Shown piece by piece: positions 1-64,000 of a stretch of 64,000 nucleotides of DNA. Each line of letters starts with the position of its first letter. Within the stretch, counting starts at the first letter, position 1. The notes under the pieces are model-generated. The model was given only the letters and a program-made list of their open reading frames with translations. It was not told the DNA's origin and made no database searches. The position numbers were made by a program, and so were the translations under genes. Where the stretch lies: the NCBI RefSeq assembly GCF_011764585.1, contig NZ_AP022853.1, positions 1,719,501 to 1,783,500 of the forward strand, in the 5' to 3' direction. This stretch comes from Sulfurimicrobium lacus (GTDB lineage Bacteria > Pseudomonadota > Gammaproteobacteria > Burkholderiales > Sulfuricellaceae).

Positions 1-14
1 GATTATGGGGCCAT

Positions 15-26
15 CTGGCTGCCAAT
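15..26. repeat. 12-bp direct repeat, left copy
   Basis: CTGGCTGCCAAT occurs here and again at 796-807, flanking the MntA/HepT pair. The surrounding bases are also partly similar (GGGGC a few bases before each copy). This could mark the ends of a small inserted cassette, but a chance match is not excluded. Confidence 0.4.
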
Positions 27-111
27 TTATGCCTAATCCCCACATCGTTACAGCATAAATCTGCGCAAATGAGTGTATTCACATTTATGATTAAACTACA
101 ATGAAAAAATT

Positions 112-402
112 ATGAACACACTCAACATACTACAAAGCAAAAGAGCCGAAATCTTGGCGCTTGCTGCCAAGCATGGGGCAAGCAATGTCCGCCTATTTGG
201 TTCGGTTGTTCGTGGTGAAGACAGGGAAGACAGCGACGTGGATTTTCTGGTGGACATGCAGGAAAACCGTAGCCTGTTCGACTTGATCGGCTTGCAGCAG
301 GACATCGAGAAGGCAATCGGCAGGAAAGTGGACGTGCTCACCCCCAACAGCATCAACCGCTACCTGAAAGACCGCATCCTCCACGAGGCTGCGCCTCTGT
401 GA
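112..402 (+). CDS. mntA: MntA-like nucleotidyltransferase antitoxin
   Basis: A 96-residue minimal nucleotidyltransferase. The family signature GSVVRG followed by SDVDFLVD (about residues 35-52) supplies the Gly-Ser nucleotide-binding turn and the two metal-binding aspartates. In characterised MntA/HepT systems this protein transfers AMP to a tyrosine of the HepT RNase and so neutralises it. The stop codon overlaps the GTG start of the downstream HepT gene (GTGA), which is typical of a translationally coupled toxin-antitoxin operon. The ATG at 112 follows an A-rich stretch without a strong ribosome binding site. Identification by motif and context is firm; activity is inferred. Confidence 0.85.
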   Translation: MNTLNILQSKRAEILALAAKHGASNVRLFGSVVRGEDREDSDVDFLVDMQENRSLFDLIGLQQDIEKAIGRKVDVLTPNSINRYLKDRILHEAAPL

Positions 403-776
403 CCAAAGACCGCTCTGTCTACTTACGCCATATTTACGACTGCATCGGCTGGATCAATGAATATGTGCAAGCAGGCAAGGAAGACTTCTTCCAAGACCGC
501 AAAACCCAAGACGCTGTTGTCCGAAACCTCGAAGTAATCGGGCAAGCCGTCAAGGACTTGGGAACCGACAGCCTGACAGCCGCCCACCCCGAAACACCCT
601 GGCCGCAAATCGCCGCCACCCGAAATTTTTTGGCGCACCAATATCTAGGTGTGGATTTGAACCTGATCTGGAATATCGTCGAACAGCACTTGCCTCAAAT
701 GGAACAGCAGATCATCACGATTGCACACGATGAAGGCATCGACCTCCATGCACCAGACACTCCAAAATCTCTGTGA
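399..776 (+). CDS. hepT: HepT-like ribonuclease toxin (DUF86)
   Basis: A 125-residue, all-helical HEPN-family protein. It contains the RX4HXY motif as R75, H80 and Y82 (RNFLAHQY). In the HepT family the Arg and His form the RNase active site and the Tyr is the residue AMPylated by MntA. Translation starts at GTG 399, overlapping the antitoxin stop by 4 bases. Motif and partner agree, so the toxin is probably functional. The pair lies close to tRNA-Asn and between direct repeats, consistent with horizontal gain. Confidence 0.85.
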   Translation: MTKDRSVYLRHIYDCIGWINEYVQAGKEDFFQDRKTQDAVVRNLEVIGQAVKDLGTDSLTAAHPETPWPQIAATRNFLAHQYLGVDLNLIWNIVEQHLPQMEQQIITIAHDEGIDLHAPDTPKSL

Positions 777-795
777 TTTTCGGCGGGGCTAGAAC

Positions 796-807
796 CTGGC
801 TGCCAAT
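796..807. repeat. 12-bp direct repeat, right copy
   Basis: Second copy of CTGGCTGCCAAT, 20 bases after the hepT stop codon. The remaining bases up to 910 show no gene; this stretch lies between the toxin gene and the tRNA terminator. Confidence 0.4.
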
Positions 808-910
808 GTTCAAGCATCCCTTAGGCTGTTGGCTGTCATGCCTCATCGGCAATAGCGGATAGCCAGATATTGCCTGATATAGTCAGCCTACTTTAGGCCT
901 ACTAGCACTA

Positions 911-942
911 GAAATAAAAAAGCCCCGCATCGCTGCGAGGCT
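911..942 (-). terminator. Rho-independent terminator of tRNA-Asn
   Basis: On the minus strand an 8-bp stem (GCCTCGCA with TGCGGGGC, one G-T pair, GCGA loop region) is followed by TTTTTT. It lies about 10 bases past the CCA end of the tRNA. Confidence 0.75.
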
Positions 943-951
943 TTATTTATC

Positions 952-1027
952 TGGCTCCCCGACCTGGACTCGAACCAGGGACCTGCGGATTAACAGTCCG
1001 TCGCTCTACCGACTGAGCTATCAGGGA
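952..1027 (-). tRNA. tRNA-Asn (anticodon GTT)
   Basis: The reverse strand reads as a complete 76-nt cloverleaf. The acceptor arms are TCCCTGA and TCGGGGA, the D arm contains AGCTCAGTCGGTAGAGC, the anticodon loop is CTGTTAA with GTT, the T arm contains GGTTCGAGTCC, and CCA is encoded. The Lon-related gene is transcribed divergently. Confidence 0.97.
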
Positions 1028-1224
1028 ATGAAGAAGGCGCTATGATAATTATTTGATGCTCGTTGGTCAACTGTTATGTGCCGAACTGGGGTGCGTAACA
1101 GCCCGGTCCGGGGCGCCTGCAAAGGGTTTGCGCGGGATGGCGCGGTCTGCGGCGCGGCCAGATGGATCGGATTTTTTTCGCTACTCGTGGGAAAATAACG
1201 CCTATCCATTCCCATGAGCTTTCC

Positions 1225-3633
1225 ATGCCGCTTGCCAAACTGCTTCCGCAACAGCTGCGCCTGACCCTTGATCCGGCGCAGCTGGGCTTTTCCGACACTT
1301 CCGAACTGGCTGCAGAGCCCTTGCCGTGGATCGGCCAGGAGCGCGCCGAGAGGGCGGCGCGTTTCGGTTTGTCGCTGGATCAGCCGGGTTATAACCTGTT
1401 CGTGCTGGGCGACGTGGGGAGCGGGCGCTCTTCCTTGCTGGAAGTGGCGATGCGCGAAGAGGCGGCGAAGCGGCCGGTGCCGCCCGATCTGTGTTATCTG
1501 CATAATTTCGACGTGCCCGAGCGGCCGATCGCCTTGCGCTTGCCGGCGGGGCAGGGGCGGGTGCTGCGCGACATGATGGCGGAACTGGCGAAGACCTTGC
1601 GGACGGAGATTCCGCGGCGCCTGTCCGGGCCGGAATTCAAGGCGGAGAGCGAGCGCATCCAGAAGGCGTTCAAGGATGAAGAGGCTGCCGTCTATGCGGA
1701 GCTGACCGCCTTTGCCGCGGAGCGCCACTTTACGCTGCACCGCGAGGACGAGCGCATGATTTTCACCCTGCTCGGCAATGGGCATGCGGTGACCGAGGAT
1801 GAGATGCTGGCGCTGCCTGCGGAACGCAAGGCCGAAATCGACCGCGCCGAGCAGGAGTTGCGCGTTGAGATCACGCGCTTCGTAGAGCGCATGCGGCCCA
1901 AGGAGCGGGCGGCTAACGAGGCGCTGACCCAGCTCAAGCACCGCACGGTCAAGCCGCTGGTCGAACACGAGGTCGGCAATATCCGTGCTGCCATGAAGCA
2001 GCAGATCAAGGATTCGCTCAAGCTGGGCGGCTATCTCGATGAGGTGGCACTGGACGTACTTGCTCATCTGGAGTTGTTCGGCAGCGAAGACGCCGAGCAG
2101 CAGGCGGACCTGGCGGACGTGCTGGCGCGCTATCGCGTCAACCTGGTGGTGGATAACTGTGGCTTGTCTGGTGCGCCGTCGCTGGTGGAGGATAACCCGC
2201 TGTTTCGTTCACTGTTCGGCAGCATCGAATACCAGGTGGAAAACGATGTGCTGGTAACGGATTTCTCGCGCATTAGGGCCGGCAGCCTGCTGCGCGCCCA
2301 TGGCGGCTTTCTGCTGCTGCATCTGCGCGATTTGCTCGGCGATCCGCTGGTATGGGAAAAGCTGCGCCGCTTCCTGCGTAGCGGGCGCTTGCAGATCGAG
2401 GAGCCGGATACGCTCTACGCGCCCAACCCGGCGGTGTCGCTGGAGCCGGAGGCGGTGGACGTGGCGGTGAAGATCATCCTGGTCGGCAGCCGCGAGCATT
2501 ATTACGAGCTGCAGGAGGAGGAGCCGGAGTTCGGGCGCCATTTCCGCATCAAGGTGGATTTTGCCGAGAGCTTCAAGGCGGGTGCTGACTCCCACCGCGC
2601 GGCGGCTATTTTTATCGCCCACACCTGCCGCCGCATGGGCTTGTCACACTTTTCCGCCGCCGCGGTGGCGCGCCTGCTGGAGGAAATGCACCGCGAGGCG
2701 GACGACCAGTTGCGGCTTTATGCCGTGTTCGCTTACCTGGAACAGCTGGTGACGGAGAGCGCGGCTCTGGCCGGCGGCGATCTGGTGCAACGCAGCCACG
2801 TGGATGCGGCGCTGGCGGCCAAGACCTGGCGCCACGATTACCCCGACCAGCGCCTGCACGAGTCGATTGCCGAAGGCGAATTGCTGATCGCGGTGCAGGG
2901 CGAACGGGTGGGGCGCATCAACGGCCTGACCCAGATCGACCTGGGCGACCACCGTTTCGGTATGCCGGTGTGCGTTTCGGCGCGCACTTTCCCCGGCAAG
3001 GAAGGGGTGCTCAACATCGAGCGCGAGGTGCAGATGTCCGGCCCGATCCACGACAAGGGCGTGTTCATCCTGCAGGCCTATTTCGCGACGCTGTTCGCCC
3101 ATCTCGGACCGCTGTCGGTGAACGGTGCGCTGGTGTTCGAGCAGGAATACCACGGCGTGGAGGGCGATTCCGCCTCCTGCGCAGAGCTTTATGTCTTGCT
3201 CTCGAGCCTGTCCGGTCTGCCGATCCGCCAGGGGATCGCCGTTACCGGCGCGCTGAACCAGTTCGGCGAAGTGCTGCCGGTCGGCGGGCTGAACGAGAAG
3301 ATTGAAGGCTTCTTCCGCGTCTGCAGTGAGGCCGGGCTGGACGGCACCCAGGGCGTGATCATACCGTCGCGCAATGTCTCGCAGCTGATGCTCAACGCGG
3401 AAGTGGTCGAGGCGGTCGAGCAGGGAAAATTCCACCTCCACGTCATCGACGAGGTGGGCGAGGCGCTGGAACTGCTCATGGGCGAGCCGGCCGGAGAGCT
3501 CGACGAAAACGGCATTTACCCGCACGGTAGCGTGCTGGGGCTGGCGCAGAAAACCTTGATGCATTACCGCCGCATCTGTCATCTGGCGGATCACCCCAAA
3601 TCGGGGCGCAAGACGCGCCACGGGACATACTAG
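1225..3633 (+). CDS. Lon-related AAA family ATP-dependent protease
   Basis: An 802-residue member of the Lon-related family: N-terminal AAA region and C-terminal Lon-type serine protease domain. The catalytic dyad is Ser649 (in EGDSASC) and Lys692 (in LNEKIEG), 43 residues apart as in E. coli Lon. The P-loop at residues 62-70 reads GDVGSGRSS, with Arg where Lys is usual. An in-frame ATG exists at 1162, but the ATG at 1225 gives the N terminus usual in this family (MPLAKLLPQQ). The protein is cytoplasmic. The next gene starts 2 bases after its stop. Substrates unknown. Confidence 0.88.
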   Translation: MPLAKLLPQQLRLTLDPAQLGFSDTSELAAEPLPWIGQERAERAARFGLSLDQPGYNLFVLGDVGSGRSSLLEVAMREEAAKRPVPPDLCYLHNFDVPERPIALRLPAGQGRVLRDMMAELAKTLRTEIPRRLSGPEFKAESERIQKAFKDEEAAVYAELTAFAAERHFTLHREDERMIFTLLGNGHAVTEDEMLALPAERKAEIDRAEQELRVEITRFVERMRPKERAANEALTQLKHRTVKPLVEHEVGNIRAAMKQQIKDSLKLGGYLDEVALDVLAHLELFGSEDAEQQADLADVLARYRVNLVVDNCGLSGAPSLVEDNPLFRSLFGSIEYQVENDVLVTDFSRIRAGSLLRAHGGFLLLHLRDLLGDPLVWEKLRRFLRSGRLQIEEPDTLYAPNPAVSLEPEAVDVAVKIILVGSREHYYELQEEEPEFGRHFRIKVDFAESFKAGADSHRAAAIFIAHTCRRMGLSHFSAAAVARLLEEMHREADDQLRLYAVFAYLEQLVTESAALAGGDLVQRSHVDAALAAKTWRHDYPDQRLHESIAEGELLIAVQGERVGRINGLTQIDLGDHRFGMPVCVSARTFPGKEGVLNIEREVQMSGPIHDKGVFILQAYFATLFAHLGPLSVNGALVFEQEYHGVEGDSASCAELYVLLSSLSGLPIRQGIAVTGALNQFGEVLPVGGLNEKIEGFFRVCSEAGLDGTQGVIIPSRNVSQLMLNAEVVEAVEQGKFHLHVIDEVGEALELLMGEPAGELDENGIYPHGSVLGLAQKTLMHYRRICHLADHPKSGRKTRHGTY

Positions 3634-3635
3634 AT

Positions 3636-4043
3636 ATGGAACTGGGGCTGATCGGCTTTTTCGCTGCTTTGGTATGGTTCTGGGTCGACAGCATGGCCGC
3701 GCGGGAAGCGGCCGAAGTCGCGGGCAAGCGGGCCTGCCGCGAGGAGGGCGTGCAGTTTCTCGACGATACCGTGGCCTTTGCCAAACTGGGCTTCGGCCGA
3801 GACGGCTGGGGCCACCTTAAGCTCCGCCGCACCTACCGCTTCGAGTTCAGCGACACCGGCGATAACCGGCTCAAAGGCATGGTGGTGATGCTGGGGCGCA
3901 AGGTGGAAACCCTGGATCTGGAACGCCGTTATATCGAGGTCATGACACCTGAAGTAATTCGACCTCAAATACCAGCGTGGCGTTGGGAGGGATCACGCCG
4001 CCCGCACCACGGGCACCATAGCCGAGATGAGGAGGAATCGTGA
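3636..4043 (+). CDS. DUF3301-type small membrane-anchored protein
   Basis: A 135-residue protein with one N-terminal hydrophobic helix (about residues 4-20) followed by a conserved-looking region with [15 protein letters not shown] and [10 protein letters not shown], as in DUF3301 proteins. Function is unknown. The last 104 bases overlap the 3' end of the convergent FKBP gene. The tail rich in His and Arg is antisense to FKBP coding sequence and is longer than usual, so an upstream stop may have been lost. It directly follows the Lon-related gene and is probably co-transcribed. Confidence 0.65.
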
Positions 4044-4284
4044 GCTTGCGCACGCCGCCCGTTTTCATGCCCTGCACGCCTTCGTCCCAGCCCTTGATGA
4101 CGTGTCCGGCGCCGAGGGGGAAGGCGAACGGGTCGTTGCGATCCTTGCTGGAATCGAACTTGGTGCCGTCCGTGAGCCAGCCGGTATAATGCACCGATAC
4201 CCGCTGGCCAGCCTTTGCTTCGTCGCCTGTGCCCGGGGTAACGTCTTCGTAGATCAGCCCGCTTTCGGTGGTGATTTCAGCCAT
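3940..4284 (-). CDS. FKBP-type peptidyl-prolyl cis-trans isomerase
   Basis: A 114-residue single-domain FKBP without a signal peptide, so cytoplasmic. Recognisable elements include [37 protein letters not shown] and the flap PHLGYGARG followed by [14 protein letters not shown]. It catalyses proline isomerisation during protein folding. The gene stands alone on the minus strand, divergent from parA. Confidence 0.93.
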
Positions 4285-4389
4285 GGGAACTCCGCTTCAG
4301 TTGGAAAAAAAGGCATTATGCCAGAGCCTGCCGCGGGCTTGAAATCAAACTTGCCGAGCTGTTCAAAAATCCTTTAGGATTGCACACCT

Positions 4390-5154
4390 ATGACCATTAT
4401 CGCAGTCTTCAATCAAAAGGGTGGTGTCGGCAAGACCACTACCAGTCTCAACCTTGTGGGCGCACTGGCGCGCGGCGGGCTCGACCCGCTGGCCATCGAC
4501 CTCGATCCGCAGGCCCACCTCACCATCATCGGTGACGTGCCGGTGGCTTCCGGCACGGACAGCATGTTCGGCTTCTATACCGAAGCCAGCTCCCTGTCCG
4601 AACTGGTGCGCAAGTTCCCCATCGGCGGCAACATCATTCCTTCGCACATGGAGCTGTCCAAGGTGGACGCCCTCCAGGGCAAGGGCCTCAAGTCGGTGAT
4701 GCGCCTCAGGAACGCCATCCAGGCGGAGATGCTGGAGCACGAGGGCGCGCCGATCGTGATCGACTGCTGCCCCATGCTCAACGTGCTGTCGCTCAACGCC
4801 ATTTTCGCCTCGCGTAAGTTGCTGGTGCCGATTTCGGCGGATTTTCTCTCGGTGAAGGGGGCGATCCAGCTGGAGAACACCCTCAAGGCGCTCGAGCATG
4901 TGGTGAAAAAACGCATCGAGCGGCGCTACGTAGTGACTCGCTTCGACTCGCGGCGCCGCATGGCGCACGATATCGTGTCGCAGCTGCGCGAGCGTTTCGG
5001 CGCCGAGTTGTGCACTACCCACATCACGGAAAACGTCAGCCTGGCGGAAAGCCCGGCCTACAACAAGGATGTCTTTACCCATGCGCCGCACAGCCAGGGT
5101 GCGAAGGATTACGATGCCCTGGTGACGGAGCTGGCGGAAACCGGTTTCCTCTGA
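4390..5154 (+). CDS. ParA/MinD-family ATPase (orphan)
   Basis: A 254-residue deviant Walker-A ATPase. KGGVGKTTTSLN (residues 11-22) and the LDPQAH segment are typical of ParA. No ParB gene or obvious parS cluster accompanies it, so a role in placing a cellular structure is more likely than chromosome or plasmid partition. The next gene, a membrane GGDEF-EAL protein, starts 26 bases downstream and may be co-transcribed. Partner unknown. Confidence 0.85.
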   Translation: MTIIAVFNQKGGVGKTTTSLNLVGALARGGLDPLAIDLDPQAHLTIIGDVPVASGTDSMFGFYTEASSLSELVRKFPIGGNIIPSHMELSKVDALQGKGLKSVMRLRNAIQAEMLEHEGAPIVIDCCPMLNVLSLNAIFASRKLLVPISADFLSVKGAIQLENTLKALEHVVKKRIERRYVVTRFDSRRRMAHDIVSQLRERFGAELCTTHITENVSLAESPAYNKDVFTHAPHSQGAKDYDALVTELAETGFL

Positions 5155-5180
5155 TGCCGGCCGGATTGCGATGAGGCCCG

Positions 5181-7562
5181 GTGTTTAAGCGCAATTCCTC
5201 CTTCATCATCGCCACCGGTTTCGGCATCGCCGTCGCGCTGATGCTGGCCATCACCTTTATCGGTACTTCCCGGATGTACGCCATCAAGGGCGAGATGGAA
5301 GCGATCGTGAGCCAGAACAGTGCCCAAACCGAATATGTGTCTACCATGCGCGCTGTGGCACGGGAGCGGGTTGTCAACCTGTATGCCATGACCATGCTGG
5401 AGGATCCTTTCGCGAAGGATGAGGCTTTCCAGCGCTACCAGAGCCTGGCCAACGATTTTATTGCAGCGCGCATCCGGCTGGAGAAAATGCAACTTAACCA
5501 GGCGGAGCGCGGTGCGCTGCAGGATGCGCTGCGCCTCGTCGGCATGGCCTCGGAATATCAGCAACAGGTGGCGGAACTGGTGATGGAAAACGACACCCCC
5601 GCAGCCCACCGTATTCTGCTGCAAAAGGTCATCCCGGTGCAGGACAAGATATTCGTGCAGTATTCCCACCTGCTCGACATGCAGGCGCAGTCGACACGGC
5701 GGGCGATGGCGGCGGCCGATGAGGCTTTCCGTTTCGCCACGCTGATCATGCAATTGAGCGGGGCGGGCGCGGTGCTGGTGGTGCTGGGCTTTTCCGCTTA
5801 TGTCATCCGGCGCACGCGCCGGATCGAGGATGCCTTGTTCCAGGAAAAAGAGCTGGCGCAAGTCACGCTGCATTCCATCGGCGATGCGGTGATTACCACC
5901 GATGAAAAAGGGCAGGTGGATTATCTCAATGCCGTGGCCGAGATAATGACCGGCTGGACCCTTTCGGAAGCGCGCGGCAAGGCGCTGCGCGAGGTATTCC
6001 ATGTGGTGGATGAAGCGACGCGGGAGCAGATCACGCATCTCGCCAGCCATGCGCTGCCGGACGGCGAAGTAGTCGGGCTCAAGAGCCAGTCGCTGCTGCT
6101 GCGGCGCGGCGATGGCAAGGAATTTACCGTCGAGGACCGCTTGTCGCCGATCTGCAACCGCGACGGCGACGTGATCGGCTCAGTGGTGGTGTTCCACGAC
6201 GTGTCCCAGGCACGCCACATGGCCAACCAGCTTTCCTGGCAGGCGTCCCACGATGCCCTGACCGGCCTGCTCAACCGGCGCGAGTTCGAACGCCTGCTGC
6301 AGGAACTGGTCGATAATGCTGTCTTGGATGGCAAGCATCACGCCGTGCTGTTCATGGACCTGGACCAGTTCAAGGTGGTCAACGATACCTGCGGCCACAT
6401 GGCGGGAGATGAACTGCTGCGCCAGCTGGTGGCGGTGTTCGTGGCGCGCGGCCGTGATTCCGACGTGGTGGCGCGCATTGGCGGAGACGAATTCGGCATG
6501 CTGCTGTACGGCTGCCCGCTGGAACCAGCTTTGCGTCTGGCAAACGAGATTCGCGAGGCGGTGCTGGGTTTTCGTTTCATGTGGCAGGACAAATCCTTTG
6601 AAGTCGGCATCAGCATCGGCCTGGTTGAGATAACCGCGTCGAGCGGCAACCCCGCCACGGTGATGAGCAATGCGGACGCAGCCTGTTATGCCGCCAAGGA
6701 GGGGGGGCGCAACCGCGTGCAGGTCTACCTGGAAGATGACATCGAACTGGCGAGACGGCACGGCGAAATGCAATGGATCTCGCGCATCAGCAAGGCTTTC
6801 GAGGAAGATCGTTTCCGCCTTTATTACCAGGAAATCGCGGCGGTGATGCCGCACCAGCGGGACACGCAGCATTTCGAAGTATTGTTGCGCATGCTCGATG
6901 AAGAAGGGAAGCTGGTTCCGCCAGACGCATTCATTCCGGCCGCCGAGCGTTACAACTTGATGCCGACCGTAGACCGCTGGGTGATCCGCACCCTGTTCAG
7001 CTCGCGTAGCGCGGAATGGCGCCGCTTGTGGGAGGAATACGAAGACAAGGAGGAACCTTTCCCGGTCCTGTGCGCGGTGAATCTTTCCGCTACCAGCTTC
7101 AACGATGACATGTTCCCGGCGTTTCTCAAGGAGCAGTTCGAGTATTACCGCATGCCGCCCCAGGCGTTGTGTCTCGAAATCACGGAAACTTCCGCGATCG
7201 CCAATCTCAACAAGGCTTCGAACTTCATGCGCGAGCTCTCCAAATTGGGGTGCAGATTCGCGCTCGACGATTTCGGCAGCGGCATGTCTTCCTTCGCCTA
7301 TCTCAAGGATCTCCCGGTGCACTATCTGAAAATCGACGGTGCTTTCGTGCGCGGCATGGACAAGAACCCGGTCAACCACGCCATGGTCGAGGCGATCGCC
7401 CATATCGCCAGCGTCATGGGCATCGAAACCGTGGCGGAATTCGTCGAGGACCGGGCGCTGATCGAGAAGCTCGCGATTCTGGGCGTGGACTACGCCCAGG
7501 GTTATGGCATCCACAAACCGGCGCCGATGGAAGGTATCGACTATGGTCAGACACGCTCTTAA
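5181..7562 (+). CDS. Membrane PAS-GGDEF-EAL c-di-GMP protein
   Basis: A 793-residue protein starting at GTG. Order: membrane helix (about 8-28), helical periplasmic sensor, second membrane helix (about 187-208), PAS (about 226-340), GGDEF (motif near 433) and EAL (about 530-785). The GGDEF motif is intact (RIGGDEF). The EAL domain has EVL in place of EAL but keeps the ligands seen in active phosphodiesterases: VNLS, EITE, DDFGSG, KIDG and AQGY. It can be expected to make and/or degrade c-di-GMP in response to a periplasmic signal. It overlaps the start of corA by 20 bases. Confidence 0.9.
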   Translation: MFKRNSSFIIATGFGIAVALMLAITFIGTSRMYAIKGEMEAIVSQNSAQTEYVSTMRAVARERVVNLYAMTMLEDPFAKDEAFQRYQSLANDFIAARIRLEKMQLNQAERGALQDALRLVGMASEYQQQVAELVMENDTPAAHRILLQKVIPVQDKIFVQYSHLLDMQAQSTRRAMAAADEAFRFATLIMQLSGAGAVLVVLGFSAYVIRRTRRIEDALFQEKELAQVTLHSIGDAVITTDEKGQVDYLNAVAEIMTGWTLSEARGKALREVFHVVDEATREQITHLASHALPDGEVVGLKSQSLLLRRGDGKEFTVEDRLSPICNRDGDVIGSVVVFHDVSQARHMANQLSWQASHDALTGLLNRREFERLLQELVDNAVLDGKHHAVLFMDLDQFKVVNDTCGHMAGDELLRQLVAVFVARGRDSDVVARIGGDEFGMLLYGCPLEPALRLANEIREAVLGFRFMWQDKSFEVGISIGLVEITASSGNPATVMSNADAACYAAKEGGRNRVQVYLEDDIELARRHGEMQWISRISKAFEEDRFRLYYQEIAAVMPHQRDTQHFEVLLRMLDEEGKLVPPDAFIPAAERYNLMPTVDRWVIRTLFSSRSAEWRRLWEEYEDKEEPFPVLCAVNLSATSFNDDMFPAFLKEQFEYYRMPPQALCLEITETSAIANLNKASNFMRELSKLGCRFALDDFGSGMSSFAYLKDLPVHYLKIDGAFVRGMDKNPVNHAMVEAIAHIASVMGIETVAEFVEDRALIEKLAILGVDYAQGYGIHKPAPMEGIDYGQTRS

Positions 7563-8613
7563 GAAACGCTCGAAAAAAGCCGGCCTGCCGCCGGGTTCGC
7601 TGGTGCATATCGGTGACAAGAAGACCGAGGCGGTGACGGCCAATGTGCTGGACTATGCCGAGGATCATTGCAGCGAAACTGCACTGATCGAGATCGAGCA
7701 GTGCATCGTTTACCGCGACATGCCGAGCATTACCTGGGTGGATATCGAGGGTGTGCACGACATACAGGTGCTGGAAAAGATCGGCCAGTGCTTCGGCCTG
7801 CACCCGCTGGTAATGGAGGATATCCTCAACACCGACCAGCGCCCCAAGATCGAGGATTACGGCGATTATCTCTATATCGTGCTGCGCATGCTGGGCAACG
7901 GCAGTGAATCGGGGGACATCAGTTCGGAGCAGGTGAGCCTGATCCTTGGCAAAAATTTTGTGCTTTCCATCCAGGAGGGCGCCAAAGGCGACGTGTTCGA
8001 GCCGGTGCGCACACGTATCCGCAGCAACAAGGGGCAGATTCGCATGCTGGGTGCGGATTATCTCGCCTATTCGCTGATCGACGCGGTGGTGGACAACTAT
8101 TTCATCATCCTGGAAAAAATCGGCGAGCGTGTCGAGTTGCTGGAGGAAACCCTGATCAGTGACCCCGGTCCGCAAACCCTGCACCTGATCCACAATCTCA
8201 AACGCGAGATGATCTACCTGCGCAAGTCGGTGTGGCCCCTGCGCGAAGTGGTGAGCGGCATGCAGCGCCGCGATTCGGCGCTGATACGCGAGAGCACCGG
8301 CATTTATCTGCGCGACGTGTACGACCACACCATCCAGGTGATCGACACCGTCGAAACTTTCCGCGACATGCTGTCGGGGATGCTCGACATCTATCTTTCC
8401 AGCATCAGCAACCGCACCAACGCGGTGATGAAGGTGCTTACCGTGATCGCTACCATCTTCATTCCGCTGACCTGGATTGCCGGGGTTTACGGCATGAATT
8501 TCAAAAACATGCCGGAACTGTCCTGGGTCTACGGTTATCCGGCAGTGTGGGTGCTGATGATCTTCGTCGCCATCGGCATGGTGATTTATTTCAAGATAAA
8601 AAAGTGGTGGTGA
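7543..8613 (+). CDS. corA: CorA-family magnesium/cobalt transporter
   Basis: A 356-residue CorA channel. The long cytoplasmic N-terminal domain is followed by two C-terminal membrane helices and the selectivity signature YGMNF between them. The start at 7543 (MVRHALKK) is preceded by GGAAGG eight bases upstream; the longer frame from 7504 would overlap the previous gene further. Mediates divalent cation entry across the inner membrane. Confidence 0.92.
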   Translation: MVRHALKKRSKKAGLPPGSLVHIGDKKTEAVTANVLDYAEDHCSETALIEIEQCIVYRDMPSITWVDIEGVHDIQVLEKIGQCFGLHPLVMEDILNTDQRPKIEDYGDYLYIVLRMLGNGSESGDISSEQVSLILGKNFVLSIQEGAKGDVFEPVRTRIRSNKGQIRMLGADYLAYSLIDAVVDNYFIILEKIGERVELLEETLISDPGPQTLHLIHNLKREMIYLRKSVWPLREVVSGMQRRDSALIRESTGIYLRDVYDHTIQVIDTVETFRDMLSGMLDIYLSSISNRTNAVMKVLTVIATIFIPLTWIAGVYGMNFKNMPELSWVYGYPAVWVLMIFVAIGMVIYFKIKKWW

Positions 8614-8617
8614 AACA

Positions 8618-9640
8618 ATGACGAAGCTGGTTCTTGCTGGCGACATAGGAGGCACAAAAACCCTGCTGCAACTGGTGGAGGTGCAGGGCGACACGCGCCA
8701 TATGGTCTATGAGCGGCGTTTCGACAGCGCGGCGCATGGCGATTTCAACGGCATCGTGGGGGAATTCGTGTATGCCGCCGGATTCATTTCTGCCGCCGCC
8801 CAGCCCATTGTGGCGGCGTGCTTCGGCGTGGCCGGACCGATTCACGGGCAGAGCGCGAAAATCACCAACCTGCCGTGGTCCATCAACGCCGGCGCGGTGG
8901 GCGCCGAATTCGGCATTGCCAAAGTGCATCTGATCAACGATTTTGCCGCCGTCGGCTACGGCATCGAGGCGCTGCATCCGGACGACCTGGCCACCCTGCA
9001 GGCGGGGGAAGATGAGCCTCATGGCACGCGCGCCGTGCTGGGGGCCGGAACCGGCCTGGGCGAGGGCCTACTGCTGTGGCGGGGAGACCATTATGAGGCG
9101 CTGCCGTCGGAAGGCGGGCACGTGGATTTCGCGCCTGCCGATAGCGAGCAGGTCGGCCTCCTGAATTATCTGCAGCCGCTTTTCGGACATGTCTCGTACG
9201 AGCGCATTCTGTCCGGGTCCGGGTTGGTCAAAATCTTCGAATACGTCACCGAGCACGGTCTGGCGAAGGCGACGCCGCAATTGCAGGCCGCCATGCTTGA
9301 AATCGATCCCGCCGCGGTCATCTCCGAATACGGCCTCGACGAACGCGATCCGGCGGCACTCAAGGCGCTGGATATGTTCGTCGCCATTTACGGCGCCCAG
9401 GCGGGCAATCTGGCGCTGACCCTGCTGGCCTCGGGCGGCGTGTACGTGGCAGGCGGCATCGCGCCGAAAATTATCGCCAAACTCAAGCGCGGCGGTTTCG
9501 TGCGCGCTTTCAACGACAAGGGGCGCTTTGCCGCCTTGCTGCAGCGTATCCCGGTGCGGGTGGTGATGAACCAGAAAGTCGGCCTGATGGGTGCCGCCCT
9601 GGTGGCGAGCAGGCTGGCGGACAGGAATCAAGTAGAATAG
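8618..9640 (+). CDS. glk: Glucokinase
   Basis: A 340-residue enzyme of the bacterial Glk family. The N-terminal phosphate-binding motif GDIGGTKT (about residues 8-15), the INDFAAVGYG segment, GAGTGLGEG and SEGGHVDF are characteristic. It phosphorylates glucose with ATP to glucose 6-phosphate in the cytoplasm. It starts 4 bases after corA. With glycogen phosphorylase at 25 kb it suggests storage polysaccharide turnover. Confidence 0.95.
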   Translation: MTKLVLAGDIGGTKTLLQLVEVQGDTRHMVYERRFDSAAHGDFNGIVGEFVYAAGFISAAAQPIVAACFGVAGPIHGQSAKITNLPWSINAGAVGAEFGIAKVHLINDFAAVGYGIEALHPDDLATLQAGEDEPHGTRAVLGAGTGLGEGLLLWRGDHYEALPSEGGHVDFAPADSEQVGLLNYLQPLFGHVSYERILSGSGLVKIFEYVTEHGLAKATPQLQAAMLEIDPAAVISEYGLDERDPAALKALDMFVAIYGAQAGNLALTLLASGGVYVAGGIAPKIIAKLKRGGFVRAFNDKGRFAALLQRIPVRVVMNQKVGLMGAALVASRLADRNQVE

Positions 9641-9668
9641 CGGGCAAGACAAACTCCGGGAAACGATC

Positions 9669-10112
9669 ATGAACGACGAAACACAAGAAATATTCGAGCC
9701 GAAAAACGATCTTGAACACAAACTGCTGGCCGCGGCCAACGGCGAGATAAGCAGCGAGGAACTGGTTGCCGGTCTGCTCGATGCGCAGGTGTTCATGCCG
9801 GTGGAGGACGAGGACATCGAGATCAAGGGTTTCCAGCGCTCCACCAAGGCTCGCCCGCTGGTGGTGCAGGCGGAGGAGGGGATTCATGTCCTGGTGCTGT
9901 TCAGCAGCCCGGAGCGTGCCAAGGTGGTGGTGCAGGAATTTCCAAAATTCGGCGGCGGCTTGCTGGCCGAATTTCGCTGGGTACTGGAGCGCATCGACGC
10001 CGGTGCCGGCGTGACCATCAATCCGGGCTGGGAAATCGGCATCGATCTGGATCCCGAAACCATCGCGCAACTGGCGCAGGAACTGCTCGCGGAAAAAGCC
10101 AAACTGCACTGA
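9669..10112 (+). CDS. SseB-domain protein
   Basis: A 147-residue acidic cytoplasmic protein. The pattern of DLEHKLLAAANGEIS, VFMPVEDED, ARPLVVQ and HVLVLFSSPERA matches the SseB N-terminal domain family; the C-terminal SseB domain seems absent or short. The biochemical role of these proteins is not settled. The gene follows glk by 28 bases and ends just before a G-rich inverted repeat. Confidence 0.75.
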   Translation: MNDETQEIFEPKNDLEHKLLAAANGEISSEELVAGLLDAQVFMPVEDEDIEIKGFQRSTKARPLVVQAEEGIHVLVLFSSPERAKVVVQEFPKFGGGLLAEFRWVLERIDAGAGVTINPGWEIGIDLDPETIAQLAQELLAEKAKLH

Positions 10113-10128
10113 GGCGTTAGTCAGTGGC

Positions 10129-10230
10129 CCCCTCCCCTTCAAGGGGAGGGCTGGGGTGGGGATGGGGGTGAATCGGTTGCCGCACTGGTAACCCATCCCC
10201 CTCCCAACCTCCCCCTTGAAGGGGGAGGGG
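10129..10230. repeat. G/C-tract inverted repeat with G-quadruplex potential
   Basis: The left palindrome (CCCCTCCCCTTCAAGGGGAGGG) and the right one (CCTCCCCCTTGAAGGGGGAGGGG) bracket a G-rich segment. The plus-strand run GGGGAGGGCTGGGGTGGGG (10143-10161) has four closely spaced G tracts and is repeated exactly at 36318-36336. It lies between two convergent genes, so may act as a bidirectional terminator. Confidence 0.7.
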
Positions 10231-10246
10231 CAAGCCGGGTGGTTGT

Positions 10247-10507
10247 TTAATTCAGCAGCGGATGGTCCTTGGGCAATTGCTTCGAGTACCAGATTGCCAG
10301 TTTGTGGCGCAAGGTCTTTTCCGCAACCTGTTCCTCGGGCAGGGGCTGAATGACTTTGTCGTGAACGAGCAGGCGGTAGATATAGAGCAGCTTTTCGCTG
10401 GCGGAATCCGTCGCTTCAAATTCGACCACGCCGCGTCCTTCGGCGTATTTCACGCCCGCGAGCATCGCGCCTTTGAACAATTCAGCTTCATGCTTCAGGG
10501 GTTTCAT
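10247..10507 (-). CDS. Small protein of unknown function
   Basis: An 86-residue cytoplasmic protein without a recognised domain. The start at 10507 (MKPLKHEAEL) is chosen because GGAGAG lies six bases upstream; a longer frame to 10558 lacks such a site. It has a plausible mixed alpha/beta composition (FEATDSASEKLLYIYRLL). It is the last gene of a minus-strand run behind the DsrC-like and DUF4202 genes. Confidence 0.6.
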   Translation of the reverse strand: MKPLKHEAELFKGAMLAGVKYAEGRGVVEFEATDSASEKLLYIYRLLVHDKVIQPLPEEQVAEKTLRHKLAIWYSKQLPKDHPLLN

Positions 10508-10590
10508 CGCACTCTCCGCATTCCTGGTTGAGGAATATGCATTGTGCACCGGCTGCAAGCGGAAATCAGCCTTCTGCTCTTACGCTGAGT

Positions 10591-11004
10591 TCAAATATCC
10601 AGGTCGAAAGAGTGGGGCGCTTCGTTCAGGTCGTCGTAAGGGGTATGTTGGTGCACGAAAAGCGGTAGTTGTAGCGCATGCGCTGTCTGCCCTGGCGCCG
10701 GCAGCAAAAAACTGCCGATGTCGAGCCATTTCACCGCCCCGTTCGGCAGGGTGCCGAACATGCTGTTAGCCATATCTTGAGAGAGTTTTTCAATACTGCC
10801 ACCGTGCTCCACGAACACCGCGCATTCGAACAGGCCGCCGTGCGCGTCGAGGATTTCGATGCGGTCGTGAACCGCCAGCAGGGCGTTGTGCAGGCCGAGC
10901 TTGCTGGCCGGGTGAACGGAGTAGTCCAGCCAGCACGGCTTGCCGTCCTCCCCGCAGTATTCCTCGGGGAGTTGGGACGACCAGTAGCGGACGATGAATT
11001 TCAT
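10591..11004 (-). CDS. Protein of unknown function
   Basis: A 137-residue protein. The start at 11004 (MKFIVRYWSS) is preferred; the frame open to 11169 encodes low-quality Arg-rich sequence and runs through two hairpins. Cys and Trp residues (EEYCGEDGKPCWLDY) are notable. No family is recognised. It lies between another small unknown gene and the DsrC-like gene, all on the same strand. Confidence 0.55.
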   Translation of the reverse strand: MKFIVRYWSSQLPEEYCGEDGKPCWLDYSVHPASKLGLHNALLAVHDRIEILDAHGGLFECAVFVEHGGSIEKLSQDMANSMFGTLPNGAVKWLDIGSFLLPAPGQTAHALQLPLFVHQHTPYDDLNEAPHSFDLDI

Positions 11005-11026
11005 TGGTGGCGCTGTCAGGTTTTGC

Positions 11027-11074
11027 CTCACGGCTCGTGAGATCTGGCCTCGCGGAATACCGCGCGGCCAGATC
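11027..11074 (-). other. Two adjacent hairpins between minus-strand genes
   Basis: In the minus-strand transcript a strong stem (GATCTGGCC pairing with GGCCAGATC, plus five further pairs, TATT loop; 11041-11074) is followed at once by a second stem (CTCACG AGC CGTGAG; 11027-11041). There is no U tract, so a simple intrinsic terminator is unlikely. They sit about 25 bases before the start codon at 11004 and could affect mRNA stability or translation. Confidence 0.6.
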
Positions 11075-11177
11075 ATTCTCCTGCAACGCCCATGTCCTGT
11101 CCATAACGTGCTTGAGGCGCGACAGACAGTCCCTTTGCGCAGCGCGAAGCTGGCGCTACGCTCATTCACCCATGTTG

Positions 11178-11543
11178 CTATTCCACTGAGCCGAACGATC
11201 TGTCGCTGCTGTAGGCCGGCAATGGCAGCCCGGCAATGCGGCTGCCCTGGCTGACCGGGCCGCCGGGAAAGAGGCGGTAAAGGTATTTTCTGCCTCCTTG
11301 CTCAGCGAACTCCTCTTCCAGACAGTGCAGCAGGATGCGCCCACTTGATGCCAGGCCACATTCCTCGTAGTGCTCGCGCATGAAACAGACAACTTCCCAG
11401 TGTTCGGGCGTAAGTGTGATTCCTTCTTTTGCAGCGAATTCCCTGGCAATGTCTTCGGACCAGGGGTCGAGTTCTTCCAGGCTGCAGGGCATGTCGCTCG
11501 ACGAACGTTCCGCGGCGGCAATGGCTTGATTGATGTCTAACAT
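11178..11543 (-). CDS. DsrC/TusE-like protein lacking both conserved cysteines (RspA type)
   Basis: A 121-residue protein with the family hallmarks: EGITLTPEHWEVVCFMREHY, then KYLYRLFPGGP and RIAGLPLP near the C terminus. DsrC proteins carry two functional Cys in their C-terminal arm and TusE one. Here the arm reads QGSRIAGLP and ends PAYSSDRSFGSVE, so both positions are replaced. This fits the third class described for the family (RspA, proposed regulatory), which cannot form the trisulfide or relay sulfur. The strong AAAGGAGGG ribosome binding site fixes the start. The upstream gene is DUF4202. Confidence 0.82.
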   Translation of the reverse strand: MLDINQAIAAAERSSSDMPCSLEELDPWSEDIAREFAAKEGITLTPEHWEVVCFMREHYEECGLASSGRILLHCLEEEFAEQGGRKYLYRLFPGGPVSQGSRIAGLPLPAYSSDRSFGSVE

Positions 11544-11550
11544 GATTAGT

Positions 11551-11647
11551 CCCTCCTTTGCGCGAGGCGGGTTGCTGTAAACAACCGCCTCATTGACCCA
11601 AATCCTAACGGGATTGTGTTCAATCTGTTAGACGCTGCAAAGGAGGG
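11551..11647 (-). promoter_or_regulatory. Structured leader with anti-Shine-Dalgarno upstream of the DsrC-like gene
   Basis: In the minus-strand RNA, CCCTCCTTTGC (11647-11637) is the perfect 11-base complement of GCAAAGGAGGG (11561-11551), which contains the ribosome binding site. Between them is a separate 10-bp hairpin with one bulged base (GAGGCGGTTG with CAACCCGCCTC; 11591-11564). The arrangement could switch between a closed and an open ribosome site. Confidence 0.55.
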
Positions 11648-11673
11648 CTGGTTCTGAGGATGTGCGCGTCCTG

Positions 11674-12279
11674 TTAAGCGACGCCCAGCGCCTTTTTGAC
11701 CACGGCCAGCATTTCCGGTGTGTAGTCGAGCTTGAGGGCGGCTTCGTGGCCTTGTTCCGACATCTTCTTCCAGGTCTTGCGCAGGATGTCGAGTAGCTTT
11801 TCCTCTTCGTAATGGCTGTATTTTGTCACGAACGCTTCCAGGTAATGCTGCAGGAAAGTCAGGTCGATGATGTCTTCGAGCGCCTGTGTTTCCGGGTTGA
11901 GCTTGAGTTTTTCCTTGCGCAGCAGGGACTTGACCTTGGAGATAATCTCTTCGTCATAGCCGACTTCGCGCATGATTTCGCCGGCGGTTTCGCCGTGATA
12001 CTTGTACAGGAAGGTGCGCCACTGCATGTACCCGGCCTTGTCCATCGGATAGGTGTCGCGCGGAATTTTCCAGCGGCAGATGTGCTGGGCGCGCACGGCG
12101 AGCTGCAACGCTTCGGATGCGTCGGGGGCGAAACGCTGCTGCATGGCGCTCATGCGCTGGGCGTAAAGCAGTTCCTTGGGGTATTCCTTGCCGTCGAATA
12201 CTTCCTTGTTGGGGTCCTGCGCATTGGCGGCGTCAAACTTGGCGATCGCCTGGTCGAAGCGGGATTTATCAGAAATCAT
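11674..12279 (-). CDS. DUF4202 domain protein
   Basis: A 201-residue cytoplasmic protein. The segments YAQRMSAMQQRFAPDASEAL, RAQHICRWKIPRDTYP, GYMQWRTFLYKYHG and ALEDIIDLTFL match the DUF4202 family, which has conserved His residues suggesting a metal-binding HD-like fold. Biochemical role unknown; homologues are frequent near sulfur metabolism genes. AAGGA nine bases upstream supports the start. Probably transcribed with the downstream DsrC-like gene, 130 bases away. Confidence 0.8.
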   Translation of the reverse strand: MISDKSRFDQAIAKFDAANAQDPNKEVFDGKEYPKELLYAQRMSAMQQRFAPDASEALQLAVRAQHICRWKIPRDTYPMDKAGYMQWRTFLYKYHGETAGEIMREVGYDEEIISKVKSLLRKEKLKLNPETQALEDIIDLTFLQHYLEAFVTKYSHYEEEKLLDILRKTWKKMSEQGHEAALKLDYTPEMLAVVKKALGVA

Positions 12280-12315
12280 ATATGCCGTCCTTGATTCGGA
12301 ACAAGAAAATGGAAA

Positions 12316-12324
12316 AGTATATCA
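12316..12324 (-). promoter_or_regulatory. Possible extended -10 promoter for the DUF4202 gene
   Basis: The minus strand reads TGATATACT, an extended -10 element, 37 bases before the DUF4202 start. No good -35 is seen. The remaining bases between 12325 and 12449 hold no gene. Confidence 0.35.
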
Positions 12325-12449
12325 CCAAACTCTGATGGAGGAGGAAGCGGCTGTAGCAAGTGTTTATAGAGTGGAGCGGGGACTTCGGAACGAATGCCGA
12401 GCAGAGGATTGCGCTATACGACCGATTCCGAACAGGACGGATTTGGGGC

Positions 12450-12480
12450 AAAAAAAACCGCCGGGTTTTACCCCCGGCGG
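12450..12480 (-). terminator. Rho-independent terminator of the peroxiredoxin gene
   Basis: Perfect 8-bp stem CCGCCGGG/CCCGGCGG with a 7-base loop, followed on the minus strand by eight T residues. It is 28 bases past the peroxiredoxin stop codon. Confidence 0.92.
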
Positions 12481-12508
12481 TTTCTTCGCTTCAGCTTGCA
12501 GGAACTGA

Positions 12509-13111
12509 TTACAGTTCGCTGGAGTGCTTCGCCAGGTACTCGGCAACACCCTTGGTGTCGGCCTTCATGCCTGCCTTGCCCTTGTTCCAGCCAGCGGGGC
12601 AGACTTCGCCGTGCTGTTCGGTGAATTGCAGGGCGTCGACCATGCGCAGCATTTCGTCGATGTCGCGACCCAGCGGCAGGTCGTTCACGATCTGGTGGCG
12701 CACGGTGCCGCTCTTGTCGATCAGGAAGGAGCCGCGGAAGGCGACGCCGGCACCGGCTTCGACGTCATAAGCCTGGCAAATTTCGTGCTTGATGTCGGCC
12801 ACCAGCGGGTATTGCACCTGGCCGATACCGCCATTGTTGACCGGGGTGTTTTTCCATGCGAGGTGGGTGAACTGGGAGTCGATGGACACGCCGATCACTT
12901 CCACGTTGCGGTCCTTGAATTCTTTCAGACGGTGGTCGAAAGCGATCAGCTCGGACGGGCATACGAAGGTGAAGTCGAGCGGGTAGAAGAAAACCACCGC
13001 ATACTTTTCCTTGATGTGGGTCTTGAGGTTGAAGCTTTCTTCGATGTTGTTGTTGCCCATTACCGCTGCAGCGGTGAAATCCGGAGCGGCCTTGCCGACG
13101 AGAACTGCCAT
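12509..13111 (-). CDS. ahpC: Typical 2-Cys peroxiredoxin (AhpC/Prx1 type)
   Basis: A 200-residue peroxiredoxin reducing hydrogen peroxide and organic peroxides. The peroxidatic Cys is in DFTFVCPSE (about residue 51) and the resolving Cys in GEVCPAGW (about residue 170), as in the typical 2-Cys group. No AhpF gene is nearby, so thioredoxin or another reductant is expected. It has its own promoter and terminator and so is monocistronic. AAAGGAAAT supports the start. Confidence 0.95.
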   Translation of the reverse strand: MAVLVGKAAPDFTAAAVMGNNNIEESFNLKTHIKEKYAVVFFYPLDFTFVCPSELIAFDHRLKEFKDRNVEVIGVSIDSQFTHLAWKNTPVNNGGIGQVQYPLVADIKHEICQAYDVEAGAGVAFRGSFLIDKSGTVRHQIVNDLPLGRDIDEMLRMVDALQFTEQHGEVCPAGWNKGKAGMKADTKGVAEYLAKHSSEL

Positions 13112-13152
13112 GGTGATTTCCTTTTCGGGTGGTTGATCGGGGAAAAATGCTG

Positions 13153-13181
13153 ATTGTATTTAGAATTAGTCCAAAGTGCAA
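13153..13181 (-). promoter_or_regulatory. Sigma70 promoter of the peroxiredoxin gene
   Basis: On the minus strand TTGCAC and TACAAT are separated by exactly 17 bases, ending 41 bases before the start codon. Both hexamers match the consensus at five of six (-10) and four of six or better (-35) positions. Confidence 0.75.
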
Positions 13182-13263
13182 ACCGAATTTTACGCGGGTT
13201 CAGGTTTGAAGCGCAACACCCGGTGGTCGGAAGCATATCTTGAAGGATGTCTGTCCGCCATCC

Positions 13264-14787
13264 TTATTCACTCGCCTTTGGCAGGGTAAAGAAGAACGTG
13301 GCGCCCTTGTCGACCTCGGCTGTTGCCCATATGCGGCCGCCGTGGCGCTGCAGGATGCGGTGCACCGTGGCCAGGCCGACGCCGGTCCCTTCGAATTCCT
13401 TGCCGTGCAGGCGCTGGAAGGCCCCGAATAGCTTTTCCGCATAGCGCATGTCGAAACCGGCGCCATTGTCGTGCAGGACATAAACCGTCTCGCCATCGAC
13501 CCGTGTCCGGTCGAGCACTACCTTGGGCTGTGTCGTGTGAGCGGTATATTTCCACGCATTGCCGAGCAGGTTTTCCAGCATGATGCGCAGTAACTGCGGG
13601 TCTGCCTGAACACGCATGTCCGGCTCCACGGTAAATTCCACCGCCCTATGGGGAAACTGTTCCCGAAGTTGTTCGGCCACGACGCTCGCGAGTTCGCTCA
13701 TATTGACGTTTTGGAGCTGCATCTCGTAACGTGTCACGCGCGACAGCAACAGCATGGCGTCGATCAGTTCGCCCATGCGGCCTGCACCCTTGCGGATTCG
13801 GTCCAGGTAATCCTGAGCCTGACCGTCCAGAGAGGCGCCGTAATCTTCCAGCAGTGCCTGGCTGAAGCCGTCAATGGCGCGCAGTGGAGCGCGCAGGTCG
13901 TGGGAGACTGAGTAACTGAACGTCTCCAGTTCCTTGTTGGCCGTCTGCAGGTCCTGTGTGCGCTGCTCGATGCGTTCTTCCAGATGCTGGTTGAGCTCGA
14001 GCAGTTCCTGCTCGCGCTCGCGAATGTTCTGCATCAACGCGTTGTAGGTTTCCCCGATTTCCTGAATTTCGCGCGGGCCCTTGAGCTGTGCAGGCTCGCC
14101 CAGGTTGCCCAGGCGTGCGTCATGCATGGTCGTGGCAAGCATTTCGAGCGGGCGGCTGATTCTGCGCAAAATTATCAATATGGCGGAAACCAGCAGCAGC
14201 GAGAAACCCAGCGCAGCGAACAGATTGCTGAAGAAAATATTGCGGCGCGCCTGGCTCAACCCCTCTTTGCTCAGGGCCAGGTGGACTTCGCCCAGATTTT
14301 CGCTGGCCTCGCTGGAGGCGCTGCTGAGCAGTGCAAGTTCCGGGCTTAGCGGGTCGCTGGAGGGCGGGGCGGCGCTCATTACTTTCTGGGTAAAAAGCCA
14401 GGCATCGGGCGTTTCCGTAATGGATTTGCCACCTGCTGCGGCTTTGGGGTATTGCCAGGCGTTTTTGTTGCTACGGTCTTTCTGGTAAACCAGCTTGCCC
14501 CCCCTGCTGACCACTCGGATATCCATCACCAACGGGTTGGCCAGTAACGAGGCCGCGGTATCCGCCACGCTTTCGCCGCTCTCGTAGAGCAGGGCCAGGT
14601 CGCTGCGACTGGCGAGGGTGTCGGTCATTTGTTCGCCCAGGCGAACATAGTGCGAAGCGACCTCTTGCGTCGACAGCCATGCGGTAACCAGTCCCATCAC
14701 CAGCGCCGCGAGCAGCATCAGCGGGATAGTCGTGGCCGCCAGCAGCTGGCGTAGGTTCAGGCGCGATAGCTGGTCAGATAAGCGCAT
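13264..14787 (-). CDS. Membrane sensor histidine kinase
   Basis: A 507-residue kinase. Two membrane helices (about 14-36 and 185-207) enclose a periplasmic region of about 150 residues; then come HAMP, a coiled coil, HisKA with the phosphoacceptor His296 in SVSHDLRAPLR, and HATPase_c (ENLLGN, GAGFD, GTGVGL). The kinase core is the type usually paired with Rcp1-like single-domain receivers; one lies in the same operon at 19627. The gene is last of a nine-gene minus-strand run and begins 5 bases after the binding-protein gene, which suggests that protein presents its ligand to this kinase. Confidence 0.9.
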   Translation of the reverse strand: MRLSDQLSRLNLRQLLAATTIPLMLLAALVMGLVTAWLSTQEVASHYVRLGEQMTDTLASRSDLALLYESGESVADTAASLLANPLVMDIRVVSRGGKLVYQKDRSNKNAWQYPKAAAGGKSITETPDAWLFTQKVMSAAPPSSDPLSPELALLSSASSEASENLGEVHLALSKEGLSQARRNIFFSNLFAALGFSLLLVSAILIILRRISRPLEMLATTMHDARLGNLGEPAQLKGPREIQEIGETYNALMQNIREREQELLELNQHLEERIEQRTQDLQTANKELETFSYSVSHDLRAPLRAIDGFSQALLEDYGASLDGQAQDYLDRIRKGAGRMGELIDAMLLLSRVTRYEMQLQNVNMSELASVVAEQLREQFPHRAVEFTVEPDMRVQADPQLLRIMLENLLGNAWKYTAHTTQPKVVLDRTRVDGETVYVLHDNGAGFDMRYAEKLFGAFQRLHGKEFEGTGVGLATVHRILQRHGGRIWATAEVDKGATFFFTLPKASE

Positions 14788-14792
14788 GACTT

Positions 14793-15764
14793 CTACCTTT
14801 CCGGATAAAACTGTTGGAAGGACTGTTGCAGCTGATTGGATAGCACGATGCCCAGATGCGATGCGGTACGGGTATTCAGCGCGCTATTGAGGTGTTCGCT
14901 GGCTTCCGGGCTGGACAGCGGGTTTTTGCCCAGTTGTTTTTTCGCTCTTTCGGCCAGTTGACGCCCCATGGCCGTGTAATCCGGGTAAAGCGCGAACAGG
15001 GCGCCTTTGCTGACATCGAGCGGGTTATTGGAAAACAGGACCAGTTGTTTGTCCCAGGCCTCGCGCAGCAGCACCGGCAGCATCTGGTTGAGCGGTACCA
15101 CCGGGTCCAGCGTCAGCCAGATGGCGTCCTTGCCGGGCCGGGTTTGTTGCAGGATTTGCGCAAAGGCAGCCCCCGCCTGCTGAATATCGTCACTGGGCGT
15201 GGCGATCAGTTCCAGGCCGCGCTCGCGTGCAGCCGCCTTGCCCGCGGACAAGAGCCAGCCTGTGGCTTGTGGCCGGTACACCACGTATACCCGTTCGACG
15301 TCGGGCTTGAGCTGCTTGAGCTTGCTAAACAGCTTGTCGGGACTGGAAGCCAGGCTGACGCCGGGGATATTGTTGTCGTTGAGCGCGCCCGCGCCGTAGA
15401 TGAGCGGCAGGTCGGCGGCCAGCGGGCCGGTCAGGGCCGCTGGCAGATTGCCCAGACTGATCACCACCTGGCTTTGTCCGGACACCAGCCAGGATTTGAC
15501 CTTGTCGACGGAGTCGTTTTCGGACACAGCGCGGCTTTGCACGCGTACGTCGGCCGCTTGCCCCATGCCGGAAGTGATGGTCTGGTAAAGTTTCTGGAAC
15601 GCCGGGGTCGATTCCGGATACAGCACGCCAATACGGGTTTCAGCGTGAGCGCCGGATGCGTTGAGCAGTAGACCCAGCGCTGCAAGACGGACGATCCGGT
15701 GCCTCAGCCCAGCCTGCCGGAAGGGGATAACCAGCCGGATGTAGAGCCTGCTAAAAATGTGCAC
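14793..15764 (-). CDS. Periplasmic ABC-type substrate-binding protein (ABC_sub_bind family)
   Basis: A 323-residue protein with a basic N terminus and a signal sequence ending near GAHA (about residue 41). The mature part, beginning ETRIGVLYPESTPAFQ, resembles the PF04392 family of binding proteins. No permease or ATPase gene is nearby, so it probably serves sensing rather than uptake. Its start overlaps the end of the TonB receptor gene by 14 bases, and the kinase gene follows after 5 bases. Ligand unknown. Confidence 0.82.
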   Translation of the reverse strand: MHIFSRLYIRLVIPFRQAGLRHRIVRLAALGLLLNASGAHAETRIGVLYPESTPAFQKLYQTITSGMGQAADVRVQSRAVSENDSVDKVKSWLVSGQSQVVISLGNLPAALTGPLAADLPLIYGAGALNDNNIPGVSLASSPDKLFSKLKQLKPDVERVYVVYRPQATGWLLSAGKAAARERGLELIATPSDDIQQAGAAFAQILQQTRPGKDAIWLTLDPVVPLNQMLPVLLREAWDKQLVLFSNNPLDVSKGALFALYPDYTAMGRQLAERAKKQLGKNPLSSPEASEHLNSALNTRTASHLGIVLSNQLQQSFQQFYPER

Positions 15765-17874
15765 GTAACTCCAGCATCAGGCTTCTGCCGGGCAGAGGGT
15801 AGTCGTTGGGAATGGAAGTGGGCGCAGGTTCGCGTGCATCGACATCGAGCAGGTTGCGCGCAATGAACGCGGCTTCCCACTTCTGCTCTTTCTGGACATA
15901 GCGCATGGTGAGGTTGGTCCAGACATAGTCGGCGACGGCCGCGCGCGTGTCGCCAGCGGCGCGCGGCCTGTCGGCAATCCAGAAATTGTCGATGCGCAGC
16001 GACCAGTCGGAATCGATTTTCCAGTCAGCGGAAAGCATGGCCTGTTTGCGCGGCGCATCGGCGACCACCAGGCCCGTGGCTTTGTCCTTAGCGTCCTGAA
16101 AGGCCAGGTTGCCGAGAATTTGCAGGTCGGGCAGGGCTTGCCAGTGCGCTTCCACCTCGATGCCCTGGCCTTGCTGGTTCTTGGCATTCTGCGCCACGTT
16201 GCCCGCCGGGCCGGGCACGAAGTCGATCAGGCCCTCGATGTCGTAACTGAAAATATTCAAGGCACCCCAGAGCTTGTCGCTCGGGCGGTAGTCGAATGCC
16301 AGTTCGGTGGTCTTGATGGTTTCCGGCCGAATGCTGGGGTTGCCGAGATTGGCCGGGTTGTTGGCCGTCTTGAGTTCGGCGAAAGAAGGGGCGCGGAATG
16401 CTTCGCCATACAGCAACCTGGCGGTGAGGTCCTGGCGCGCCGCCCAGACCAGTGCCAGGCGCGGGTTGGTGGTGCCGCCGAAATCGCTGTACTGATCCTG
16501 CCGCACGCCTGCCGTCAGTGCCCAGTCTCGCGCGAACGCCCATTCGTCCTGTACCGAAAGGTAGCTCACGGTGCGCGTAGTGTCGGGCAGATAGACAAAA
16601 GGTGTGCCGCTGACGTTGGTTAGGGTGCCGCCAATTGACGCTATCGTGCCGTCGATGACGCCGGGGCCGAAATTCTTGCTTTCCCGCGCAGAGAAGTCCT
16701 CTTTGCGCACACCGGCATTGAAACGCCAGGCATGGCGCACCAGGCCGGTGTAATTCAGGGTTACGTCGAACTGGGTGGTCTTTTCTTCGCGGCCGGGAAC
16801 ACCGATCAATCCATCGGGGAACGATACCAGATTGAACGGTGGAGTGAAGCTGACATTGCCGTCTGCACCGATCGGCAGGAGTGCATTGCGCGGAAAAATT
16901 CCCAGGTGGTAATCGATGTGGGTGTACAGGTAACTGAACTGGGTGCCAAACGTCCAGTCAGGACGCCAGTTCTTGTCTTCATAGCCGAGATCGAACTGAT
17001 ACTTGTTGACGTCGCCGTTCCCCTGGTTGTCCAGCGCGTTGGCGATGCCGGCGCCTGTGCCCGATTTGGGGGTTTGCCAGAGGTTCAGGTGCGCCGTCCA
17101 GTTGTCTTTGTCCAAGGTGAACATGGCAGTGCGCGCTTCATAGCTCGTATCCATGGGGCCAGGGGCCAACGAGGCCTGGGTGCCGAGCAGGGTATCCAGG
17201 CTGGATTGCAGGTCCGAGGTGATGATGCGCCCCCGGTCGCCATCACTCTTGCTGTAGCCGACATGTGCGAACAGCCCCCAGCCGTTTTCGAAGTGCTTGC
17301 CGAATTGCGCCCAGCTGTCCCAGGTGTTGAACGAGCCGCCGCGCAGGCCGAATTCGACGCCGTGCTGGTCTTCTGCCCGTTTGGTGATGATGTTGATGAC
17401 CCCGGCAAAAGCATCGGCGCCATAAATCGCAGAACCGGGGCCACGGATCACCTCGATGCGCTGAACCGCCTCGGTCGGCAGATACAGGCCGGCTTCGTTG
17501 CTGCTGGTGGTCAGCCCCTTGATACCGTGACCGTTCACCAGAATCAGTATTTGCGGATCTTGCAGGGAAACAATGCCGCGCGTGGGGAAAATCGGCTTTT
17601 GTCCCTCGCTGCCGGAAATGCCGACGTGCATGCCCGGTACCAGTTCCAGAGCTTCGTACACATTGCGCGCACCCATGGCCTTGATTTCTTCCGCAGTGAT
17701 GACGCTGGCCACGGACGGCGCCTTGGATAAGGGGCGCGGCGTGCCGCTGGCAATGCTGACCATTTTTTCGTCGCCGGACAGCATCAGCAGCAATGAGTCG
17801 TCCACGGCGGCTTGAATCGGGGCGCTGGCTACGCCCGCCAAAGCGAACAGCAGGAAACGACCGAGCCTTTTCAT
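15751..17874 (-). CDS. TonB-dependent outer-membrane receptor
   Basis: A 707-residue receptor. The start at 17874 (MKRLGRFLLF) has AAGGAG upstream and gives a proper signal peptide ending near IQAA. The plug domain is clear (SVASVITAEEIKAMG, YEALELVPGMHVG, IEVIRGPGSAIYGADAFAGV) and the barrel ends in Phe, as usual for outer-membrane assembly. Similar in organisation to siderophore and vitamin B12 receptors; the substrate cannot be told. No TonB/ExbBD genes are in the window. It sits between a REC-GGDEF-EAL gene and the binding-protein gene in one operon. Confidence 0.93.
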   Translation of the reverse strand: MKRLGRFLLFALAGVASAPIQAAVDDSLLLMLSGDEKMVSIASGTPRPLSKAPSVASVITAEEIKAMGARNVYEALELVPGMHVGISGSEGQKPIFPTRGIVSLQDPQILILVNGHGIKGLTTSSNEAGLYLPTEAVQRIEVIRGPGSAIYGADAFAGVINIITKRAEDQHGVEFGLRGGSFNTWDSWAQFGKHFENGWGLFAHVGYSKSDGDRGRIITSDLQSSLDTLLGTQASLAPGPMDTSYEARTAMFTLDKDNWTAHLNLWQTPKSGTGAGIANALDNQGNGDVNKYQFDLGYEDKNWRPDWTFGTQFSYLYTHIDYHLGIFPRNALLPIGADGNVSFTPPFNLVSFPDGLIGVPGREEKTTQFDVTLNYTGLVRHAWRFNAGVRKEDFSARESKNFGPGVIDGTIASIGGTLTNVSGTPFVYLPDTTRTVSYLSVQDEWAFARDWALTAGVRQDQYSDFGGTTNPRLALVWAARQDLTARLLYGEAFRAPSFAELKTANNPANLGNPSIRPETIKTTELAFDYRPSDKLWGALNIFSYDIEGLIDFVPGPAGNVAQNAKNQQGQGIEVEAHWQALPDLQILGNLAFQDAKDKATGLVVADAPRKQAMLSADWKIDSDWSLRIDNFWIADRPRAAGDTRAAVADYVWTNLTMRYVQKEQKWEAAFIARNLLDVDAREPAPTSIPNDYPLPGRSLMLELRAHF

Positions 17875-17894
17875 GATGCGCTTCTCCTTGGTTG

Positions 17895-19616
17895 TTATTG
17901 TTTTGACCGGTTCAGTGCTTCCCTGCAATTCATCGGCGCCGGCTCAGGTTTGCCGATGCCGTAGCCTTGTGCAAAGTCCACGCCGATATCGCGCAGCACC
18001 TGAATAATGGCATCGTTTTCGACGAATTCGGCGATGGTGCGCAGACCGGCTACATGCGCCACGCGGTGTATGGCCTCGACAATGGCGCGGTCCATCGGGT
18101 CGTTGGCGATATTGCGCACGAACGCGCCGTCTATCTTGAGGAAATCCACCGGCAGGGATTTAAGGTAGGCGAACGAGCTCAGGCCGCTGCCGAAATCGTC
18201 GAGCGCAAAAGCGCAGCCGATCCTGCGCATTTCATGCATGAAGCGGACTGCGGATTGGTAATTGCTGATGGCAACGGTTTCCGTGATTTCGAAACAGATG
18301 TTGTATGGCTCAACATTGTTGGAGGCAATCTGTTCGCGCACGAAATCGCACAAGCTATCGTCGCTCAGCGAAGCGCCGGACAGATTGATGGTATGGATTT
18401 GTTCGTCGGACTCCTTGCACTGGCCCACACACTGCATGGCCGTGCCGACCACCCAGCGGTCGATGGCGCGCATGCGGTCGTAGCGTTCGGCGGCCGGGAG
18501 AAACGCGCCAGGCAACACCACATTGTCGTCGCGATCCAGCATGCGCAGCAGCAGTTCATAGTGGTGGACCGAATGTTGGCCGTCCGGCCCGAGCGAACGG
18601 ATCGGCTGGCGCCAGAGCTGGAACCGGCCGCCGTCCAGCGCTTCGTCGATATGCCGTACCCAGTCCATCTCGCCGCGCCGGCGGGACAATTCCACATTGC
18701 CCCGTTCATAAACCTGAATGACCCCGCGTCCCCGTTCCTTGGCGGCATAACAGGCAATGTCCGCGGCGCTCAGAATGTCTTCCATGCTGCCGCTGTGCTG
18801 GTCGATGGCGACAATGCCGATGCTGACACCGACGGAAAACACCTTGTTATCCCAGAAAAAGCGAAAATTCCTTACCAGGGCCAGCAACGTCTCGGCAATG
18901 CTCTGGGCGTGTTCCAGGGCGCAGTTTTCGAGAAGAATGCAGAATTCGTCGCCGCCCAGGCGCGACAGGTGATCGTTGACGCGAATGCCTTGAAGCAGCA
19001 CCCCGGCCAGTTGCTTGAGCATTTCGTCACCGGCCAGGTGGCCGCATGTGTCGTTGACTACCTTGAACTGGTCGAGGTCGAGGAACAGTAGGCTGTGCTG
19101 GCCGCCGTCCTGGCGCACCGATTGCAACAGGGATTCCAGTTTGAGCCGAAAGCTGGCGCGGTTATCCAGGCCTGTCAACGCGTCATGGTGGGCCAGGTGC
19201 AATATGGCCGCTTCCGCCTTCCGGCGCGCCTGGCGGCTATCCGCATCTGCCAGTTCGCGCTGGATGGCGGGCACCAGCCGGCGCATGTTGCTTTTCATGA
19301 TGTAGTCTTTTGCCCCCAGCCGCATCGCTTCGACTGCCAGATCTTCACCGATGCTGCCGGATACGATGATGACCGGCAGATCCCGGTCATGCTGATGCAC
19401 CATTGCGATGGCGGCACTGGAATTGAAGCCGGGCATGTTGTGGTCGGTGATGACCACATCCCAGTCGTGCGCACCCAGCGAAGCTTCGAGCGCCTCAGCG
19501 GTATCGACCCGCTGATAGTTCGGCAGGAACCCACCGCGCCGCAGCTCGCGCGCGATCAGCAGCGCGTCGTCCTCGACATCTTCGACAAGCAGCAGGTTGA
19601 CCGGGATTTTTTCCAT
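17895..19616 (-). CDS. Response regulator with GGDEF and EAL domains
   Basis: A 573-residue cytoplasmic protein: REC (about 1-120, phospho-Asp in VVITDHNMPG), GGDEF (about 140-310, intact RLGGDEF) and EAL (about 325-565). The EAL site has ELL in the first motif but keeps NLSG, EITE, DDFGSG, KIDG and AQGY, so phosphodiesterase activity is likely. It links phosphorylation by the operon's kinase to c-di-GMP level. Ten bases separate it from the upstream single-domain receiver gene. Confidence 0.92.
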   Translation of the reverse strand: MEKIPVNLLLVEDVEDDALLIARELRRGGFLPNYQRVDTAEALEASLGAHDWDVVITDHNMPGFNSSAAIAMVHQHDRDLPVIIVSGSIGEDLAVEAMRLGAKDYIMKSNMRRLVPAIQRELADADSRQARRKAEAAILHLAHHDALTGLDNRASFRLKLESLLQSVRQDGGQHSLLFLDLDQFKVVNDTCGHLAGDEMLKQLAGVLLQGIRVNDHLSRLGGDEFCILLENCALEHAQSIAETLLALVRNFRFFWDNKVFSVGVSIGIVAIDQHSGSMEDILSAADIACYAAKERGRGVIQVYERGNVELSRRRGEMDWVRHIDEALDGGRFQLWRQPIRSLGPDGQHSVHHYELLLRMLDRDDNVVLPGAFLPAAERYDRMRAIDRWVVGTAMQCVGQCKESDEQIHTINLSGASLSDDSLCDFVREQIASNNVEPYNICFEITETVAISNYQSAVRFMHEMRRIGCAFALDDFGSGLSSFAYLKSLPVDFLKIDGAFVRNIANDPMDRAIVEAIHRVAHVAGLRTIAEFVENDAIIQVLRDIGVDFAQGYGIGKPEPAPMNCREALNRSKQ

Positions 19617-19626
19617 CGTCGGGTGG

Positions 19627-20073
19627 TCAGGTCCTCAATTTGTCCTGGTTGGAGCTCGTGTTCAGCACCAGCCAATACAATCCGAGCTGGCGCACCGCTT
19701 CGAGGAACTGCTCGAAATCCACCGGCTTGCGGATATAGCTGTTGCACCCGCGGTCGTAGCTGGTTTCGATATCCGTCGCCTCGTTGGAAGTGGTCAGGAT
19801 GACCGTCGGGATACGCTTGGTGCGTTCGTCCGAGCGGATGCGGCGCAGGACTTCCAGGCCGTCGACTTTGGGGAGTTTGAGATCCAGCAGAATGACTTCC
19901 GGTATGGGTTTTTCCTGACCGGCATAATTGCCTTCGCTGAACAGGTAATCCAGCGCTTCCTGCCCATCACGCGCGACCACCACTTCGTTGGCGATGTTGT
20001 TTTTCTTCAACGCCCGCAATGTCAGCAGTTCGTCGTCGGGGTTGTCTTCAACCAACAGAATTTTTCTGTCCAT
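19627..20073 (-). CDS. Single-domain response regulator (Rcp1-like)
   Basis: A 148-residue receiver without output domain. ILLVEDNPDDELLTLRALKK, the phosphorylation site region VILLDLKLPKVDG and the late YIRKPVDF with conserved Lys match the Rcp1-type family. It probably acts as a phosphate shuttle between the kinase at 13264 and another protein. Its start lies inside the end of the citrate-synthase-like gene (26-base overlap), which ties signalling and enzyme genes into one transcript. Confidence 0.92.
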   Translation of the reverse strand: MDRKILLVEDNPDDELLTLRALKKNNIANEVVVARDGQEALDYLFSEGNYAGQEKPIPEVILLDLKLPKVDGLEVLRRIRSDERTKRIPTVILTTSNEATDIETSYDRGCNSYIRKPVDFEQFLEAVRQLGLYWLVLNTSSNQDKLRT

Positions 20074-20929
20074 GACCTTTCTCCTTGTTGGTTTTTTCGC
20101 CTCGGGTTTGTCCCGCTTGTCGTGATGCCTGTTCCCATCTCCGCTCCGCTAAACCAGAATAGCTGATCGTCCCGCAAGACAGTGGGAAGGTCAAGCCTTC
20201 CGCGCGGTTAGTTGCATCCAGATAGCAAGGCGGCATGCCGGCAAAAAAGATTGGGGAGATGAAAAGGTGATAAGACATCCGATCGAAACCCAGTTCCAGC
20301 AGCAGTGCCGCGACCAGCGCAGCATAATTCATGCGCCAGCGCCAGCGGCCGGTCAGCAGAATGTCCTCGGTTTTGAATGCGAGCCGGATGAACGGCCCCT
20401 GATCCAGCCCGCTGCGCCGGGCGAGCTCCATGGCGGGGGCAATCCGCTCGTCGCCGGAAACCAGCGGGCGTCCATAGCCTCCGATGCCGCGCTGCTTTGC
20501 CAGCGTGTCGGCAACGATGTTCTCCAGCGCCTGTCCCGCCGAGCAGGCGTGATGGGCGCGGGTAAAAAAATCATAGGCGGACAGGCCTGGTCCTGCGCCA
20601 TAAATGCGTGCCTCCGAAGCCGCCAGGGCGGCGGCCAGCCCCAGGCCGGGGCTGCTGCGGGTGCTGCCGGCCAGTGCCGCAATGCGGTTGTTCCATAAAC
20701 GGGCATCGGGATAGCTGGTCAGGCGCCAGATGCCGTGCAACAGTTGCACCTGTTCCGTGGTGAAGCGCCTCCCGGTGATGCCGAAGACATACAGTTCGAG
20801 CCAGTCGAGGTCGTTCAGGTCGGTGTGCAGGTCCTTGCCGCGCATTACCGCGCGGCTGCCGGGAAAGGCTGCGCCGATGTTCGTTTTCAGCGTGTCGGCC
20901 TGATCCTGCAGGCGTTGCGGGTCATTCAA
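20048..20929 (-). CDS. Citrate-synthase-like protein, second copy
   Basis: A 293-residue protein beginning at TTG 20929, which follows AGGA by nine bases and overlaps the previous stop by 8 bases. The fold family is suggested by YPDARLWNNRIAALAGSTR, the long helical Ala-rich segments, and GYGRPLVSGDERI, which aligns with the GFGHRVYK..DPR loop of citrate synthases. In that loop the catalytic His is Arg here, and the later N-x-D motif is altered (MNYAALV). The protein is shorter than citrate synthase (about 430). It may be a non-catalytic partner of the upstream paralogue, or act on another acyl-CoA. Confidence 0.6.
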   Translation of the reverse strand: MNDPQRLQDQADTLKTNIGAAFPGSRAVMRGKDLHTDLNDLDWLELYVFGITGRRFTTEQVQLLHGIWRLTSYPDARLWNNRIAALAGSTRSSPGLGLAAALAASEARIYGAGPGLSAYDFFTRAHHACSAGQALENIVADTLAKQRGIGGYGRPLVSGDERIAPAMELARRSGLDQGPFIRLAFKTEDILLTGRWRWRMNYAALVAALLLELGFDRMSYHLFISPIFFAGMPPCYLDATNRAEGLTFPLSCGTISYSGLAERRWEQASRQAGQTRGEKTNKEKGHGQKNSVG

Positions 20930-21749
20930 TGTCGTGGTTCCTGAGCGTGGTGGGGCCGGGGTCGTTTCCCAGTTCGATGCGGAAAAATGGGAATTTCTTG
21001 TATCCCGAGTCGCGTTGTTCCAGTGCGTGTGCTGCTGCTCCGGGCAGGCGCAGCAGCAGGTACAGCATTTCACCCTGAGCTGCGCCGAAACCCAGATCAA
21101 TCAGCGCAGCTGCAGCGACAGCAGCGATACCCAGGGGCATGCCGGCGAATGTCTCGAGAGCCTGGCGGTGGTGTTGCAGCCACGGCAGGCAGGTGCCATC
21201 GCTGAGCGAGCTCAGGTGTGCGAGGCTTTGCCTGATGGGTGTCGGGCAGTTGACGCCATGGGGGTCGAATCCCGGCGGGTGTTCGGCAGCGGGCCAGATT
21301 CCGCCGGCATCCATTTGGGCGTAATCCGGCATTTTTTGTTGCCACATGGCCAGCTCGGTCCCCCACATCCTGAACTGTTGCATGACGCGCTCGACTTCGC
21401 GCGCACCCCCCAGCCCGCCCGCGCCGACTGCCAATGCGGCCATCAGGCAGGCAGCTGATGGTGAGCCGCCCACGCCGGCCGCCATGGCGGCATGCACGGA
21501 CGCGTCGCGCGGCCCGGGGTTGGCCAGGACGAGCGCCAGATCTTCCAGCAGGCGTGCCTGCCCAGGCGATGGTGCTTCGCCCCTGAAAAGCAGGAAAAGG
21601 TATTCAATCCAGCTGGCCTGTCCCAGCATGTCGCCATACACGTCATATCCGTGGCAGCGGCAACGAGCGGCGGCGAAGGGGTTATCGGGCTCGGCGTCTT
21701 CATGCCAGATTGTGGTGTGGATGCGTTCTTGCGGGTTTTTTTGAGTCAT
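20922..21749 (-). CDS. Citrate-synthase-like protein, first copy
   Basis: A 275-residue protein (start ATG 21749, MTQKNPQERI). It has citrate-synthase/citryl-CoA-lyase-like elements: YDVYGDMLGQASWIEYLFLL, a Gly-rich AAGVGGSPSAACLMAAL helix, PPGFDPHGVNCPTP in place of the PGFGH loop, and RLPGAAAHALEQRDSGYKKF at the end. The product and substrate are unknown. It is 13 bases from the SDR gene and overlaps its paralogue, so the two may form a hetero-oligomer. The paralogy call rests on visual motif matching. Confidence 0.6.
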   Translation of the reverse strand: MTQKNPQERIHTTIWHEDAEPDNPFAAARCRCHGYDVYGDMLGQASWIEYLFLLFRGEAPSPGQARLLEDLALVLANPGPRDASVHAAMAAGVGGSPSAACLMAALAVGAGGLGGAREVERVMQQFRMWGTELAMWQQKMPDYAQMDAGGIWPAAEHPPGFDPHGVNCPTPIRQSLAHLSSLSDGTCLPWLQHHRQALETFAGMPLGIAAVAAAALIDLGFGAAQGEMLYLLLRLPGAAAHALEQRDSGYKKFPFFRIELGNDPGPTTLRNHDIE

Positions 21750-21762
21750 TTCCGGACCTTGT

Positions 21763-22512
21763 TCACATAACGAGGCTGACGCCGCCGTCAACGACCAGTT
21801 CATGTCCAACAATATATGAAGCATCTGCAGAGGCCAGGAACAGCACGGCTTGTGCAATTTCATCCGGTGCGGCGAAGCGTTTCAAGGGGGACTTTTGCGT
21901 GAACTGTTCTCGTGCTGCATCCACGATTTCCTGCGGCACGCCCCAGCGGCCAAATCCCGGCGTATCGGTAGGACCCGGGCTGACGGCATTGACGCGGATT
22001 CCTTGCGCAATCAGTTCCTGGCTCAAGGTTTGCACCAGGGAGCGCAGGGCTGCCTTACAAGCGGCATAGACACTGAAATTGGGCGCACCTTTCTGATTCG
22101 AAATAGATGTTGTGACAATGATCGAAGAACCTTCCCGCATGAGAGGCAAGGCTTTCTGAATGGTAAAGAAAACGCCTTTGAAATTGATGCCTGTGGTTTC
22201 GTCGAACTGTGCTTCGGAGACGAGGTTGAATGGCGCCGGTTGGGCGATGGCGGCATTGGCGACCAGGATGTCCAGGTGCCCGAAACGGCTCTTGATTTGA
22301 GCCATCGCTTCTTCGATATCCTCCAGTTTTCCGGCATCGCTACGCAGGGATAGCGCCTCTTCTCCAAGCGCCTGCCGCGCCTGTTCGAGGCTGGTCGGGT
22401 CGCGTCCGGTTATGGCAACGCGCGCCCCTTCATTTTTGAATAGCTTGGCTGTTGCCAGTCCGATGCCACTGTTTCCTCCGGTAATGAGGGCGGTTTTTCC
22501 GGCTAGTTTCAT
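21763..22512 (-). CDS. Short-chain dehydrogenase/reductase
   Basis: A 249-residue classical SDR. The cofactor motif TGGNSGIG (residues about 11-18), NAA in VANAAIAQ, the catalytic Ser in VTTSIS, and YAACK supply a full active site. The sequence ends in the usual ELVVDGG. It reduces or oxidises a hydroxyl/carbonyl substrate with NAD(P)H. The position directly after a ThDP enzyme suggests that it reduces the ketone made by that enzyme, but this is inference. Confidence 0.92.
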   Translation of the reverse strand: MKLAGKTALITGGNSGIGLATAKLFKNEGARVAITGRDPTSLEQARQALGEEALSLRSDAGKLEDIEEAMAQIKSRFGHLDILVANAAIAQPAPFNLVSEAQFDETTGINFKGVFFTIQKALPLMREGSSIIVTTSISNQKGAPNFSVYAACKAALRSLVQTLSQELIAQGIRVNAVSPGPTDTPGFGRWGVPQEIVDAAREQFTQKSPLKRFAAPDEIAQAVLFLASADASYIVGHELVVDGGVSLVM

Positions 22513-22533
22513 GGTCCTTCTCCATTCGCAGTT

Positions 22534-24396
22534 TTACTTTGTTGTTCCCAGCGCCTGCATGCGCAGGTTCATGGGCGGAATTTCCTCGCCGTCGATGCGG
22601 ACGTCGAGCAGCGTTGGCCCCTTGCGGCGCAGAATGGCCTTCATGTCCAGGCAATCCAGGTCTTCGGCGCAGTGGATGACGTATGCCGGGATGCCCATCG
22701 CTTCCGCCATGCGCCGGTAGTCCACCTCAGGCAGTTCGTAACCGATACGCTCGGCTCCCGCCAGGCGCTGGCCGTGCTTGACCATGCCCAGTGCGCTGTC
22801 ATTCAGGATGACAAACAGCACCGTTGCCCCCTGAGCTTGCGCAACGGTAATTTCCTGGCCGTTCATCAAAAAGCTGCCGTCACCGGTGATGCAGACGACC
22901 GGGCAGCGCGGGTTGGCCATGGCCGTGCCTACAGCGGCGCCTATAGCCCAGCCCATGGGCGCAAAATCCATGGTGACGCGCAGCCAGCCGCTACGATGGG
23001 TGCGCCTTTCCTTGCGCGGAGCGTGATCCGGCTGCATGGCATCCACGCGCATGCGGCGCTCTTTCAGCATGCGGCGATCGTGTAGTTCGAGGCAATGTAT
23101 GGCCCATGCCGCGCTGTTCCCCGCATCGGCCAGAAAGCGCGTGGCAGGCGGGCAGCGACGACCCAGTTCGAACATCAGGCGCTGAGGTTTGATCGGCTTG
23201 TCCTTTGCATCCGTCTCCAGTGCCTCCAGGTAAGGAACCGTCCCAGCTTCCGATATGAGTTCCGCTTTGCGCAACGCCTCGGGAGCCTGACGCATGCGCG
23301 TCAGCAAGCGTTCGAAAATGCTCAGGATGCGCCCATGCATATGCAGCCTTGCCATGGGGGAGCGCAGCAGGTGCTCCTGCGAGGAATCGATGTGAACCAT
23401 GCGCTCATTGAGCACAGAATCACACCAGCCGCTGCTGGTCCATTCGCCCAGCGTGGTGCCGACGGCCAGGATGAGGTCGATGTCATCCTTGTCCAGCGCA
23501 TGACGAGCGGCATAATGTCCGGCAAAGCCGAATACCCCGCGATAAAGACGATGTTCGGGATTGATCAGGCCCTTGCCGTCGGGTGTCGTGATGAGAATGG
23601 CGCCGATTGCTTCCGCCAGGGTGACGATAGCGCCGATTGCTTCGTCGCATCCATTTCCGATCAGAATCGCCACGCGGCGGGATTGCCTGAGATCCTCGCA
23701 CAGCCGATCGATGGATGCTTCGTCTATGGCGTTTGCGCCCGCTGCCTGCGTCAGACGTGCCTGCAGGTCGTAGGAAGGTATGGCGCTGCTGACCGGCGCG
23801 CGCAGGATGTCGACGGGGATGGACAAATGTGCCGGGCCGAAAGGTTCCTGGCCGACTCGCATGATGGCATTGACCAGCTTGGATTCCAGCTGGTCTACAT
23901 GGGAGACCATGGAGTTGAAGCGGGTGCAGTGCTCGAACATGCCGACCAGGTTGACGCCCGTGCAGGAAGAATCCTGCAGGGCACGTTTGCCATGCGAAGG
24001 GAGAGGGGGCTGGCCGGTAATCACCAGCATCGGGATACTGTTGTCGTAAGCACAGGCGACGCCTGTGATGAGGTTTGTGGCGCCAGGCCCGGATGTTGCG
24101 CAGCAGAAGCCGATCTTGCCGCTTTCCCTGGCGTAGCCGTCAGCCATGAAGGCGGCGCCCGCTTCATGACGCGCCACAACGGAACGGATGCCGCCGCGTC
24201 GTTCGCTGCGCGCCAGGGCGTTGTAAAGCGGCTCGATCGCGCCTCCAGGAACGCCGAATGCAAATTCCACACCGATCTGATCGAGATAAGCCACCAGCAG
24301 ATCGGAGGCCTGAGGCTGGACCGCTGGTGATTCCGTTGCGTGCCTGACGGCTTCGCCCGGTTTCTTGCTCTTTGAAAAAGACAGATTCAATAGCAT
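22534..24396 (-). CDS. Thiamine-diphosphate enzyme, acetolactate-synthase-like
   Basis: A 620-residue enzyme with the three-domain architecture of acetolactate synthase: the catalytic Glu in VVARHEAGAAFMADG, SGPGATNLITGVACAY, and the ThDP/Mg motif GDGSFLMNGQEI...ILND. An N-terminal extension of about 30 residues precedes the first domain. No IlvH-type regulatory subunit is encoded next to it, which argues against ordinary branched-chain amino acid synthesis. It probably joins or cleaves a 2-oxo acid. It is first in a nine-gene run. A GGGAG sequence lies upstream, and a MITE starts only 22 bases from its start codon. Confidence 0.88.
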   Translation of the reverse strand: MLLNLSFSKSKKPGEAVRHATESPAVQPQASDLLVAYLDQIGVEFAFGVPGGAIEPLYNALARSERRGGIRSVVARHEAGAAFMADGYARESGKIGFCCATSGPGATNLITGVACAYDNSIPMLVITGQPPLPSHGKRALQDSSCTGVNLVGMFEHCTRFNSMVSHVDQLESKLVNAIMRVGQEPFGPAHLSIPVDILRAPVSSAIPSYDLQARLTQAAGANAIDEASIDRLCEDLRQSRRVAILIGNGCDEAIGAIVTLAEAIGAILITTPDGKGLINPEHRLYRGVFGFAGHYAARHALDKDDIDLILAVGTTLGEWTSSGWCDSVLNERMVHIDSSQEHLLRSPMARLHMHGRILSIFERLLTRMRQAPEALRKAELISEAGTVPYLEALETDAKDKPIKPQRLMFELGRRCPPATRFLADAGNSAAWAIHCLELHDRRMLKERRMRVDAMQPDHAPRKERRTHRSGWLRVTMDFAPMGWAIGAAVGTAMANPRCPVVCITGDGSFLMNGQEITVAQAQGATVLFVILNDSALGMVKHGQRLAGAERIGYELPEVDYRRMAEAMGIPAYVIHCAEDLDCLDMKAILRRKGPTLLDVRIDGEEIPPMNLRMQALGTTK

Positions 24397-24418
24397 GAAG
24401 CTTGCCCCTACTCCCTAA

Positions 24419-24740
24419 GGAACCTCTGATTAAGTCAAACGCGGTCGCGACGTGGTTTTGCGGGCGCCATGCGGCGTCGCGAGGCGCTGGTGCAGAATGA
24501 CTGCACGGCGCGCCTCACTTCTTGCCTGGCACCCGCAAAACCACGTCCCTCCGGGTTACATCGAAAACGGGCTTGCGCCGCGTTGCACTCCTCGGCGTCG
24601 TAGACTCGGCTACGACCTTCGTCGCGCGCCTTCTCGCCAGTGCGAGCGGCTTTGCCGCCGCTCTCGGCGGGGACGCCCCTTGCGGGTGTGCTCAAGCCCG
24701 TTTTCGATGTAACGCGATCCGCGTTTTAATCAGAGGTTCC
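24419..24740. mobile_element. MITE-like element with nested palindromes
   Basis: A 322-bp non-coding element. Perfect 15-bp terminal inverted repeats (GGAACCTCTGATTAA) are flanked by CTAA on both sides (24415-24418, 24741-24744), a probable target duplication. Inside are two more perfect inverted repeats: GACGTGGTTTTGCGGG with its complement about 85 bases later, and a 21-bp pair beginning GTTACATCGAAAACGGG (near 24556 and 24691). Short open frames inside are not credible genes. A parent transposase is not present in the window. Confidence 0.8.
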
Positions 24741-24744
24741 CTAA

Positions 24745-25011
24745 AGGTTTTATGGACGATTTGCTCGACTCATTGATCAGCTGATCGGCATGGTAGATTA
24801 TTTGTTTTGCGGTTGCACATATAACGAAACATATTCATTTAAAACTTGAATAAAAGGTGACAAATGACTGTTTCATGCAAGACAAATGGGACCAATGTCA
24901 GAGAAAGTCTGCTTCGCTCTTGCAATGCAGGTTCCAACATCCGGTTTTATCAGAGACTTAATCTAAGTTACCATTGCAGCGATCCCAAAATTTCAGCTTC
25001 CAAGCCAAACC
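24745..25011. other. AT-rich intergenic region upstream of glgP
   Basis: No gene is seen. This is the most AT-rich stretch of the region and should contain the glgP promoter and perhaps the original promoter of the divergent ThDP operon. TTGCAC near 24825 is a possible -35, but no convincing -10 at standard spacing was found. Confidence 0.4.
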
Positions 25012-27522
25012 ATGACTTCTGACCTGACCAGCACGCCCAACCCCCTCTTGTCCGAACTGCCGCCCCTGGGAGTCGACGCGGATAGTCTGGCACTGAATTT
25101 CCGCCAGTATTTCGGCCATACCCTGGGGCGGGACCGGCACGGCACGCCGCCCCACTGCTTTTACACGGCCCTGGCATTGACCCTGCGCGACCGCCTGGTC
25201 GAGCGCTGGAAGGCGACCGACGCCGCGTATGCCGCGAGTAACTGCAAACGTACGTACTACCTGTCCATGGAATTCCTCATGGGGCGGGCGCTATCCAATT
25301 CCATGCTCAACCTCGGTGTCGTGGACAGCACCGGCGAGGCGCTGAACAGGCTCGGCCTGATTCTCGAGGAGGTGGCGGAGGAGGAACACGATGCGGGTCT
25401 GGGCAACGGCGGCCTGGGGCGGCTCGCGGCCTGTTTTCTCGACAGTTGCGCCACGCTGCAACTGCCGGTCACGGGCTACGGCATCCGTTACGAATACGGC
25501 ATGTTCCGCCAGCACCTCGAAGGCGGCTACCAGATGGAGGAGCCTGACCACTGGTTGCGCAACGGCAACCCGTGGGAGCTGGAGCGGCCGGAGTTTACCC
25601 GGCGCATCCAGTTCGGCGGGCGCTGCGATTATTACCGCGACAGCGAAGACAATCTGCATGTGCGCTGGGTGGACACCCACGACGTGCTGGCCGTGCCCTA
25701 CGACATCCCGGTGCCGGGCTACCAGAACGGCACCGTGAACACCTTGCGGTTGTGGAAGGCGGCCGCGACGGACGAGTTCGACCTGAGCGAATTCAACGCC
25801 GGCAGCTACCCCGAGGCGGTGGCGGCCAAGAATGCCGCGGAGCATATCTCCATGGTGCTCTACCCCAACGACGCGAGCGAAAACGGCAAGGAGTTGCGCC
25901 TGCGTCAGCAATATTTCCTCGCCTCCGCCAGCCTGCAGGACGTATTGCTGCAATGGACGCGCGATCGTGACGACGATTTTGGCGAGTTTGCCGACAAGGT
26001 CTGTTTCCAGCTCAACGATACCCATCCCACCTGTTCGGTGGCGGAACTGATGCGGCTGCTGATGGACGATTATTTCCTTGAGTGGGACCCCGCGTGGCAG
26101 ATCGTGTCCCGCACCATGGCATACACCAACCACACCCTGCTGCCGGAAGCGCTCGAGAAATGGCCGGTGCGCATGTTCGGCAGCCTGTTGCCGCGCCTGA
26201 TGGACATCATTTACGAAATCAACGCCCGCTTTCTGAAGGAAGTGTCGCAGCGCTGGCCGGGCGATGTCGGCCGCCTGGCCCGCATGTCCATCATCGAAGA
26301 GGGGCCGGTGCCGCAGGTACGCATGGCCTACCTGGCGGTGGTTGCGGCGTTTTCCGTCAACGGCGTGGCCAAGCTGCATTCCGACTTGCTGCAGCAGGAC
26401 CTGTTCCGCGATTTCTACGAATTGTGGCCGCACAAATTCAACAACAAGACCAACGGCGTGACCCAGCGCCGCTGGCTGGCCGCGAGCAATCCGGCGTTGA
26501 GCGAACTGATCAGCGAAACCATCGGTACCGGCTGGGTGACCGATTTGCAACAACTGCGCAAGCTCATTCCCTTTGCCGATGACGCCGAATTCCGCGCCAA
26601 ATGGCGCGTCGTGAAGCAGGAGAGCAAGCTGCGCCTGGCTGCCCTGGTGCAGGCCGATTGCGGCGTGGCGTTCGATCCCGACTCGATGTTCGACGTGCAG
26701 GTCAAACGCATCCACGAATACAAGCGCCAATTGCTCAACATCCTGCACGTCATCCATCTCTACGACCGCATCAGGCGCGGCGATACGGCAGACTGGACGC
26801 CGCGCTGCGTGCTCATCGGCGGCAAGGCCGCGCCTGGTTACACAATGGCCAAATCCATCATCAAGCTGGCATGCAGCGTGGCGCAGGTGGTCAACGCCGA
26901 TCCGGTTTGCGACGACCTGCTCAAGGTGGCGTACCTGCCGGATTACCGCGTCACGGCGATGGAGGTGGTGAGCCCTGGCACGGACCTGTCGGAGCAGATT
27001 TCCACCGCCGGCAAGGAGGCGTCGGGCACCGGCAACATGAAGTTCATGATCAACGGGGCGCTCACCATCGGCACGCTGGACGGCGCCAATATCGAGATCC
27101 GGGAAGAAGCAGGCGACGATAATTTCTTTCTTTTCGGCCTGACTGCCGAGGAGGTGGAAGCGCAACGCAGCGCTTACAACCCGCAGGCGATGATCGAGGC
27201 GGATCAGGATCTACGGCGCGTGATGAAATTGCTCGAATCGGGTCACTTCAACCCCGCCGAACCGGGTATTTTCGACGGCATCATTAGTTCGCTCACCGTG
27301 CATGGCGATTACTGGATGATCGTGGCCGATTTCCGCAGCTACGTCGAGGCGCAGCGCCGGGCTGCGGCGGCTTTCCGCGATGAGGAACGCTGGACACGCA
27401 TGAGCATTCTCAATTGCGCCACCAGCGGCAAGTTCTCCAGCGACCGCACCATCCAGGAATACAACGCGGGAATCTGGCACCTCAAACCGATTTCCGCCGC
27501 ACGAGGAGGGAAGTGCGCATGA
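25012..27522 (+). CDS. glgP: Glycogen/starch phosphorylase
   Basis: An 836-residue enzyme releasing glucose 1-phosphate from alpha-1,4-glucans. Family hallmarks are abundant: YYLSMEFLMGRALSNSM, GNGGLGRLAACFLDS, NKTNGVTQRRWL, and the pyridoxal-phosphate Lys677 in EASGTGNMKF followed by NGALTIGTLDGANIE. Length is normal. It is followed by dsbB with an ATGA overlap, an unusual partner. Together with glucokinase it fits glycogen mobilisation. Confidence 0.97.
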   Translation: MTSDLTSTPNPLLSELPPLGVDADSLALNFRQYFGHTLGRDRHGTPPHCFYTALALTLRDRLVERWKATDAAYAASNCKRTYYLSMEFLMGRALSNSMLNLGVVDSTGEALNRLGLILEEVAEEEHDAGLGNGGLGRLAACFLDSCATLQLPVTGYGIRYEYGMFRQHLEGGYQMEEPDHWLRNGNPWELERPEFTRRIQFGGRCDYYRDSEDNLHVRWVDTHDVLAVPYDIPVPGYQNGTVNTLRLWKAAATDEFDLSEFNAGSYPEAVAAKNAAEHISMVLYPNDASENGKELRLRQQYFLASASLQDVLLQWTRDRDDDFGEFADKVCFQLNDTHPTCSVAELMRLLMDDYFLEWDPAWQIVSRTMAYTNHTLLPEALEKWPVRMFGSLLPRLMDIIYEINARFLKEVSQRWPGDVGRLARMSIIEEGPVPQVRMAYLAVVAAFSVNGVAKLHSDLLQQDLFRDFYELWPHKFNNKTNGVTQRRWLAASNPALSELISETIGTGWVTDLQQLRKLIPFADDAEFRAKWRVVKQESKLRLAALVQADCGVAFDPDSMFDVQVKRIHEYKRQLLNILHVIHLYDRIRRGDTADWTPRCVLIGGKAAPGYTMAKSIIKLACSVAQVVNADPVCDDLLKVAYLPDYRVTAMEVVSPGTDLSEQISTAGKEASGTGNMKFMINGALTIGTLDGANIEIREEAGDDNFFLFGLTAEEVEAQRSAYNPQAMIEADQDLRRVMKLLESGHFNPAEPGIFDGIISSLTVHGDYWMIVADFRSYVEAQRRAAAAFRDEERWTRMSILNCATSGKFSSDRTIQEYNAGIWHLKPISAARGGKCA

Positions 27523-28013
27523 TCATCACTTTTCGCGCCATGTTCCTGGCCGTGCTGGCATGCTGCCTCATCGTGCTGGGGTTCGGGCTGTACGTGCAGC
27601 ACGGTTTGCATATCGAGCCTTGCCCGCTGTGCATCCTGCAGCGCATCGCGTTCATTTGCGTCGGGTTGACGGCGCTGGTGGCTTACCTGCTCAACCCGGG
27701 GATCGTGGGCAGGATGTTTTTCGGCCTGCTGACCGCGCTCTTCTCTGCTGTCGGTGCGGCCGTGGCTGCGCGCAATATCTGGCTGCAACATCTGCCTCCC
27801 GACAAGGTACCGGAATGCGGGCCGGGCCTGGACTACCTGCTCGATGCTTTCCCGCTTGCCAAGGTGCTGCCGATGGTGCTGAAGGGTTCAGGAGAGTGCG
27901 CCAAGGTGGCGTGGACCATGTTCGGGCTGTCCATCCCGGCCTGGGCGCTGGGCTGGTTCCTGGTGTTCTTCATGGCCGGCGTGGCCGCGATGTTCCTACG
28001 CGAGCGGCGCTGA
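27519..28013 (+). CDS. dsbB: Disulfide bond formation protein B
   Basis: A 164-residue, four-helix inner-membrane protein that reoxidises DsbA with quinone. The first Cys pair is in EPCPLC and the second in PECGPG and SGECAK, as in DsbB. The start at 27519 overlaps the glgP stop and has GGAGGG upstream. DsbA is not in the window. Confidence 0.93.
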   Translation: MIITFRAMFLAVLACCLIVLGFGLYVQHGLHIEPCPLCILQRIAFICVGLTALVAYLLNPGIVGRMFFGLLTALFSAVGAAVAARNIWLQHLPPDKVPECGPGLDYLLDAFPLAKVLPMVLKGSGECAKVAWTMFGLSIPAWALGWFLVFFMAGVAAMFLRERR

Positions 28014-28274
28014 GTCGTTTTCCATGTCGTCGATGACGTCAGCCAGAAGGTCGCTGTCGACCTGCCGGCCTTCCTTCACCGCTTCGAGTATTTTCACCAC
28101 TTCCCGTGCTTCGGCCAGGGTGGTGCAGGAATAGATCTCGGCACCGTGATATTTCTTGCGGAACTGTTCGATCGCTCGCTGATGGGAATGGGTCAATATC
28201 GCCAGGACATGAACTTCAGGCTTGTAGCCATACTGCAAGCCGGTGACGAGGTAAACCTGATTGTCTTCGATCAT
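27996..28274 (-). CDS. Small protein of unknown function
   Basis: A 92-residue acidic protein, convergent with dsbB and overlapping it by 18 bases. It has no recognised domain; sequence such as TLAEAREVVKILEAVKEGRQ suggests helices, and it is soluble. The composition looks like a real protein and the start has an upstream purine-rich site, but evidence is limited. Confidence 0.55.
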   Translation of the reverse strand: MIEDNQVYLVTGLQYGYKPEVHVLAILTHSHQRAIEQFRKKYHGAEIYSCTTLAEAREVVKILEAVKEGRQVDSDLLADVIDDMENDSAPLA

Positions 28275-28344
28275 TTGCCGCTTCCGCTGAAAAAGCGAAC
28301 AATTTATTTAAGTTTTGTTGCATCAGCATGACAGGATGTTTTTT

Positions 28345-29079
28345 ATGACCGAACCCATCAGGCTCTCCAAGCTCATGTCGCAGCTCGGGCTGTGCTCGCG
28401 CCGCGAAGCCGATTCCTATATCGAGCGCGGGCTGGTGTTCGTGGACGGCGTCAAGGTCACCGAGCTGGGCATCAAGGTGCTGCCGTCGCAGACCGTGACG
28501 CTGGGGCATGGCGCCCGGACGCAGCAGGCCAGCCGCGTCACCATCCTGCTGCACAAGCCGGTGGGCTATGTTTCGGCCCAGCCGGAGAAGGGCTACCAGG
28601 CTGCGGCATCGCTGATTACCAAGGAGAGCCGCTTCAAGGACGACAAAGCACCGCAGCAGTTCGACCCCTCGCAACTGTTCGGGCTGGCGCCTGCGGGGCG
28701 GCTCGACATCGATTCCCAGGGCTTGCTGGTGTTGACCCAGGACGGCCGCATCGCCAAGCAGCTGATCGGTGCCGATTCGCAAATCGAAAAGGAATACCTG
28801 GTGCGCGTAAACGGCAAGCTGGACGAGGCCGGGCTGAAGCGTCTCAACCACGGCCTGAGGCTGGACGGCGAAGCGCTGAAGCCGGCGAAAGTGACCTGGC
28901 AGAACGCCGACCAGCTGCGCTTCATCCTCAAGGAAGGCAAGAAGCGCCAGATCCGCCGCATGTGCGAACTGGTGGGGCTGCGCGTGGTGGGCCTGAAACG
29001 CGTGCGCATCGGCAAGGTCAAGCTGGGCGACCTGCCGCCCGGGGAATGGCGCTACCTGCAGGAGGGGGAGGCGTTTTGA
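28345..29079 (+). CDS. rRNA pseudouridine synthase, RsuA/RluB/RluF family
   Basis: A 244-residue enzyme. An N-terminal S4 RNA-binding domain ([20 protein letters not shown]) precedes the catalytic domain with Asp in [18 protein letters not shown] and the C-terminal [17 protein letters not shown]. It converts a uridine in 23S rRNA, most like RluF; the exact site cannot be told. The start at 28345 follows AGGA by eight bases; an in-frame ATG at 28336 is the alternative. Confidence 0.9.
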
Positions 29080-29096
29080 AGCGGGAAAAGTCAGTG

Positions 29097-29237
29097 GCCA
29101 CAGAGAACACAGAGTTCACAGAGAGAGCAGTTCACAGGGATGGGCGGCTTTCTTGCCCAGCTTGCAAACCGGGACTTGCCGGGTGAAACGCCATGCGGCC
29201 GGCAAGCTATTCCATCACTCTCTGTGTTCTCTGTGGC
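29097..29237. repeat. Inverted repeat of the CCACAGAGAACACAGAG type
   Basis: GCCACAGAGAACACAGAG at 29097-29114 is perfectly complementary to 29220-29237. The 105 bases between carry no gene. Repeats of this kind are widespread between proteobacterial genes. It lies between the pseudouridine synthase and mobB, both on the plus strand, and may form a long stem in the transcript. Confidence 0.75.
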
Positions 29238-29254
29238 TAGAGTGAGGTTTTAAG

Positions 29255-29752
29255 ATGAAAGTATTCGGCCTGGCCGGCTGGTCCGGTAGCGGCAAGACCA
29301 CCCTGCTGGAAAAGCTGATCCCTCTTTTCGTTGCCCGTGGCCTGCGGGTCGCCACAGTCAAGCAGGCCCACCACGACGTCGATCTCGATCAACCCGGCAA
29401 AGATTCGTACCGTCACCGCGCCGCAGGCGCGAGCGAGGTGCTGCTGGCTTCGTCCGCGCGCTGGGCGCTGCTGCACGAGTTGTGCGACGAGCCGGAACCA
29501 GTTCTGGCGCAGCACCTGGCGCGCCTATCGCCATGCGACCTGGTGCTGGTGGAAGGTTTCAAACGGGAAACGATCCCCAAACTGGAAATCCACCGCCCCG
29601 TCAACGGCAAGGCGTTGTTATATCCCGGCGACAGCCATATTATTGCCATTGCCAGCGATGCGCCGCTCGAGGCGCCTTTGCCGTGCCTGAACCTGAACGA
29701 GCCGGCGCAAATCGCCGAATTCATATTGCGCCACCTGGAAATTGAAAAATGA
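29255..29752 (+). CDS. mobB: Molybdopterin-guanine dinucleotide adaptor protein MobB
   Basis: A 165-residue P-loop protein: GWSGSGKTTLLEKL at the N terminus, then TVKQAHHDVDLDQPGKDSYRHRAAGA and LVLVEGFKRE, all typical of MobB. It binds GTP and assists guanylation of molybdopterin by MobA, which is not in the window. It overlaps the moeA start (ATGA) and opens the molybdenum cofactor operon. Confidence 0.94.
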   Translation: MKVFGLAGWSGSGKTTLLEKLIPLFVARGLRVATVKQAHHDVDLDQPGKDSYRHRAAGASEVLLASSARWALLHELCDEPEPVLAQHLARLSPCDLVLVEGFKRETIPKLEIHRPVNGKALLYPGDSHIIAIASDAPLEAPLPCLNLNEPAQIAEFILRHLEIEK

Positions 29753-30978
29753 GTGAATTGAAGAAAATGCTGAACGCCGACGAGGCGCTCGAACTGCTGC
29801 TCGGCCATGCCCGTCCCATCGGCGAGGTGGAGCGCATCCACACCACCCACGCGCTGGGCCGGGTGCTGGCGCAGCCGCTGGTTTCGACCGTCAGCGTGCC
29901 GCCGCTGGACAACAGTGCCATGGACGGTTATGCCGTGGCCTGTGCCGACTTGAACCCGGGCGGGGAGACGCGCCTCAGGGTCGCCCAGCGCATTCCCGCC
30001 GGCAGCGTGGGGCATGCCCTGGAACGCGGCACCGCGGCGCGCATCTTCACTGGCGCACCTGTGCCGGCCGGGGCGGACGCGGTGGTGATGCAGGAGGACT
30101 GCGCGGTGGAGGGGGACGAGGTGATCGTCCGCGCCACGCCGAAAAACGGCGCCAACATCCGGCGCACCGGCGAGGACATTACCGTCGGCCAGGAGATATT
30201 GCCAGCGGGGGTCAAGATGCGGCCGCAGGAAATGGGCCTGATCGCCTCGATCGGACTGGCCGACGTGCCGGTCTACCGCAAGCTGCGCGTGGCGCTGTTT
30301 TTCACCGGCGACGAGATCGTCATGCCGGGCGAGCCGCTGCAGGAAGGCGAGATCTACAACTCCAACCGCTACACCCTGCTCGGCCTGCTTGAAGGCATGG
30401 GCTGCCGCGTGGCGGATTTCGGCATCGTGCCGGACAGCCTGGAGGCGACCGTGGAGGTGCTGAACCAGGCGTGGCACGAGGCGGACCTGATCGTCACCAG
30501 CGGCGGCGTGTCGGTCGGCGAGGAGGATTACGTCAAGGCCGCGGTGGAGCGCACCGGCAAGCTCGACATGTGGAAAGTGGCGATGAAGCCGGGCAAGCCC
30601 ATCGCCTACGGCATGGTGCACGACAAGACGCCGTTCATCGGCCTGCCGGGCAACCCGGTCTCGGCCTTCGCCACCTTCTGCCTGTTCGTGCGCCCGTTCA
30701 TCCTGCGCTGCCAGGGCGTGCAAAACGTGACGCCGCGCAGCTACCGGCTGCCGGCCGCTTTCGACTGGAGCAAAAACGGCAACCGCCGCGAGTTCGTGCG
30801 CGCCCGGCTGGAGCCGCAGGCGGACGGTGCGCCGGGCGTGGCCATCTATCCCAACCAGGGTTCGGGCGTGCTGACCTCGGCGGTGTGGGGCGAAGGCCTG
30901 GCGGAAATCCGCGAAGGCACCACGGTGGCGCGCGGCGACGCCGTCAAGTTCACCCCCTTCAGCGAATTGCTGGGCTGA
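29749..30978 (+). CDS. moeA: Molybdopterin molybdenumtransferase MoeA
   Basis: A 409-residue enzyme that inserts molybdate into adenylated molybdopterin. Conserved segments include PPLDNSAMDGYAV, GAPVPAGADAVVMQED, EIYNSNRYTL, TSGGVSVGEEDYVK and GLPGNPVSAFATF. It is in one operon with mobB, moaD and moaE, with gaps of 0-2 bases. Confidence 0.96.
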   Translation: MSELKKMLNADEALELLLGHARPIGEVERIHTTHALGRVLAQPLVSTVSVPPLDNSAMDGYAVACADLNPGGETRLRVAQRIPAGSVGHALERGTAARIFTGAPVPAGADAVVMQEDCAVEGDEVIVRATPKNGANIRRTGEDITVGQEILPAGVKMRPQEMGLIASIGLADVPVYRKLRVALFFTGDEIVMPGEPLQEGEIYNSNRYTLLGLLEGMGCRVADFGIVPDSLEATVEVLNQAWHEADLIVTSGGVSVGEEDYVKAAVERTGKLDMWKVAMKPGKPIAYGMVHDKTPFIGLPGNPVSAFATFCLFVRPFILRCQGVQNVTPRSYRLPAAFDWSKNGNRREFVRARLEPQADGAPGVAIYPNQGSGVLTSAVWGEGLAEIREGTTVARGDAVKFTPFSELLG

Positions 30979-30980
30979 GC

Positions 30981-31235
30981 ATGCTTTCCGTCCTGTATTT
31001 TGCCCGCCTGCGCGACGCGCTGGGCGTGTCTTCGGAGCGGGTCGACTTGCCCGCCGACGTGAACGATGTGGCCGCGCTGGTCGCCTGGCTGCGCAAGCGC
31101 GGCGGCGCCTGGGAAGAAGAGCTCGCGCCGGGGCGGGCGTTCCGCGTGGCGGTGAACCAGGACATGGCCGACGCCGCGAGCGCGCTCAGGGACGGCGACG
31201 AGGTCGCGATCTTCCCGCCGGTGACGGGGGGCTAA
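30981..31235 (+). CDS. moaD: Molybdopterin synthase small subunit MoaD
   Basis: An 84-residue ubiquitin-fold sulfur carrier. It starts at ATG 30981, two bases after moeA, and ends in the Gly-Gly tail (PPVTGG) that is thiocarboxylated to deliver sulfur to precursor Z. Forms molybdopterin synthase with the adjacent MoaE. Confidence 0.93.
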   Translation: MLSVLYFARLRDALGVSSERVDLPADVNDVAALVAWLRKRGGAWEEELAPGRAFRVAVNQDMADAASALRDGDEVAIFPPVTGG

Positions 31236-31236
31236 A

Positions 31237-31686
31237 ATGGTAGTCCGGGTGCAGCACGAGGATTTCGACGTCGGCGCGGAGCTGCTCGCGCTGCGCCAGG
31301 GCAACCCGAAAATCGGCGCCATCGCCAGCTTCGTCGGCCTGGTGCGCGACATCAACGAAGGCGACAGCGTCGCCGGCATGTCCCTGGAACATTATCCCGG
31401 CATGACCGAAAAGGCGCTCGCCGCCATCGTCGAAGAAGCGAAAGGGCGCTGGGATATCTACGACGCCGTGGTGATCCACCGCGTGGGCGACCTCGCGCCG
31501 ACCGACCAGATCGTGCTGGTGGCGGTCAGCAGCAGCCACCGCGGCGAGGCGTTTGCCGCTTGCGAATTCATCATGGATTACCTCAAGACCCGGGCGCCGT
31601 TCTGGAAGCGCGAGCAGACCGCCGAGGGCGCACGCTGGGTGGATGCGCGCGAAAGCGACGACAAGGCCGCCGAGCGCTGGAAATGA
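31237..31686 (+). CDS. moaE: Molybdopterin synthase large subunit MoaE
   Basis: A 149-residue catalytic subunit. ASFVGLVRD, LEHYPGMTEKAL, HRVGDL, VSSSHRGEAFAACEFIMDYLK and the active-site region KTRAPFWKRE are all present. It starts one base after the moaD stop. Confidence 0.95.
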   Translation: MVVRVQHEDFDVGAELLALRQGNPKIGAIASFVGLVRDINEGDSVAGMSLEHYPGMTEKALAAIVEEAKGRWDIYDAVVIHRVGDLAPTDQIVLVAVSSSHRGEAFAACEFIMDYLKTRAPFWKREQTAEGARWVDARESDDKAAERWK

Positions 31687-31696
31687 AGGGACGCGC

Positions 31697-32635
31697 ATGA
31701 TGGCTTCGTCCCATGAGGAACACGAGCATGGCCACGCCCATGGTCACGGCCATCACCACCACGGTGTCCAGTCGCGCCATGCCCTGCTGTTCGCCGTTGC
31801 CCTGACGCTGAGCTTCGCCCTGGTGGAAGCGGCGACCGGCTGGTGGTCGGGCTCGCTGGCGCTGCTCGGCGATGCCGGGCACATGGTGACCGACTCGACC
31901 GCGCTGGGCATGGCCGCGCTGGCGGCGTGGTTCTCGCGCCGCCCGCCCTCGGCGCGTCACTCCTACGGCTTCGCCCGCGCCGAAGTGATGGCGGCCTTGC
32001 TCAATGCCCTGTTCATGGTGGCGGTGGTGGCGGCCATCGCCGTGGCCGCGGTGCAGCGCTTTTACGCGGCGCAGCCGATCAATGGCGCGGCCGTGACCAT
32101 CGTGGCGGCGCTGGGCCTGGCGATCAACGTGGCCATGGCCCTGGTCCTGAGCCGCGGCGAGAAAACCCTGAACACGCGCGGGGCCTTGCTGCACGTCATG
32201 GGCGACCTGCTGGGCTCGGTCGCGGCGCTGATTGCCGGGGTGGTGGTGACCTACACCGGCTGGACGCCGATCGATCCCATTCTCTCGCTGTTCATTTGCG
32301 CCCTGATCCTGTTTTCCAGCCTGGGTCTGCTGCGCGAGGCGCTGCATACCCTCATGGAAGGCGTGCCGCTGGGGTTGTCCCTGCCCGCGGTGGGGCAGGC
32401 CATGAGCGGCGTCGCTGGCGTCAGCTCCGTGCACGACCTACACATCTGGGATCTGGGCGGCGAACGCGTGGCGCTTTCGGCTCACGTGGTGGTCGAGGAC
32501 CTGCTGCATTGGGAGACCGTGCTGTCCCTGCTGACGGAGATGCTCGGTCAGCGTTACCGCATCGAGCATGTCACGCTGCAGCCGGAACCGGTGAACCGCA
32601 TCATCCACTTCGTCGCGCGTAACGGGAAAAACTGA
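31697..32635 (+). CDS. Cation diffusion facilitator (zinc/cadmium/cobalt exporter)
   Basis: A 312-residue CDF transporter with six predicted membrane helices and a His-rich N terminus (HEHGHAHGHGHHHHG). Transport-site motifs HMVTD and HVMGD lie in the second and fifth helices, fitting zinc-type CzcD/ZitB proteins. The C-terminal cytoplasmic domain (SVHDLHIWDLGG) is complete. The ATG at 31697 is preceded by GAAGGGA; the open frame further upstream is antisense-free overlap with moaE and is not needed. Confidence 0.92.
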   Translation: MMASSHEEHEHGHAHGHGHHHHGVQSRHALLFAVALTLSFALVEAATGWWSGSLALLGDAGHMVTDSTALGMAALAAWFSRRPPSARHSYGFARAEVMAALLNALFMVAVVAAIAVAAVQRFYAAQPINGAAVTIVAALGLAINVAMALVLSRGEKTLNTRGALLHVMGDLLGSVAALIAGVVVTYTGWTPIDPILSLFICALILFSSLGLLREALHTLMEGVPLGLSLPAVGQAMSGVAGVSSVHDLHIWDLGGERVALSAHVVVEDLLHWETVLSLLTEMLGQRYRIEHVTLQPEPVNRIIHFVARNGKN

Positions 32636-32719
32636 CGACATCGAGAAGCGAACAATAACCGGCAAGGCAAGACTGTTTGTAATAAAGTATTGCTTTGGCC
32701 ACCACCAAAATTCCAAGCC

Positions 32720-35242
32720 ATGAAGCCCTCCTTGAACACCAGGATTTCCCGTTTCGCGCTGGTCGCCGGGGTGACAGGCATTGCCGGATTATTCGCGCTG
32801 CTGTCCCTGAGCCTCTACAACGAATACCGGGCGAGCGTGGATCGTGCGCAAGTCGAGGCGGAAAACCTGTCGCGGGTGCTGGAGGAAAACGCGCTGGCGA
32901 CGATCCGCAACGTCGACCTGGTATTGCGGGACGTACAGGGGCAGGTGCGACCGGAGGACATGCGGATTCCGCTCGGCAGCGACACCACACGCACCCGTGA
33001 ACTGCACCGCATGCTGCAGCAGCGCTTTGCCGGGATCCCCGAGTTCGGCGGGCTCAATCTGGTCGACGCACAGGGGCAGTATCACTACAGTGCCTACGAC
33101 ACGCTGCCCGCCATCAATGTCACGGACAGGCATTATTTTCAGCACTTGCGCGACACCCCCCGAGCCGGACTGGAGATATCCGAAGCGCTGATGTCGCGCA
33201 GCATCGGCAAATGGGCCTTGGTGGTTGCGCGCCGCTTGCAGAACGAGGATGGCAGCTTCGCAGGGCTGGCGCACGCGGTGCTCGGGCTGGATTATTTCCA
33301 GCATTTCTACAGCGCCTTGAACGTCGGGCCACACGGCACGCTGGTGCTGCGCGACAAGGATTTGCGCCTGCTCGCTCGCTATCCGGCCGGTGAGCCGTTC
33401 ATGGGCAGGCAAATTCCCGGACACCACGGCGCGCCTTCTGTTGCCCAAGGCCTTAAACACGGCGTTTACCATGCGCGCGGACAGGTCGACGGCATCGCGC
33501 GCCTGTACAGTTTCCGCCAGGTGGGCGATCTGCCGCTGTATGTTTTTGCCGGCATCGCCGAGGACGACTACCTGGCCGACTGGCGTCAGCACATGGCTTA
33601 TTTCGGCGCGGCCGCTCTGGTCATTAGCCTGGTGGTGGCGGGCCTGGTGCTGCTGTCGCGGCGCGCCCTGGTCGAGCAGGAGCGCATGCTGACGGAGCTG
33701 GTGAGAAGCGAGGCCCGGCTCAAGGAGTCCCAGTATCTCGCCCATCTTGGCAGCTGGGAACTCGATCTTGTCGGCAACCGGCTTGCCTGGTCGGACGAAA
33801 TCTTCCAGATTTTCGAGATCGATCCAACACGTTTCGGCGCCTCCTATGATGCCTTCCTCAACGCCATTCATCCCGACGACCGCGACATGGTCAACCAGGC
33901 CTATACCGGTTCAGTCGTATCGCGCACGCCTTACGATATTGTTCACCGCCTGCTGATGCCAGACGGGCGCATCAAGTTCGTGCACGAACGCTGCGAGACT
34001 TTTTACGATACGGCAGGAAAGCCTTTACGCTCGGCCGGCACGGTGCAGGACATCAGCGAACAAAAACGGGCCGAAGCAGCGTTGAGGGAAAGCGAGGAAC
34101 GCTTTCGCACCATGGCGGACTACACTTACGACTGGGAATACTGGCAGGGGCCGAACCAGGAAATGTGGTACGTCACACCGTCCTGCGAGCGGGTTACCGG
34201 CTACGCCCAAGAGGAATTCATTGCCGATCCCGGCCTGGTTTATCGCGTTATCCACCCCGACGATCGTCACCTGATGGACGAGCACGTGCATGATTCCACA
34301 TACCAGGACAGCGCGGCCGTGGATTTCCGCATCGTGCGCAAGGACGGGGAGATTCGCTGGCTGGCTCACGCCTGTCGCGCCGTGCACTGGCACGACGAAA
34401 AGTTCATGGGGCGCCGCGCCAGCAACCGCGATATCACCGATCGCAAGCAACTGGAAATGGAACTGGGGGAATTGAACCGCAACCTGGAACTGCGGGTGGA
34501 AGAGGAGGTGGCGAAGAACCGCGAGAAAGACCATATCCTGATCCAGCAATCGCGGCTGGCGGCGATGGGTGAAATGATCCACAACATCGCCCACCAGTGG
34601 CGCCAGCCGCTCAACGCACTGTCGGTGCTGCTGGCCAACATCAAGGACGATTACGACTATCACGAGTTGACCGCTGATTCGCTGGAAGACGCCACCTCCC
34701 GGGCGAGGAAGCTGCTGCAGCGCATGTCGACCACGATCGACGATTTCCGCGATTTTTTCCGTCCGGATCACGAGCCCGGCGAATTCGACGTCGGCCAGTC
34801 GGTCGAGGACGCGCTGTTCGTGATCGAGGCTTCGCTCGCCAACAACAATATCCGGGTCGAAAGAAACGTTACGCAGAAAATCGTGGTCTATGGCTTTAGC
34901 AATCAGTTCGTGCAGGTGCTCCTGAATCTCCTTTCCAATGCCAAGGAAGCGCTCAGCCAAGGCAACAAGCCGGACGCGCTGATCCGCATCGCGGCGACGC
35001 AAAGCGGAGAGGAAGCGGTGATCACGATAGAGGACAACGGGGGCGGCATCGAGGCGGACATATTGCCGAAAATATTCGAACCTTACTTCACCACCAAGGA
35101 GCAGGGGAGCGGCATCGGACTGTACATGTCGAAGATGATCATCGAACGCAATTTCAACGGGAAAATCGAGGCCGTCAATGCGGGGCAGGGCGCTTTGATA
35201 ACCATCACACTGCCGCTCCGCAAGGCAGAGACGTCACCATGA
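32720..35242 (+). CDS. Cache-PAS-PAS sensor histidine kinase
   Basis: An 840-residue kinase. Order: membrane helix (about 12-32), double-Cache-like periplasmic domain, second membrane helix (about 290-312), two PAS domains, coiled coil, HisKA with His625 in NIAHQWRQPLN, and HATPase_c (LSNAKEAL, DNGGG, GSGIGL). The NIAHQWRQPL H-box differs from that of the other kinases in this window. The second PAS shares TYDWEYWQGPN and TPSCERVTGY with the kinase at 39988. It overlaps the following REC-HD-GYP gene (ATGA), its likely phosphotransfer partner. Confidence 0.92.
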   Translation: MKPSLNTRISRFALVAGVTGIAGLFALLSLSLYNEYRASVDRAQVEAENLSRVLEENALATIRNVDLVLRDVQGQVRPEDMRIPLGSDTTRTRELHRMLQQRFAGIPEFGGLNLVDAQGQYHYSAYDTLPAINVTDRHYFQHLRDTPRAGLEISEALMSRSIGKWALVVARRLQNEDGSFAGLAHAVLGLDYFQHFYSALNVGPHGTLVLRDKDLRLLARYPAGEPFMGRQIPGHHGAPSVAQGLKHGVYHARGQVDGIARLYSFRQVGDLPLYVFAGIAEDDYLADWRQHMAYFGAAALVISLVVAGLVLLSRRALVEQERMLTELVRSEARLKESQYLAHLGSWELDLVGNRLAWSDEIFQIFEIDPTRFGASYDAFLNAIHPDDRDMVNQAYTGSVVSRTPYDIVHRLLMPDGRIKFVHERCETFYDTAGKPLRSAGTVQDISEQKRAEAALRESEERFRTMADYTYDWEYWQGPNQEMWYVTPSCERVTGYAQEEFIADPGLVYRVIHPDDRHLMDEHVHDSTYQDSAAVDFRIVRKDGEIRWLAHACRAVHWHDEKFMGRRASNRDITDRKQLEMELGELNRNLELRVEEEVAKNREKDHILIQQSRLAAMGEMIHNIAHQWRQPLNALSVLLANIKDDYDYHELTADSLEDATSRARKLLQRMSTTIDDFRDFFRPDHEPGEFDVGQSVEDALFVIEASLANNNIRVERNVTQKIVVYGFSNQFVQVLLNLLSNAKEALSQGNKPDALIRIAATQSGEEAVITIEDNGGGIEADILPKIFEPYFTTKEQGSGIGLYMSKMIIERNFNGKIEAVNAGQGALITITLPLRKAETSP

Positions 35243-36261
35243 ACACGCCGGACAACAACGAACTCCTGGGGGTGCTGAAAACGCTTTCGGTCCTTTATGT
35301 CGAGGATGAAGACAGCGTTCGCGAAGAATTGGCCCGCTTCCTCAGGCGGCGCTTTGCGCTGGTCGAGACCGCTGCCAACGGCCGGGAAGGTCTCGATAAA
35401 TTCACGCAGGGCCATTACGACATCGTGGTGACCGACGTCCGCATGCCGGCCATGGACGGGCTGGAAATGGCGCGACACATCAAGGCGCTCGCCAACGATG
35501 TGCCGGTCATCGTGGTCACGGCCTACAACGAAGCGGACTATTTCATGCGCGCCATAGAGATCGGCGTGGATTGTTACGTCAAGAAGCCCATCGATCCGCA
35601 GGAACTGATCGCGGCCATATTCAAGAGTACGCGCGTGCACTTCCAGAAACAGGCACTGGAGAAAGAGCACGAACGCGTGCTGGAGCTGATGCAGCAGACG
35701 GTAGCGGCGCTGGCACGGGCGATCGAAAAACGCGACCCCTATACCGACGGGCACCAGAAGCGCGTGTCCCAGCTGGCCGTGGCGATCGCCGAGGAAATGG
35801 GCATGACAAAGGCCATGATCAACGGTATACGCCTGGCTGCGATGGTGCACGATATCGGCAAGATACATGTCCCGGCCGAGATCCTCAGCCGGCCCGGCCG
35901 CCTGACGCCCAGCGAATTCGCGCTCATCCAGCAGCATCCGCAGTCCGGGTTCGAAATCGTCGGCGATATCGATTTCCCGTGGCCGATCGGCCAGATCATC
36001 CTGCAGCATCACGAGCGGCTGGACGGGGCCGGATACCCCAATGGACTGAAGGGCGAAGACATCCTGGTGGAAGCCAGTGTAATCGGGGTTGCCGACGTGG
36101 TCGACGCGATGGCTACCGACCGTCCCTACCGGGCGGCCTTGGGAATCGAGGCGGCGCTGGAGGAGATTCGGGACAAGCGCGGCAAGCTTTTCGATCCGCT
36201 CATCGTCGATGCCTGCGTGCGCGTGATCGAGAAAGCCGGGCGCGATTTCTGGAAGGGATAA
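35239..36261 (+). CDS. Response regulator with HD-GYP phosphodiesterase domain
   Basis: A 340-residue protein: REC (about 10-130, phospho-Asp in VVTDVRMPAMDG) and HD-GYP (about 150-330). The metal-binding HD is in VHDIGKIHVP and the GYP motif in HHERLDGAGYPNGL, both intact. It is predicted to degrade c-di-GMP when phosphorylated by the upstream Cache kinase. Confidence 0.94.
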   Translation: MNTPDNNELLGVLKTLSVLYVEDEDSVREELARFLRRRFALVETAANGREGLDKFTQGHYDIVVTDVRMPAMDGLEMARHIKALANDVPVIVVTAYNEADYFMRAIEIGVDCYVKKPIDPQELIAAIFKSTRVHFQKQALEKEHERVLELMQQTVAALARAIEKRDPYTDGHQKRVSQLAVAIAEEMGMTKAMINGIRLAAMVHDIGKIHVPAEILSRPGRLTPSEFALIQQHPQSGFEIVGDIDFPWPIGQIILQHHERLDGAGYPNGLKGEDILVEASVIGVADVVDAMATDRPYRAALGIEAALEEIRDKRGKLFDPLIVDACVRVIEKAGRDFWKG

Positions 36262-36263
36262 GG

Positions 36264-36337
36264 GCTCGTCAGCGTGAAACTCGCGTAGCGAGCCTAAGTC
36301 TCCCTCTCCCGCAAGCGGGGGAGGGCTGGGGTGGGGG
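36264..36337. repeat. Palindrome plus G-tract repeat between convergent genes
   Basis: A stem of GGCTCG/CGAGCC (36264-36295) is followed by the hairpin CCCTCTCCCGC AA GCGGGGGAGGG (36302-36325). The run GGGGAGGGCTGGGGTGGGG (36318-36336) is identical to one at 10143-10161. It sits just after a plus-strand stop and before a convergent gene end, the same setting as the first copy. Confidence 0.7.
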
Positions 36338-36339
36338 CG

Positions 36340-37257
36340 TCAGGCGAGCGGATCGATCTCCACCCGGTTGCGTCCGCCTTCCTTGGCCCGGTAGAGCGCC
36401 TTGTCGGCACGAATCAGGGCGGCGTCGGCACTGCCGTCGGTCGCCTCCATGATCGCGACACCGATGCTCACCGTGATCGGGATGGGCTGTCCATTCAGCA
36501 CCAGCGGCGTTTCCTCGACTTTCTGGCGCAGCCGTTCGGCGAAGCTTCGCGCCGCTTCCGGATCGGCCGCGGGCAGCAGAATGGCGAACTCCTCGCCGCC
36601 AACACGACCCAGACTATCGATCTTGCGCAGTTCGTCTTTCATGAGGGTGGCGAAATGCTTGAGCAGCGCATCCCCCGTCGCGTGGCCGAAGTGGTCGTTG
36701 ACCCGTTTGAAATGATCCAGGTCGAGCATCAGCACGGCGGCGCGCTCGCCGTCGAGGCGCTGCATGCGGGCCAGTTCCGTTTCCATCTGGGTGAAGAAAT
36801 GCCGCCGGTTGGGCAGGCCGGTCAGGTAGTCGGTGCTGGCGAGCGCGCGCAACTCGGCTTCCAGCCTGGCGCGGATGATGGCGTGACGAATGGCACGGAT
36901 CAGGCCATCGGAAGTGAAGCTGCCCTTGACCAGGTAATCATGGGCGCCGGTTTCGAGGGTCTGGTGCTCGAATCCATTGTCGTCGTGGCCAGTGAGCACG
37001 ATGAGTGGCAGCGCGCCTGCGGCCTCGCGACCAGCCAATACCGTGGCGAGACCGCTCGAATCAGGCAGCGACAGATCCAGTAGCAGAACATCGGGCGGGT
37101 TGTCGCGCAATTGCTGGCGCGCCTCAGCGAGACTTCCCACCCAGGTGATATCGAAACGCCCGGCGCCGGCCGCATTCAGGGTCTGACGTACCAGGTGTGC
37201 ATCACCCGGATCGTCTTCCACCAGCAGCACGCGGCAGGGAGGATTTTTCACCGTCAT
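36340..37257 (-). CDS. Response regulator diguanylate cyclase (REC-GGDEF)
   Basis: A 305-residue protein with REC (VLLLDLSLPDSSG phosphorylation region) and GGDEF. The active site reads RVGGEEF, intact, so c-di-GMP synthesis is likely. The I-site is not obvious. ATG 37257 is taken as start; a TTG 12 bases upstream is possible. The gene is last in a minus-strand run of RR, kinase, binding protein and kinase. Confidence 0.92.
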   Translation of the reverse strand: MTVKNPPCRVLLVEDDPGDAHLVRQTLNAAGAGRFDITWVGSLAEARQQLRDNPPDVLLLDLSLPDSSGLATVLAGREAAGALPLIVLTGHDDNGFEHQTLETGAHDYLVKGSFTSDGLIRAIRHAIIRARLEAELRALASTDYLTGLPNRRHFFTQMETELARMQRLDGERAAVLMLDLDHFKRVNDHFGHATGDALLKHFATLMKDELRKIDSLGRVGGEEFAILLPAADPEAARSFAERLRQKVEETPLVLNGQPIPITVSIGVAIMEATDGSADAALIRADKALYRAKEGGRNRVEIDPLA

Positions 37258-37265
37258 GGCCGAAA

Positions 37266-37718
37266 TCAATCCTTCCTTGGCAAACGGGTGAGCGTGAACC
37301 AGTAGTTGCCGAGCTGGCGAATCGCGTCGATGAACTGTTCCATGTCGACCGGCTTGGTGATGTAGCCTGCCGCGCCCAGCTTGTAGGAAGCCGCCACGTC
37401 GCGCTCCACGTCCGAAGTGGTCAGCACCACCACCGGGATGGCCTGCAGCGCGGCGTCGGCCTTGATGGCGGAGAGAAACTCGCGACCGTTCATGCGCGGC
37501 ATGTTGAGGTCCAGCAGGATCATGTCAGGCTGCGGCGCGTCGCGGAAGCCTTCGTCCCGGCGCAGGAATGCCAGTGCCTCGACGCCGTCGAGCACATGGT
37601 GCAGGTTGCAGAATACCTTGTTTTCCCTGAGCGCCGCCTTAACCAGGTTGGCGTCGGCCGGTTCGTCTTCCACCAGCAGGATGTCGAAGGGATTGCTGTT
37701 GTCGTTGATCAATTTCAT
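37266..37718 (-). CDS. Single-domain response regulator (Rcp1-like)
   Basis: A 150-residue receiver: DILLVEDEPADANLVKAALRE, phospho-Asp in MILLDLNMPRMNG, and YITKPVDM. No output domain. The start overlaps the stop of the kinase gene (ATGA), marking that kinase as the phosphodonor. Confidence 0.93.
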   Translation of the reverse strand: MKLINDNSNPFDILLVEDEPADANLVKAALRENKVFCNLHHVLDGVEALAFLRRDEGFRDAPQPDMILLDLNMPRMNGREFLSAIKADAALQAIPVVVLTTSDVERDVAASYKLGAAGYITKPVDMEQFIDAIRQLGNYWFTLTRLPRKD

Positions 37719-39118
37719 TCTCCATCAGGCAGTTCGAAAGCTACCATGGCGCCACCCTGCTCTAAATTTTCAATCCAGATTCTGCCGTGGCGGCTTTCGA
37801 CGATACGCCGGGCGATCGACAGGCCAATTCCGGTGCCGCTTTTGCCGCCAGCAATATTTAGCCGTTCGAAAATCTCGAACACCCGCTCGCGGTATTCCGC
37901 CGGGATGCCGGGGCCGTTGTCGCTGACGCGGAAGCGTGTAAGGTCGCCATCCCGCTCTCCGCTGATGCGGATCTGCGGCGGGACGGATGAGTCAGCGGGC
38001 TGGCCATGCTGCAGTGCATTATCCAGCAGCACGGCAAACAAATCCATCAGGCGCGGGCGGTCGAGAACGGCAGGCGGCAGCGCATCGACTTCGAGGCTTG
38101 CCCCCGTTTCCGCCAATTGCTTTTTCAGGCGCTGGCGCAGCGTCGCCAGTACGGCATTGGCATCTTCCGTGCGCACTTCCCCGCGCGCCTCGCCCGCTGC
38201 GAGATAGAGCTGGATATCGCGCACCAGGCCGCGCAAGCGCTCGGCGTCGCGCTCGAGATAGTGGAGCGAGGTGCGCACTTCTTCATCATCGAGTCGGTCG
38301 GGTAATACGGCCAGGCGCGCGCGCAGGCGCTGGGTGTAGCTGGTGAAGCGGCGCGTCGGTTCCATCAGGTGGTGGGCGGATATTTCGGCGAAGCGGGTCA
38401 GGTCGGCATTGGCCAGGCGCAGGCGTTCCTGAGCGAGCTGGGTGGCCGCGGTCATGCGGTTGAAGGTGCCGATCAGGTGGCGCAATTCCGGGCTGCCCTC
38501 GATCGCCAGCCGCGTTTCCAGGTTCCCGCTGGCGATGGACTCGGCGCCGCTTTCAAGGCGTTTGAGCGGTGCCAGACCGCCGCGCAAGACCAGCCAGATG
38601 CCGATGAAGTCCACGCTGAGGGCCAGCAGCAGGATGCCCAGGAGGTCCATGAGTCTCTGCCAGGAACGGTTGGCCAGGCCGCGTGCGCTCAGCGTGATGA
38701 ATATTGAACCGTAATCGTGCCCGCCGACCGTTACCTTGGCTTTGCCGGAGGCGTCTTGAAACCCCAGCGTTGCGGAGAACCAGTCAGGTGCGATGGCGAC
38801 CAGCGGTTTGTCGCTGCTTTGCAGGGATTTGCCGGTGGGGTCGACAAATTGCACGCTGGCCACGCGCGGGCGGGTGACATAGCGCTCAAGGTCTTGCTGC
38901 AGGCTGGCGAAGTCTCCGATCACCACCACTTCGGCCAGTGTCGCAGGCAGTGTTTCCAGTTCCTGGGCCAGTTCTGTTTTCAGGTCGTCACGGGCGTCAC
39001 GCGCTTCCTGGCGGGCGGATACGAAGAGCATCGCAGTTCCCGCCACCAGCAGTGCAAAGTTCGCCGTCGTCAGCAGGCGCGCGACTAAAGGCAGGCGGCT
39101 CCAGAAGGCGGCGATCAT
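37715..39118 (-). CDS. Membrane sensor histidine kinase with HAMP
   Basis: A 467-residue kinase with a short N-terminal cytoplasmic part, helices at about 15-34 and 160-182, a periplasmic domain of about 120 residues, HAMP, an unusual H-box (ISAHHLMEPTRRF in place of SHDLRxPL), and HATPase_c with DNGPGIP and GTGIGL. The upstream neighbour, 10 bases away, encodes a PhnD-like binding protein. Confidence 0.9.
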   Translation of the reverse strand: MIAAFWSRLPLVARLLTTANFALLVAGTAMLFVSARQEARDARDDLKTELAQELETLPATLAEVVVIGDFASLQQDLERYVTRPRVASVQFVDPTGKSLQSSDKPLVAIAPDWFSATLGFQDASGKAKVTVGGHDYGSIFITLSARGLANRSWQRLMDLLGILLLALSVDFIGIWLVLRGGLAPLKRLESGAESIASGNLETRLAIEGSPELRHLIGTFNRMTAATQLAQERLRLANADLTRFAEISAHHLMEPTRRFTSYTQRLRARLAVLPDRLDDEEVRTSLHYLERDAERLRGLVRDIQLYLAAGEARGEVRTEDANAVLATLRQRLKKQLAETGASLEVDALPPAVLDRPRLMDLFAVLLDNALQHGQPADSSVPPQIRISGERDGDLTRFRVSDNGPGIPAEYRERVFEIFERLNIAGGKSGTGIGLSIARRIVESRHGRIWIENLEQGGAMVAFELPDGE

Positions 39119-39128
39119 CAGCGAACCC

Positions 39129-39998
39129 TCATTTGATGTCCTTGACCAGGGTGGTGCGGTAGAAATCGCTATAACTGCGGTAGTCCGCCGGCGAGGAGGC
39201 GCGGAAGCCGTAGGGCGGTTTCTGGCCGACGATTCCGGCGCTGGCTTCGAGAATTCTCAAACCCTCGGGGTTGCGATCCATGTCGTCCAGCACGCGCCGC
39301 ACTTCTTCGACTACTTTCTTCGGCACGCGGGGGTGCGCGGCGATGGGGATGTTGAGAAATCCACTCGATTCCCACAGCACGCGATATTGCACGTTTTCGC
39401 GGCTGGCGAATGCGCGCATCACCTGGTTGTTCACCCCCGCAGCGATCACCTTGCCTGCTTTGAGCTGGGCGATGATGCCTTCCTGGTTGCCGCCGAACAC
39501 CGGGGTGACGTGTACGCCCTGGTGCAGCAACTGGTCCATCGGCACTGCATAGCCGACGAAAGCGGCCAGCGAGGGGAAGCCCACTTCCTTGCCCTCCAGG
39601 TCCTTGAGCTTGCGCACGGGCGAATCGGCCAGGGTCACGATCTGGCCGGTAATGGCTTCGTCCTGCGGGCGCAGGATCACCTGGTAATCGGCCTTGGCCA
39701 TCTTGGGTTGAAAAATGGTGTTGGAGTAGACGAAGTCGTATTCGCCTTTTTCCATGGCGTCGTTGGACTCCGGCGCGGTGCGCGCCACCTTGAGCGCGAG
39801 ATTGGCCCCCGTCTTGCGCGAGACGTAGTCCAGGATCGGGTTCCAGTACTCGGCGGTGAGCACCGGGCTGCGCTGCGAGAGCACGCCGAAGGAGTAAGTG
39901 GCGGGCGCCTCGGCGGCGGATGCAGGCGTCAGGGCAAAAAGGCCGAGACAGGCAGTCAGGGCAAGTGCCAGGCATTTAAGGCGGCTATCAGGATTCAT
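39129..39998 (-). CDS. PhnD-like periplasmic binding protein
   Basis: A 289-residue protein with a signal peptide ending near ASAAEA. YSFGVLSQRSPVLTAEYWNPILDYVSRKTG, YDFVYSNTIFQPKMA and LEGKEVGFPSLAAFVGYAVP are typical of phosphate/phosphonate-type (PF12974) binding proteins. The start at 39998 has AAGGAG seven bases upstream. No PhnC/PhnE transporter genes are nearby. With kinase genes on both sides it is probably a sensor. Confidence 0.87.
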   Translation of the reverse strand: MNPDSRLKCLALALTACLGLFALTPASAAEAPATYSFGVLSQRSPVLTAEYWNPILDYVSRKTGANLALKVARTAPESNDAMEKGEYDFVYSNTIFQPKMAKADYQVILRPQDEAITGQIVTLADSPVRKLKDLEGKEVGFPSLAAFVGYAVPMDQLLHQGVHVTPVFGGNQEGIIAQLKAGKVIAAGVNNQVMRAFASRENVQYRVLWESSGFLNIPIAAHPRVPKKVVEEVRRVLDDMDRNPEGLRILEASAGIVGQKPPYGFRASSPADYRSYSDFYRTTLVKDIK

Positions 39999-42552
39999 GC
40001 TGCTCTCCTTCGGTTTTGCTATCCCCGGCGGCGACGTCAGCCGGGACCAGAGGTAATTCGAAAATAAAGGTACTGCCCTGGCCGTCACCTTCCGATTCCA
40101 CCCAGATACGGCCGCCGTGGTGCTCGGCGATCTTGCGGCACAGCGCCAGTCCCATGCCGGTGCCGTCGAAGCGCGCACGCGACTGCAGGCGGCTGAAGAA
40201 CTGAAACAGGCGGTCGATCTGCTGCGTAGCGATGCCGATGCCGTGGTCGCGCACGCTTACGCGCCAGAGCTGCGGCGTAATGGTGGACGTCACCTCGATG
40301 CGCGGTGCCTGGTCGGCCGCGTGGTATTTGACGGCGTTGCCGATCAGGTTCTGGAACAGCCGGGTCAGTTCGTCGCGGCTGGCGAAAATGCGCGGCCATT
40401 CGCCGCTTTCGCTGATGGTCGCTCCACTTTCCTTGATGGCGGGGGCCAGGAAGGCGAGCGCCTCGTCGAAAGAATCGCGGCTCGTCATCCATTGTTTGGA
40501 GCTGGTCTTGCGCCCGATGCGCGAGTAGTCGAGCAGGGAGACGATCATCGCGTCCATGCGCCGCGCGCCGTCGAGCGCGAAAGCCAGATTTTCCTTGTCG
40601 TCCTGGTCCAGCATGTCTTTCAGGCCTCTTTCCAGCAGTTGCAGGTGGCCGGTGACCATGCGCAAGGGCTGGCGCATGTCGTGGGAGATGCTGTAGGCGA
40701 ACTGCTCGAGGTCGGCATTTGAGCGCAACAGGGCTGCGGTTTTTTCCTGCAGTTTGGCTTCGGCCTGCTTGCGGGCGCTGATGTCGGCGTTCGTGCCGAC
40801 CAGGCGCAGGGGTTTGCCCTCGGCGTCGCGCTCCGCCACCATGCCGCGGCCGAGGATCCATTTCCAGCTGCCGTCCTTGCTCTGCATGCGGAACTCGGCG
40901 ACGGCGGTGGCGGTTTTCCCCGCGATATGGTCCTGTATGTTCGCCATTACGCTAGGCATGTCCTCCGGGTGGACGCGGTTTACCCATTCGTCGGCCTTGT
41001 TGGCGATTTCTTCCTCGGCATAGCCCAGCATTTCTTTCCAGCGCCTGGAGTAAAGGGCTTCTCCGCTCTGAATGTTCCAGTCCCACACCCCCTCATCCGA
41101 GCCTTCCAGCGCGAATTTCCAGCGTTCTTCGCTGTCGCGCAGGGCGTCTTCCATGTGTTTGTGCTCCGTGACGTCGCGGTTGCTGACGCGGCGCCCCATA
41201 GGCTCGCCATTGCGGTCGGAGACCGCTCGGCAGTGATGAGTAATCGAGCGGATTGCGCCGTCGCGCCGCACGATGCGGAAATCCACCAGCGCCCCGTCCT
41301 CGCAGGTGGCGATTTCGTGCAGGTGCCGATCCATGCGTGGGCGATCGTCGGGGTGGATGATGCGCAGCAGCAGACCGGGGTCGGCGGCGAATTCCGCCGC
41401 GGAATAACCGGTGACGCGCTCGCAGGATGGCGTCATGTAAAGTATTTCCCGATTTGGCCCCTGCCAGTATTCCCAGTCGTAGGTGAAGTCGGCCACGGTG
41501 CGGAATTTGGCTTCCTGCTGGGCCAAAGCCTCGACCGAGTTAGCCTGACGTTTCCAGTTGCGGTAAATCAGAAACGCCGCAGCCAGCGTGGCCAGGGCAA
41601 AGAGCACCACCAGCGTTGCCAGACGGACGGCAACAGAGCGCCACTCGGCCAGGTAGTCGTCGCTGGCCAGACCGACGATGATGATGAAAGGATAGTCGGC
41701 AACCCGGCGAAAGGAGAACGTCCTTTCGACTCCGTCCACGGTCGAAAGCGCCCGGTAAGTCCCCGACTTTCGTCCGGCCTGAACCATTTCCCGCAACGGC
41801 GGGGGCGCGGATCTCTGCCCCACCACGCTGCCGATTTTTTCCGGTTCGGGATGCCGGACGACGATGCCGAGTTGGTCGTCGCGCAGGGTGACGATCCCGT
41901 GCGGGCCGACGTTGAGGGCGGCGAACGTCCGGGAAAACTGCTCCAGCTCGATGGTGGCGATCGCGATGCCGCCAAAGGCGCCGCCGGACTGCTCGCTGCC
42001 GAAAGCGGCATTGGGCAGATTGATGCGCCGGGCGAGGGCGATTATCCATTTCTGGTTGACGCGGCTCATTTGCGGCGGTGAAAACACCAGCCCTGCATCG
42101 GGGTCGGCACGCAAGCGGGTGAAATGGGAACGGTCGGCAACGCTGATGTTCGCGCCGGGCGGGATGCCGGTGCCGTAGACCATTGCCCCTTTGTCATCGG
42201 CGATGCGCAGGGCGTCGAACTGCGGCAGATGCGAGCGCAGGCGCTCGATATAGGCGTTCAACGATGGGCCATCGACGCCGCTTGCGGCGCGTTGCCGCTG
42301 GTATTCGTCGACCATGGCGAACAAGGCGACATCTTTGGCCCTGATCGTGCCGGAGAGGTCGTTTTCCAGTGCCTGGGCCAAGTTCCGGGTGGTGATTTCG
42401 GCCCCTTGCTGAAACTGCCGATAGCTCTGGCGCAGCGACAGCCCGGCCAGAATGAAGATGAACAGATTGATCAGTACCACGCCTGAGACCACTCGTGCGA
42501 GAAAAGTGGCGGAGGACATCACTGGGCCGGATTTCTTCAATGGGCTGGTCAT
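39988..42552 (-). CDS. Cache-PAS-PAS sensor histidine kinase
   Basis: An 854-residue kinase: membrane helices at about 20-40 and 315-335 flank a double-Cache-like domain with a Cache-like FNVGPHG-type turn (ALNVGPHGIVTL, also in the kinase at 32720). Two PAS domains follow, then HisKA (SISHDMRQPLRM) and HATPase_c (LIGNAVKY, DHGIGI, GTGMGL). It overlaps the PhnD-like gene start by 11 bases. It has its own leader after a palindromic repeat. Confidence 0.92.
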   Translation of the reverse strand: MTSPLKKSGPVMSSATFLARVVSGVVLINLFIFILAGLSLRQSYRQFQQGAEITTRNLAQALENDLSGTIRAKDVALFAMVDEYQRQRAASGVDGPSLNAYIERLRSHLPQFDALRIADDKGAMVYGTGIPPGANISVADRSHFTRLRADPDAGLVFSPPQMSRVNQKWIIALARRINLPNAAFGSEQSGGAFGGIAIATIELEQFSRTFAALNVGPHGIVTLRDDQLGIVVRHPEPEKIGSVVGQRSAPPPLREMVQAGRKSGTYRALSTVDGVERTFSFRRVADYPFIIIVGLASDDYLAEWRSVAVRLATLVVLFALATLAAAFLIYRNWKRQANSVEALAQQEAKFRTVADFTYDWEYWQGPNREILYMTPSCERVTGYSAAEFAADPGLLLRIIHPDDRPRMDRHLHEIATCEDGALVDFRIVRRDGAIRSITHHCRAVSDRNGEPMGRRVSNRDVTEHKHMEDALRDSEERWKFALEGSDEGVWDWNIQSGEALYSRRWKEMLGYAEEEIANKADEWVNRVHPEDMPSVMANIQDHIAGKTATAVAEFRMQSKDGSWKWILGRGMVAERDAEGKPLRLVGTNADISARKQAEAKLQEKTAALLRSNADLEQFAYSISHDMRQPLRMVTGHLQLLERGLKDMLDQDDKENLAFALDGARRMDAMIVSLLDYSRIGRKTSSKQWMTSRDSFDEALAFLAPAIKESGATISESGEWPRIFASRDELTRLFQNLIGNAVKYHAADQAPRIEVTSTITPQLWRVSVRDHGIGIATQQIDRLFQFFSRLQSRARFDGTGMGLALCRKIAEHHGGRIWVESEGDGQGSTFIFELPLVPADVAAGDSKTEGEQHES

Positions 42553-42582
42553 GTCAAAAACTTTAGCACATCAGCGGGCAGT

Positions 42583-42660
42583 CATTGCGAGCGTCGCGAA
42601 GCAATATGGTTTTGTTGAATGTTCCCAAAAACATCAGATTGCTTCGCTGCGCTCGCAATG
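42583..42660. repeat. REP-like palindrome (CATTGCGAGCG type)
   Basis: A 23-bp arm beginning CATTGCGAGCGTCGCG (42583-42605) is complementary, with few mismatches, to 42638-42660 (ending GCGCTCGCAATG). Palindromes of this kind are common between proteobacterial genes. Between the start of one kinase gene and the end of the previous gene, both on the minus strand. Confidence 0.75.
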
Positions 42661-42689
42661 ATCGTTCGGACAGGGATTTGCATGCGTTT

Positions 42690-44630
42690 TCACGCCGCAT
42701 CACGCCCATCCAGCATCTCCGGCTGAAATGCCTGAACATTGTCGCGGCCGTTTTCCTTGGCGTGGTACATGGCGATATCGGCGTTCTTGGACAGCTCGAC
42801 TTCGCTGCTGCCATGCTCGGGATAGAGGGCGATGCCGGTGCTGGACGAAATGCTCAGGCGATGTCCTGCGAGTTCGAAGGGCTGGTTAAGGGTGTTGCGA
42901 ATTTTTTCCGCCACCGCTTTTGCATCCGGCACATGCGCGACGGTGCGCAGCAGCACCACGAACTCGTCGCCGCCGATGCGCGCCACGGTATCGGATTCGC
43001 GCACACAACCCCGCAAGCGCCGGGCGACTTCTTTCAGCAGCAGGTCGCCGACGTCGTGACCGAGCGTGTCGTTGATCGGCTTGAATTTATCGAGATCGAT
43101 GAGCATCAGCGCCAGGCCCGTTCCATCGCGCCTGGCGGCGGCTATCGCCTGTTGCAGCCGGTCGTTCAGCAGCGCGCGGTTGGGCAGGTCGGTGAGCACG
43201 TCGTATTGCGCCAGATGAAGGATGCGTTCCTCGGTTTTTTTACGCTCGGTGATGTCGTGCTTGATCCCGACGAAATGCAGGATGGTGCCGCTCTCGTCCT
43301 TCACCGGGGCGATGGTGAGTTCCTCGTCATAGAGGCTGCCGTCCTTGCGGCGGTTGACTACCTCGCCGCGCCAGACTTCTCCGCGGAGAATGGTGCTCCA
43401 CATGGCCGCGTAGAACGGCTGATCCTGTTGCCCCGACTTCACCAGTTCGCTTGCGCGCAGGCCAAGCGCCTCTTCGGGCTTGTAGCCGGTCAGCGGTTCG
43501 AATGCCGTGTTGGCCCACTCGATTTTGGCAGAGGTATCGGTGATGACCACACCATTGCCCACCGCCTCGAGGGCGGAAACCAGCAGGTGGTCGCGCGTGC
43601 GCGCGGCAGCCAGACGGCGATTGACCAGTACCAGGCGTATCGCCAGCAGAACGATCAGGCCGCCGGCGATCACGCCCGCGAAAATCTGCCACTGGTAACG
43701 TGCCGAAACGTCTTGCAGCGTGAATGCCGGCGCTGCCTCGAAAGGCGGCTGGCGCAGTTCGCGCAACAGTTCTTCAACCGGCGAGTAATCGGCAGGGACG
43801 GTGAAGCCGTGGATAGCCATGGCACGGGTGACGGCTGCGTCTTTTTCCAGCACGAACAGGGCGGCGGCGACGCGGCGCGCGAGGTCTTTGTCGGTGTTGG
43901 GCAACGAGGCGAACGGCCATTCCGGGTAGAGCCGGGTCGAAACTTGCAGGGGGAAATCCGGCTTGTCCTGGCGATTCAGTATTTTAAGGCGGTTCAGGTC
44001 GAGCTTGCCCTCGCTGGCCATGTTTTCCAATACGCCGCTGCGCACGAAGCCGGCGTCCGCGCGACCGGCCAGCACCGCCGCCACGACCTGGTCATGCGGC
44101 ATGCCGGTGGTCAGTATCCGGGCGTCCTGCGGCAGGCGAACGCTCTTGCGGGTCAGTTCGTACGCCTGCATCTGGTAGCCGCCCAGCGAGCTGGTGCCGA
44201 TCGTGGCCAGGGTCTTGCCCCGCAGGTCGGTCAGGGTGCGGATGTCGGCACGTTGCGCCAAGCTGAAAACGACGCCGCCGAAGTCGGAGAGCGGCTGGCC
44301 GCTGTCCTTGCTGATCAGCGTGGCGAGCGGAGCGGACAGGCCATTGCGATGTGCCAGCAGCACATAATGACCGGGATTGGTAAGGACGAAATCCAGCTCT
44401 CCGCGGGTGATGGCCGCTTCCAGCTCCGGGTAGTCCAGCGCTTCGACGACGAAGTTCCGCTCCGGCATGGCGCGCTGCAAAACCCCGGCCAGCGGTTGCC
44501 ATTGCGCCAGGGTTTGCGGCTTGGGCCGGAAGGCCAGCACGCCGATCCGCACCGGTTCGGCGGCGAGCAACGGCAGGGTAATCCCCAGCAGGAAGATGCT
44601 CGCGATCAGACGACGGAAAAATTGGCTCAT
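42690..44630 (-). CDS. PhnD-like sensor fused to PAS and GGDEF
   Basis: A 646-residue protein: signal/anchor helix, PhnD-like periplasmic domain (VRIGVLAFRPKPQTLAQW, DFVLTNPGHYVLL, LRGKTLATIGTSSLGGYQ; about 25-285), membrane helix (about 315-337), PAS (about 350-465) and GGDEF (about 475-635) with intact RIGGDEF. A ligand held in the periplasm would directly control c-di-GMP synthesis without a kinase. Its start overlaps the stop of the upstream REC-EAL gene (ATGA). Confidence 0.92.
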   Translation of the reverse strand: MSQFFRRLIASIFLLGITLPLLAAEPVRIGVLAFRPKPQTLAQWQPLAGVLQRAMPERNFVVEALDYPELEAAITRGELDFVLTNPGHYVLLAHRNGLSAPLATLISKDSGQPLSDFGGVVFSLAQRADIRTLTDLRGKTLATIGTSSLGGYQMQAYELTRKSVRLPQDARILTTGMPHDQVVAAVLAGRADAGFVRSGVLENMASEGKLDLNRLKILNRQDKPDFPLQVSTRLYPEWPFASLPNTDKDLARRVAAALFVLEKDAAVTRAMAIHGFTVPADYSPVEELLRELRQPPFEAAPAFTLQDVSARYQWQIFAGVIAGGLIVLLAIRLVLVNRRLAAARTRDHLLVSALEAVGNGVVITDTSAKIEWANTAFEPLTGYKPEEALGLRASELVKSGQQDQPFYAAMWSTILRGEVWRGEVVNRRKDGSLYDEELTIAPVKDESGTILHFVGIKHDITERKKTEERILHLAQYDVLTDLPNRALLNDRLQQAIAAARRDGTGLALMLIDLDKFKPINDTLGHDVGDLLLKEVARRLRGCVRESDTVARIGGDEFVVLLRTVAHVPDAKAVAEKIRNTLNQPFELAGHRLSISSSTGIALYPEHGSSEVELSKNADIAMYHAKENGRDNVQAFQPEMLDGRDAA

Positions 44631-47104
44631 GTCGGCACCGCCTTTTCATGCAGCTCGGACAGCCAGGCATCCATCGCTTGCGGCCTGCCATACAGGTAGC
44701 CCTGGTGGATGATTTCGCCGCGGGCGTGGAGGAAATTTGCCTGGGCCGCGGTTTCCACGCCTTCCGCCACGACCTGCAGGTGCAGGTGCTGTGCCACGGC
44801 GAGGATGGTTTCCACCAGTGCGGCGTCGTTGGGGTCGTTCGGGGCGTCCTGGATGAAACTTTTGTCGATCTTCAGTTCGTGGATCGGCAGGCGTTTGAGG
44901 TAGGCGAGGCTGGAGTATCCGGTGCCGAAATCGTCCATGGAAAAATGGATGCCCAGCGCCGTCAGCTCGTTCATCTTGGCTACCACGTCGGCGAAATTGC
45001 CGATCACCAGCCCTTCGGTCACTTCCAGCACCAGGTGGGCCGGATCGGCGCCGCTGGCAGCCAGCTGATGTTTGATCTCCGCGACGAAGTCATGTTTCTG
45101 GAAGTGGCGCGGGCTGATATTCACCGCTACGCGCAGCGTGCGCCCTTCGGCGTCCAGGCGTGCCAGCAGGCGGCAAACCTCGGCCAGCATCCAGCGGTCG
45201 ACGGCGACGATGAGGTCGGAGGCTTCCGCCAGGGCGATGAACACGCCGGGCAGCACCAGGCCGCGCGTCGGGTGTTCCCATCGCACCAGCGCTTCGGCGC
45301 CGACCTGCTGGCCAGTCGGGCCCACCTGGGGCTGGAGGTAGAGGCGCAACTGGTTTTCCGCCATGGCATGACGCAGTTCGCGTTCCAGTTGGTAGCGCTC
45401 CCTGACCGTCTCGCCCATGGTCGTTTCGAAGAATACGGAACGGCCGCCGCCTTCGGCCTTGGCCTGGTGCATCGCCAGGTCCGCCTGGCGCAATACGTCG
45501 GAGGCGGTTTCCTTTGGCGATTCGGGGAACAGGGCAATGCCGATGCTGGCGTCGAGATGCATGGCCTCGCCGTCCAGTTCGATGTTCTCGCGCAACGCGG
45601 CGCGCAGCTTTTCCGCCATTGCCAGGGCCCGGTGGCCGGCCTCGTCGCGCGTCGCCACGAGACGCGGCAGCAGTACGGCGAATTCGTCCGAATCCAGCCG
45701 TGCCAGCACATCGTCGGCGTGCAGAGTTTGCGCCAGGCGTTGCGCCACCGCCTTGAGCAAGGCATCGCCGATGGCCAGCCCGCGGGCTTCGTTGATGTCC
45801 TTGAAACGGTCGAGGTCGAGCAGCAGCACGTCGGCGAAGCGGCCTTCGACGTGGGCGTTGACCAGCGTCTTGTCGAGTTGAGCGAGGAAATGCGCGCGGT
45901 TGACCAGCCCGGTGAGCGGGTCGCGCCGGGAGAGGTGCTCGGCTGTGGCCTGGGCGCGTCGGATTTCGCTCAGATCGGCGAACACGGCGACATAGTGGGT
46001 GACCTGTCCGCTATCGTCCCTGACACAACTGATGGTGACCCATTCGGGGAAGGGCTCGCCATTCTTGCGCCGGTTCCAGATTTCGCCGACCCACTCTCCC
46101 TTGCTGCGCAGGGTTTGCCACATGCTGCGGAAGAATAGACTGTCGTGGCGGCCGGAGTTGAACATGCGCGGATTCTTGCCCAGCACTTCCATTTCGCTGT
46201 AGCCGGTGATGCGGCTGAAGGCCGGGTTGACGGCGATGATGTTGGCTTCGCCGTCGGTCACCAGCAACGCTTCGCCCGTGGTCTCGAACACCCGGGCGGC
46301 GAGCCGTTGATGAACTTCGGCCTGTTTGCGTTCGGTGATGTCGCGGCCGACCACCACCAGGCCCATGCGGCGGCCGTCGTCGTGAAACAGCGGCACCTTG
46401 ATGACGTCGAATATCTGCGGCGCTCCATCCGGACGGGGCACGCTTTCTTCATATTGCTGGATGGTGCCGGTCTGCCAGGCGATCTCGTCGTTCGCGGCGC
46501 AGGTCAGGAAGGTCTCGCGGTGGAAGCTTTGCAGGGCAGACAATTCTTTGTCGTTTTTGCCTTGGTAGTCCATGCCTTCCAGCCGGAAAATCCTGAGATT
46601 GGCGGCGTTGGCTTCCAGCCAGCGGCCTTCTCCATCCTTGAAGCAGACGAAGTCGGGCATGGCATTGATCAGGGTGCGCAAATGCGTTCCCGTTTCGCTC
46701 AGCCGTGCTTCCAGCCGGGCGCGGCTGATGGCGTGGCGGATGGCGCGGACCAGGTCGTCGGTGTCGAACTTGCCCTTGATCAGGTAATCCTGCGCACCGG
46801 CATCGATCGTCTGCAGCGCAAAACCGCTATCGTCGTGCCCCGTCAGCACGATGATGGGCAGCGTGCCCGCAGCCCGGCGGCAGGCATGAACGGTATCGAG
46901 TCCATTCGAGTCGGGTAGTGACAGATCCAGCAGCAGTACGTCGGGTGGATTTTCGAGCAACTGTTGCCGTATGTCGGCAAGGCTGGTTACCCAGGTGATG
47001 TCGAAGTGTGGTTCGACACTTGCGCGCAGTGCCTGGCGCACCAGGTTGGCGTCGCCCGGATCGTCTTCAGCCATTAAAACGAGGCAATTTGAGGGAACTT
47101 GCAT
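44627..47104 (-). CDS. REC-PAS-PAS-GGDEF-EAL response regulator
   Basis: An 825-residue cytoplasmic protein: REC (phospho-Asp in VLLLDLSLPDSNG), two PAS, GGDEF and EAL. The cyclase motif is degenerate: RLDSDEF where RxGGDEF is required. The EAL domain is complete (EALVRW, VNISP, EVTE, DDFGTG, KIDKSF, AEGVET, HQGY). It should act as a phosphodiesterase with the GGDEF domain as regulatory part. Co-transcribed with the PhnD-GGDEF gene, giving opposite activities in one operon. Confidence 0.93.
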   Translation of the reverse strand: MQVPSNCLVLMAEDDPGDANLVRQALRASVEPHFDITWVTSLADIRQQLLENPPDVLLLDLSLPDSNGLDTVHACRRAAGTLPIIVLTGHDDSGFALQTIDAGAQDYLIKGKFDTDDLVRAIRHAISRARLEARLSETGTHLRTLINAMPDFVCFKDGEGRWLEANAANLRIFRLEGMDYQGKNDKELSALQSFHRETFLTCAANDEIAWQTGTIQQYEESVPRPDGAPQIFDVIKVPLFHDDGRRMGLVVVGRDITERKQAEVHQRLAARVFETTGEALLVTDGEANIIAVNPAFSRITGYSEMEVLGKNPRMFNSGRHDSLFFRSMWQTLRSKGEWVGEIWNRRKNGEPFPEWVTISCVRDDSGQVTHYVAVFADLSEIRRAQATAEHLSRRDPLTGLVNRAHFLAQLDKTLVNAHVEGRFADVLLLDLDRFKDINEARGLAIGDALLKAVAQRLAQTLHADDVLARLDSDEFAVLLPRLVATRDEAGHRALAMAEKLRAALRENIELDGEAMHLDASIGIALFPESPKETASDVLRQADLAMHQAKAEGGGRSVFFETTMGETVRERYQLERELRHAMAENQLRLYLQPQVGPTGQQVGAEALVRWEHPTRGLVLPGVFIALAEASDLIVAVDRWMLAEVCRLLARLDAEGRTLRVAVNISPRHFQKHDFVAEIKHQLAASGADPAHLVLEVTEGLVIGNFADVVAKMNELTALGIHFSMDDFGTGYSSLAYLKRLPIHELKIDKSFIQDAPNDPNDAALVETILAVAQHLHLQVVAEGVETAAQANFLHARGEIIHQGYLYGRPQAMDAWLSELHEKAVPT

Positions 47105-47320
47105 GCTAGGCGTATCTTGAGAGTCATGCCGGAATTGGCGGTCAGGGAAAAAACTGATCTATGTATAGTGTAAACCATTACTAGCCTGTCAGACATCGCC
47201 GCATGGCGGCGCTGGGGGGGATATGCCAATGGCGCGCCGCGCGGGAGAAAGTCCGGCGACTTGATTTACCAGCCGGGCCAATGGTGCCACAATGTTTGCA
47301 TAATAAATTTTAATGACGCC

Positions 47321-49450
47321 ATGATCCGGCCCACTCTTGTTCATCTCATTTCCGCCCCGCTTCTGACCCTGCCGCCGGAAGCAGGACTGATTGATGCCGC
47401 CGAGCGCATGTCTGCAGCCGGCGCCAGCGCCATGCTGGTGATTCAGGACGGGCGCAGCGTGGGTCTGCTCACCGAGCGGGACGTGCTGCTGGCCCTGGCG
47501 CACAGCGTCGACCCGCATCAGGCACTGTCGGCGGTGATGAGCACGCCGGTGAACGCGGCACCCGGCAGCCTGTCGATGCGCGAGGCTTATCACCTCCTGG
47601 TCAGCCGCAGCCATCGCCATCTGCTGGTGACCGGCGATGACGGCGCGCCGCTGGGCATCGTGGACGAATCCGATTTCCGCCGCCACCTCGGGATGGAATA
47701 CCTGGTCAAGGTGCGCGACGTGAAAAGCCTCATGACCACCAACGTGCTGACCCTGCCGCCGAACGCCACGGTGGGCGACGCTGCGCTGATGATGGAGCGT
47801 CACCACGTCAGTTGCGTGGTGGTGGCCGAAGGCGGCAATCCGCTGGGCATCATCACCGAACGCGACATGGTGGGGCTTTATCGCCAGGGTGCCGAAGCGA
47901 GGGCGCGCAGCCTGGCCGATACGATGCGGCACCCGGTCGTCGCGGTGAAACCCGAACTGGCGCTGCACGAAGCGGCGGAAAGCATGCGCCGGAACAAGCT
48001 GCGCCGCCTGGTGGTGGTGGACGAGGCCGGCCATCTGGTCGGCATTCTCACCGAGCACGATCTGCTGAAGCGCCTCGAGGACGAATATCTGGACGTGCTC
48101 AGGGGCGTAATCCGCGAGCAGGCGCGGGAAATCGACCAGATACGCCACGATCTGGACGAGCAGGGCACGCTGGACCTGATTCTCGATTGCGCGCCCGAGC
48201 TCGCGGTAGTCGCCGTGAACCCTGAGCACCAGGTGATTTATGCCAACGCCGCTGCGCGCAGCCTGTGCGCCTGGCATGTCGAGCCCGGCGACGATTTTCC
48301 CGCGGCCTTCGAACGAGCCGGGTTCCCCGCCGCGCTTTATGCGCAAATGACGCAGTGCGCCCATCGGGATGGCGGCTGGAGCGGCGTCGCCGACTTGTCG
48401 CTGGGGCGCCATTTCGAACTTCACGCGGCCGGGCTGCTTGAACCGCAGGGCGAGCGACACGGCATGGTGTTCACCTGCCGCGATGTCAGCACCAAGGAGG
48501 CCGGGCAGCGCGCCTTGCAGGAGGCCGAGCTCACCCAGCGCCTGCTGCTGGAATCCGCCGAAGAAGGCATCTGCGGTATCGATCTCGCTGGCGTCTGCAC
48601 CTTCGCCAACAGTGCCGCCGCGCACCTGCTCGGTCTTTCAAGTGCGGAAGACCTGGTGGGGCGACGCATCCACGAACTCGCCCATTACAACCGCGCCGAC
48701 GGTACGCCCTATCCGCGCGAAACCTGTCCGGTTTGCAAGACCTATACGTCCGGCTCGGTGGCGCGGGTCGTCGACGAGGTGTTCTGGCGGGCCGACGGGT
48801 CGAGCTTCGCGGTGGAGTATCGCGCCTACCCGATCCATCGGGACGGGCGCCTGTCGGGCGCGGTGATGGTGTTCCGCGACCGCACCGCGGAACAGCGCAC
48901 CCTGGCGCGATTGCAGGCGAGCGAGGGGCGCCTGCGCACCTTGATCCAGACCATTCCCGACCTGGTCTGGCTGAAGGACCCGCAGGGCGTCTATCTGGCC
49001 TGCAACCCGGCATTCGAGCGCTTTTTCGGTGCGAAGGAAGCCGACATCGTGGGCAAGACCGATTACGATTTCGTGGCTTGCGAACAGGCGGACTTTTTTC
49101 GTGCCAACGATGACGCCGCGCTTGCCGCCGATCACCCCAGCGCCAACCAGGAGTGGATCACCTTCGCCGACGATGGCCGACGCGTTCTGCTGGAGACCAC
49201 CAAGACCCCGATGCATGCGGTCGACGGTCAGCTCATCGGGGTGCTGGGCATCGGCCGCGACATCACTGAAATCAAGCTCCATGAAGCCCGGCTCACCGAG
49301 CAGCTCGAGGAATTGCGCCGCTGGCACGAGGCCACGCTGGGGCGCGAAACCCGCGTGCTGGAGCTGAAGCGCGAGGTGAACGAACTGCTGCGCCGCGCCG
49401 GGGAAGCGCCGCGCTATGGCAGCGTGGAGCCGGGCGGGGGCGACGCTTGA
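47321..49450 (+). CDS. Four-CBS, three-PAS protein without catalytic output
   Basis: A 709-residue soluble protein. Four CBS motifs (GLLTERDVLLAL, GIVDESDF, GIITERDMVGLY, GILTEHDLLKRLE; about 1-265) bind adenine nucleotides in other families. Three PAS domains follow (about 285-385, 400-520, 525-650), and the end is a charged helix containing LGRETRVLELKREVNELL. No kinase, cyclase or other output is present, so it probably works through its neighbours. The PAS 2 segment has a CPVC pair. TTG of the next gene overlaps its stop. Start at ATG 47321; a longer frame begins at 47261. Confidence 0.82.
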   Translation: MIRPTLVHLISAPLLTLPPEAGLIDAAERMSAAGASAMLVIQDGRSVGLLTERDVLLALAHSVDPHQALSAVMSTPVNAAPGSLSMREAYHLLVSRSHRHLLVTGDDGAPLGIVDESDFRRHLGMEYLVKVRDVKSLMTTNVLTLPPNATVGDAALMMERHHVSCVVVAEGGNPLGIITERDMVGLYRQGAEARARSLADTMRHPVVAVKPELALHEAAESMRRNKLRRLVVVDEAGHLVGILTEHDLLKRLEDEYLDVLRGVIREQAREIDQIRHDLDEQGTLDLILDCAPELAVVAVNPEHQVIYANAAARSLCAWHVEPGDDFPAAFERAGFPAALYAQMTQCAHRDGGWSGVADLSLGRHFELHAAGLLEPQGERHGMVFTCRDVSTKEAGQRALQEAELTQRLLLESAEEGICGIDLAGVCTFANSAAAHLLGLSSAEDLVGRRIHELAHYNRADGTPYPRETCPVCKTYTSGSVARVVDEVFWRADGSSFAVEYRAYPIHRDGRLSGAVMVFRDRTAEQRTLARLQASEGRLRTLIQTIPDLVWLKDPQGVYLACNPAFERFFGAKEADIVGKTDYDFVACEQADFFRANDDAALAADHPSANQEWITFADDGRRVLLETTKTPMHAVDGQLIGVLGIGRDITEIKLHEARLTEQLEELRRWHEATLGRETRVLELKREVNELLRRAGEAPRYGSVEPGGGDA

Positions 49451-50385
49451 AGGCACTGCCGCGGATATTCCTCGCCACGCTGTTGCTGTGCGCCCTGACC
49501 CTGGCCGGCGGCTGCGACAAGCGCGACAAGCAGGCGGGCTATCAGCCCGTGATCGGCGACAAACCGGCGACGGAGCCGGTCAGGCGGGAATACCTCTTCG
49601 GTGTGCACCCGCTGCATAATCCGTCGCGCCTGTTCAAGCTTTACGGACCGATCGTCGAGTTGCTCAATGCGCGCATTCCTGAGGCGCATTTCTCGCTGGA
49701 AGCCTCGCGCAATTACGAGGAGTTCGAGAAGAAGCTTTACGCCCGCCATTTCGACCTGGCCTTGCCCAATCCGTATCACACCATCAACGCGCTCAAGCAT
49801 GGCTATCGCGTATTCGGCAAGATGGGCGACGACGCAATGTTTCGCGGCATCATCCTGGTGCGCCGCGACGGCGGAATCCGCGATGTAGGGGACCTCAAGG
49901 GCAAGGCGGTGAGTTTCCCTGCCTTGAGCGCACTCGCCGCCACCATGCTGCCGCAGCTTTACCTCAACGACCACGGCCTGCCCGTCGGCAGTTACGAGGC
50001 GCGCTATGTCGGCTCGCAGGAATCCTCCATCATGAATGTCTATCTCGGGAACACCGTAGCCGGCGCGACCTGGCCGCCGCCGTGGATTGCTTTCGAGAAG
50101 GAACATCCCGACTACGCGGCCCAGCTGAAAGTCCAGTGGACAACCGATAAGCTGCCCAACAACGGGCTGGTGGCGAGAGACGATTTTCCGCCGCAATTGC
50201 TGCAGCGCGTGGCCGCCATCCTGTTTTCCTTGCAGGACAGCCGGGAAGGACGTGAAATATTGGCGCGCCTGCCGCTGTCCCGCTTCGAGGCCGCCAGCGA
50301 GGAAACCTACCGGCCGGTACGCGAATTCGTCGCCCATTTCAGTGCCACTGTGCGCCCGCTCGAAGAAGTGGAAAAAGCCAAATGA
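49447..50385 (+). CDS. PhnD-like periplasmic lipoprotein
   Basis: A 312-residue lipoprotein; lipobox LAGGC (Cys about residue 23). The mature part contains REYLFGVHPLHNPSRLF, YARHFDLALPNPYHTINAL and LKGKAVSFPALSALAATML, as in the PhnD-like family. There is no other Cys, so binding of arsenite through thiols is excluded. Translation starts at TTG, overlapping the previous stop (TTGA). The downstream kinase gene overlaps by ATGA, which indicates a sensor partnership. Confidence 0.87.
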   Translation: MKALPRIFLATLLLCALTLAGGCDKRDKQAGYQPVIGDKPATEPVRREYLFGVHPLHNPSRLFKLYGPIVELLNARIPEAHFSLEASRNYEEFEKKLYARHFDLALPNPYHTINALKHGYRVFGKMGDDAMFRGIILVRRDGGIRDVGDLKGKAVSFPALSALAATMLPQLYLNDHGLPVGSYEARYVGSQESSIMNVYLGNTVAGATWPPPWIAFEKEHPDYAAQLKVQWTTDKLPNNGLVARDDFPPQLLQRVAAILFSLQDSREGREILARLPLSRFEAASEETYRPVREFVAHFSATVRPLEEVEKAK

Positions 50386-52391
50386 GCCGCCTCTTTCAGC
50401 GCTTCCATGATATGTCCATCCGTCACCAGCTCATGGTCGGCATCGCATTCGTTTATGCGTTGCTGATGACGCTGCTGGTGGCCTACCTGGTAGCCGGTCA
50501 GAGCGATTTTTTGCACCGGCGCGCCGGGGTGGATGCCAGCCGCATGGCGGAGATGCTGGCGGCCGGCAGTGCCCCGTGGGTCATGGCGAACGACGTGGCC
50601 GGGCTGCAGGAGGTGGTGCGATCGCTGGGACGCGACCCGGACGTGCGCTACGCCATGCTGCTTTCTTCCGATGGCCGGGTGTTGGCGCACAACGACCCCG
50701 GCAACATCGGGCACTTCGTCACGGATGCAACCAGCCGCAACCTTCTCGCCGGCCTTCCGGTGCTCACCACCCTGGTCGCCGACGACGACTTGATCGACGT
50801 GGCTGCGCCGGTCATGACGGGCAAGCATTTCATCGGCTGGGCGCGGGTGGGCGTCGGCCAGGAACGCATCGCCGCGAACCTGCGCCAGGTCAAGTACAAG
50901 GGAGCCGTTTTTGCCTTGCTCGCCATCGCGCTGGGTTCCTTGTTCGCCGTTTTCATGGCCAACAGCCTGACGCGGGGGCTGAACCGGCTGGTCAGCGCCA
51001 CCGCGCGGGTACGCGGCGGCGAGCGCGGCTTTCGCGTCAAGTTCGAGCGCAAGGACGAAATCGGCAGGGTGGGCAACGATTTCAACCTCATGCTCGCCGC
51101 GCTGGAAGAAAGCGAATCCGAACGCAAGCAGGCAACCGAGGCCCATCGCGCCAGCGAGGAACGCTTTCGCGACATCGCCCTGACCTCGGCTGACTGGCTG
51201 TGGGAAGTGGACGCGGAAGGGCGCTACACCTTCGCCTCGGACAACGTGCTGGACGTGCTCGGCTATCGTGCCGAGGAAATCGTCGGCAAGACGCCCTTCG
51301 ACCTGATGCCGCCGGAGGAAGCGGAGCGGGTGATGCCGCTGTTTCAGGACATCGTCGCCCGCCAGGTCCCCTTCCGCCTGCTGGAAAACCTCAACCGGCA
51401 CAAGGACGGCACGACGCACGTGATTCTCACCAGCGGCGTGCCGGTTTTCGATGCCCGGGGGCAGTTGCGCGGCTACCGCGGAGCGGAACAGGATGTCACC
51501 GAGCGCCGGCGCGCCGAGCAGGCCGCTCTCGCCGCCCAGGCCGAAACCGCGCGCTTGCTGGCGATTTCGGACCAGTCGCGCCTGGTGCTGTTGAGCATGA
51601 TCGAGGACCGGAAAGCGGCCGACGCGGAAATCCGCAAGCTCAACGCGTCCCTGGAGCAGCGCGTGCGTGACCGGACCGCCGAACTGGAAGTTGCCAACAA
51701 GGAACTGGAATCCTTTTCCTACTCGGTGTCCCATGACCTGCGCGCACCCTTGCGCGCGGTGAGCGGTTTTGCGCAGATCCTCGCGCGCAGCCATAGTGAC
51801 TCCCTCAACGAGGAGGGGCGCCACTACCTGGACAACGTGATCGCCGCGAGCGAACGCATGGGCACGCTGATCGACGACCTGCTGCACTACTCGCGCACCG
51901 GTCGCGGTGCCGTGCGGGCGGTGCCGGTGCCGCTCGCGCCCCTCGCCGCGCACCTGGCATCCACCTTCGGCGAGCGCATCGCCGCCACCGGTGCGCGTTT
52001 CGAAGTGATCGAACCGCTCGTGACGCCGCTCGGGGACGCCACGCTGATCGGGCAGATTCTCGCCAACCTGGTGGACAACGCGCTGACCTACCGTTGCCGC
52101 GACGGCATGCCGCAAGTGACGCTGTCTGCCGTGCGCGAAGGCGAATGGGTGGTGCTGCGCGTGGCGGATAATGGCATCGGCATCGCACCGGAGTATCATG
52201 AGAAAATCTTCCAGGTGTTCCAGCGCCTGCACTCCGAGGACGAATATCCGGGGACCGGTATCGGCCTCGCCATTGTCGCCAAGGCGGTGCGGCTGATGGA
52301 AGGCGAAGTCGGCATTGAATCGGTGCCGGGCCAGGGCAGCACTTTCAGGGTGCGTTTGCCGGCGGCAAAAGAAGAAGGGAGTTCGAATTGA
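50382..52391 (+). CDS. HAMP-PAS sensor histidine kinase
   Basis: A 669-residue kinase: helices at about 18-40 and 180-202, a periplasmic domain with a Cache-like fold, HAMP, PAS, HisKA with His451 in SVSHDLRAPLR, and HATPase_c (ANLVDNAL, DNGIGI, GTGIGL). The partner receivers are the next two genes, overlapping in TTGA and by 14 bases. Confidence 0.93.
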   Translation: MSRLFQRFHDMSIRHQLMVGIAFVYALLMTLLVAYLVAGQSDFLHRRAGVDASRMAEMLAAGSAPWVMANDVAGLQEVVRSLGRDPDVRYAMLLSSDGRVLAHNDPGNIGHFVTDATSRNLLAGLPVLTTLVADDDLIDVAAPVMTGKHFIGWARVGVGQERIAANLRQVKYKGAVFALLAIALGSLFAVFMANSLTRGLNRLVSATARVRGGERGFRVKFERKDEIGRVGNDFNLMLAALEESESERKQATEAHRASEERFRDIALTSADWLWEVDAEGRYTFASDNVLDVLGYRAEEIVGKTPFDLMPPEEAERVMPLFQDIVARQVPFRLLENLNRHKDGTTHVILTSGVPVFDARGQLRGYRGAEQDVTERRRAEQAALAAQAETARLLAISDQSRLVLLSMIEDRKAADAEIRKLNASLEQRVRDRTAELEVANKELESFSYSVSHDLRAPLRAVSGFAQILARSHSDSLNEEGRHYLDNVIAASERMGTLIDDLLHYSRTGRGAVRAVPVPLAPLAAHLASTFGERIAATGARFEVIEPLVTPLGDATLIGQILANLVDNALTYRCRDGMPQVTLSAVREGEWVVLRVADNGIGIAPEYHEKIFQVFQRLHSEDEYPGTGIGLAIVAKAVRLMEGEVGIESVPGQGSTFRVRLPAAKEEGSSN

Positions 52392-52861
52392 CTAAACCCG
52401 AATGCATCCTGCTGGTCGACGACAACCGCATGGATGTCGAGTTGGCGCTCGACGCCTTCCGCGAGGTGCGTTTCTCCAACCGGATTGAAGTGGCGGGCGG
52501 CGGCCAGCAGGCCCTCGATTACCTGTTCGGTCATGGTGCATATGCCGATCGCGCACGCTACCCGCTGCCCGTCCTGACCTTGCTCGATCTCAAAATGCCG
52601 GGCATCGACGGCTTCGACGTGTTGCGGCGGATCAAGGAAACGCCGCTGCTCAAGCGTATCCCGGTAGTGATTCTCACCTCCTCGCGCGAGGAGGGGGACA
52701 GGGCGATGTCTTATGACATCGGCGCCAACTCCTATTTGGTGAAGCCGGTGAGTTTTACAAAATTCGTCGAAGTGGTGAAACAGATCGAGGGTTACTGGCT
52801 GACGCTGAATGCTCCGCCGCCGCTTCCCATGGATGAGGCGGGACTTCATGGCCGTGAATGA
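52388..52861 (+). CDS. Single-domain response regulator (Rcp1-like)
   Basis: A 157-residue receiver beginning at TTG (MTKPECILLVDDNRMD), with AAGGGAG eight bases upstream. Phospho-Asp in LTLLDLKMPGIDG; KPVSF near the end. It overlaps the kinase stop by four bases (TTGA). Likely phosphate shuttle for the module. Confidence 0.92.
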   Translation: MTKPECILLVDDNRMDVELALDAFREVRFSNRIEVAGGGQQALDYLFGHGAYADRARYPLPVLTLLDLKMPGIDGFDVLRRIKETPLLKRIPVVILTSSREEGDRAMSYDIGANSYLVKPVSFTKFVEVVKQIEGYWLTLNAPPPLPMDEAGLHGRE

Positions 52862-55373
52862 TGCCGCCCTGAAGCCGGAGTCGCCGCTCTTGCGCGTGCT
52901 GATCGTCGAAGATTTGCCCAGCGATGCAGAGCTGATGATGCTGCAGCTTAGGGGTGAAGGCTTCCGCTTCGAGTGGCAGCGGGTGCAGACCGAAGAGGAG
53001 TACCTGGCCGGGCTCGATTCGCGTCCCGACCTGATCCTCGCCGACTGGCACCTGCCGCGTTTCAGCGGCCTGCGCGCCCTGCAGCTGCTGCGCGAGCGCA
53101 ATCTGGATATACCCTTCATCATCGTTTCCGGCGGTATCGGCGAAGAGGCAGCCATCGATGCCCTGCGCCAGGGCGCCAGCGATTACGTGCTCAAGGATCG
53201 TCCCGCGCGCCTGGGCCCGGCGGTGCGCCACGCCCTGGACGAGCACCAGTTGCGCAACGCGCGCAAACAATCTGAGGAGGCCCTGCGCCTCGCCGACCGG
53301 GTGTTCCGCAGCACCGGCGAGGGCGTCGCCGTGACGGATGCCGCCGGCAACCTCGTTTCCGTCAATCCGGCTTTCGAACTCATTACCGGCTACAGCGCGG
53401 CGGAAGTGCTGGGCCAGAACCCGCGCATGCTCCAGTCCGGCCGCCACGAGGATGCCTTCTATCGCGAGATGTGGGATCGTTTGCTCGAAACCGGGCAGTG
53501 GCGCGGCGAACTGTGGAACCGGCGCAAGAACGGCGAGGTGTACCCGGAATGGCTCACCATCAGCGCCGTCAATGACAATGAAGGTGTCACGACGCACTAC
53601 GTGGGCGTTTTCAGCGATATCAGCACGGTCAAGGAGGCGATGCAGCAGATCGATTTCCTCGCCCACCACGATGCTCTCACCCGCCTGCCCAACCGTATCC
53701 TGTTCCACGATCGCCTGAGCCACGGCCTGGACCGCGCGCAGCGTGAAAACTCTCCGCTGGCGCTGCTTTACCTGGATCTGGATCGCTTCAAGACCGTCAA
53801 CGACACCCTGGGGCACCCGGTAGGCGACGAACTGCTGCAGGAAGTGGCGCGCCGCATGGCCGGCGCGCTTCGTGCCGGCGATACCCTGGCCCGCCTGGGC
53901 GGCGACGAGTTCGTGCTGCTGCTGGAGGACGATGCCAACGCGCAACAGGCGGCGGTGGTGGCGCGCAAAATACTGGACCTGTTCGCCGTGCCCATCAGCG
54001 TTGCAGAGCACAAGCTGAACGTGACAGCCAGCATCGGCATCAGCCTCTACCCCGGCGACGGCGAGGATCCGGACACGCTGCTCAGGCATGCCGATCGCGC
54101 CATGTACGAGGCCAAGTCGCGCGGCCGCAATACCTACCAGTTTTTCGAGCCCGTGCTGTCCGCCGGGGTGCTCCAGCGCCTGGTCATGGAAAACGCCCTG
54201 CGCGGGGCGATGGAGCGCAACGAACTGCTGCTGCATTACCAGCCGCAGGTGGATCTGGGCAGCGGCGGCATCTGCGCGGCAGAAGCGCTGCTGCGCTGGC
54301 GCAGCGCCGAACTGGGCCTGGTTTCCCCTGCCGATTTCATCCCTGTGGCGGAGGAGATGGGGCTCATCATCTCCATCGGCGAATGGGTGCTGCGAACCGC
54401 GTGCGCCCAGAACAAGGCCTGGCAGGATGCCGGCTTGCCGCCCATCAGGGTGGCGGTCAACGTTTCCGCTTTGCAAGTGCTGGCCGGCACGCTGCCGGGG
54501 ATCGTGGCGGAAACCCTGCGCGATACCGGGCTGGATCCCCGCTACCTGGAACTGGAACTGACCGAAAGCGTGATGATTCGCGAGGTCGAAGCCACGCTCA
54601 GCCAGGTCATCGAGCTGAAGCGTCTGGGCGTGACCATCAGTCTCGACGATTTCGGTACTGGCTATTCCTCGCTCGGCTACCTGAGCCGATTTCCGCTGGA
54701 CCGGCTCAAAATCGACCAGGGATTTGTGCGCAATATCACCACCGAACCGAAAAACGCCGCAATTGCGCGCGCCACCGTTGCGCTGTCCCAGGGGTTGGGC
54801 ATGGTCGTGATCGCCGAGGGCGTGGAGACCGAAGGCCAACTGCGCTACCTGCACAGCATTGGCTGCGAGGAAATTCAGGGCTATCTCTTCAGCCGTCCGG
54901 TCCCGCCCGAAGAACTGGCTGTGATGGTCGGGCAGGGCAAGGCGCTGTCGCTCGACGGGACGGAGCTGGAATCCGCGCGCACCCTGCTGCTGCTCGATGA
55001 CGAGCCGAATATTCTCAATGCCCTGGTACGCTTGTTGCGGCGCGACGGGTACCGGATCCTGGTAGCCCATTCCGGGGTCGATGCGCTCGAATTGCTCGCT
55101 GAAAATCCCGCCCAGGTAGTGATTTCGGACCTGCGCATGCCTGACATGAGCGGTACCGACTTCCTCACCCGGGTCAGCGAACTCCATCCCGACACGGTTC
55201 GCATGGTGCTGTCCGGCTATGCCGACCTGCAGACGGTGACCGATTCGGTGAACAAAGGTGCGATTTACAAGTTTCTCGCCAAGCCCTGGGAGGACGACGC
55301 GCTGCGCGCAACGGTGCGCGAGGCCTTTGTCCACTTCGAACGGGAACTGGGGCGGCGGCAAATACCCCAGTAG
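52848..55373 (+). CDS. REC-PAS-GGDEF-EAL-REC protein
   Basis: An 841-residue cytoplasmic protein with receivers at both ends. N-terminal REC (LILADWHLPRFSG), PAS (about 140-255), GGDEF with intact RLGGDEF, EAL with all key residues (EALLRW, VNVSA, ELTESV, DDFGTG, KIDQGF, AEGVET, QGY) and a C-terminal REC (phospho-Asp in VVISDLRMPDMSG, KPWED) of the type found in HD-GYP response regulators. Start at 52848 (MAVNDAAL) with GGCGGGA upstream. Confidence 0.93.
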   Translation: MAVNDAALKPESPLLRVLIVEDLPSDAELMMLQLRGEGFRFEWQRVQTEEEYLAGLDSRPDLILADWHLPRFSGLRALQLLRERNLDIPFIIVSGGIGEEAAIDALRQGASDYVLKDRPARLGPAVRHALDEHQLRNARKQSEEALRLADRVFRSTGEGVAVTDAAGNLVSVNPAFELITGYSAAEVLGQNPRMLQSGRHEDAFYREMWDRLLETGQWRGELWNRRKNGEVYPEWLTISAVNDNEGVTTHYVGVFSDISTVKEAMQQIDFLAHHDALTRLPNRILFHDRLSHGLDRAQRENSPLALLYLDLDRFKTVNDTLGHPVGDELLQEVARRMAGALRAGDTLARLGGDEFVLLLEDDANAQQAAVVARKILDLFAVPISVAEHKLNVTASIGISLYPGDGEDPDTLLRHADRAMYEAKSRGRNTYQFFEPVLSAGVLQRLVMENALRGAMERNELLLHYQPQVDLGSGGICAAEALLRWRSAELGLVSPADFIPVAEEMGLIISIGEWVLRTACAQNKAWQDAGLPPIRVAVNVSALQVLAGTLPGIVAETLRDTGLDPRYLELELTESVMIREVEATLSQVIELKRLGVTISLDDFGTGYSSLGYLSRFPLDRLKIDQGFVRNITTEPKNAAIARATVALSQGLGMVVIAEGVETEGQLRYLHSIGCEEIQGYLFSRPVPPEELAVMVGQGKALSLDGTELESARTLLLLDDEPNILNALVRLLRRDGYRILVAHSGVDALELLAENPAQVVISDLRMPDMSGTDFLTRVSELHPDTVRMVLSGYADLQTVTDSVNKGAIYKFLAKPWEDDALRATVREAFVHFERELGRRQIPQ

Positions 55374-55391
55374 TCGCGCCGCTGCGATTTG

Positions 55392-55420
55392 TTGACTATA
55401 TGTGATTATACGAATATATT
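55392..55420 (+). promoter_or_regulatory. arsR promoter with overlapping operator
   Basis: TTGACT (55392-55397) and TATATT (55415-55420) are exactly 17 bases apart. The spacer and -10 contain an AT-rich element, ATATGTGATT...ATATAT (55398-55419), whose core is repeated at 55791-55812. Expected transcription start is about 55427, at the ATG itself. Confidence 0.7.
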
Positions 55421-55426
55421 GTGCAA

Positions 55427-55774
55427 ATGATCGACGCCAATGATTTTTTCGATGCCCTTTCGGACGAAACCCGCCGCCGCCTGCTGGCGCTGCTGGTTAA
55501 CGACGACGAGCTGTGCGTGTGCGAACTGTGCTTCGCGCTGGACATGCCGCAGCCCAAGGTGTCGCGCCATCTCGCGGTGATGCGCGAGGATGGCGTGCTG
55601 ACCGTGCGCCGGGAGGGGCTGTGGATTTATTACCGCATCCACCCCTTGCTGCCGGCGTGGGCCTACCGGGTACTCGACCAGATGGTGCAGGGCTGCGGCG
55701 GGCTGGCGCTCTTCGCGGACGACCGCAAGCGCCTCGGTGAAATGCCCAATCGTCCGGCGCGTTGTTGCGGGTAA
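55427..55774 (+). CDS. arsR: ArsR-family arsenite-responsive repressor
   Basis: A 115-residue winged-helix protein (MIDANDFFDALSDETRRRLL). ELCVCELC matches the E. coli ArsR As(III)-binding motif with Cys at i, i+2 and i+5. Recognition helix region PQPKVSRHLAVMREDG. ATG 55427 is preferred; GTG 55421 would overlap the promoter. It represses the operon until As(III) binds. Confidence 0.94.
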   Translation: MIDANDFFDALSDETRRRLLALLVNDDELCVCELCFALDMPQPKVSRHLAVMREDGVLTVRREGLWIYYRIHPLLPAWAYRVLDQMVQGCGGLALFADDRKRLGEMPNRPARCCG

Positions 55775-55780
55775 AAAAAT

Positions 55781-55812
55781 TTGCTTTCAGATATGCGATT
55801 TGTCATATATAT
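55781..55812 (+). promoter_or_regulatory. Second ArsR-type operator and promoter before arsC
   Basis: The element ATATGCGATT...ATATAT (55791-55812) matches the arsR operator at 17 of 22 positions. TTGCTT (55781) with CATATA at 17-base spacing is a weak promoter. It lies 53 bases before arsC, so the resistance genes may have a second ArsR-controlled start. Confidence 0.6.
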
Positions 55813-55864
55813 GAAACGGCGATTGTTTAGTATTGAAGCTCCGTTTTTTTAAGGGTGATTGGCT

Positions 55865-56374
55865 GTGGACAAGAAAATATTCAACGTGCTGTTCCTTTGT
55901 ACCGGCAATTCCGCGCGCTCCATTCTGGGCGAGGCGCTGCTCAACCATCTCGGCAAGGGCCGGTTCCATGCCTGGAGCGCGGGCAGCCACCCGGCGGGAG
56001 AAATTAGTCCTTTCGCCATCGAGTTGCTGCAGAAGAGCAAACTGCCGGTCGAGGACCTGCGCAGCAAATCCTGGGACGAATTTTCCAAGCCGGGCGCGCC
56101 TCAATTCGATTTCGTCTTTACCGTGTGCGACAACGCCGCCGGCGAAGTCTGTCCCGTCTGGCCCGGTCAGCCCATGACCGCCCACTGGGGCATCGACGAC
56201 CCCGCTGCAGCGAAGGGCAGCGACGCAGACAAGCGCAAGGCTTTTGTCACGGCTTTCACCCAGCTTAGTCGCCGCATCTCGCTGTTCATCAGCCTGCCGG
56301 TGGAAAAGTTGGACAAACTGTCCCTCAAACGTCAGCTCGACGACATCGGACGGCTGCGCGAGAAAGGAGAGTAG
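55865..56374 (+). CDS. arsC: Arsenate reductase, LMW-phosphatase-like
   Basis: A 169-residue enzyme reducing arsenate to arsenite. The P-loop LCTGNSARS has CX5R; a second Cys pair is in VCDNAAGEVCP. GTG at 55865 is chosen because AAGGG lies nine bases upstream; TTG 55859 is too close. A longer form than the paralogue at 60919 (137 residues). Confidence 0.9.
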   Translation: MDKKIFNVLFLCTGNSARSILGEALLNHLGKGRFHAWSAGSHPAGEISPFAIELLQKSKLPVEDLRSKSWDEFSKPGAPQFDFVFTVCDNAAGEVCPVWPGQPMTAHWGIDDPAAAKGSDADKRKAFVTAFTQLSRRISLFISLPVEKLDKLSLKRQLDDIGRLREKGE

Positions 56375-56377
56375 ACG

Positions 56378-57448
56378 GTGAGCGCGCAATGCGAAGTGGT
56401 CGCCATGAAAGCCTCGGGTGCCGAACTGGGCTTCTTCGAGCGCTGGCTGACGCTGTGGGTGTTTCTCTCCATCGTGGCGGGTATCGGGCTGGGACAGCTT
56501 GCCCCCGCACCGGTTCAAATTCTCGGCAAGCTGGAAATCGCCCAGGTCAATCTGCCGGTCGGCCTGCTGATCTGGCTGATGATCATCCCCATGCTGATGA
56601 AGATCGATTTCGCTGCGCTGCATCAGGTCAGGCGGCACTGGCGCGGCATCGGCGTCACCCTGTTCATCAACTGGGGCGTGAAGCCGTTTTCCATGGCGCT
56701 GCTGGCTTGGGCTTTCATCCGTGTCGCATTCGCGCCGTACCTTCCGGCGGAACAGATCGACAGCTACATCGCCGGGCTGATCCTGCTCGCCGCCGCGCCC
56801 TGCACCGCCATGGTGTTCGTGTGGAGCAGCCTGTCCAGGGGCGATCCGCTGTTTACCCTGTCGCAGGTGGCGCTCAACGACACCATCATGGTGTTCGCCT
56901 TCGCGCCGCTGGTCGGCCTGCTGCTCGGCGTGGCGTCGATCAGCGTGCCGTGGGCCACGCTGTTCCTCTCGGTGGTGATGTACATCGTCATTCCGCTCGC
57001 CATCGCCCAGTTCCTGCGCCGGGTGCTGCAGGGCAGGGGCGCGCTGGATAGCGTGCTGGCGCGCCTGCACCCGGTCGGTATTTCGGCCCTGCTCGCCACC
57101 CTGGTGCTGCTGTTCGCCTTCCAGGGTAAGGCCATTATTGACCAGCCGCTGGTCATCCTGCTGCTGGCGGTGCCGATCCTGATCCAGGTGTATTTCAATT
57201 CCATGCTCGCCTACTGGCTCAACCGGACCGTGGGCGAGGTGCACAGCGTGGCCGGGCCTTCGGCGCTGATCGGCGCGAGCAATTTCTTCGAGCTGGCGGT
57301 GGCGGCGGCGATCTCGCTCTACGGCTTCGAGTCCGGGGCGGCGCTGGCCACCGTGGTGGGCGTGCTGATCGAGGTGCCGGTGATGCTCTCGGTGGTGCGC
57401 ATCGTGAACGGCTCCAGGGCATGGTACGAGAAGGGGGCGAGAGCGTGA
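56378..57448 (+). CDS. acr3: ACR3-family arsenite efflux permease
   Basis: A 356-residue, ten-helix inner-membrane transporter. The Cys required in ACR3 proteins is in AAPCTAMVFVWS, and the N-terminal ...WLMIIPMLMKIDF helix is characteristic. GTG start with AAAGGAGAG upstream. It exports the arsenite made by arsC; one base overlap-free gap of 3 bases follows arsC. Confidence 0.95.
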   Translation: MSAQCEVVAMKASGAELGFFERWLTLWVFLSIVAGIGLGQLAPAPVQILGKLEIAQVNLPVGLLIWLMIIPMLMKIDFAALHQVRRHWRGIGVTLFINWGVKPFSMALLAWAFIRVAFAPYLPAEQIDSYIAGLILLAAAPCTAMVFVWSSLSRGDPLFTLSQVALNDTIMVFAFAPLVGLLLGVASISVPWATLFLSVVMYIVIPLAIAQFLRRVLQGRGALDSVLARLHPVGISALLATLVLLFAFQGKAIIDQPLVILLLAVPILIQVYFNSMLAYWLNRTVGEVHSVAGPSALIGASNFFELAVAAAISLYGFESGAALATVVGVLIEVPVMLSVVRIVNGSRAWYEKGARA

Positions 57449-57675
57449 TCCTGCAATCGGTCGTGACCTGCCCGCAATGCGGTTTCAGCAGGGAGGAAAC
57501 CATGCCCACAGATGCTTGTCAGTGGTATTACGAGTGCCGGGGATGCGGCGCGCTGCTGCGTCCCAAAGCCGGCGACTGCTGCGTGTTCTGTTCCTACGGC
57601 ACGGTGAAGTGCCCGCCGGTGCAGGAAAGCGGGCAGTCCTGCTGCACCGGCAAATTTAGCGAGAAATCATCATGA
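57445..57675 (+). CDS. GDCCVxC-type small Cys-rich protein
   Basis: A 76-residue protein with the signature GDCCVFCSYG, two CxxC pairs (CPQC, CRGC) and an end bearing SGQSCC. Homologues of this family occur in metal and arsenic operons, some as selenoproteins; here all positions are Cys. GTG start overlaps the acr3 stop (GTGA); AAGGGGG is upstream. It may bind As(III) or a soft metal; function unproven. Confidence 0.8.
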   Translation: MILQSVVTCPQCGFSREETMPTDACQWYYECRGCGALLRPKAGDCCVFCSYGTVKCPPVQESGQSCCTGKFSEKSS

Positions 57676-58718
57676 ACACCCTGAGCGAAACCGCAACACC
57701 CCGCCGCGCCCCCTGGGGCTGGGTCGTCCTGTCGACCATCCTGTGGGTGGCCGCTTACGCCAGCCTGACCCGTTTCGCCGATGCGTTGCTGGCGCTCACC
57801 GGAGTCTCCCCGCAGACCCACCTGGGCGGGGCGCTGCATTTCTTCTTTTACGACACGCCCAAGGTCTTGCTGCTGCTCACCGGCATCGTGTTTCTGATGG
57901 GCATCGTGCACACCTTCGTCTCCGCCGAGCGGACGCGCGCCATGCTCGCCGGTAAGCGGCTCGGCGTGGGCAACGTGATGGCGGCCACGCTCGGCATCGT
58001 CACGCCGTTCTGCTCCTGTTCCGCAGTGCCGCTGTTCATCGGCTTCCTGTCCGCCGGGGTGCCGCTGGGCGTGACGTTTTCCTTCCTGATTTCCGCGCCC
58101 ATGGTCAACGAAGTGGCGCTGGCGCTCTTGTTCGGATTGTTCGGCTGGAAGGTGGCGGCGCTCTACCTCGGCCTGGGCCTGCTGGTGGCGATTGTCGCCG
58201 GACTGGTCATCGGCGAGCTCAAGATGGAACACCACCTCGAGGACTGGGTGCGCGCCATCCAGATCGGCAAGGCGGCCGACCTGGAGCTGGCGCGCCCTAC
58301 CTGGGCGGAACGCATCGACGCCGGCGTGGCGCACGTCAAGGAAATCGTCGGCAAGGTGTGGCCTTACATCCTCGGCGGTATCGCCCTGGGTGCGGGCATC
58401 CACGGCTACGTGCCGGAAGATTTCATGGCCGGCATCATGGGCAAGGATGCGCCCTGGTGGTCGGTCCCCGCCGCCGTGGTCATCGGCGTGCCGATGTACA
58501 CCAACGCCGCCGGCATCATTCCCATCGTCGAGGCGCTGCTGGGCAAGGGCGCGGCGCTGGGCACCGTGCTCGCCTTCATGATGAGCGTGATCGCCCTGTC
58601 GGCGCCGGAAATGATCATCCTGCGCAAGGTTCTGAAGCCCCGGCTGATCGCCACTTTCGTCGGCGTGGTGGCGGCCGGCATCATGCTGGTGGGCTACGTA
58701 TTCAATGCTGTCCTGTAA
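57672..58718 (+). CDS. ArsP-like permease
   Basis: A 348-residue membrane protein of the PF03773 permease family. About eight helices; CSCS in TPFCSCSAVPLF is the conserved Cys motif, and GLPMYTNAAG-like VPMYTNAAG follows in the second half. Homologues export trivalent methylated arsenicals, which agrees with arsM downstream, but other members serve copper or zinc. Its start overlaps the previous stop (ATGA). Confidence 0.85.
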   Translation: MNTLSETATPRRAPWGWVVLSTILWVAAYASLTRFADALLALTGVSPQTHLGGALHFFFYDTPKVLLLLTGIVFLMGIVHTFVSAERTRAMLAGKRLGVGNVMAATLGIVTPFCSCSAVPLFIGFLSAGVPLGVTFSFLISAPMVNEVALALLFGLFGWKVAALYLGLGLLVAIVAGLVIGELKMEHHLEDWVRAIQIGKAADLELARPTWAERIDAGVAHVKEIVGKVWPYILGGIALGAGIHGYVPEDFMAGIMGKDAPWWSVPAAVVIGVPMYTNAAGIIPIVEALLGKGAALGTVLAFMMSVIALSAPEMIILRKVLKPRLIATFVGVVAAGIMLVGYVFNAVL

Positions 58719-58735
58719 TCCAAAGGAGTTCCCTC

Positions 58736-59041
58736 ATGACTGATTCGTCCCTCCATCCTTCCATCGTGGCGCTGGTGTCGCTCGCCGCCAACATCGCCGC
58801 CAACCACCCCAAACAGGGCCTGTGCCAGGTGGACAAGCTGAAACAGTACGGCGTGGCGCAGGCGCAGATCGACGCGGTGGTCGAAATCGCCCGCCACATC
58901 CGCGACGAGGCGGCGCAAGCGCTGGACGCGAGCTTCGACGAAGCGTGCCGCAGGGAAAACGCCAACGCCAGCCTGGCCGCCATCGGCATCGCGCAGGGCG
59001 CCTGCTGCACGCCGACGAAATCCGGCCAGTCCTGCTGCTGA
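58736..59041 (+). CDS. Small protein with C-terminal Cys pairs
   Basis: A 101-residue, largely helical protein (QVDKLKQYGVAQAQIDAVVEIARHI, an AhpD/CMD-like pattern). The end carries ACCTP and SGQSCC. CAAAGGAG precedes the ATG. Function unknown; a thiol chaperone for arsenic is one possibility from context. Confidence 0.65.
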   Translation: MTDSSLHPSIVALVSLAANIAANHPKQGLCQVDKLKQYGVAQAQIDAVVEIARHIRDEAAQALDASFDEACRRENANASLAAIGIAQGACCTPTKSGQSCC

Positions 59042-59059
59042 TTCGGGAAAAACAATTGA

Positions 59060-59117
59060 ACCACGGAATACACGGAACACACGGAGAAAGTCGGGCTTTT
59101 TCCGTGTATTCCGTGGT
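59060..59117. repeat. Inverted repeat of the CCACGGAATACACGGA type
   Basis: ACCACGGAATACACGGA (59060-59076) is complementary to 59101-59117. It lies between two arsenic genes and could be an attenuator-like stem, although a T tract is missing. Confidence 0.7.
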
Positions 59118-59145
59118 AAATGTCTGTTGTTGAAAGGAAACTGAA

Positions 59146-59940
59146 ATGCAAAACGTAAAACATGACGAAATACGCCAGGCAGTGCGCGAAAACTACGGCG
59201 CGGTGGCCCGTGCCGATGGCGCTTGCGGCTGTGGCCCGGCGTGCTGCACGCCAAGCGAATTGCCGGCCGCAGACATCCTGTCGCGCGGCATCGGCTACAG
59301 CGCAAGCGAAGTGAGCGCGGTGCCGGAAGGCGCCAATCTGGGCCTGGGCTGCGGCAACCCCCAGGCCATCGCCGCGCTGAAACCCGGCGAAACCGTGCTC
59401 GACCTGGGCAGCGGGGCGGGCTTCGACTGCTTCCTCGCGGCGCGCCAGGTGGGCGACGGCGGCCGGGTCATCGGCGTGGACATGACGCCGGACATGGTGT
59501 CCAAGGCACGCGCCAACGCGGCCAAGGGCGGCTACGCCAACACCGAATTCCGTCTCGGCGAGATCGAGTACCTGCCGGTGGCCGACGCCACGGTGGACGT
59601 GATCATCTCCAACTGCGTCATCAACCTTTCGCCCGACAAGGCCCAGGTGTTCCGCGATGCCTTCCGCGTGCTGAAGAACGGCGGCCGTCTGGCGCTGTCC
59701 GACATCGTCACCACCGCGCCGCTGCCGGAAGAAGCGCGGCGCGACCTGGCGCTGTACACTGGCTGCATCGCCGGCGCGGCGGCGGCAGAAGAAATCGAGC
59801 AGATGCTGGCGGCGGCGGGCTTTGCCGACATCCGCATCGAGGCCAAGGATGCCAGCCGCGAATTCATCCGGCAGTGGGCGCCGGGTCGGGGCGTGGAGGC
59901 TTACGTTTGCTCCGCGAACATCGAAGCGGTCAAGCCCTGA
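59146..59940 (+). CDS. arsM: Arsenite S-adenosylmethionine methyltransferase
   Basis: A 264-residue enzyme. The SAM motif is VLDLGSGAGFDCF; three Cys that bind As(III) in ArsM are in GLGCGNP, SNCVIN and YTGCIAG. An extra Cys cluster (CGCGPACCTP) lies near residue 27-37. It makes methylarsenicals from arsenite, which the ArsP-like permease could export. Downstream of a palindromic repeat. Confidence 0.94.
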   Translation: MQNVKHDEIRQAVRENYGAVARADGACGCGPACCTPSELPAADILSRGIGYSASEVSAVPEGANLGLGCGNPQAIAALKPGETVLDLGSGAGFDCFLAARQVGDGGRVIGVDMTPDMVSKARANAAKGGYANTEFRLGEIEYLPVADATVDVIISNCVINLSPDKAQVFRDAFRVLKNGGRLALSDIVTTAPLPEEARRDLALYTGCIAGAAAAEEIEQMLAAAGFADIRIEAKDASREFIRQWAPGRGVEAYVCSANIEAVKP

Positions 59941-59972
59941 TGATTACGCTATTCCAAACAGGAGTGCGAGCC

Positions 59973-60296
59973 ATGCAAATAAGAACCGATGTTATGTGGG
60001 GTGCGTTGGCCATTGCGTTGTGCGTGGTCGCCGCACCGGCGCATGCCCAGAGTGATGGAGAACAGCCCCAGGGGGCGTCCGAGAAACGCGAGCTGATTTA
60101 CTGTGCGGATTTGATGACCCACGAGGAGCGCGAAGCTTATCGCGCCAAAATGCGTGCCGCGCGTACTCACGAGGAGAAGGCGACCCTGCGCCGAGCCCAC
60201 CAGCAGGATATGCAGGCACGCGCCCGGCAGCGAGGCAGCGACGCGGAGCAGTGCATACCTCTGCGCCAGCGCTATCGTGGAGGCCGAAACCAATGA
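59973..60296 (+). CDS. Periplasmic protein of unknown function
   Basis: A 107-residue protein with a signal peptide (cleavage near AHA-QSDG). The mature part is charged and helical (MTHEEREAYRAKMRAART, RRAHQQDMQARARQRG), as in a common uncharacterised periplasmic family. CAGGAG supports the start. The cytochrome gene overlaps it by ATGA. Confidence 0.7.
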   Translation: MQIRTDVMWGALAIALCVVAAPAHAQSDGEQPQGASEKRELIYCADLMTHEEREAYRAKMRAARTHEEKATLRRAHQQDMQARARQRGSDAEQCIPLRQRYRGGRNQ

Positions 60297-60598
60297 AAGC
60301 AAGCGGAATGAGTTTGCAATGGGGACTTGCGCTGCTGGTGCTCGCCGCCCTGGCGACGGCGGGCTGTTCGGCCACCAGTTCAAGCAGCGGCGACGCCCTG
60401 CGAGGCGAGCAGGTCCATGCGGTATGCCTCGACTGTCATGGCACTGGCGTGTACACCTCTGCGGAACGCAAAATCAAGTCGCTGCCGGCGCTGCAAAAGG
60501 AAGTGACACGCTGGGGCGACTATTACGACCCGGCGCTATCGGCAAAGGATAACGAGGATGTGGTCGCTTACCTGAATACGCACTATTACAAATTCTGA
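60293..60598 (+). CDS. Lipoprotein monohaem c-type cytochrome
   Basis: A 101-residue protein: lipobox ATAGC, then a single CXXCH (CLDCHG). No Met follows the haem motif, so the distal ligand may be the His near the end (NTHYY). Membrane-anchored electron carrier on the periplasmic side. Being in an arsenic operon is unusual. Confidence 0.82.
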   Translation: MKASGMSLQWGLALLVLAALATAGCSATSSSSGDALRGEQVHAVCLDCHGTGVYTSAERKIKSLPALQKEVTRWGDYYDPALSAKDNEDVVAYLNTHYYKF

Positions 60599-60643
60599 CC
60601 ATCGCCTGCCAAGGTTTAACCAATTTATCAGAGGAAAACTGCA

Positions 60644-60913
60644 ATGAAAGAGATCAAGGTATTGGGTACAGGCTGCGCCAACTGCAACGCAACCACGAAG
60701 CTGATCGAGGACGCAGCCAAAGCCAAAGGCGTGGCGATCAAACTGGAGAAAGTCGAGGACATGGCAGCCATTCTTGGCTATGGCGTGATGTCCACGCCGG
60801 GCGTGGTGATCGACGGCAAGGTGGTGCATGCCGGCGGCGTGCCGAGCAAGGCGAAGATCGAGGAATGGCTGGGCGGCAAGGAAGCCTGCTGCGGTTGTTG
60901 CGGCAAGGAATAG
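60644..60913 (+). CDS. Thioredoxin-like small redox protein
   Basis: An 89-residue protein, MTH895/redox-active disulfide protein 2 type: CANC in GTGCANCNATT, GVMSTPGVVIDG as the cis-Pro loop. The tail CCGCCGKE has further Cys. A likely electron donor for the arsenate reductase that begins 5 bases after its stop. Confidence 0.85.
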   Translation: MKEIKVLGTGCANCNATTKLIEDAAKAKGVAIKLEKVEDMAAILGYGVMSTPGVVIDGKVVHAGGVPSKAKIEEWLGGKEACCGCCGKE

Positions 60914-60918
60914 ATCGT

Positions 60919-61332
60919 ATGAAGAAGACTGTCCTGATCCTGTGCACCGGCAACTCCTGCCGCAGCCAGATGGCGGAAGTTCTCGTCAACCACGACCTTG
61001 GCCCTGACGTGCGCGCGCTGTCCGCCGGCACCCGTCCCCAGCCCAAGGTGGCCGATGGCGCCATCGAAGCGCTGAAACTCGGCGGCATGGCTACGGATGG
61101 CCTTTACCCCAAGGACGTGGACGCGGTGATGAACGAAGCCATCGACCTGGTGGTGACGGTGTGCGACAACGCCAAAGAGTCCTGCCCCATCTTCCCCAAG
61201 CCAATTCCCGCGATCCACATGCCGTTCCATGATCCCCACGGCGAGCCGATCGAAAGCTTCGTCAGGGTGCGGGACGAGATTCGCGCCGTGCTGATTCCGG
61301 AACTGAAGCAGCGCTTCGGCGTGTCCGAATGA
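60919..61332 (+). CDS. arsC: Arsenate reductase, thioredoxin-coupled
   Basis: A 137-residue LMW-phosphatase-type ArsC. CTGNSCRS holds the nucleophilic Cys10 and CX5R; VCDNAKESCP gives the shuttle pair eight positions apart (as Cys82/Cys89 in the pI258 enzyme). Second arsC of the operon, of shorter type. Confidence 0.93.
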   Translation: MKKTVLILCTGNSCRSQMAEVLVNHDLGPDVRALSAGTRPQPKVADGAIEALKLGGMATDGLYPKDVDAVMNEAIDLVVTVCDNAKESCPIFPKPIPAIHMPFHDPHGEPIESFVRVRDEIRAVLIPELKQRFGVSE

Positions 61333-61488
61333 TGCTGTCGGGAAAAGTTGGACATCGAATTTGCCCGGCGCTATTCTTTAGCCCGGGAGATGGCATGCCT
61401 CCCTGAGTTTCCGCTCCGAACCGCCCGGACGTGCTGATGATGCCAGGCAAACACCCTGCACGGGGGGCGGAAAACCGATGGGAGATGC

Positions 61489-61764
61489 ATGATGAACGAA
61501 GGCTCCTCAACCTGTCCGTTCTGTCACCCCGATGGCAGCCTGTTCGAGAACGAGCTGGCCTATGCCTGCCCCGACCGGTTCCCGGTCAATCCCGGCCACC
61601 TGCTGGTCATTCCCAAGCGCCACGTCGCCGATTTTTTCCTGACCACCAAGGAGGAGAGGGCCGCGCTGCAATCGCTGCTCGATGTGGCGAAGCGTCATCT
61701 TGACGGCAAATATGCTCCCTCCGGTTACAACATTGGTATCAACGTGGGTGTGGCGCGGGGATGA
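61489..61764 (+). CDS. HIT-family protein, C-terminally truncated
   Basis: A 91-residue protein with the N-terminal part of the HIT fold: CPFCHPDG zinc pair, PVNPGHLLVIPKRHV, SGYNIGINVG. The catalytic HxHxHxx motif that should follow is absent: the frame ends at VGVARG. No downstream sequence encodes it before the MFS gene at 61774. Either a pseudogene or a remnant after a deletion. Confidence 0.75.
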   Translation: MMNEGSSTCPFCHPDGSLFENELAYACPDRFPVNPGHLLVIPKRHVADFFLTTKEERAALQSLLDVAKRHLDGKYAPSGYNIGINVGVARG

Positions 61765-61773
61765 GTAAATACC

Positions 61774-62946
61774 ATGCTTAAAGCCGTTCTCGCATTACCC
61801 CGCACCGTCTGGCTGCTGGGCCTGGTGAGCCTGTTCAACGACACTACCAGCGAACTGGTCTATCCCTTGGTGCCGCTGTTTCTCGCCTCGGTGCTGATGG
61901 CGGGCCCCAAGGCGCTTGGCCTGATCGAGGGCGTCGCGGAGGCCACCGCCAGCCTGCTGAAACTTTTTTCCGGCGTGCTCATGGATAAACGGGGGCACGC
62001 CAAGGGCTGGGTGGCGGGCGGCTATGGACTGGCAGCAATCTCGCGGCCGCTGTTCTACCTGGCGTCGAGCTGGCCTATGGTGCTGGCGCTGCGCTTCGCC
62101 GACCGGGTGGGAAAAGGCCTGCGCACCTCGCCCCGCGACGCGCTGCTGGCCGGTGCGGTGGACGAAGGCCGCCGGGGTTTGGCGTTCGGCCTGCACCGGG
62201 CCATGGACAACGCCGGCGCGGTAATCGGGCCGCTTCTTGCAGCCTGGCTGCTGGCGCGGGGGGTGCCGATCAAGGACGTGTTCCTGTGGTCCATCGTGCC
62301 GGGCATCATCACCGTCGTACTGGCCTTGGGCGTCAAGGAACCGCCAGTAGTTCCGGCAACCCAGCGCCCGGTATTTTCGTGGAAGCTGGACAGCTTCCCG
62401 CCCGCCTTCAAGCGCTATTTAGCGGTGCTGGCGCTGTTCACGCTGGGCAATTCGTCCAACATGTTCCTGCTGCTGCGCGCCAAGGAACTCGGCCTGCCGG
62501 ATTACCAGGTGCCATTGTTGTGGGCGCTGACTTCGGGGGTGGCGATGGTCTTTTCCACGCCGCTTTCCGCCCTGTCCGACCGCCTTGGCCGGGTGCGGCT
62601 GATTCTCGCCGGATGGGCGGTGTATGGCCTGTTCTATCTGCTGCTCGGCATCAACGGTTTTCACGCCCTGCTGCTGTGGCCGCTGTTTGCATTCTACGGC
62701 CTGTTCCTCGCCGCGACGGAAGGCGCCGAGAAAGCCCTGGTGGCCGACCTTGCCCCACGCGACAAGCTCGGTACGGCCTACGGCTGGTTCAACCTCACTG
62801 CCGGAGCGATGCTGTTGCCCGCATCGCTGATATTCGGCTGGCTGTGGCAGGGCGTTGCCGTCGAGGCCGCATTTGCTTTTTCCGCCTGTTGCGCGCTGGC
62901 GGCGGCCTTGTTGTTGAAATCATGGGTGATGCGTCCCACGCCATAA
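61774..62946 (+). CDS. Major facilitator superfamily permease
   Basis: A 390-residue transporter with about twelve helices. LFNDTTSELVYPLVPLFL and DRVGKGLRTSPRDALL are typical of a broad MFS family without assigned substrate. It starts ten bases after the truncated HIT frame. Adjacent to arsenic genes, but it does not resemble ArsJ. Confidence 0.9.
   Translation: MLKAVLALPRTVWLLGLVSLFNDTTSELVYPLVPLFLASVLMAGPKALGLIEGVAEATASLLKLFSGVLMDKRGHAKGWVAGGYGLAAISRPLFYLASSWPMVLALRFADRVGKGLRTSPRDALLAGAVDEGRRGLAFGLHRAMDNAGAVIGPLLAAWLLARGVPIKDVFLWSIVPGIITVVLALGVKEPPVVPATQRPVFSWKLDSFPPAFKRYLAVLALFTLGNSSNMFLLLRAKELGLPDYQVPLLWALTSGVAMVFSTPLSALSDRLGRVRLILAGWAVYGLFYLLLGINGFHALLLWPLFAFYGLFLAATEGAEKALVADLAPRDKLGTAYGWFNLTAGAMLLPASLIFGWLWQGVAVEAAFAFSACCALAAALLLKSWVMRPTP

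Positions 62947-64000
<1,054 letters not shown>

Follow-up and report, generated by a model that had tools for sequence, protein, structure and literature searches.

In the 64,000-nucleotide stretch of DNA analysed here (the window), a gene of the DsrC/TusE family is preceded by a leader that carries, upstream of the ribosome binding site, a perfect 11-nt complement of it. The best explanation, which we put forward tentatively, is that this leader masks the Shine-Dalgarno (SD) sequence and thereby silences transcripts that start upstream of the complement. The sequence of the leader, its rarity, its predicted fold and its partial conservation are documented below. Masking of the SD in the window and in one relative is well supported by structure prediction, and an effect on translation is plausible. 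The leader is probably a real but lineage-restricted case of a well-known type of translation control.

The inverted repeat and the gene it precedes

In forward letters, window positions 11551-11561 read CCCTCCTTTGC and positions 11637-11647 read GCAAAGGAGGG, and the two are perfect reverse complements. The order in the minus-strand RNA is CCCUCCUUUGC (11647-11637), 75 nt, GCAAAGGAGGG (11561-11551), 7 nt, and the AUG at 11543-11541. Re-reading the sequence in this way confirmed an earlier reading made from the letters alone (the sequence-only reading), which had placed an 11-base perfect complement of the ribosome binding site 75 bases upstream of it. The features of the region are as follows.

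11674..12279, minus strand: DUF4202 gene (Pfam DUF4202, 7e-77), upstream, a possible source of read-through
11637..11647, minus strand: 5' arm, anti-SD, CCCUCCUUUGC in the RNA, perfect complement of the SD arm
11626..11633, minus strand: GUCUAACA, possible 5' half of a pseudoknot, complementary to the start-codon region (a lead only)
11605..11631, minus strand: predicted hairpin A, CUAACAGAUUG / CAAUCCCGUUAG, between the arms, with 66.7% of pair cells kept over three genomes
11602..11631, minus strand: weak promoter-like match CTAACA-N18-TAGGAT, second best in 901 bases, whose start would fall between the arms
11564..11591, minus strand: predicted hairpin B, GAGGCGGUUG / CAACCCGCCUC, immediately 5' of the SD arm, -15.5 kcal/mol alone
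11551..11561, minus strand: 3' arm, GCAAAGGAGGG, holding the ribosome binding site and separated from the AUG by 7 nt, with AAAGGAGGGACT the same in all three genomes
11535..11542, minus strand: UGUUAGAC, last two bases of the AUG plus codons 2-3, possible 3' half of a pseudoknot (a lead only)
11178..11543, minus strand: gene of the DsrC/TusE family (Pfam DsrC, 1.1e-25), encoding 121 aa with no C-terminal Cys

The two arms are the only copies of the 11-mer in the whole genome (3,826,324 bases). A simple gene-calling script applied to 463.5 kb of this genome (the window plus 20 stretches) called 417 genes, 231 of them with an SD-like motif. Perfect complements of at least 11 nt within 130 nt upstream were found for two of the 231, the DsrC-like gene and a gene at L063:2152 that is preceded by a simple hairpin. 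Among 4620 shuffled leaders (20 x 231) in which the SD part was kept, none reached 11 nt and one reached 10 nt. The chance per 64-kb window (about 58 called genes, 32 with an SD) is at most roughly 1%, before allowing for the other searches made in the sequence-only reading. As in a cis-acting SD-masking leader, a perfect anti-SD (11 of 11 nt) stands beyond chance in the same leader as its target; the arrangement is genuine, and chance alone is an unlikely source of it in this genome. The sequence CTCCTTT followed by AAAGGAG at spacings of 8-30, 31-60 or 61-91 bases occurs at two sites in the genome (the DsrC-like leader and the simple hairpin, at 102099-102143), and a backwards-read control gave 0, 3 and 0 sites in the same spacing classes, with equal counts on the two strands. 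Since such 7-base pairs are no more frequent than in the control, the unusual feature is the length of the pairing.

In the simple hairpin, the halves of a perfect 20-bp inverted repeat flank a 9-nt loop (TAATCATTC); it lies at L063:2097-2145 (102097-102145 of the genome) and hides the SD of the 258-aa gene at L063:2152, whose product has a signal-like N-terminus. Its loop and flanks resemble part of a Fur box. The repeat was not found at E 0.1 in the other members of the set of 22 family genomes.

The DsrC-like protein passes the Pfam and NCBIfam cut-offs of the DsrC/TusE family (PF04358, 90.5 vs. 24.9 bits; TIGR03342, 88.7 vs. 53.5) and scores below the cut-off of the TusE equivalog NF008562 (86.6 vs. 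191). It differs from the family in its tail, YSSDRSFGSVE, which is without the C-terminal Cys of DsrC/TusE; this Cys position is the mark of the sulfur-carrying members. The earlier wording "Cys-less" was too broad, as Cys occurs at positions 20, 53, 62 and 74 of 121. DsrC-like proteins without the C-terminal Cys have already been described, for example from SUP05 phages (PMC4164917). Two other genomes, G004 and G006, are placed in one genus with the window genome, and their contigs L033 and L034 (second copies of L002 and L003) encode proteins with 89% and 86% identity, respectively, to the window protein.

The DUF4202 gene is on the same strand as the DsrC-like gene, 130 nt upstream, and a simple scan of 10500-12800 found no terminator-like site. 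About 100 nt past the stop codon of the DsrC-like gene there is a palindrome, GATCTGGCC / GGCCAGATC (11041-11049 / 11066-11074), with no T run. A DUF5062 gene and a second ORF without a Pfam match occupy 10247-11169, between the DsrC-like gene and a convergent gene (9669-10112); these two are missing from L033 and L034, where the counterparts of the DsrC-like gene and the convergent gene adjoin. A literature search, with thin coverage of subscription journals, found nothing that joins dsrC with a riboswitch, nothing on DUF4202, and nothing on DsrC, RspA and sulfur together, and two papers that mention Sulfurimicrobium lacus; among limited listings there was no title on a dsrC leader.

Predicted fold and proposed mechanism

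The minimum free energy (MFE) of the 154-nt leader is -50.8 kcal/mol, compared with -35.8 (sd 3.7) for shuffled sequences (z -4.0), and none of 200 shuffles was as good. In the predicted fold, an outer stem of 11 + 2 pairs (11647-11637 with 11561-11551) surrounds hairpins A and B. The stable nested hairpin described in the sequence-only reading is hairpin B (11591-11564), and hairpin A (11631-11605) is predicted in addition. The lower stem of hairpin B (seven pairs) keeps 95.2% of its pair cells over the three genomes, and two of its pairs differ at both bases, one of them in L033; the other, in L034, depends on an uncertain alignment. GGAGG is paired with a probability of 1.0 in the window and L033 and of 0.14 to 0.96 per base in L034, where the mean unpaired fraction of the SD at 37 C is about 0.3 (over slightly different stretches than in the GGAGG run). 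The part from CAGAAC to the SD has an MFE z of -6.1 in the window and -2.4 in L033; the MFE z of L034 is -0.9.

Access to the SD in the model changes most with the 5' end of the RNA. The modelled cost of exposing AAGGAGG is 11.0-12.7 kcal/mol for 5' ends at 11960, 11760, 11676, 11660 and 11650, and 2.1-4.0 kcal/mol for 5' ends at 11640 (within the 5' arm), 11636, 11620, 11600 and 11590. Besides the promoter-like match listed above, a weak match TTTGCA-N17-CACAAT (11641-11613) ranks third in the 901 bases scored with hexamer weights, and its start would also fall between the arms. In each of L033 and L034 the six best matches included none between the arms, a stricter promoter scan gave none there, and the sigma-54 pattern was absent from all three leaders. 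Such weak matches are what the space between the arms yielded, where, by the sequence-only reading, a transcription start would count against the switch.

Given the effect of the 5' end on access to the SD, and a DUF4202 gene upstream with no terminator found, the simplest mechanism is masking on read-through RNA and access on a shorter RNA. The outer stem, 11 bp plus two pairs, would enclose hairpins A and B and hide the ribosome binding site. RNAs that start upstream of the 5' arm, for example by read-through from DUF4202, would be translated poorly; we infer both this silencing and the co-transcription. RNAs begun or cut between the arms would be translatable, as the modelled opening cost falls from 11-13 to 2-4 kcal/mol, and the choice of the RNA 5' end would then act as the switch. 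An alternative route to translation may be the opening of the leader by some factor. The sequence-only reading had called the arrangement one to be expected of a translational switch; this is partly supported, in that masking of the SD is predicted in the window and one relative, and the switch itself is hypothetical.

Two other arrangements were considered and rejected. Translational coupling with DUF4202 is disfavored by the position of the 5' arm, which begins 26 nt past the stop codon, so that a terminating ribosome should not reach it. The other, an upstream peptide, would use the AUG at 11593 and a 15-codon frame with its stop at 11546; by eye, the frame differs in L033 and there is no AUG in L034.

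Should the masking leader prove real, a sulfur-relay paralogue would gain a post-transcriptional layer of control, in a construct that is simple to test. Such a leader would also suggest that regulation of these DsrC-like genes was rewired among close sulfur oxidizers, with an RNA leader taking the place of a promoter site. SD masking is itself well known as a mechanism, so the case would teach little of general scope.

Relatives, other leaders and rival explanations

Three genomes, all of one family, are known to carry the leader. By ordinary DNA comparison, one genome besides that of the window has it in full, at 74% identity, and the third retains two short pieces where the homologous site lies. 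Beyond these three orthologous sites, the 22 family genomes gave just short matches of 15-25 bases (E 0.03-1), and a search of a plasmid collection gave no match. A covariance model, R1, had these three leaders as its input, and its three strong matches are therefore by construction; beyond them nothing in the 22 family genomes fell below E 0.1, and the three weak matches (E 0.11, 0.19 and 1.6) were in two other genomes.

The 5' arm of L033 is CCCTCCCTTGC, with one mismatch, and retention of 10 of 11 bases has an expected probability of 0.18 at the 74% identity of the leader. The stretch of L034 aligned to the 5' arm is AATCGTTTATGGTGA, and its anti-SD pairing is largely lost. When the homologous 18 nt were paired with the SD region, 1, 4 and 11 of 2000 shuffles were as good for the window, L033 and L034, respectively; the best anti-SD partner over the whole leader was matched or beaten by 0, 1 and 25 of 100 shuffles. 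The sequence-only reading had pointed to related genomes as a check on the pairing, and the answer is divided: the pairing is kept in two of the three leaders that share the site (the window and L033) and mostly lost in L034. Covariation, another check it named, was scored and speaks neither for nor against the structure, with a score reached by 226 of 500 shuffles, no better than shuffled, for three sequences. Standard pairs make up 75.5% of the pair cells in the three-row alignment and 74.6% in shuffles, and three rows are too few either way. With the partner slid by one to three columns, 43-51% of pairs are standard; this contrast favors the structure but is expected, because the structure was derived from one of the three rows.

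Two further observations concern the flanks of the leader. All three genomes share the segment TCCTCAGAAC (window 11651-11660, minus strand) unchanged, although the leader sequence around it has diverged. In L034, a 70-nt insertion at about 4795-4865, around the DUF4202 stop codon, precedes a conserved TTAACAGGAYGYG..ATCCTCAGAAC segment and is absent from the window and L033.

An order-wide protein search gave a match at 1e-28 or better in 37 of 399 genomes, own genome included. The anti-SD test covered 31 loci, 3 of the window clade and 28 others, some of these closely related to each other. It left out L014, L017, L025 and L027-L030, whose protein match falls short of the start codon (in L027 the upstream DNA is missing), as well as L089-L102, 14 loci from the order-wide search; L043 is a partial locus. 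None of the 28 other leaders clearly has an anti-SD, and the best two, L022 (2 of 100 shuffles) and L026 (7 of 100), are near chance because 28 tests were made. In three of the 28 (L016, L019 and L026) other folds give the SD a predicted pairing of 98-100%; burial of the SD in a fold is thus no rarity by itself.

Relatives of the DsrC-like gene in other genomes are preceded by different leaders. The Rrf2-like motif TTGA-N9-TCAA, with at most one mismatch and within 220 nt, was found in 14 of 41 DsrC-like leaders, compared with 3.5 expected from shuffles, and in none of the three leaders of the window clade. Eight of the 14 belong to one genus (g2), and related leaders are not independent. The count includes 8 of the 14 order-wide loci; the hand-placed starts of L014 and L017 miss by some codons, as does the start of L092. 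A TTGACYAATWYGCTCAACTAATC-like palindrome is present about 105-120 nt before the start in L006, L007, L011-L015 and L017, and in L006 it overlaps a promoter-like TTGACT-N17-TATATA. The palindrome resembles Rrf2/IscR-type sites.

These comparisons bear on the first rival, that the complementarity is chance or a passing lineage-specific accident with no regulatory role, while ribosomes or co-transcriptional folding keep translation adequate. We regard this as unlikely, though it is the most probable of the rivals. It accords with the survival of the pairing in just two of three related leaders, with the lack of a clear counterpart among the 28 other leaders (L022 being the best), with covariation that equals shuffles, and with a genome-wide frequency of 7-nt pairs no higher than the control. 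It has to contend with the failure of all 4620 shuffled leaders to reach 11 nt, with the MFE z of -4.0, and with a modelled cost of 11-13 kcal/mol that would be expected to matter for initiation.

Opening of the leader by a specific ligand, protein or small RNA, possibly through a pseudoknot between GUCUAACA and the start-codon region, is in our estimate improbable. The multi-helix fold between the arms would suit such a switch, as would UCCUCAGAAC and UCUAA, which are identical in all three leaders while neighboring bases diverge. The complement of the start region ranks first among the leader 8-mers in the window (of 92) and in L033 (of 101) and eighth of 94 in L034; its pairing with UGUUAGAC is perfect in the window and has a U-G wobble in L033. 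However, the protein sequence MLD dictates part of the start region, and the window and L033 share the same leader segment, so the two first ranks count as a single observation. The fold is also poorly kept in L034, and covariation again equals shuffles. A search of 11480-11720 against Rfam 15, at E up to 10, found nothing, in agreement with the earlier statement that no known riboswitch class is recognized, and over the window the sole gathering match is a tRNA at 955-1027. No strong competitor for the anti-SD arm was found: in the 310 nt or so upstream, the best alternative partner, in the DUF4202 coding region, reaches -11.8 kcal/mol, compared with about -23 for the SD.

A more speculative extension, to which we give little credence, is that the leader represents a new class of leader RNA in a few Sulfurimicrobium-group species. 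In it, a pseudoknot would hide both the SD (CCCUCCUUUGC/GCAAAGGAGGG) and the start codon (GUCUAACA/UGUUAGAC) of the DsrC-like gene without the tail Cys, would open on a sulfur or redox signal, and would replace the Rrf2-like promoter site of its relatives.

An RNA thermometer that melts open with temperature, an option raised in the sequence-only reading, is very improbable. A stem-masked SD is the architecture of a thermometer, and in L034 the modelled opening of the SD does increase with heating, between 0.19 (5 C) and 0.58 (85 C). The increase is a shallow one, with 0.27 reached at 25 C, 0.35 at 45 C and 41% at 55 C. L033 opens (0.283) at 85 C only, and the window leader, modelled at 0.000 for all of 5-55 C and at 0.017 for 85 C, stays at most 2% open throughout, with no opening in the growth range. 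These modelled melting curves make temperature an unlikely trigger. Finally, perfect 11-bp inverted repeats around 75 bp could be the terminal repeats of a small mobile element, a reading with next to no likelihood, disfavored by the absence of further 11-mer copies in the genome and by the yield of the 22 family genomes, namely three orthologous sites, short matches at E 0.03-1 and three weak model hits.

Comparison with known systems

The masking leader that we favor shares with translational riboswitches an anti-SD and nested helices in the leader. It is unlike them in that no Rfam class, no strong competitor for the anti-SD and no covariation above shuffles was found for the window leader, and classing it as a riboswitch, or as a thermometer, is not supported. 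With the fourU and ROSE thermometers it shares an SD paired to an upstream anti-SD; unlike theirs, the window stem is perfect, remains closed to 85 C in the model and has no Rfam match.

Another likeness is to gene e of phage T4, for which SD masking reportedly depends on the transcription start site. There a stem hides the SD on long transcripts, and in the window, too, a start site inside the stem would free the SD. Unlike in gene e, the masking stem of the window is long-range, with two nested hairpins, and the promoter between its arms is a candidate.
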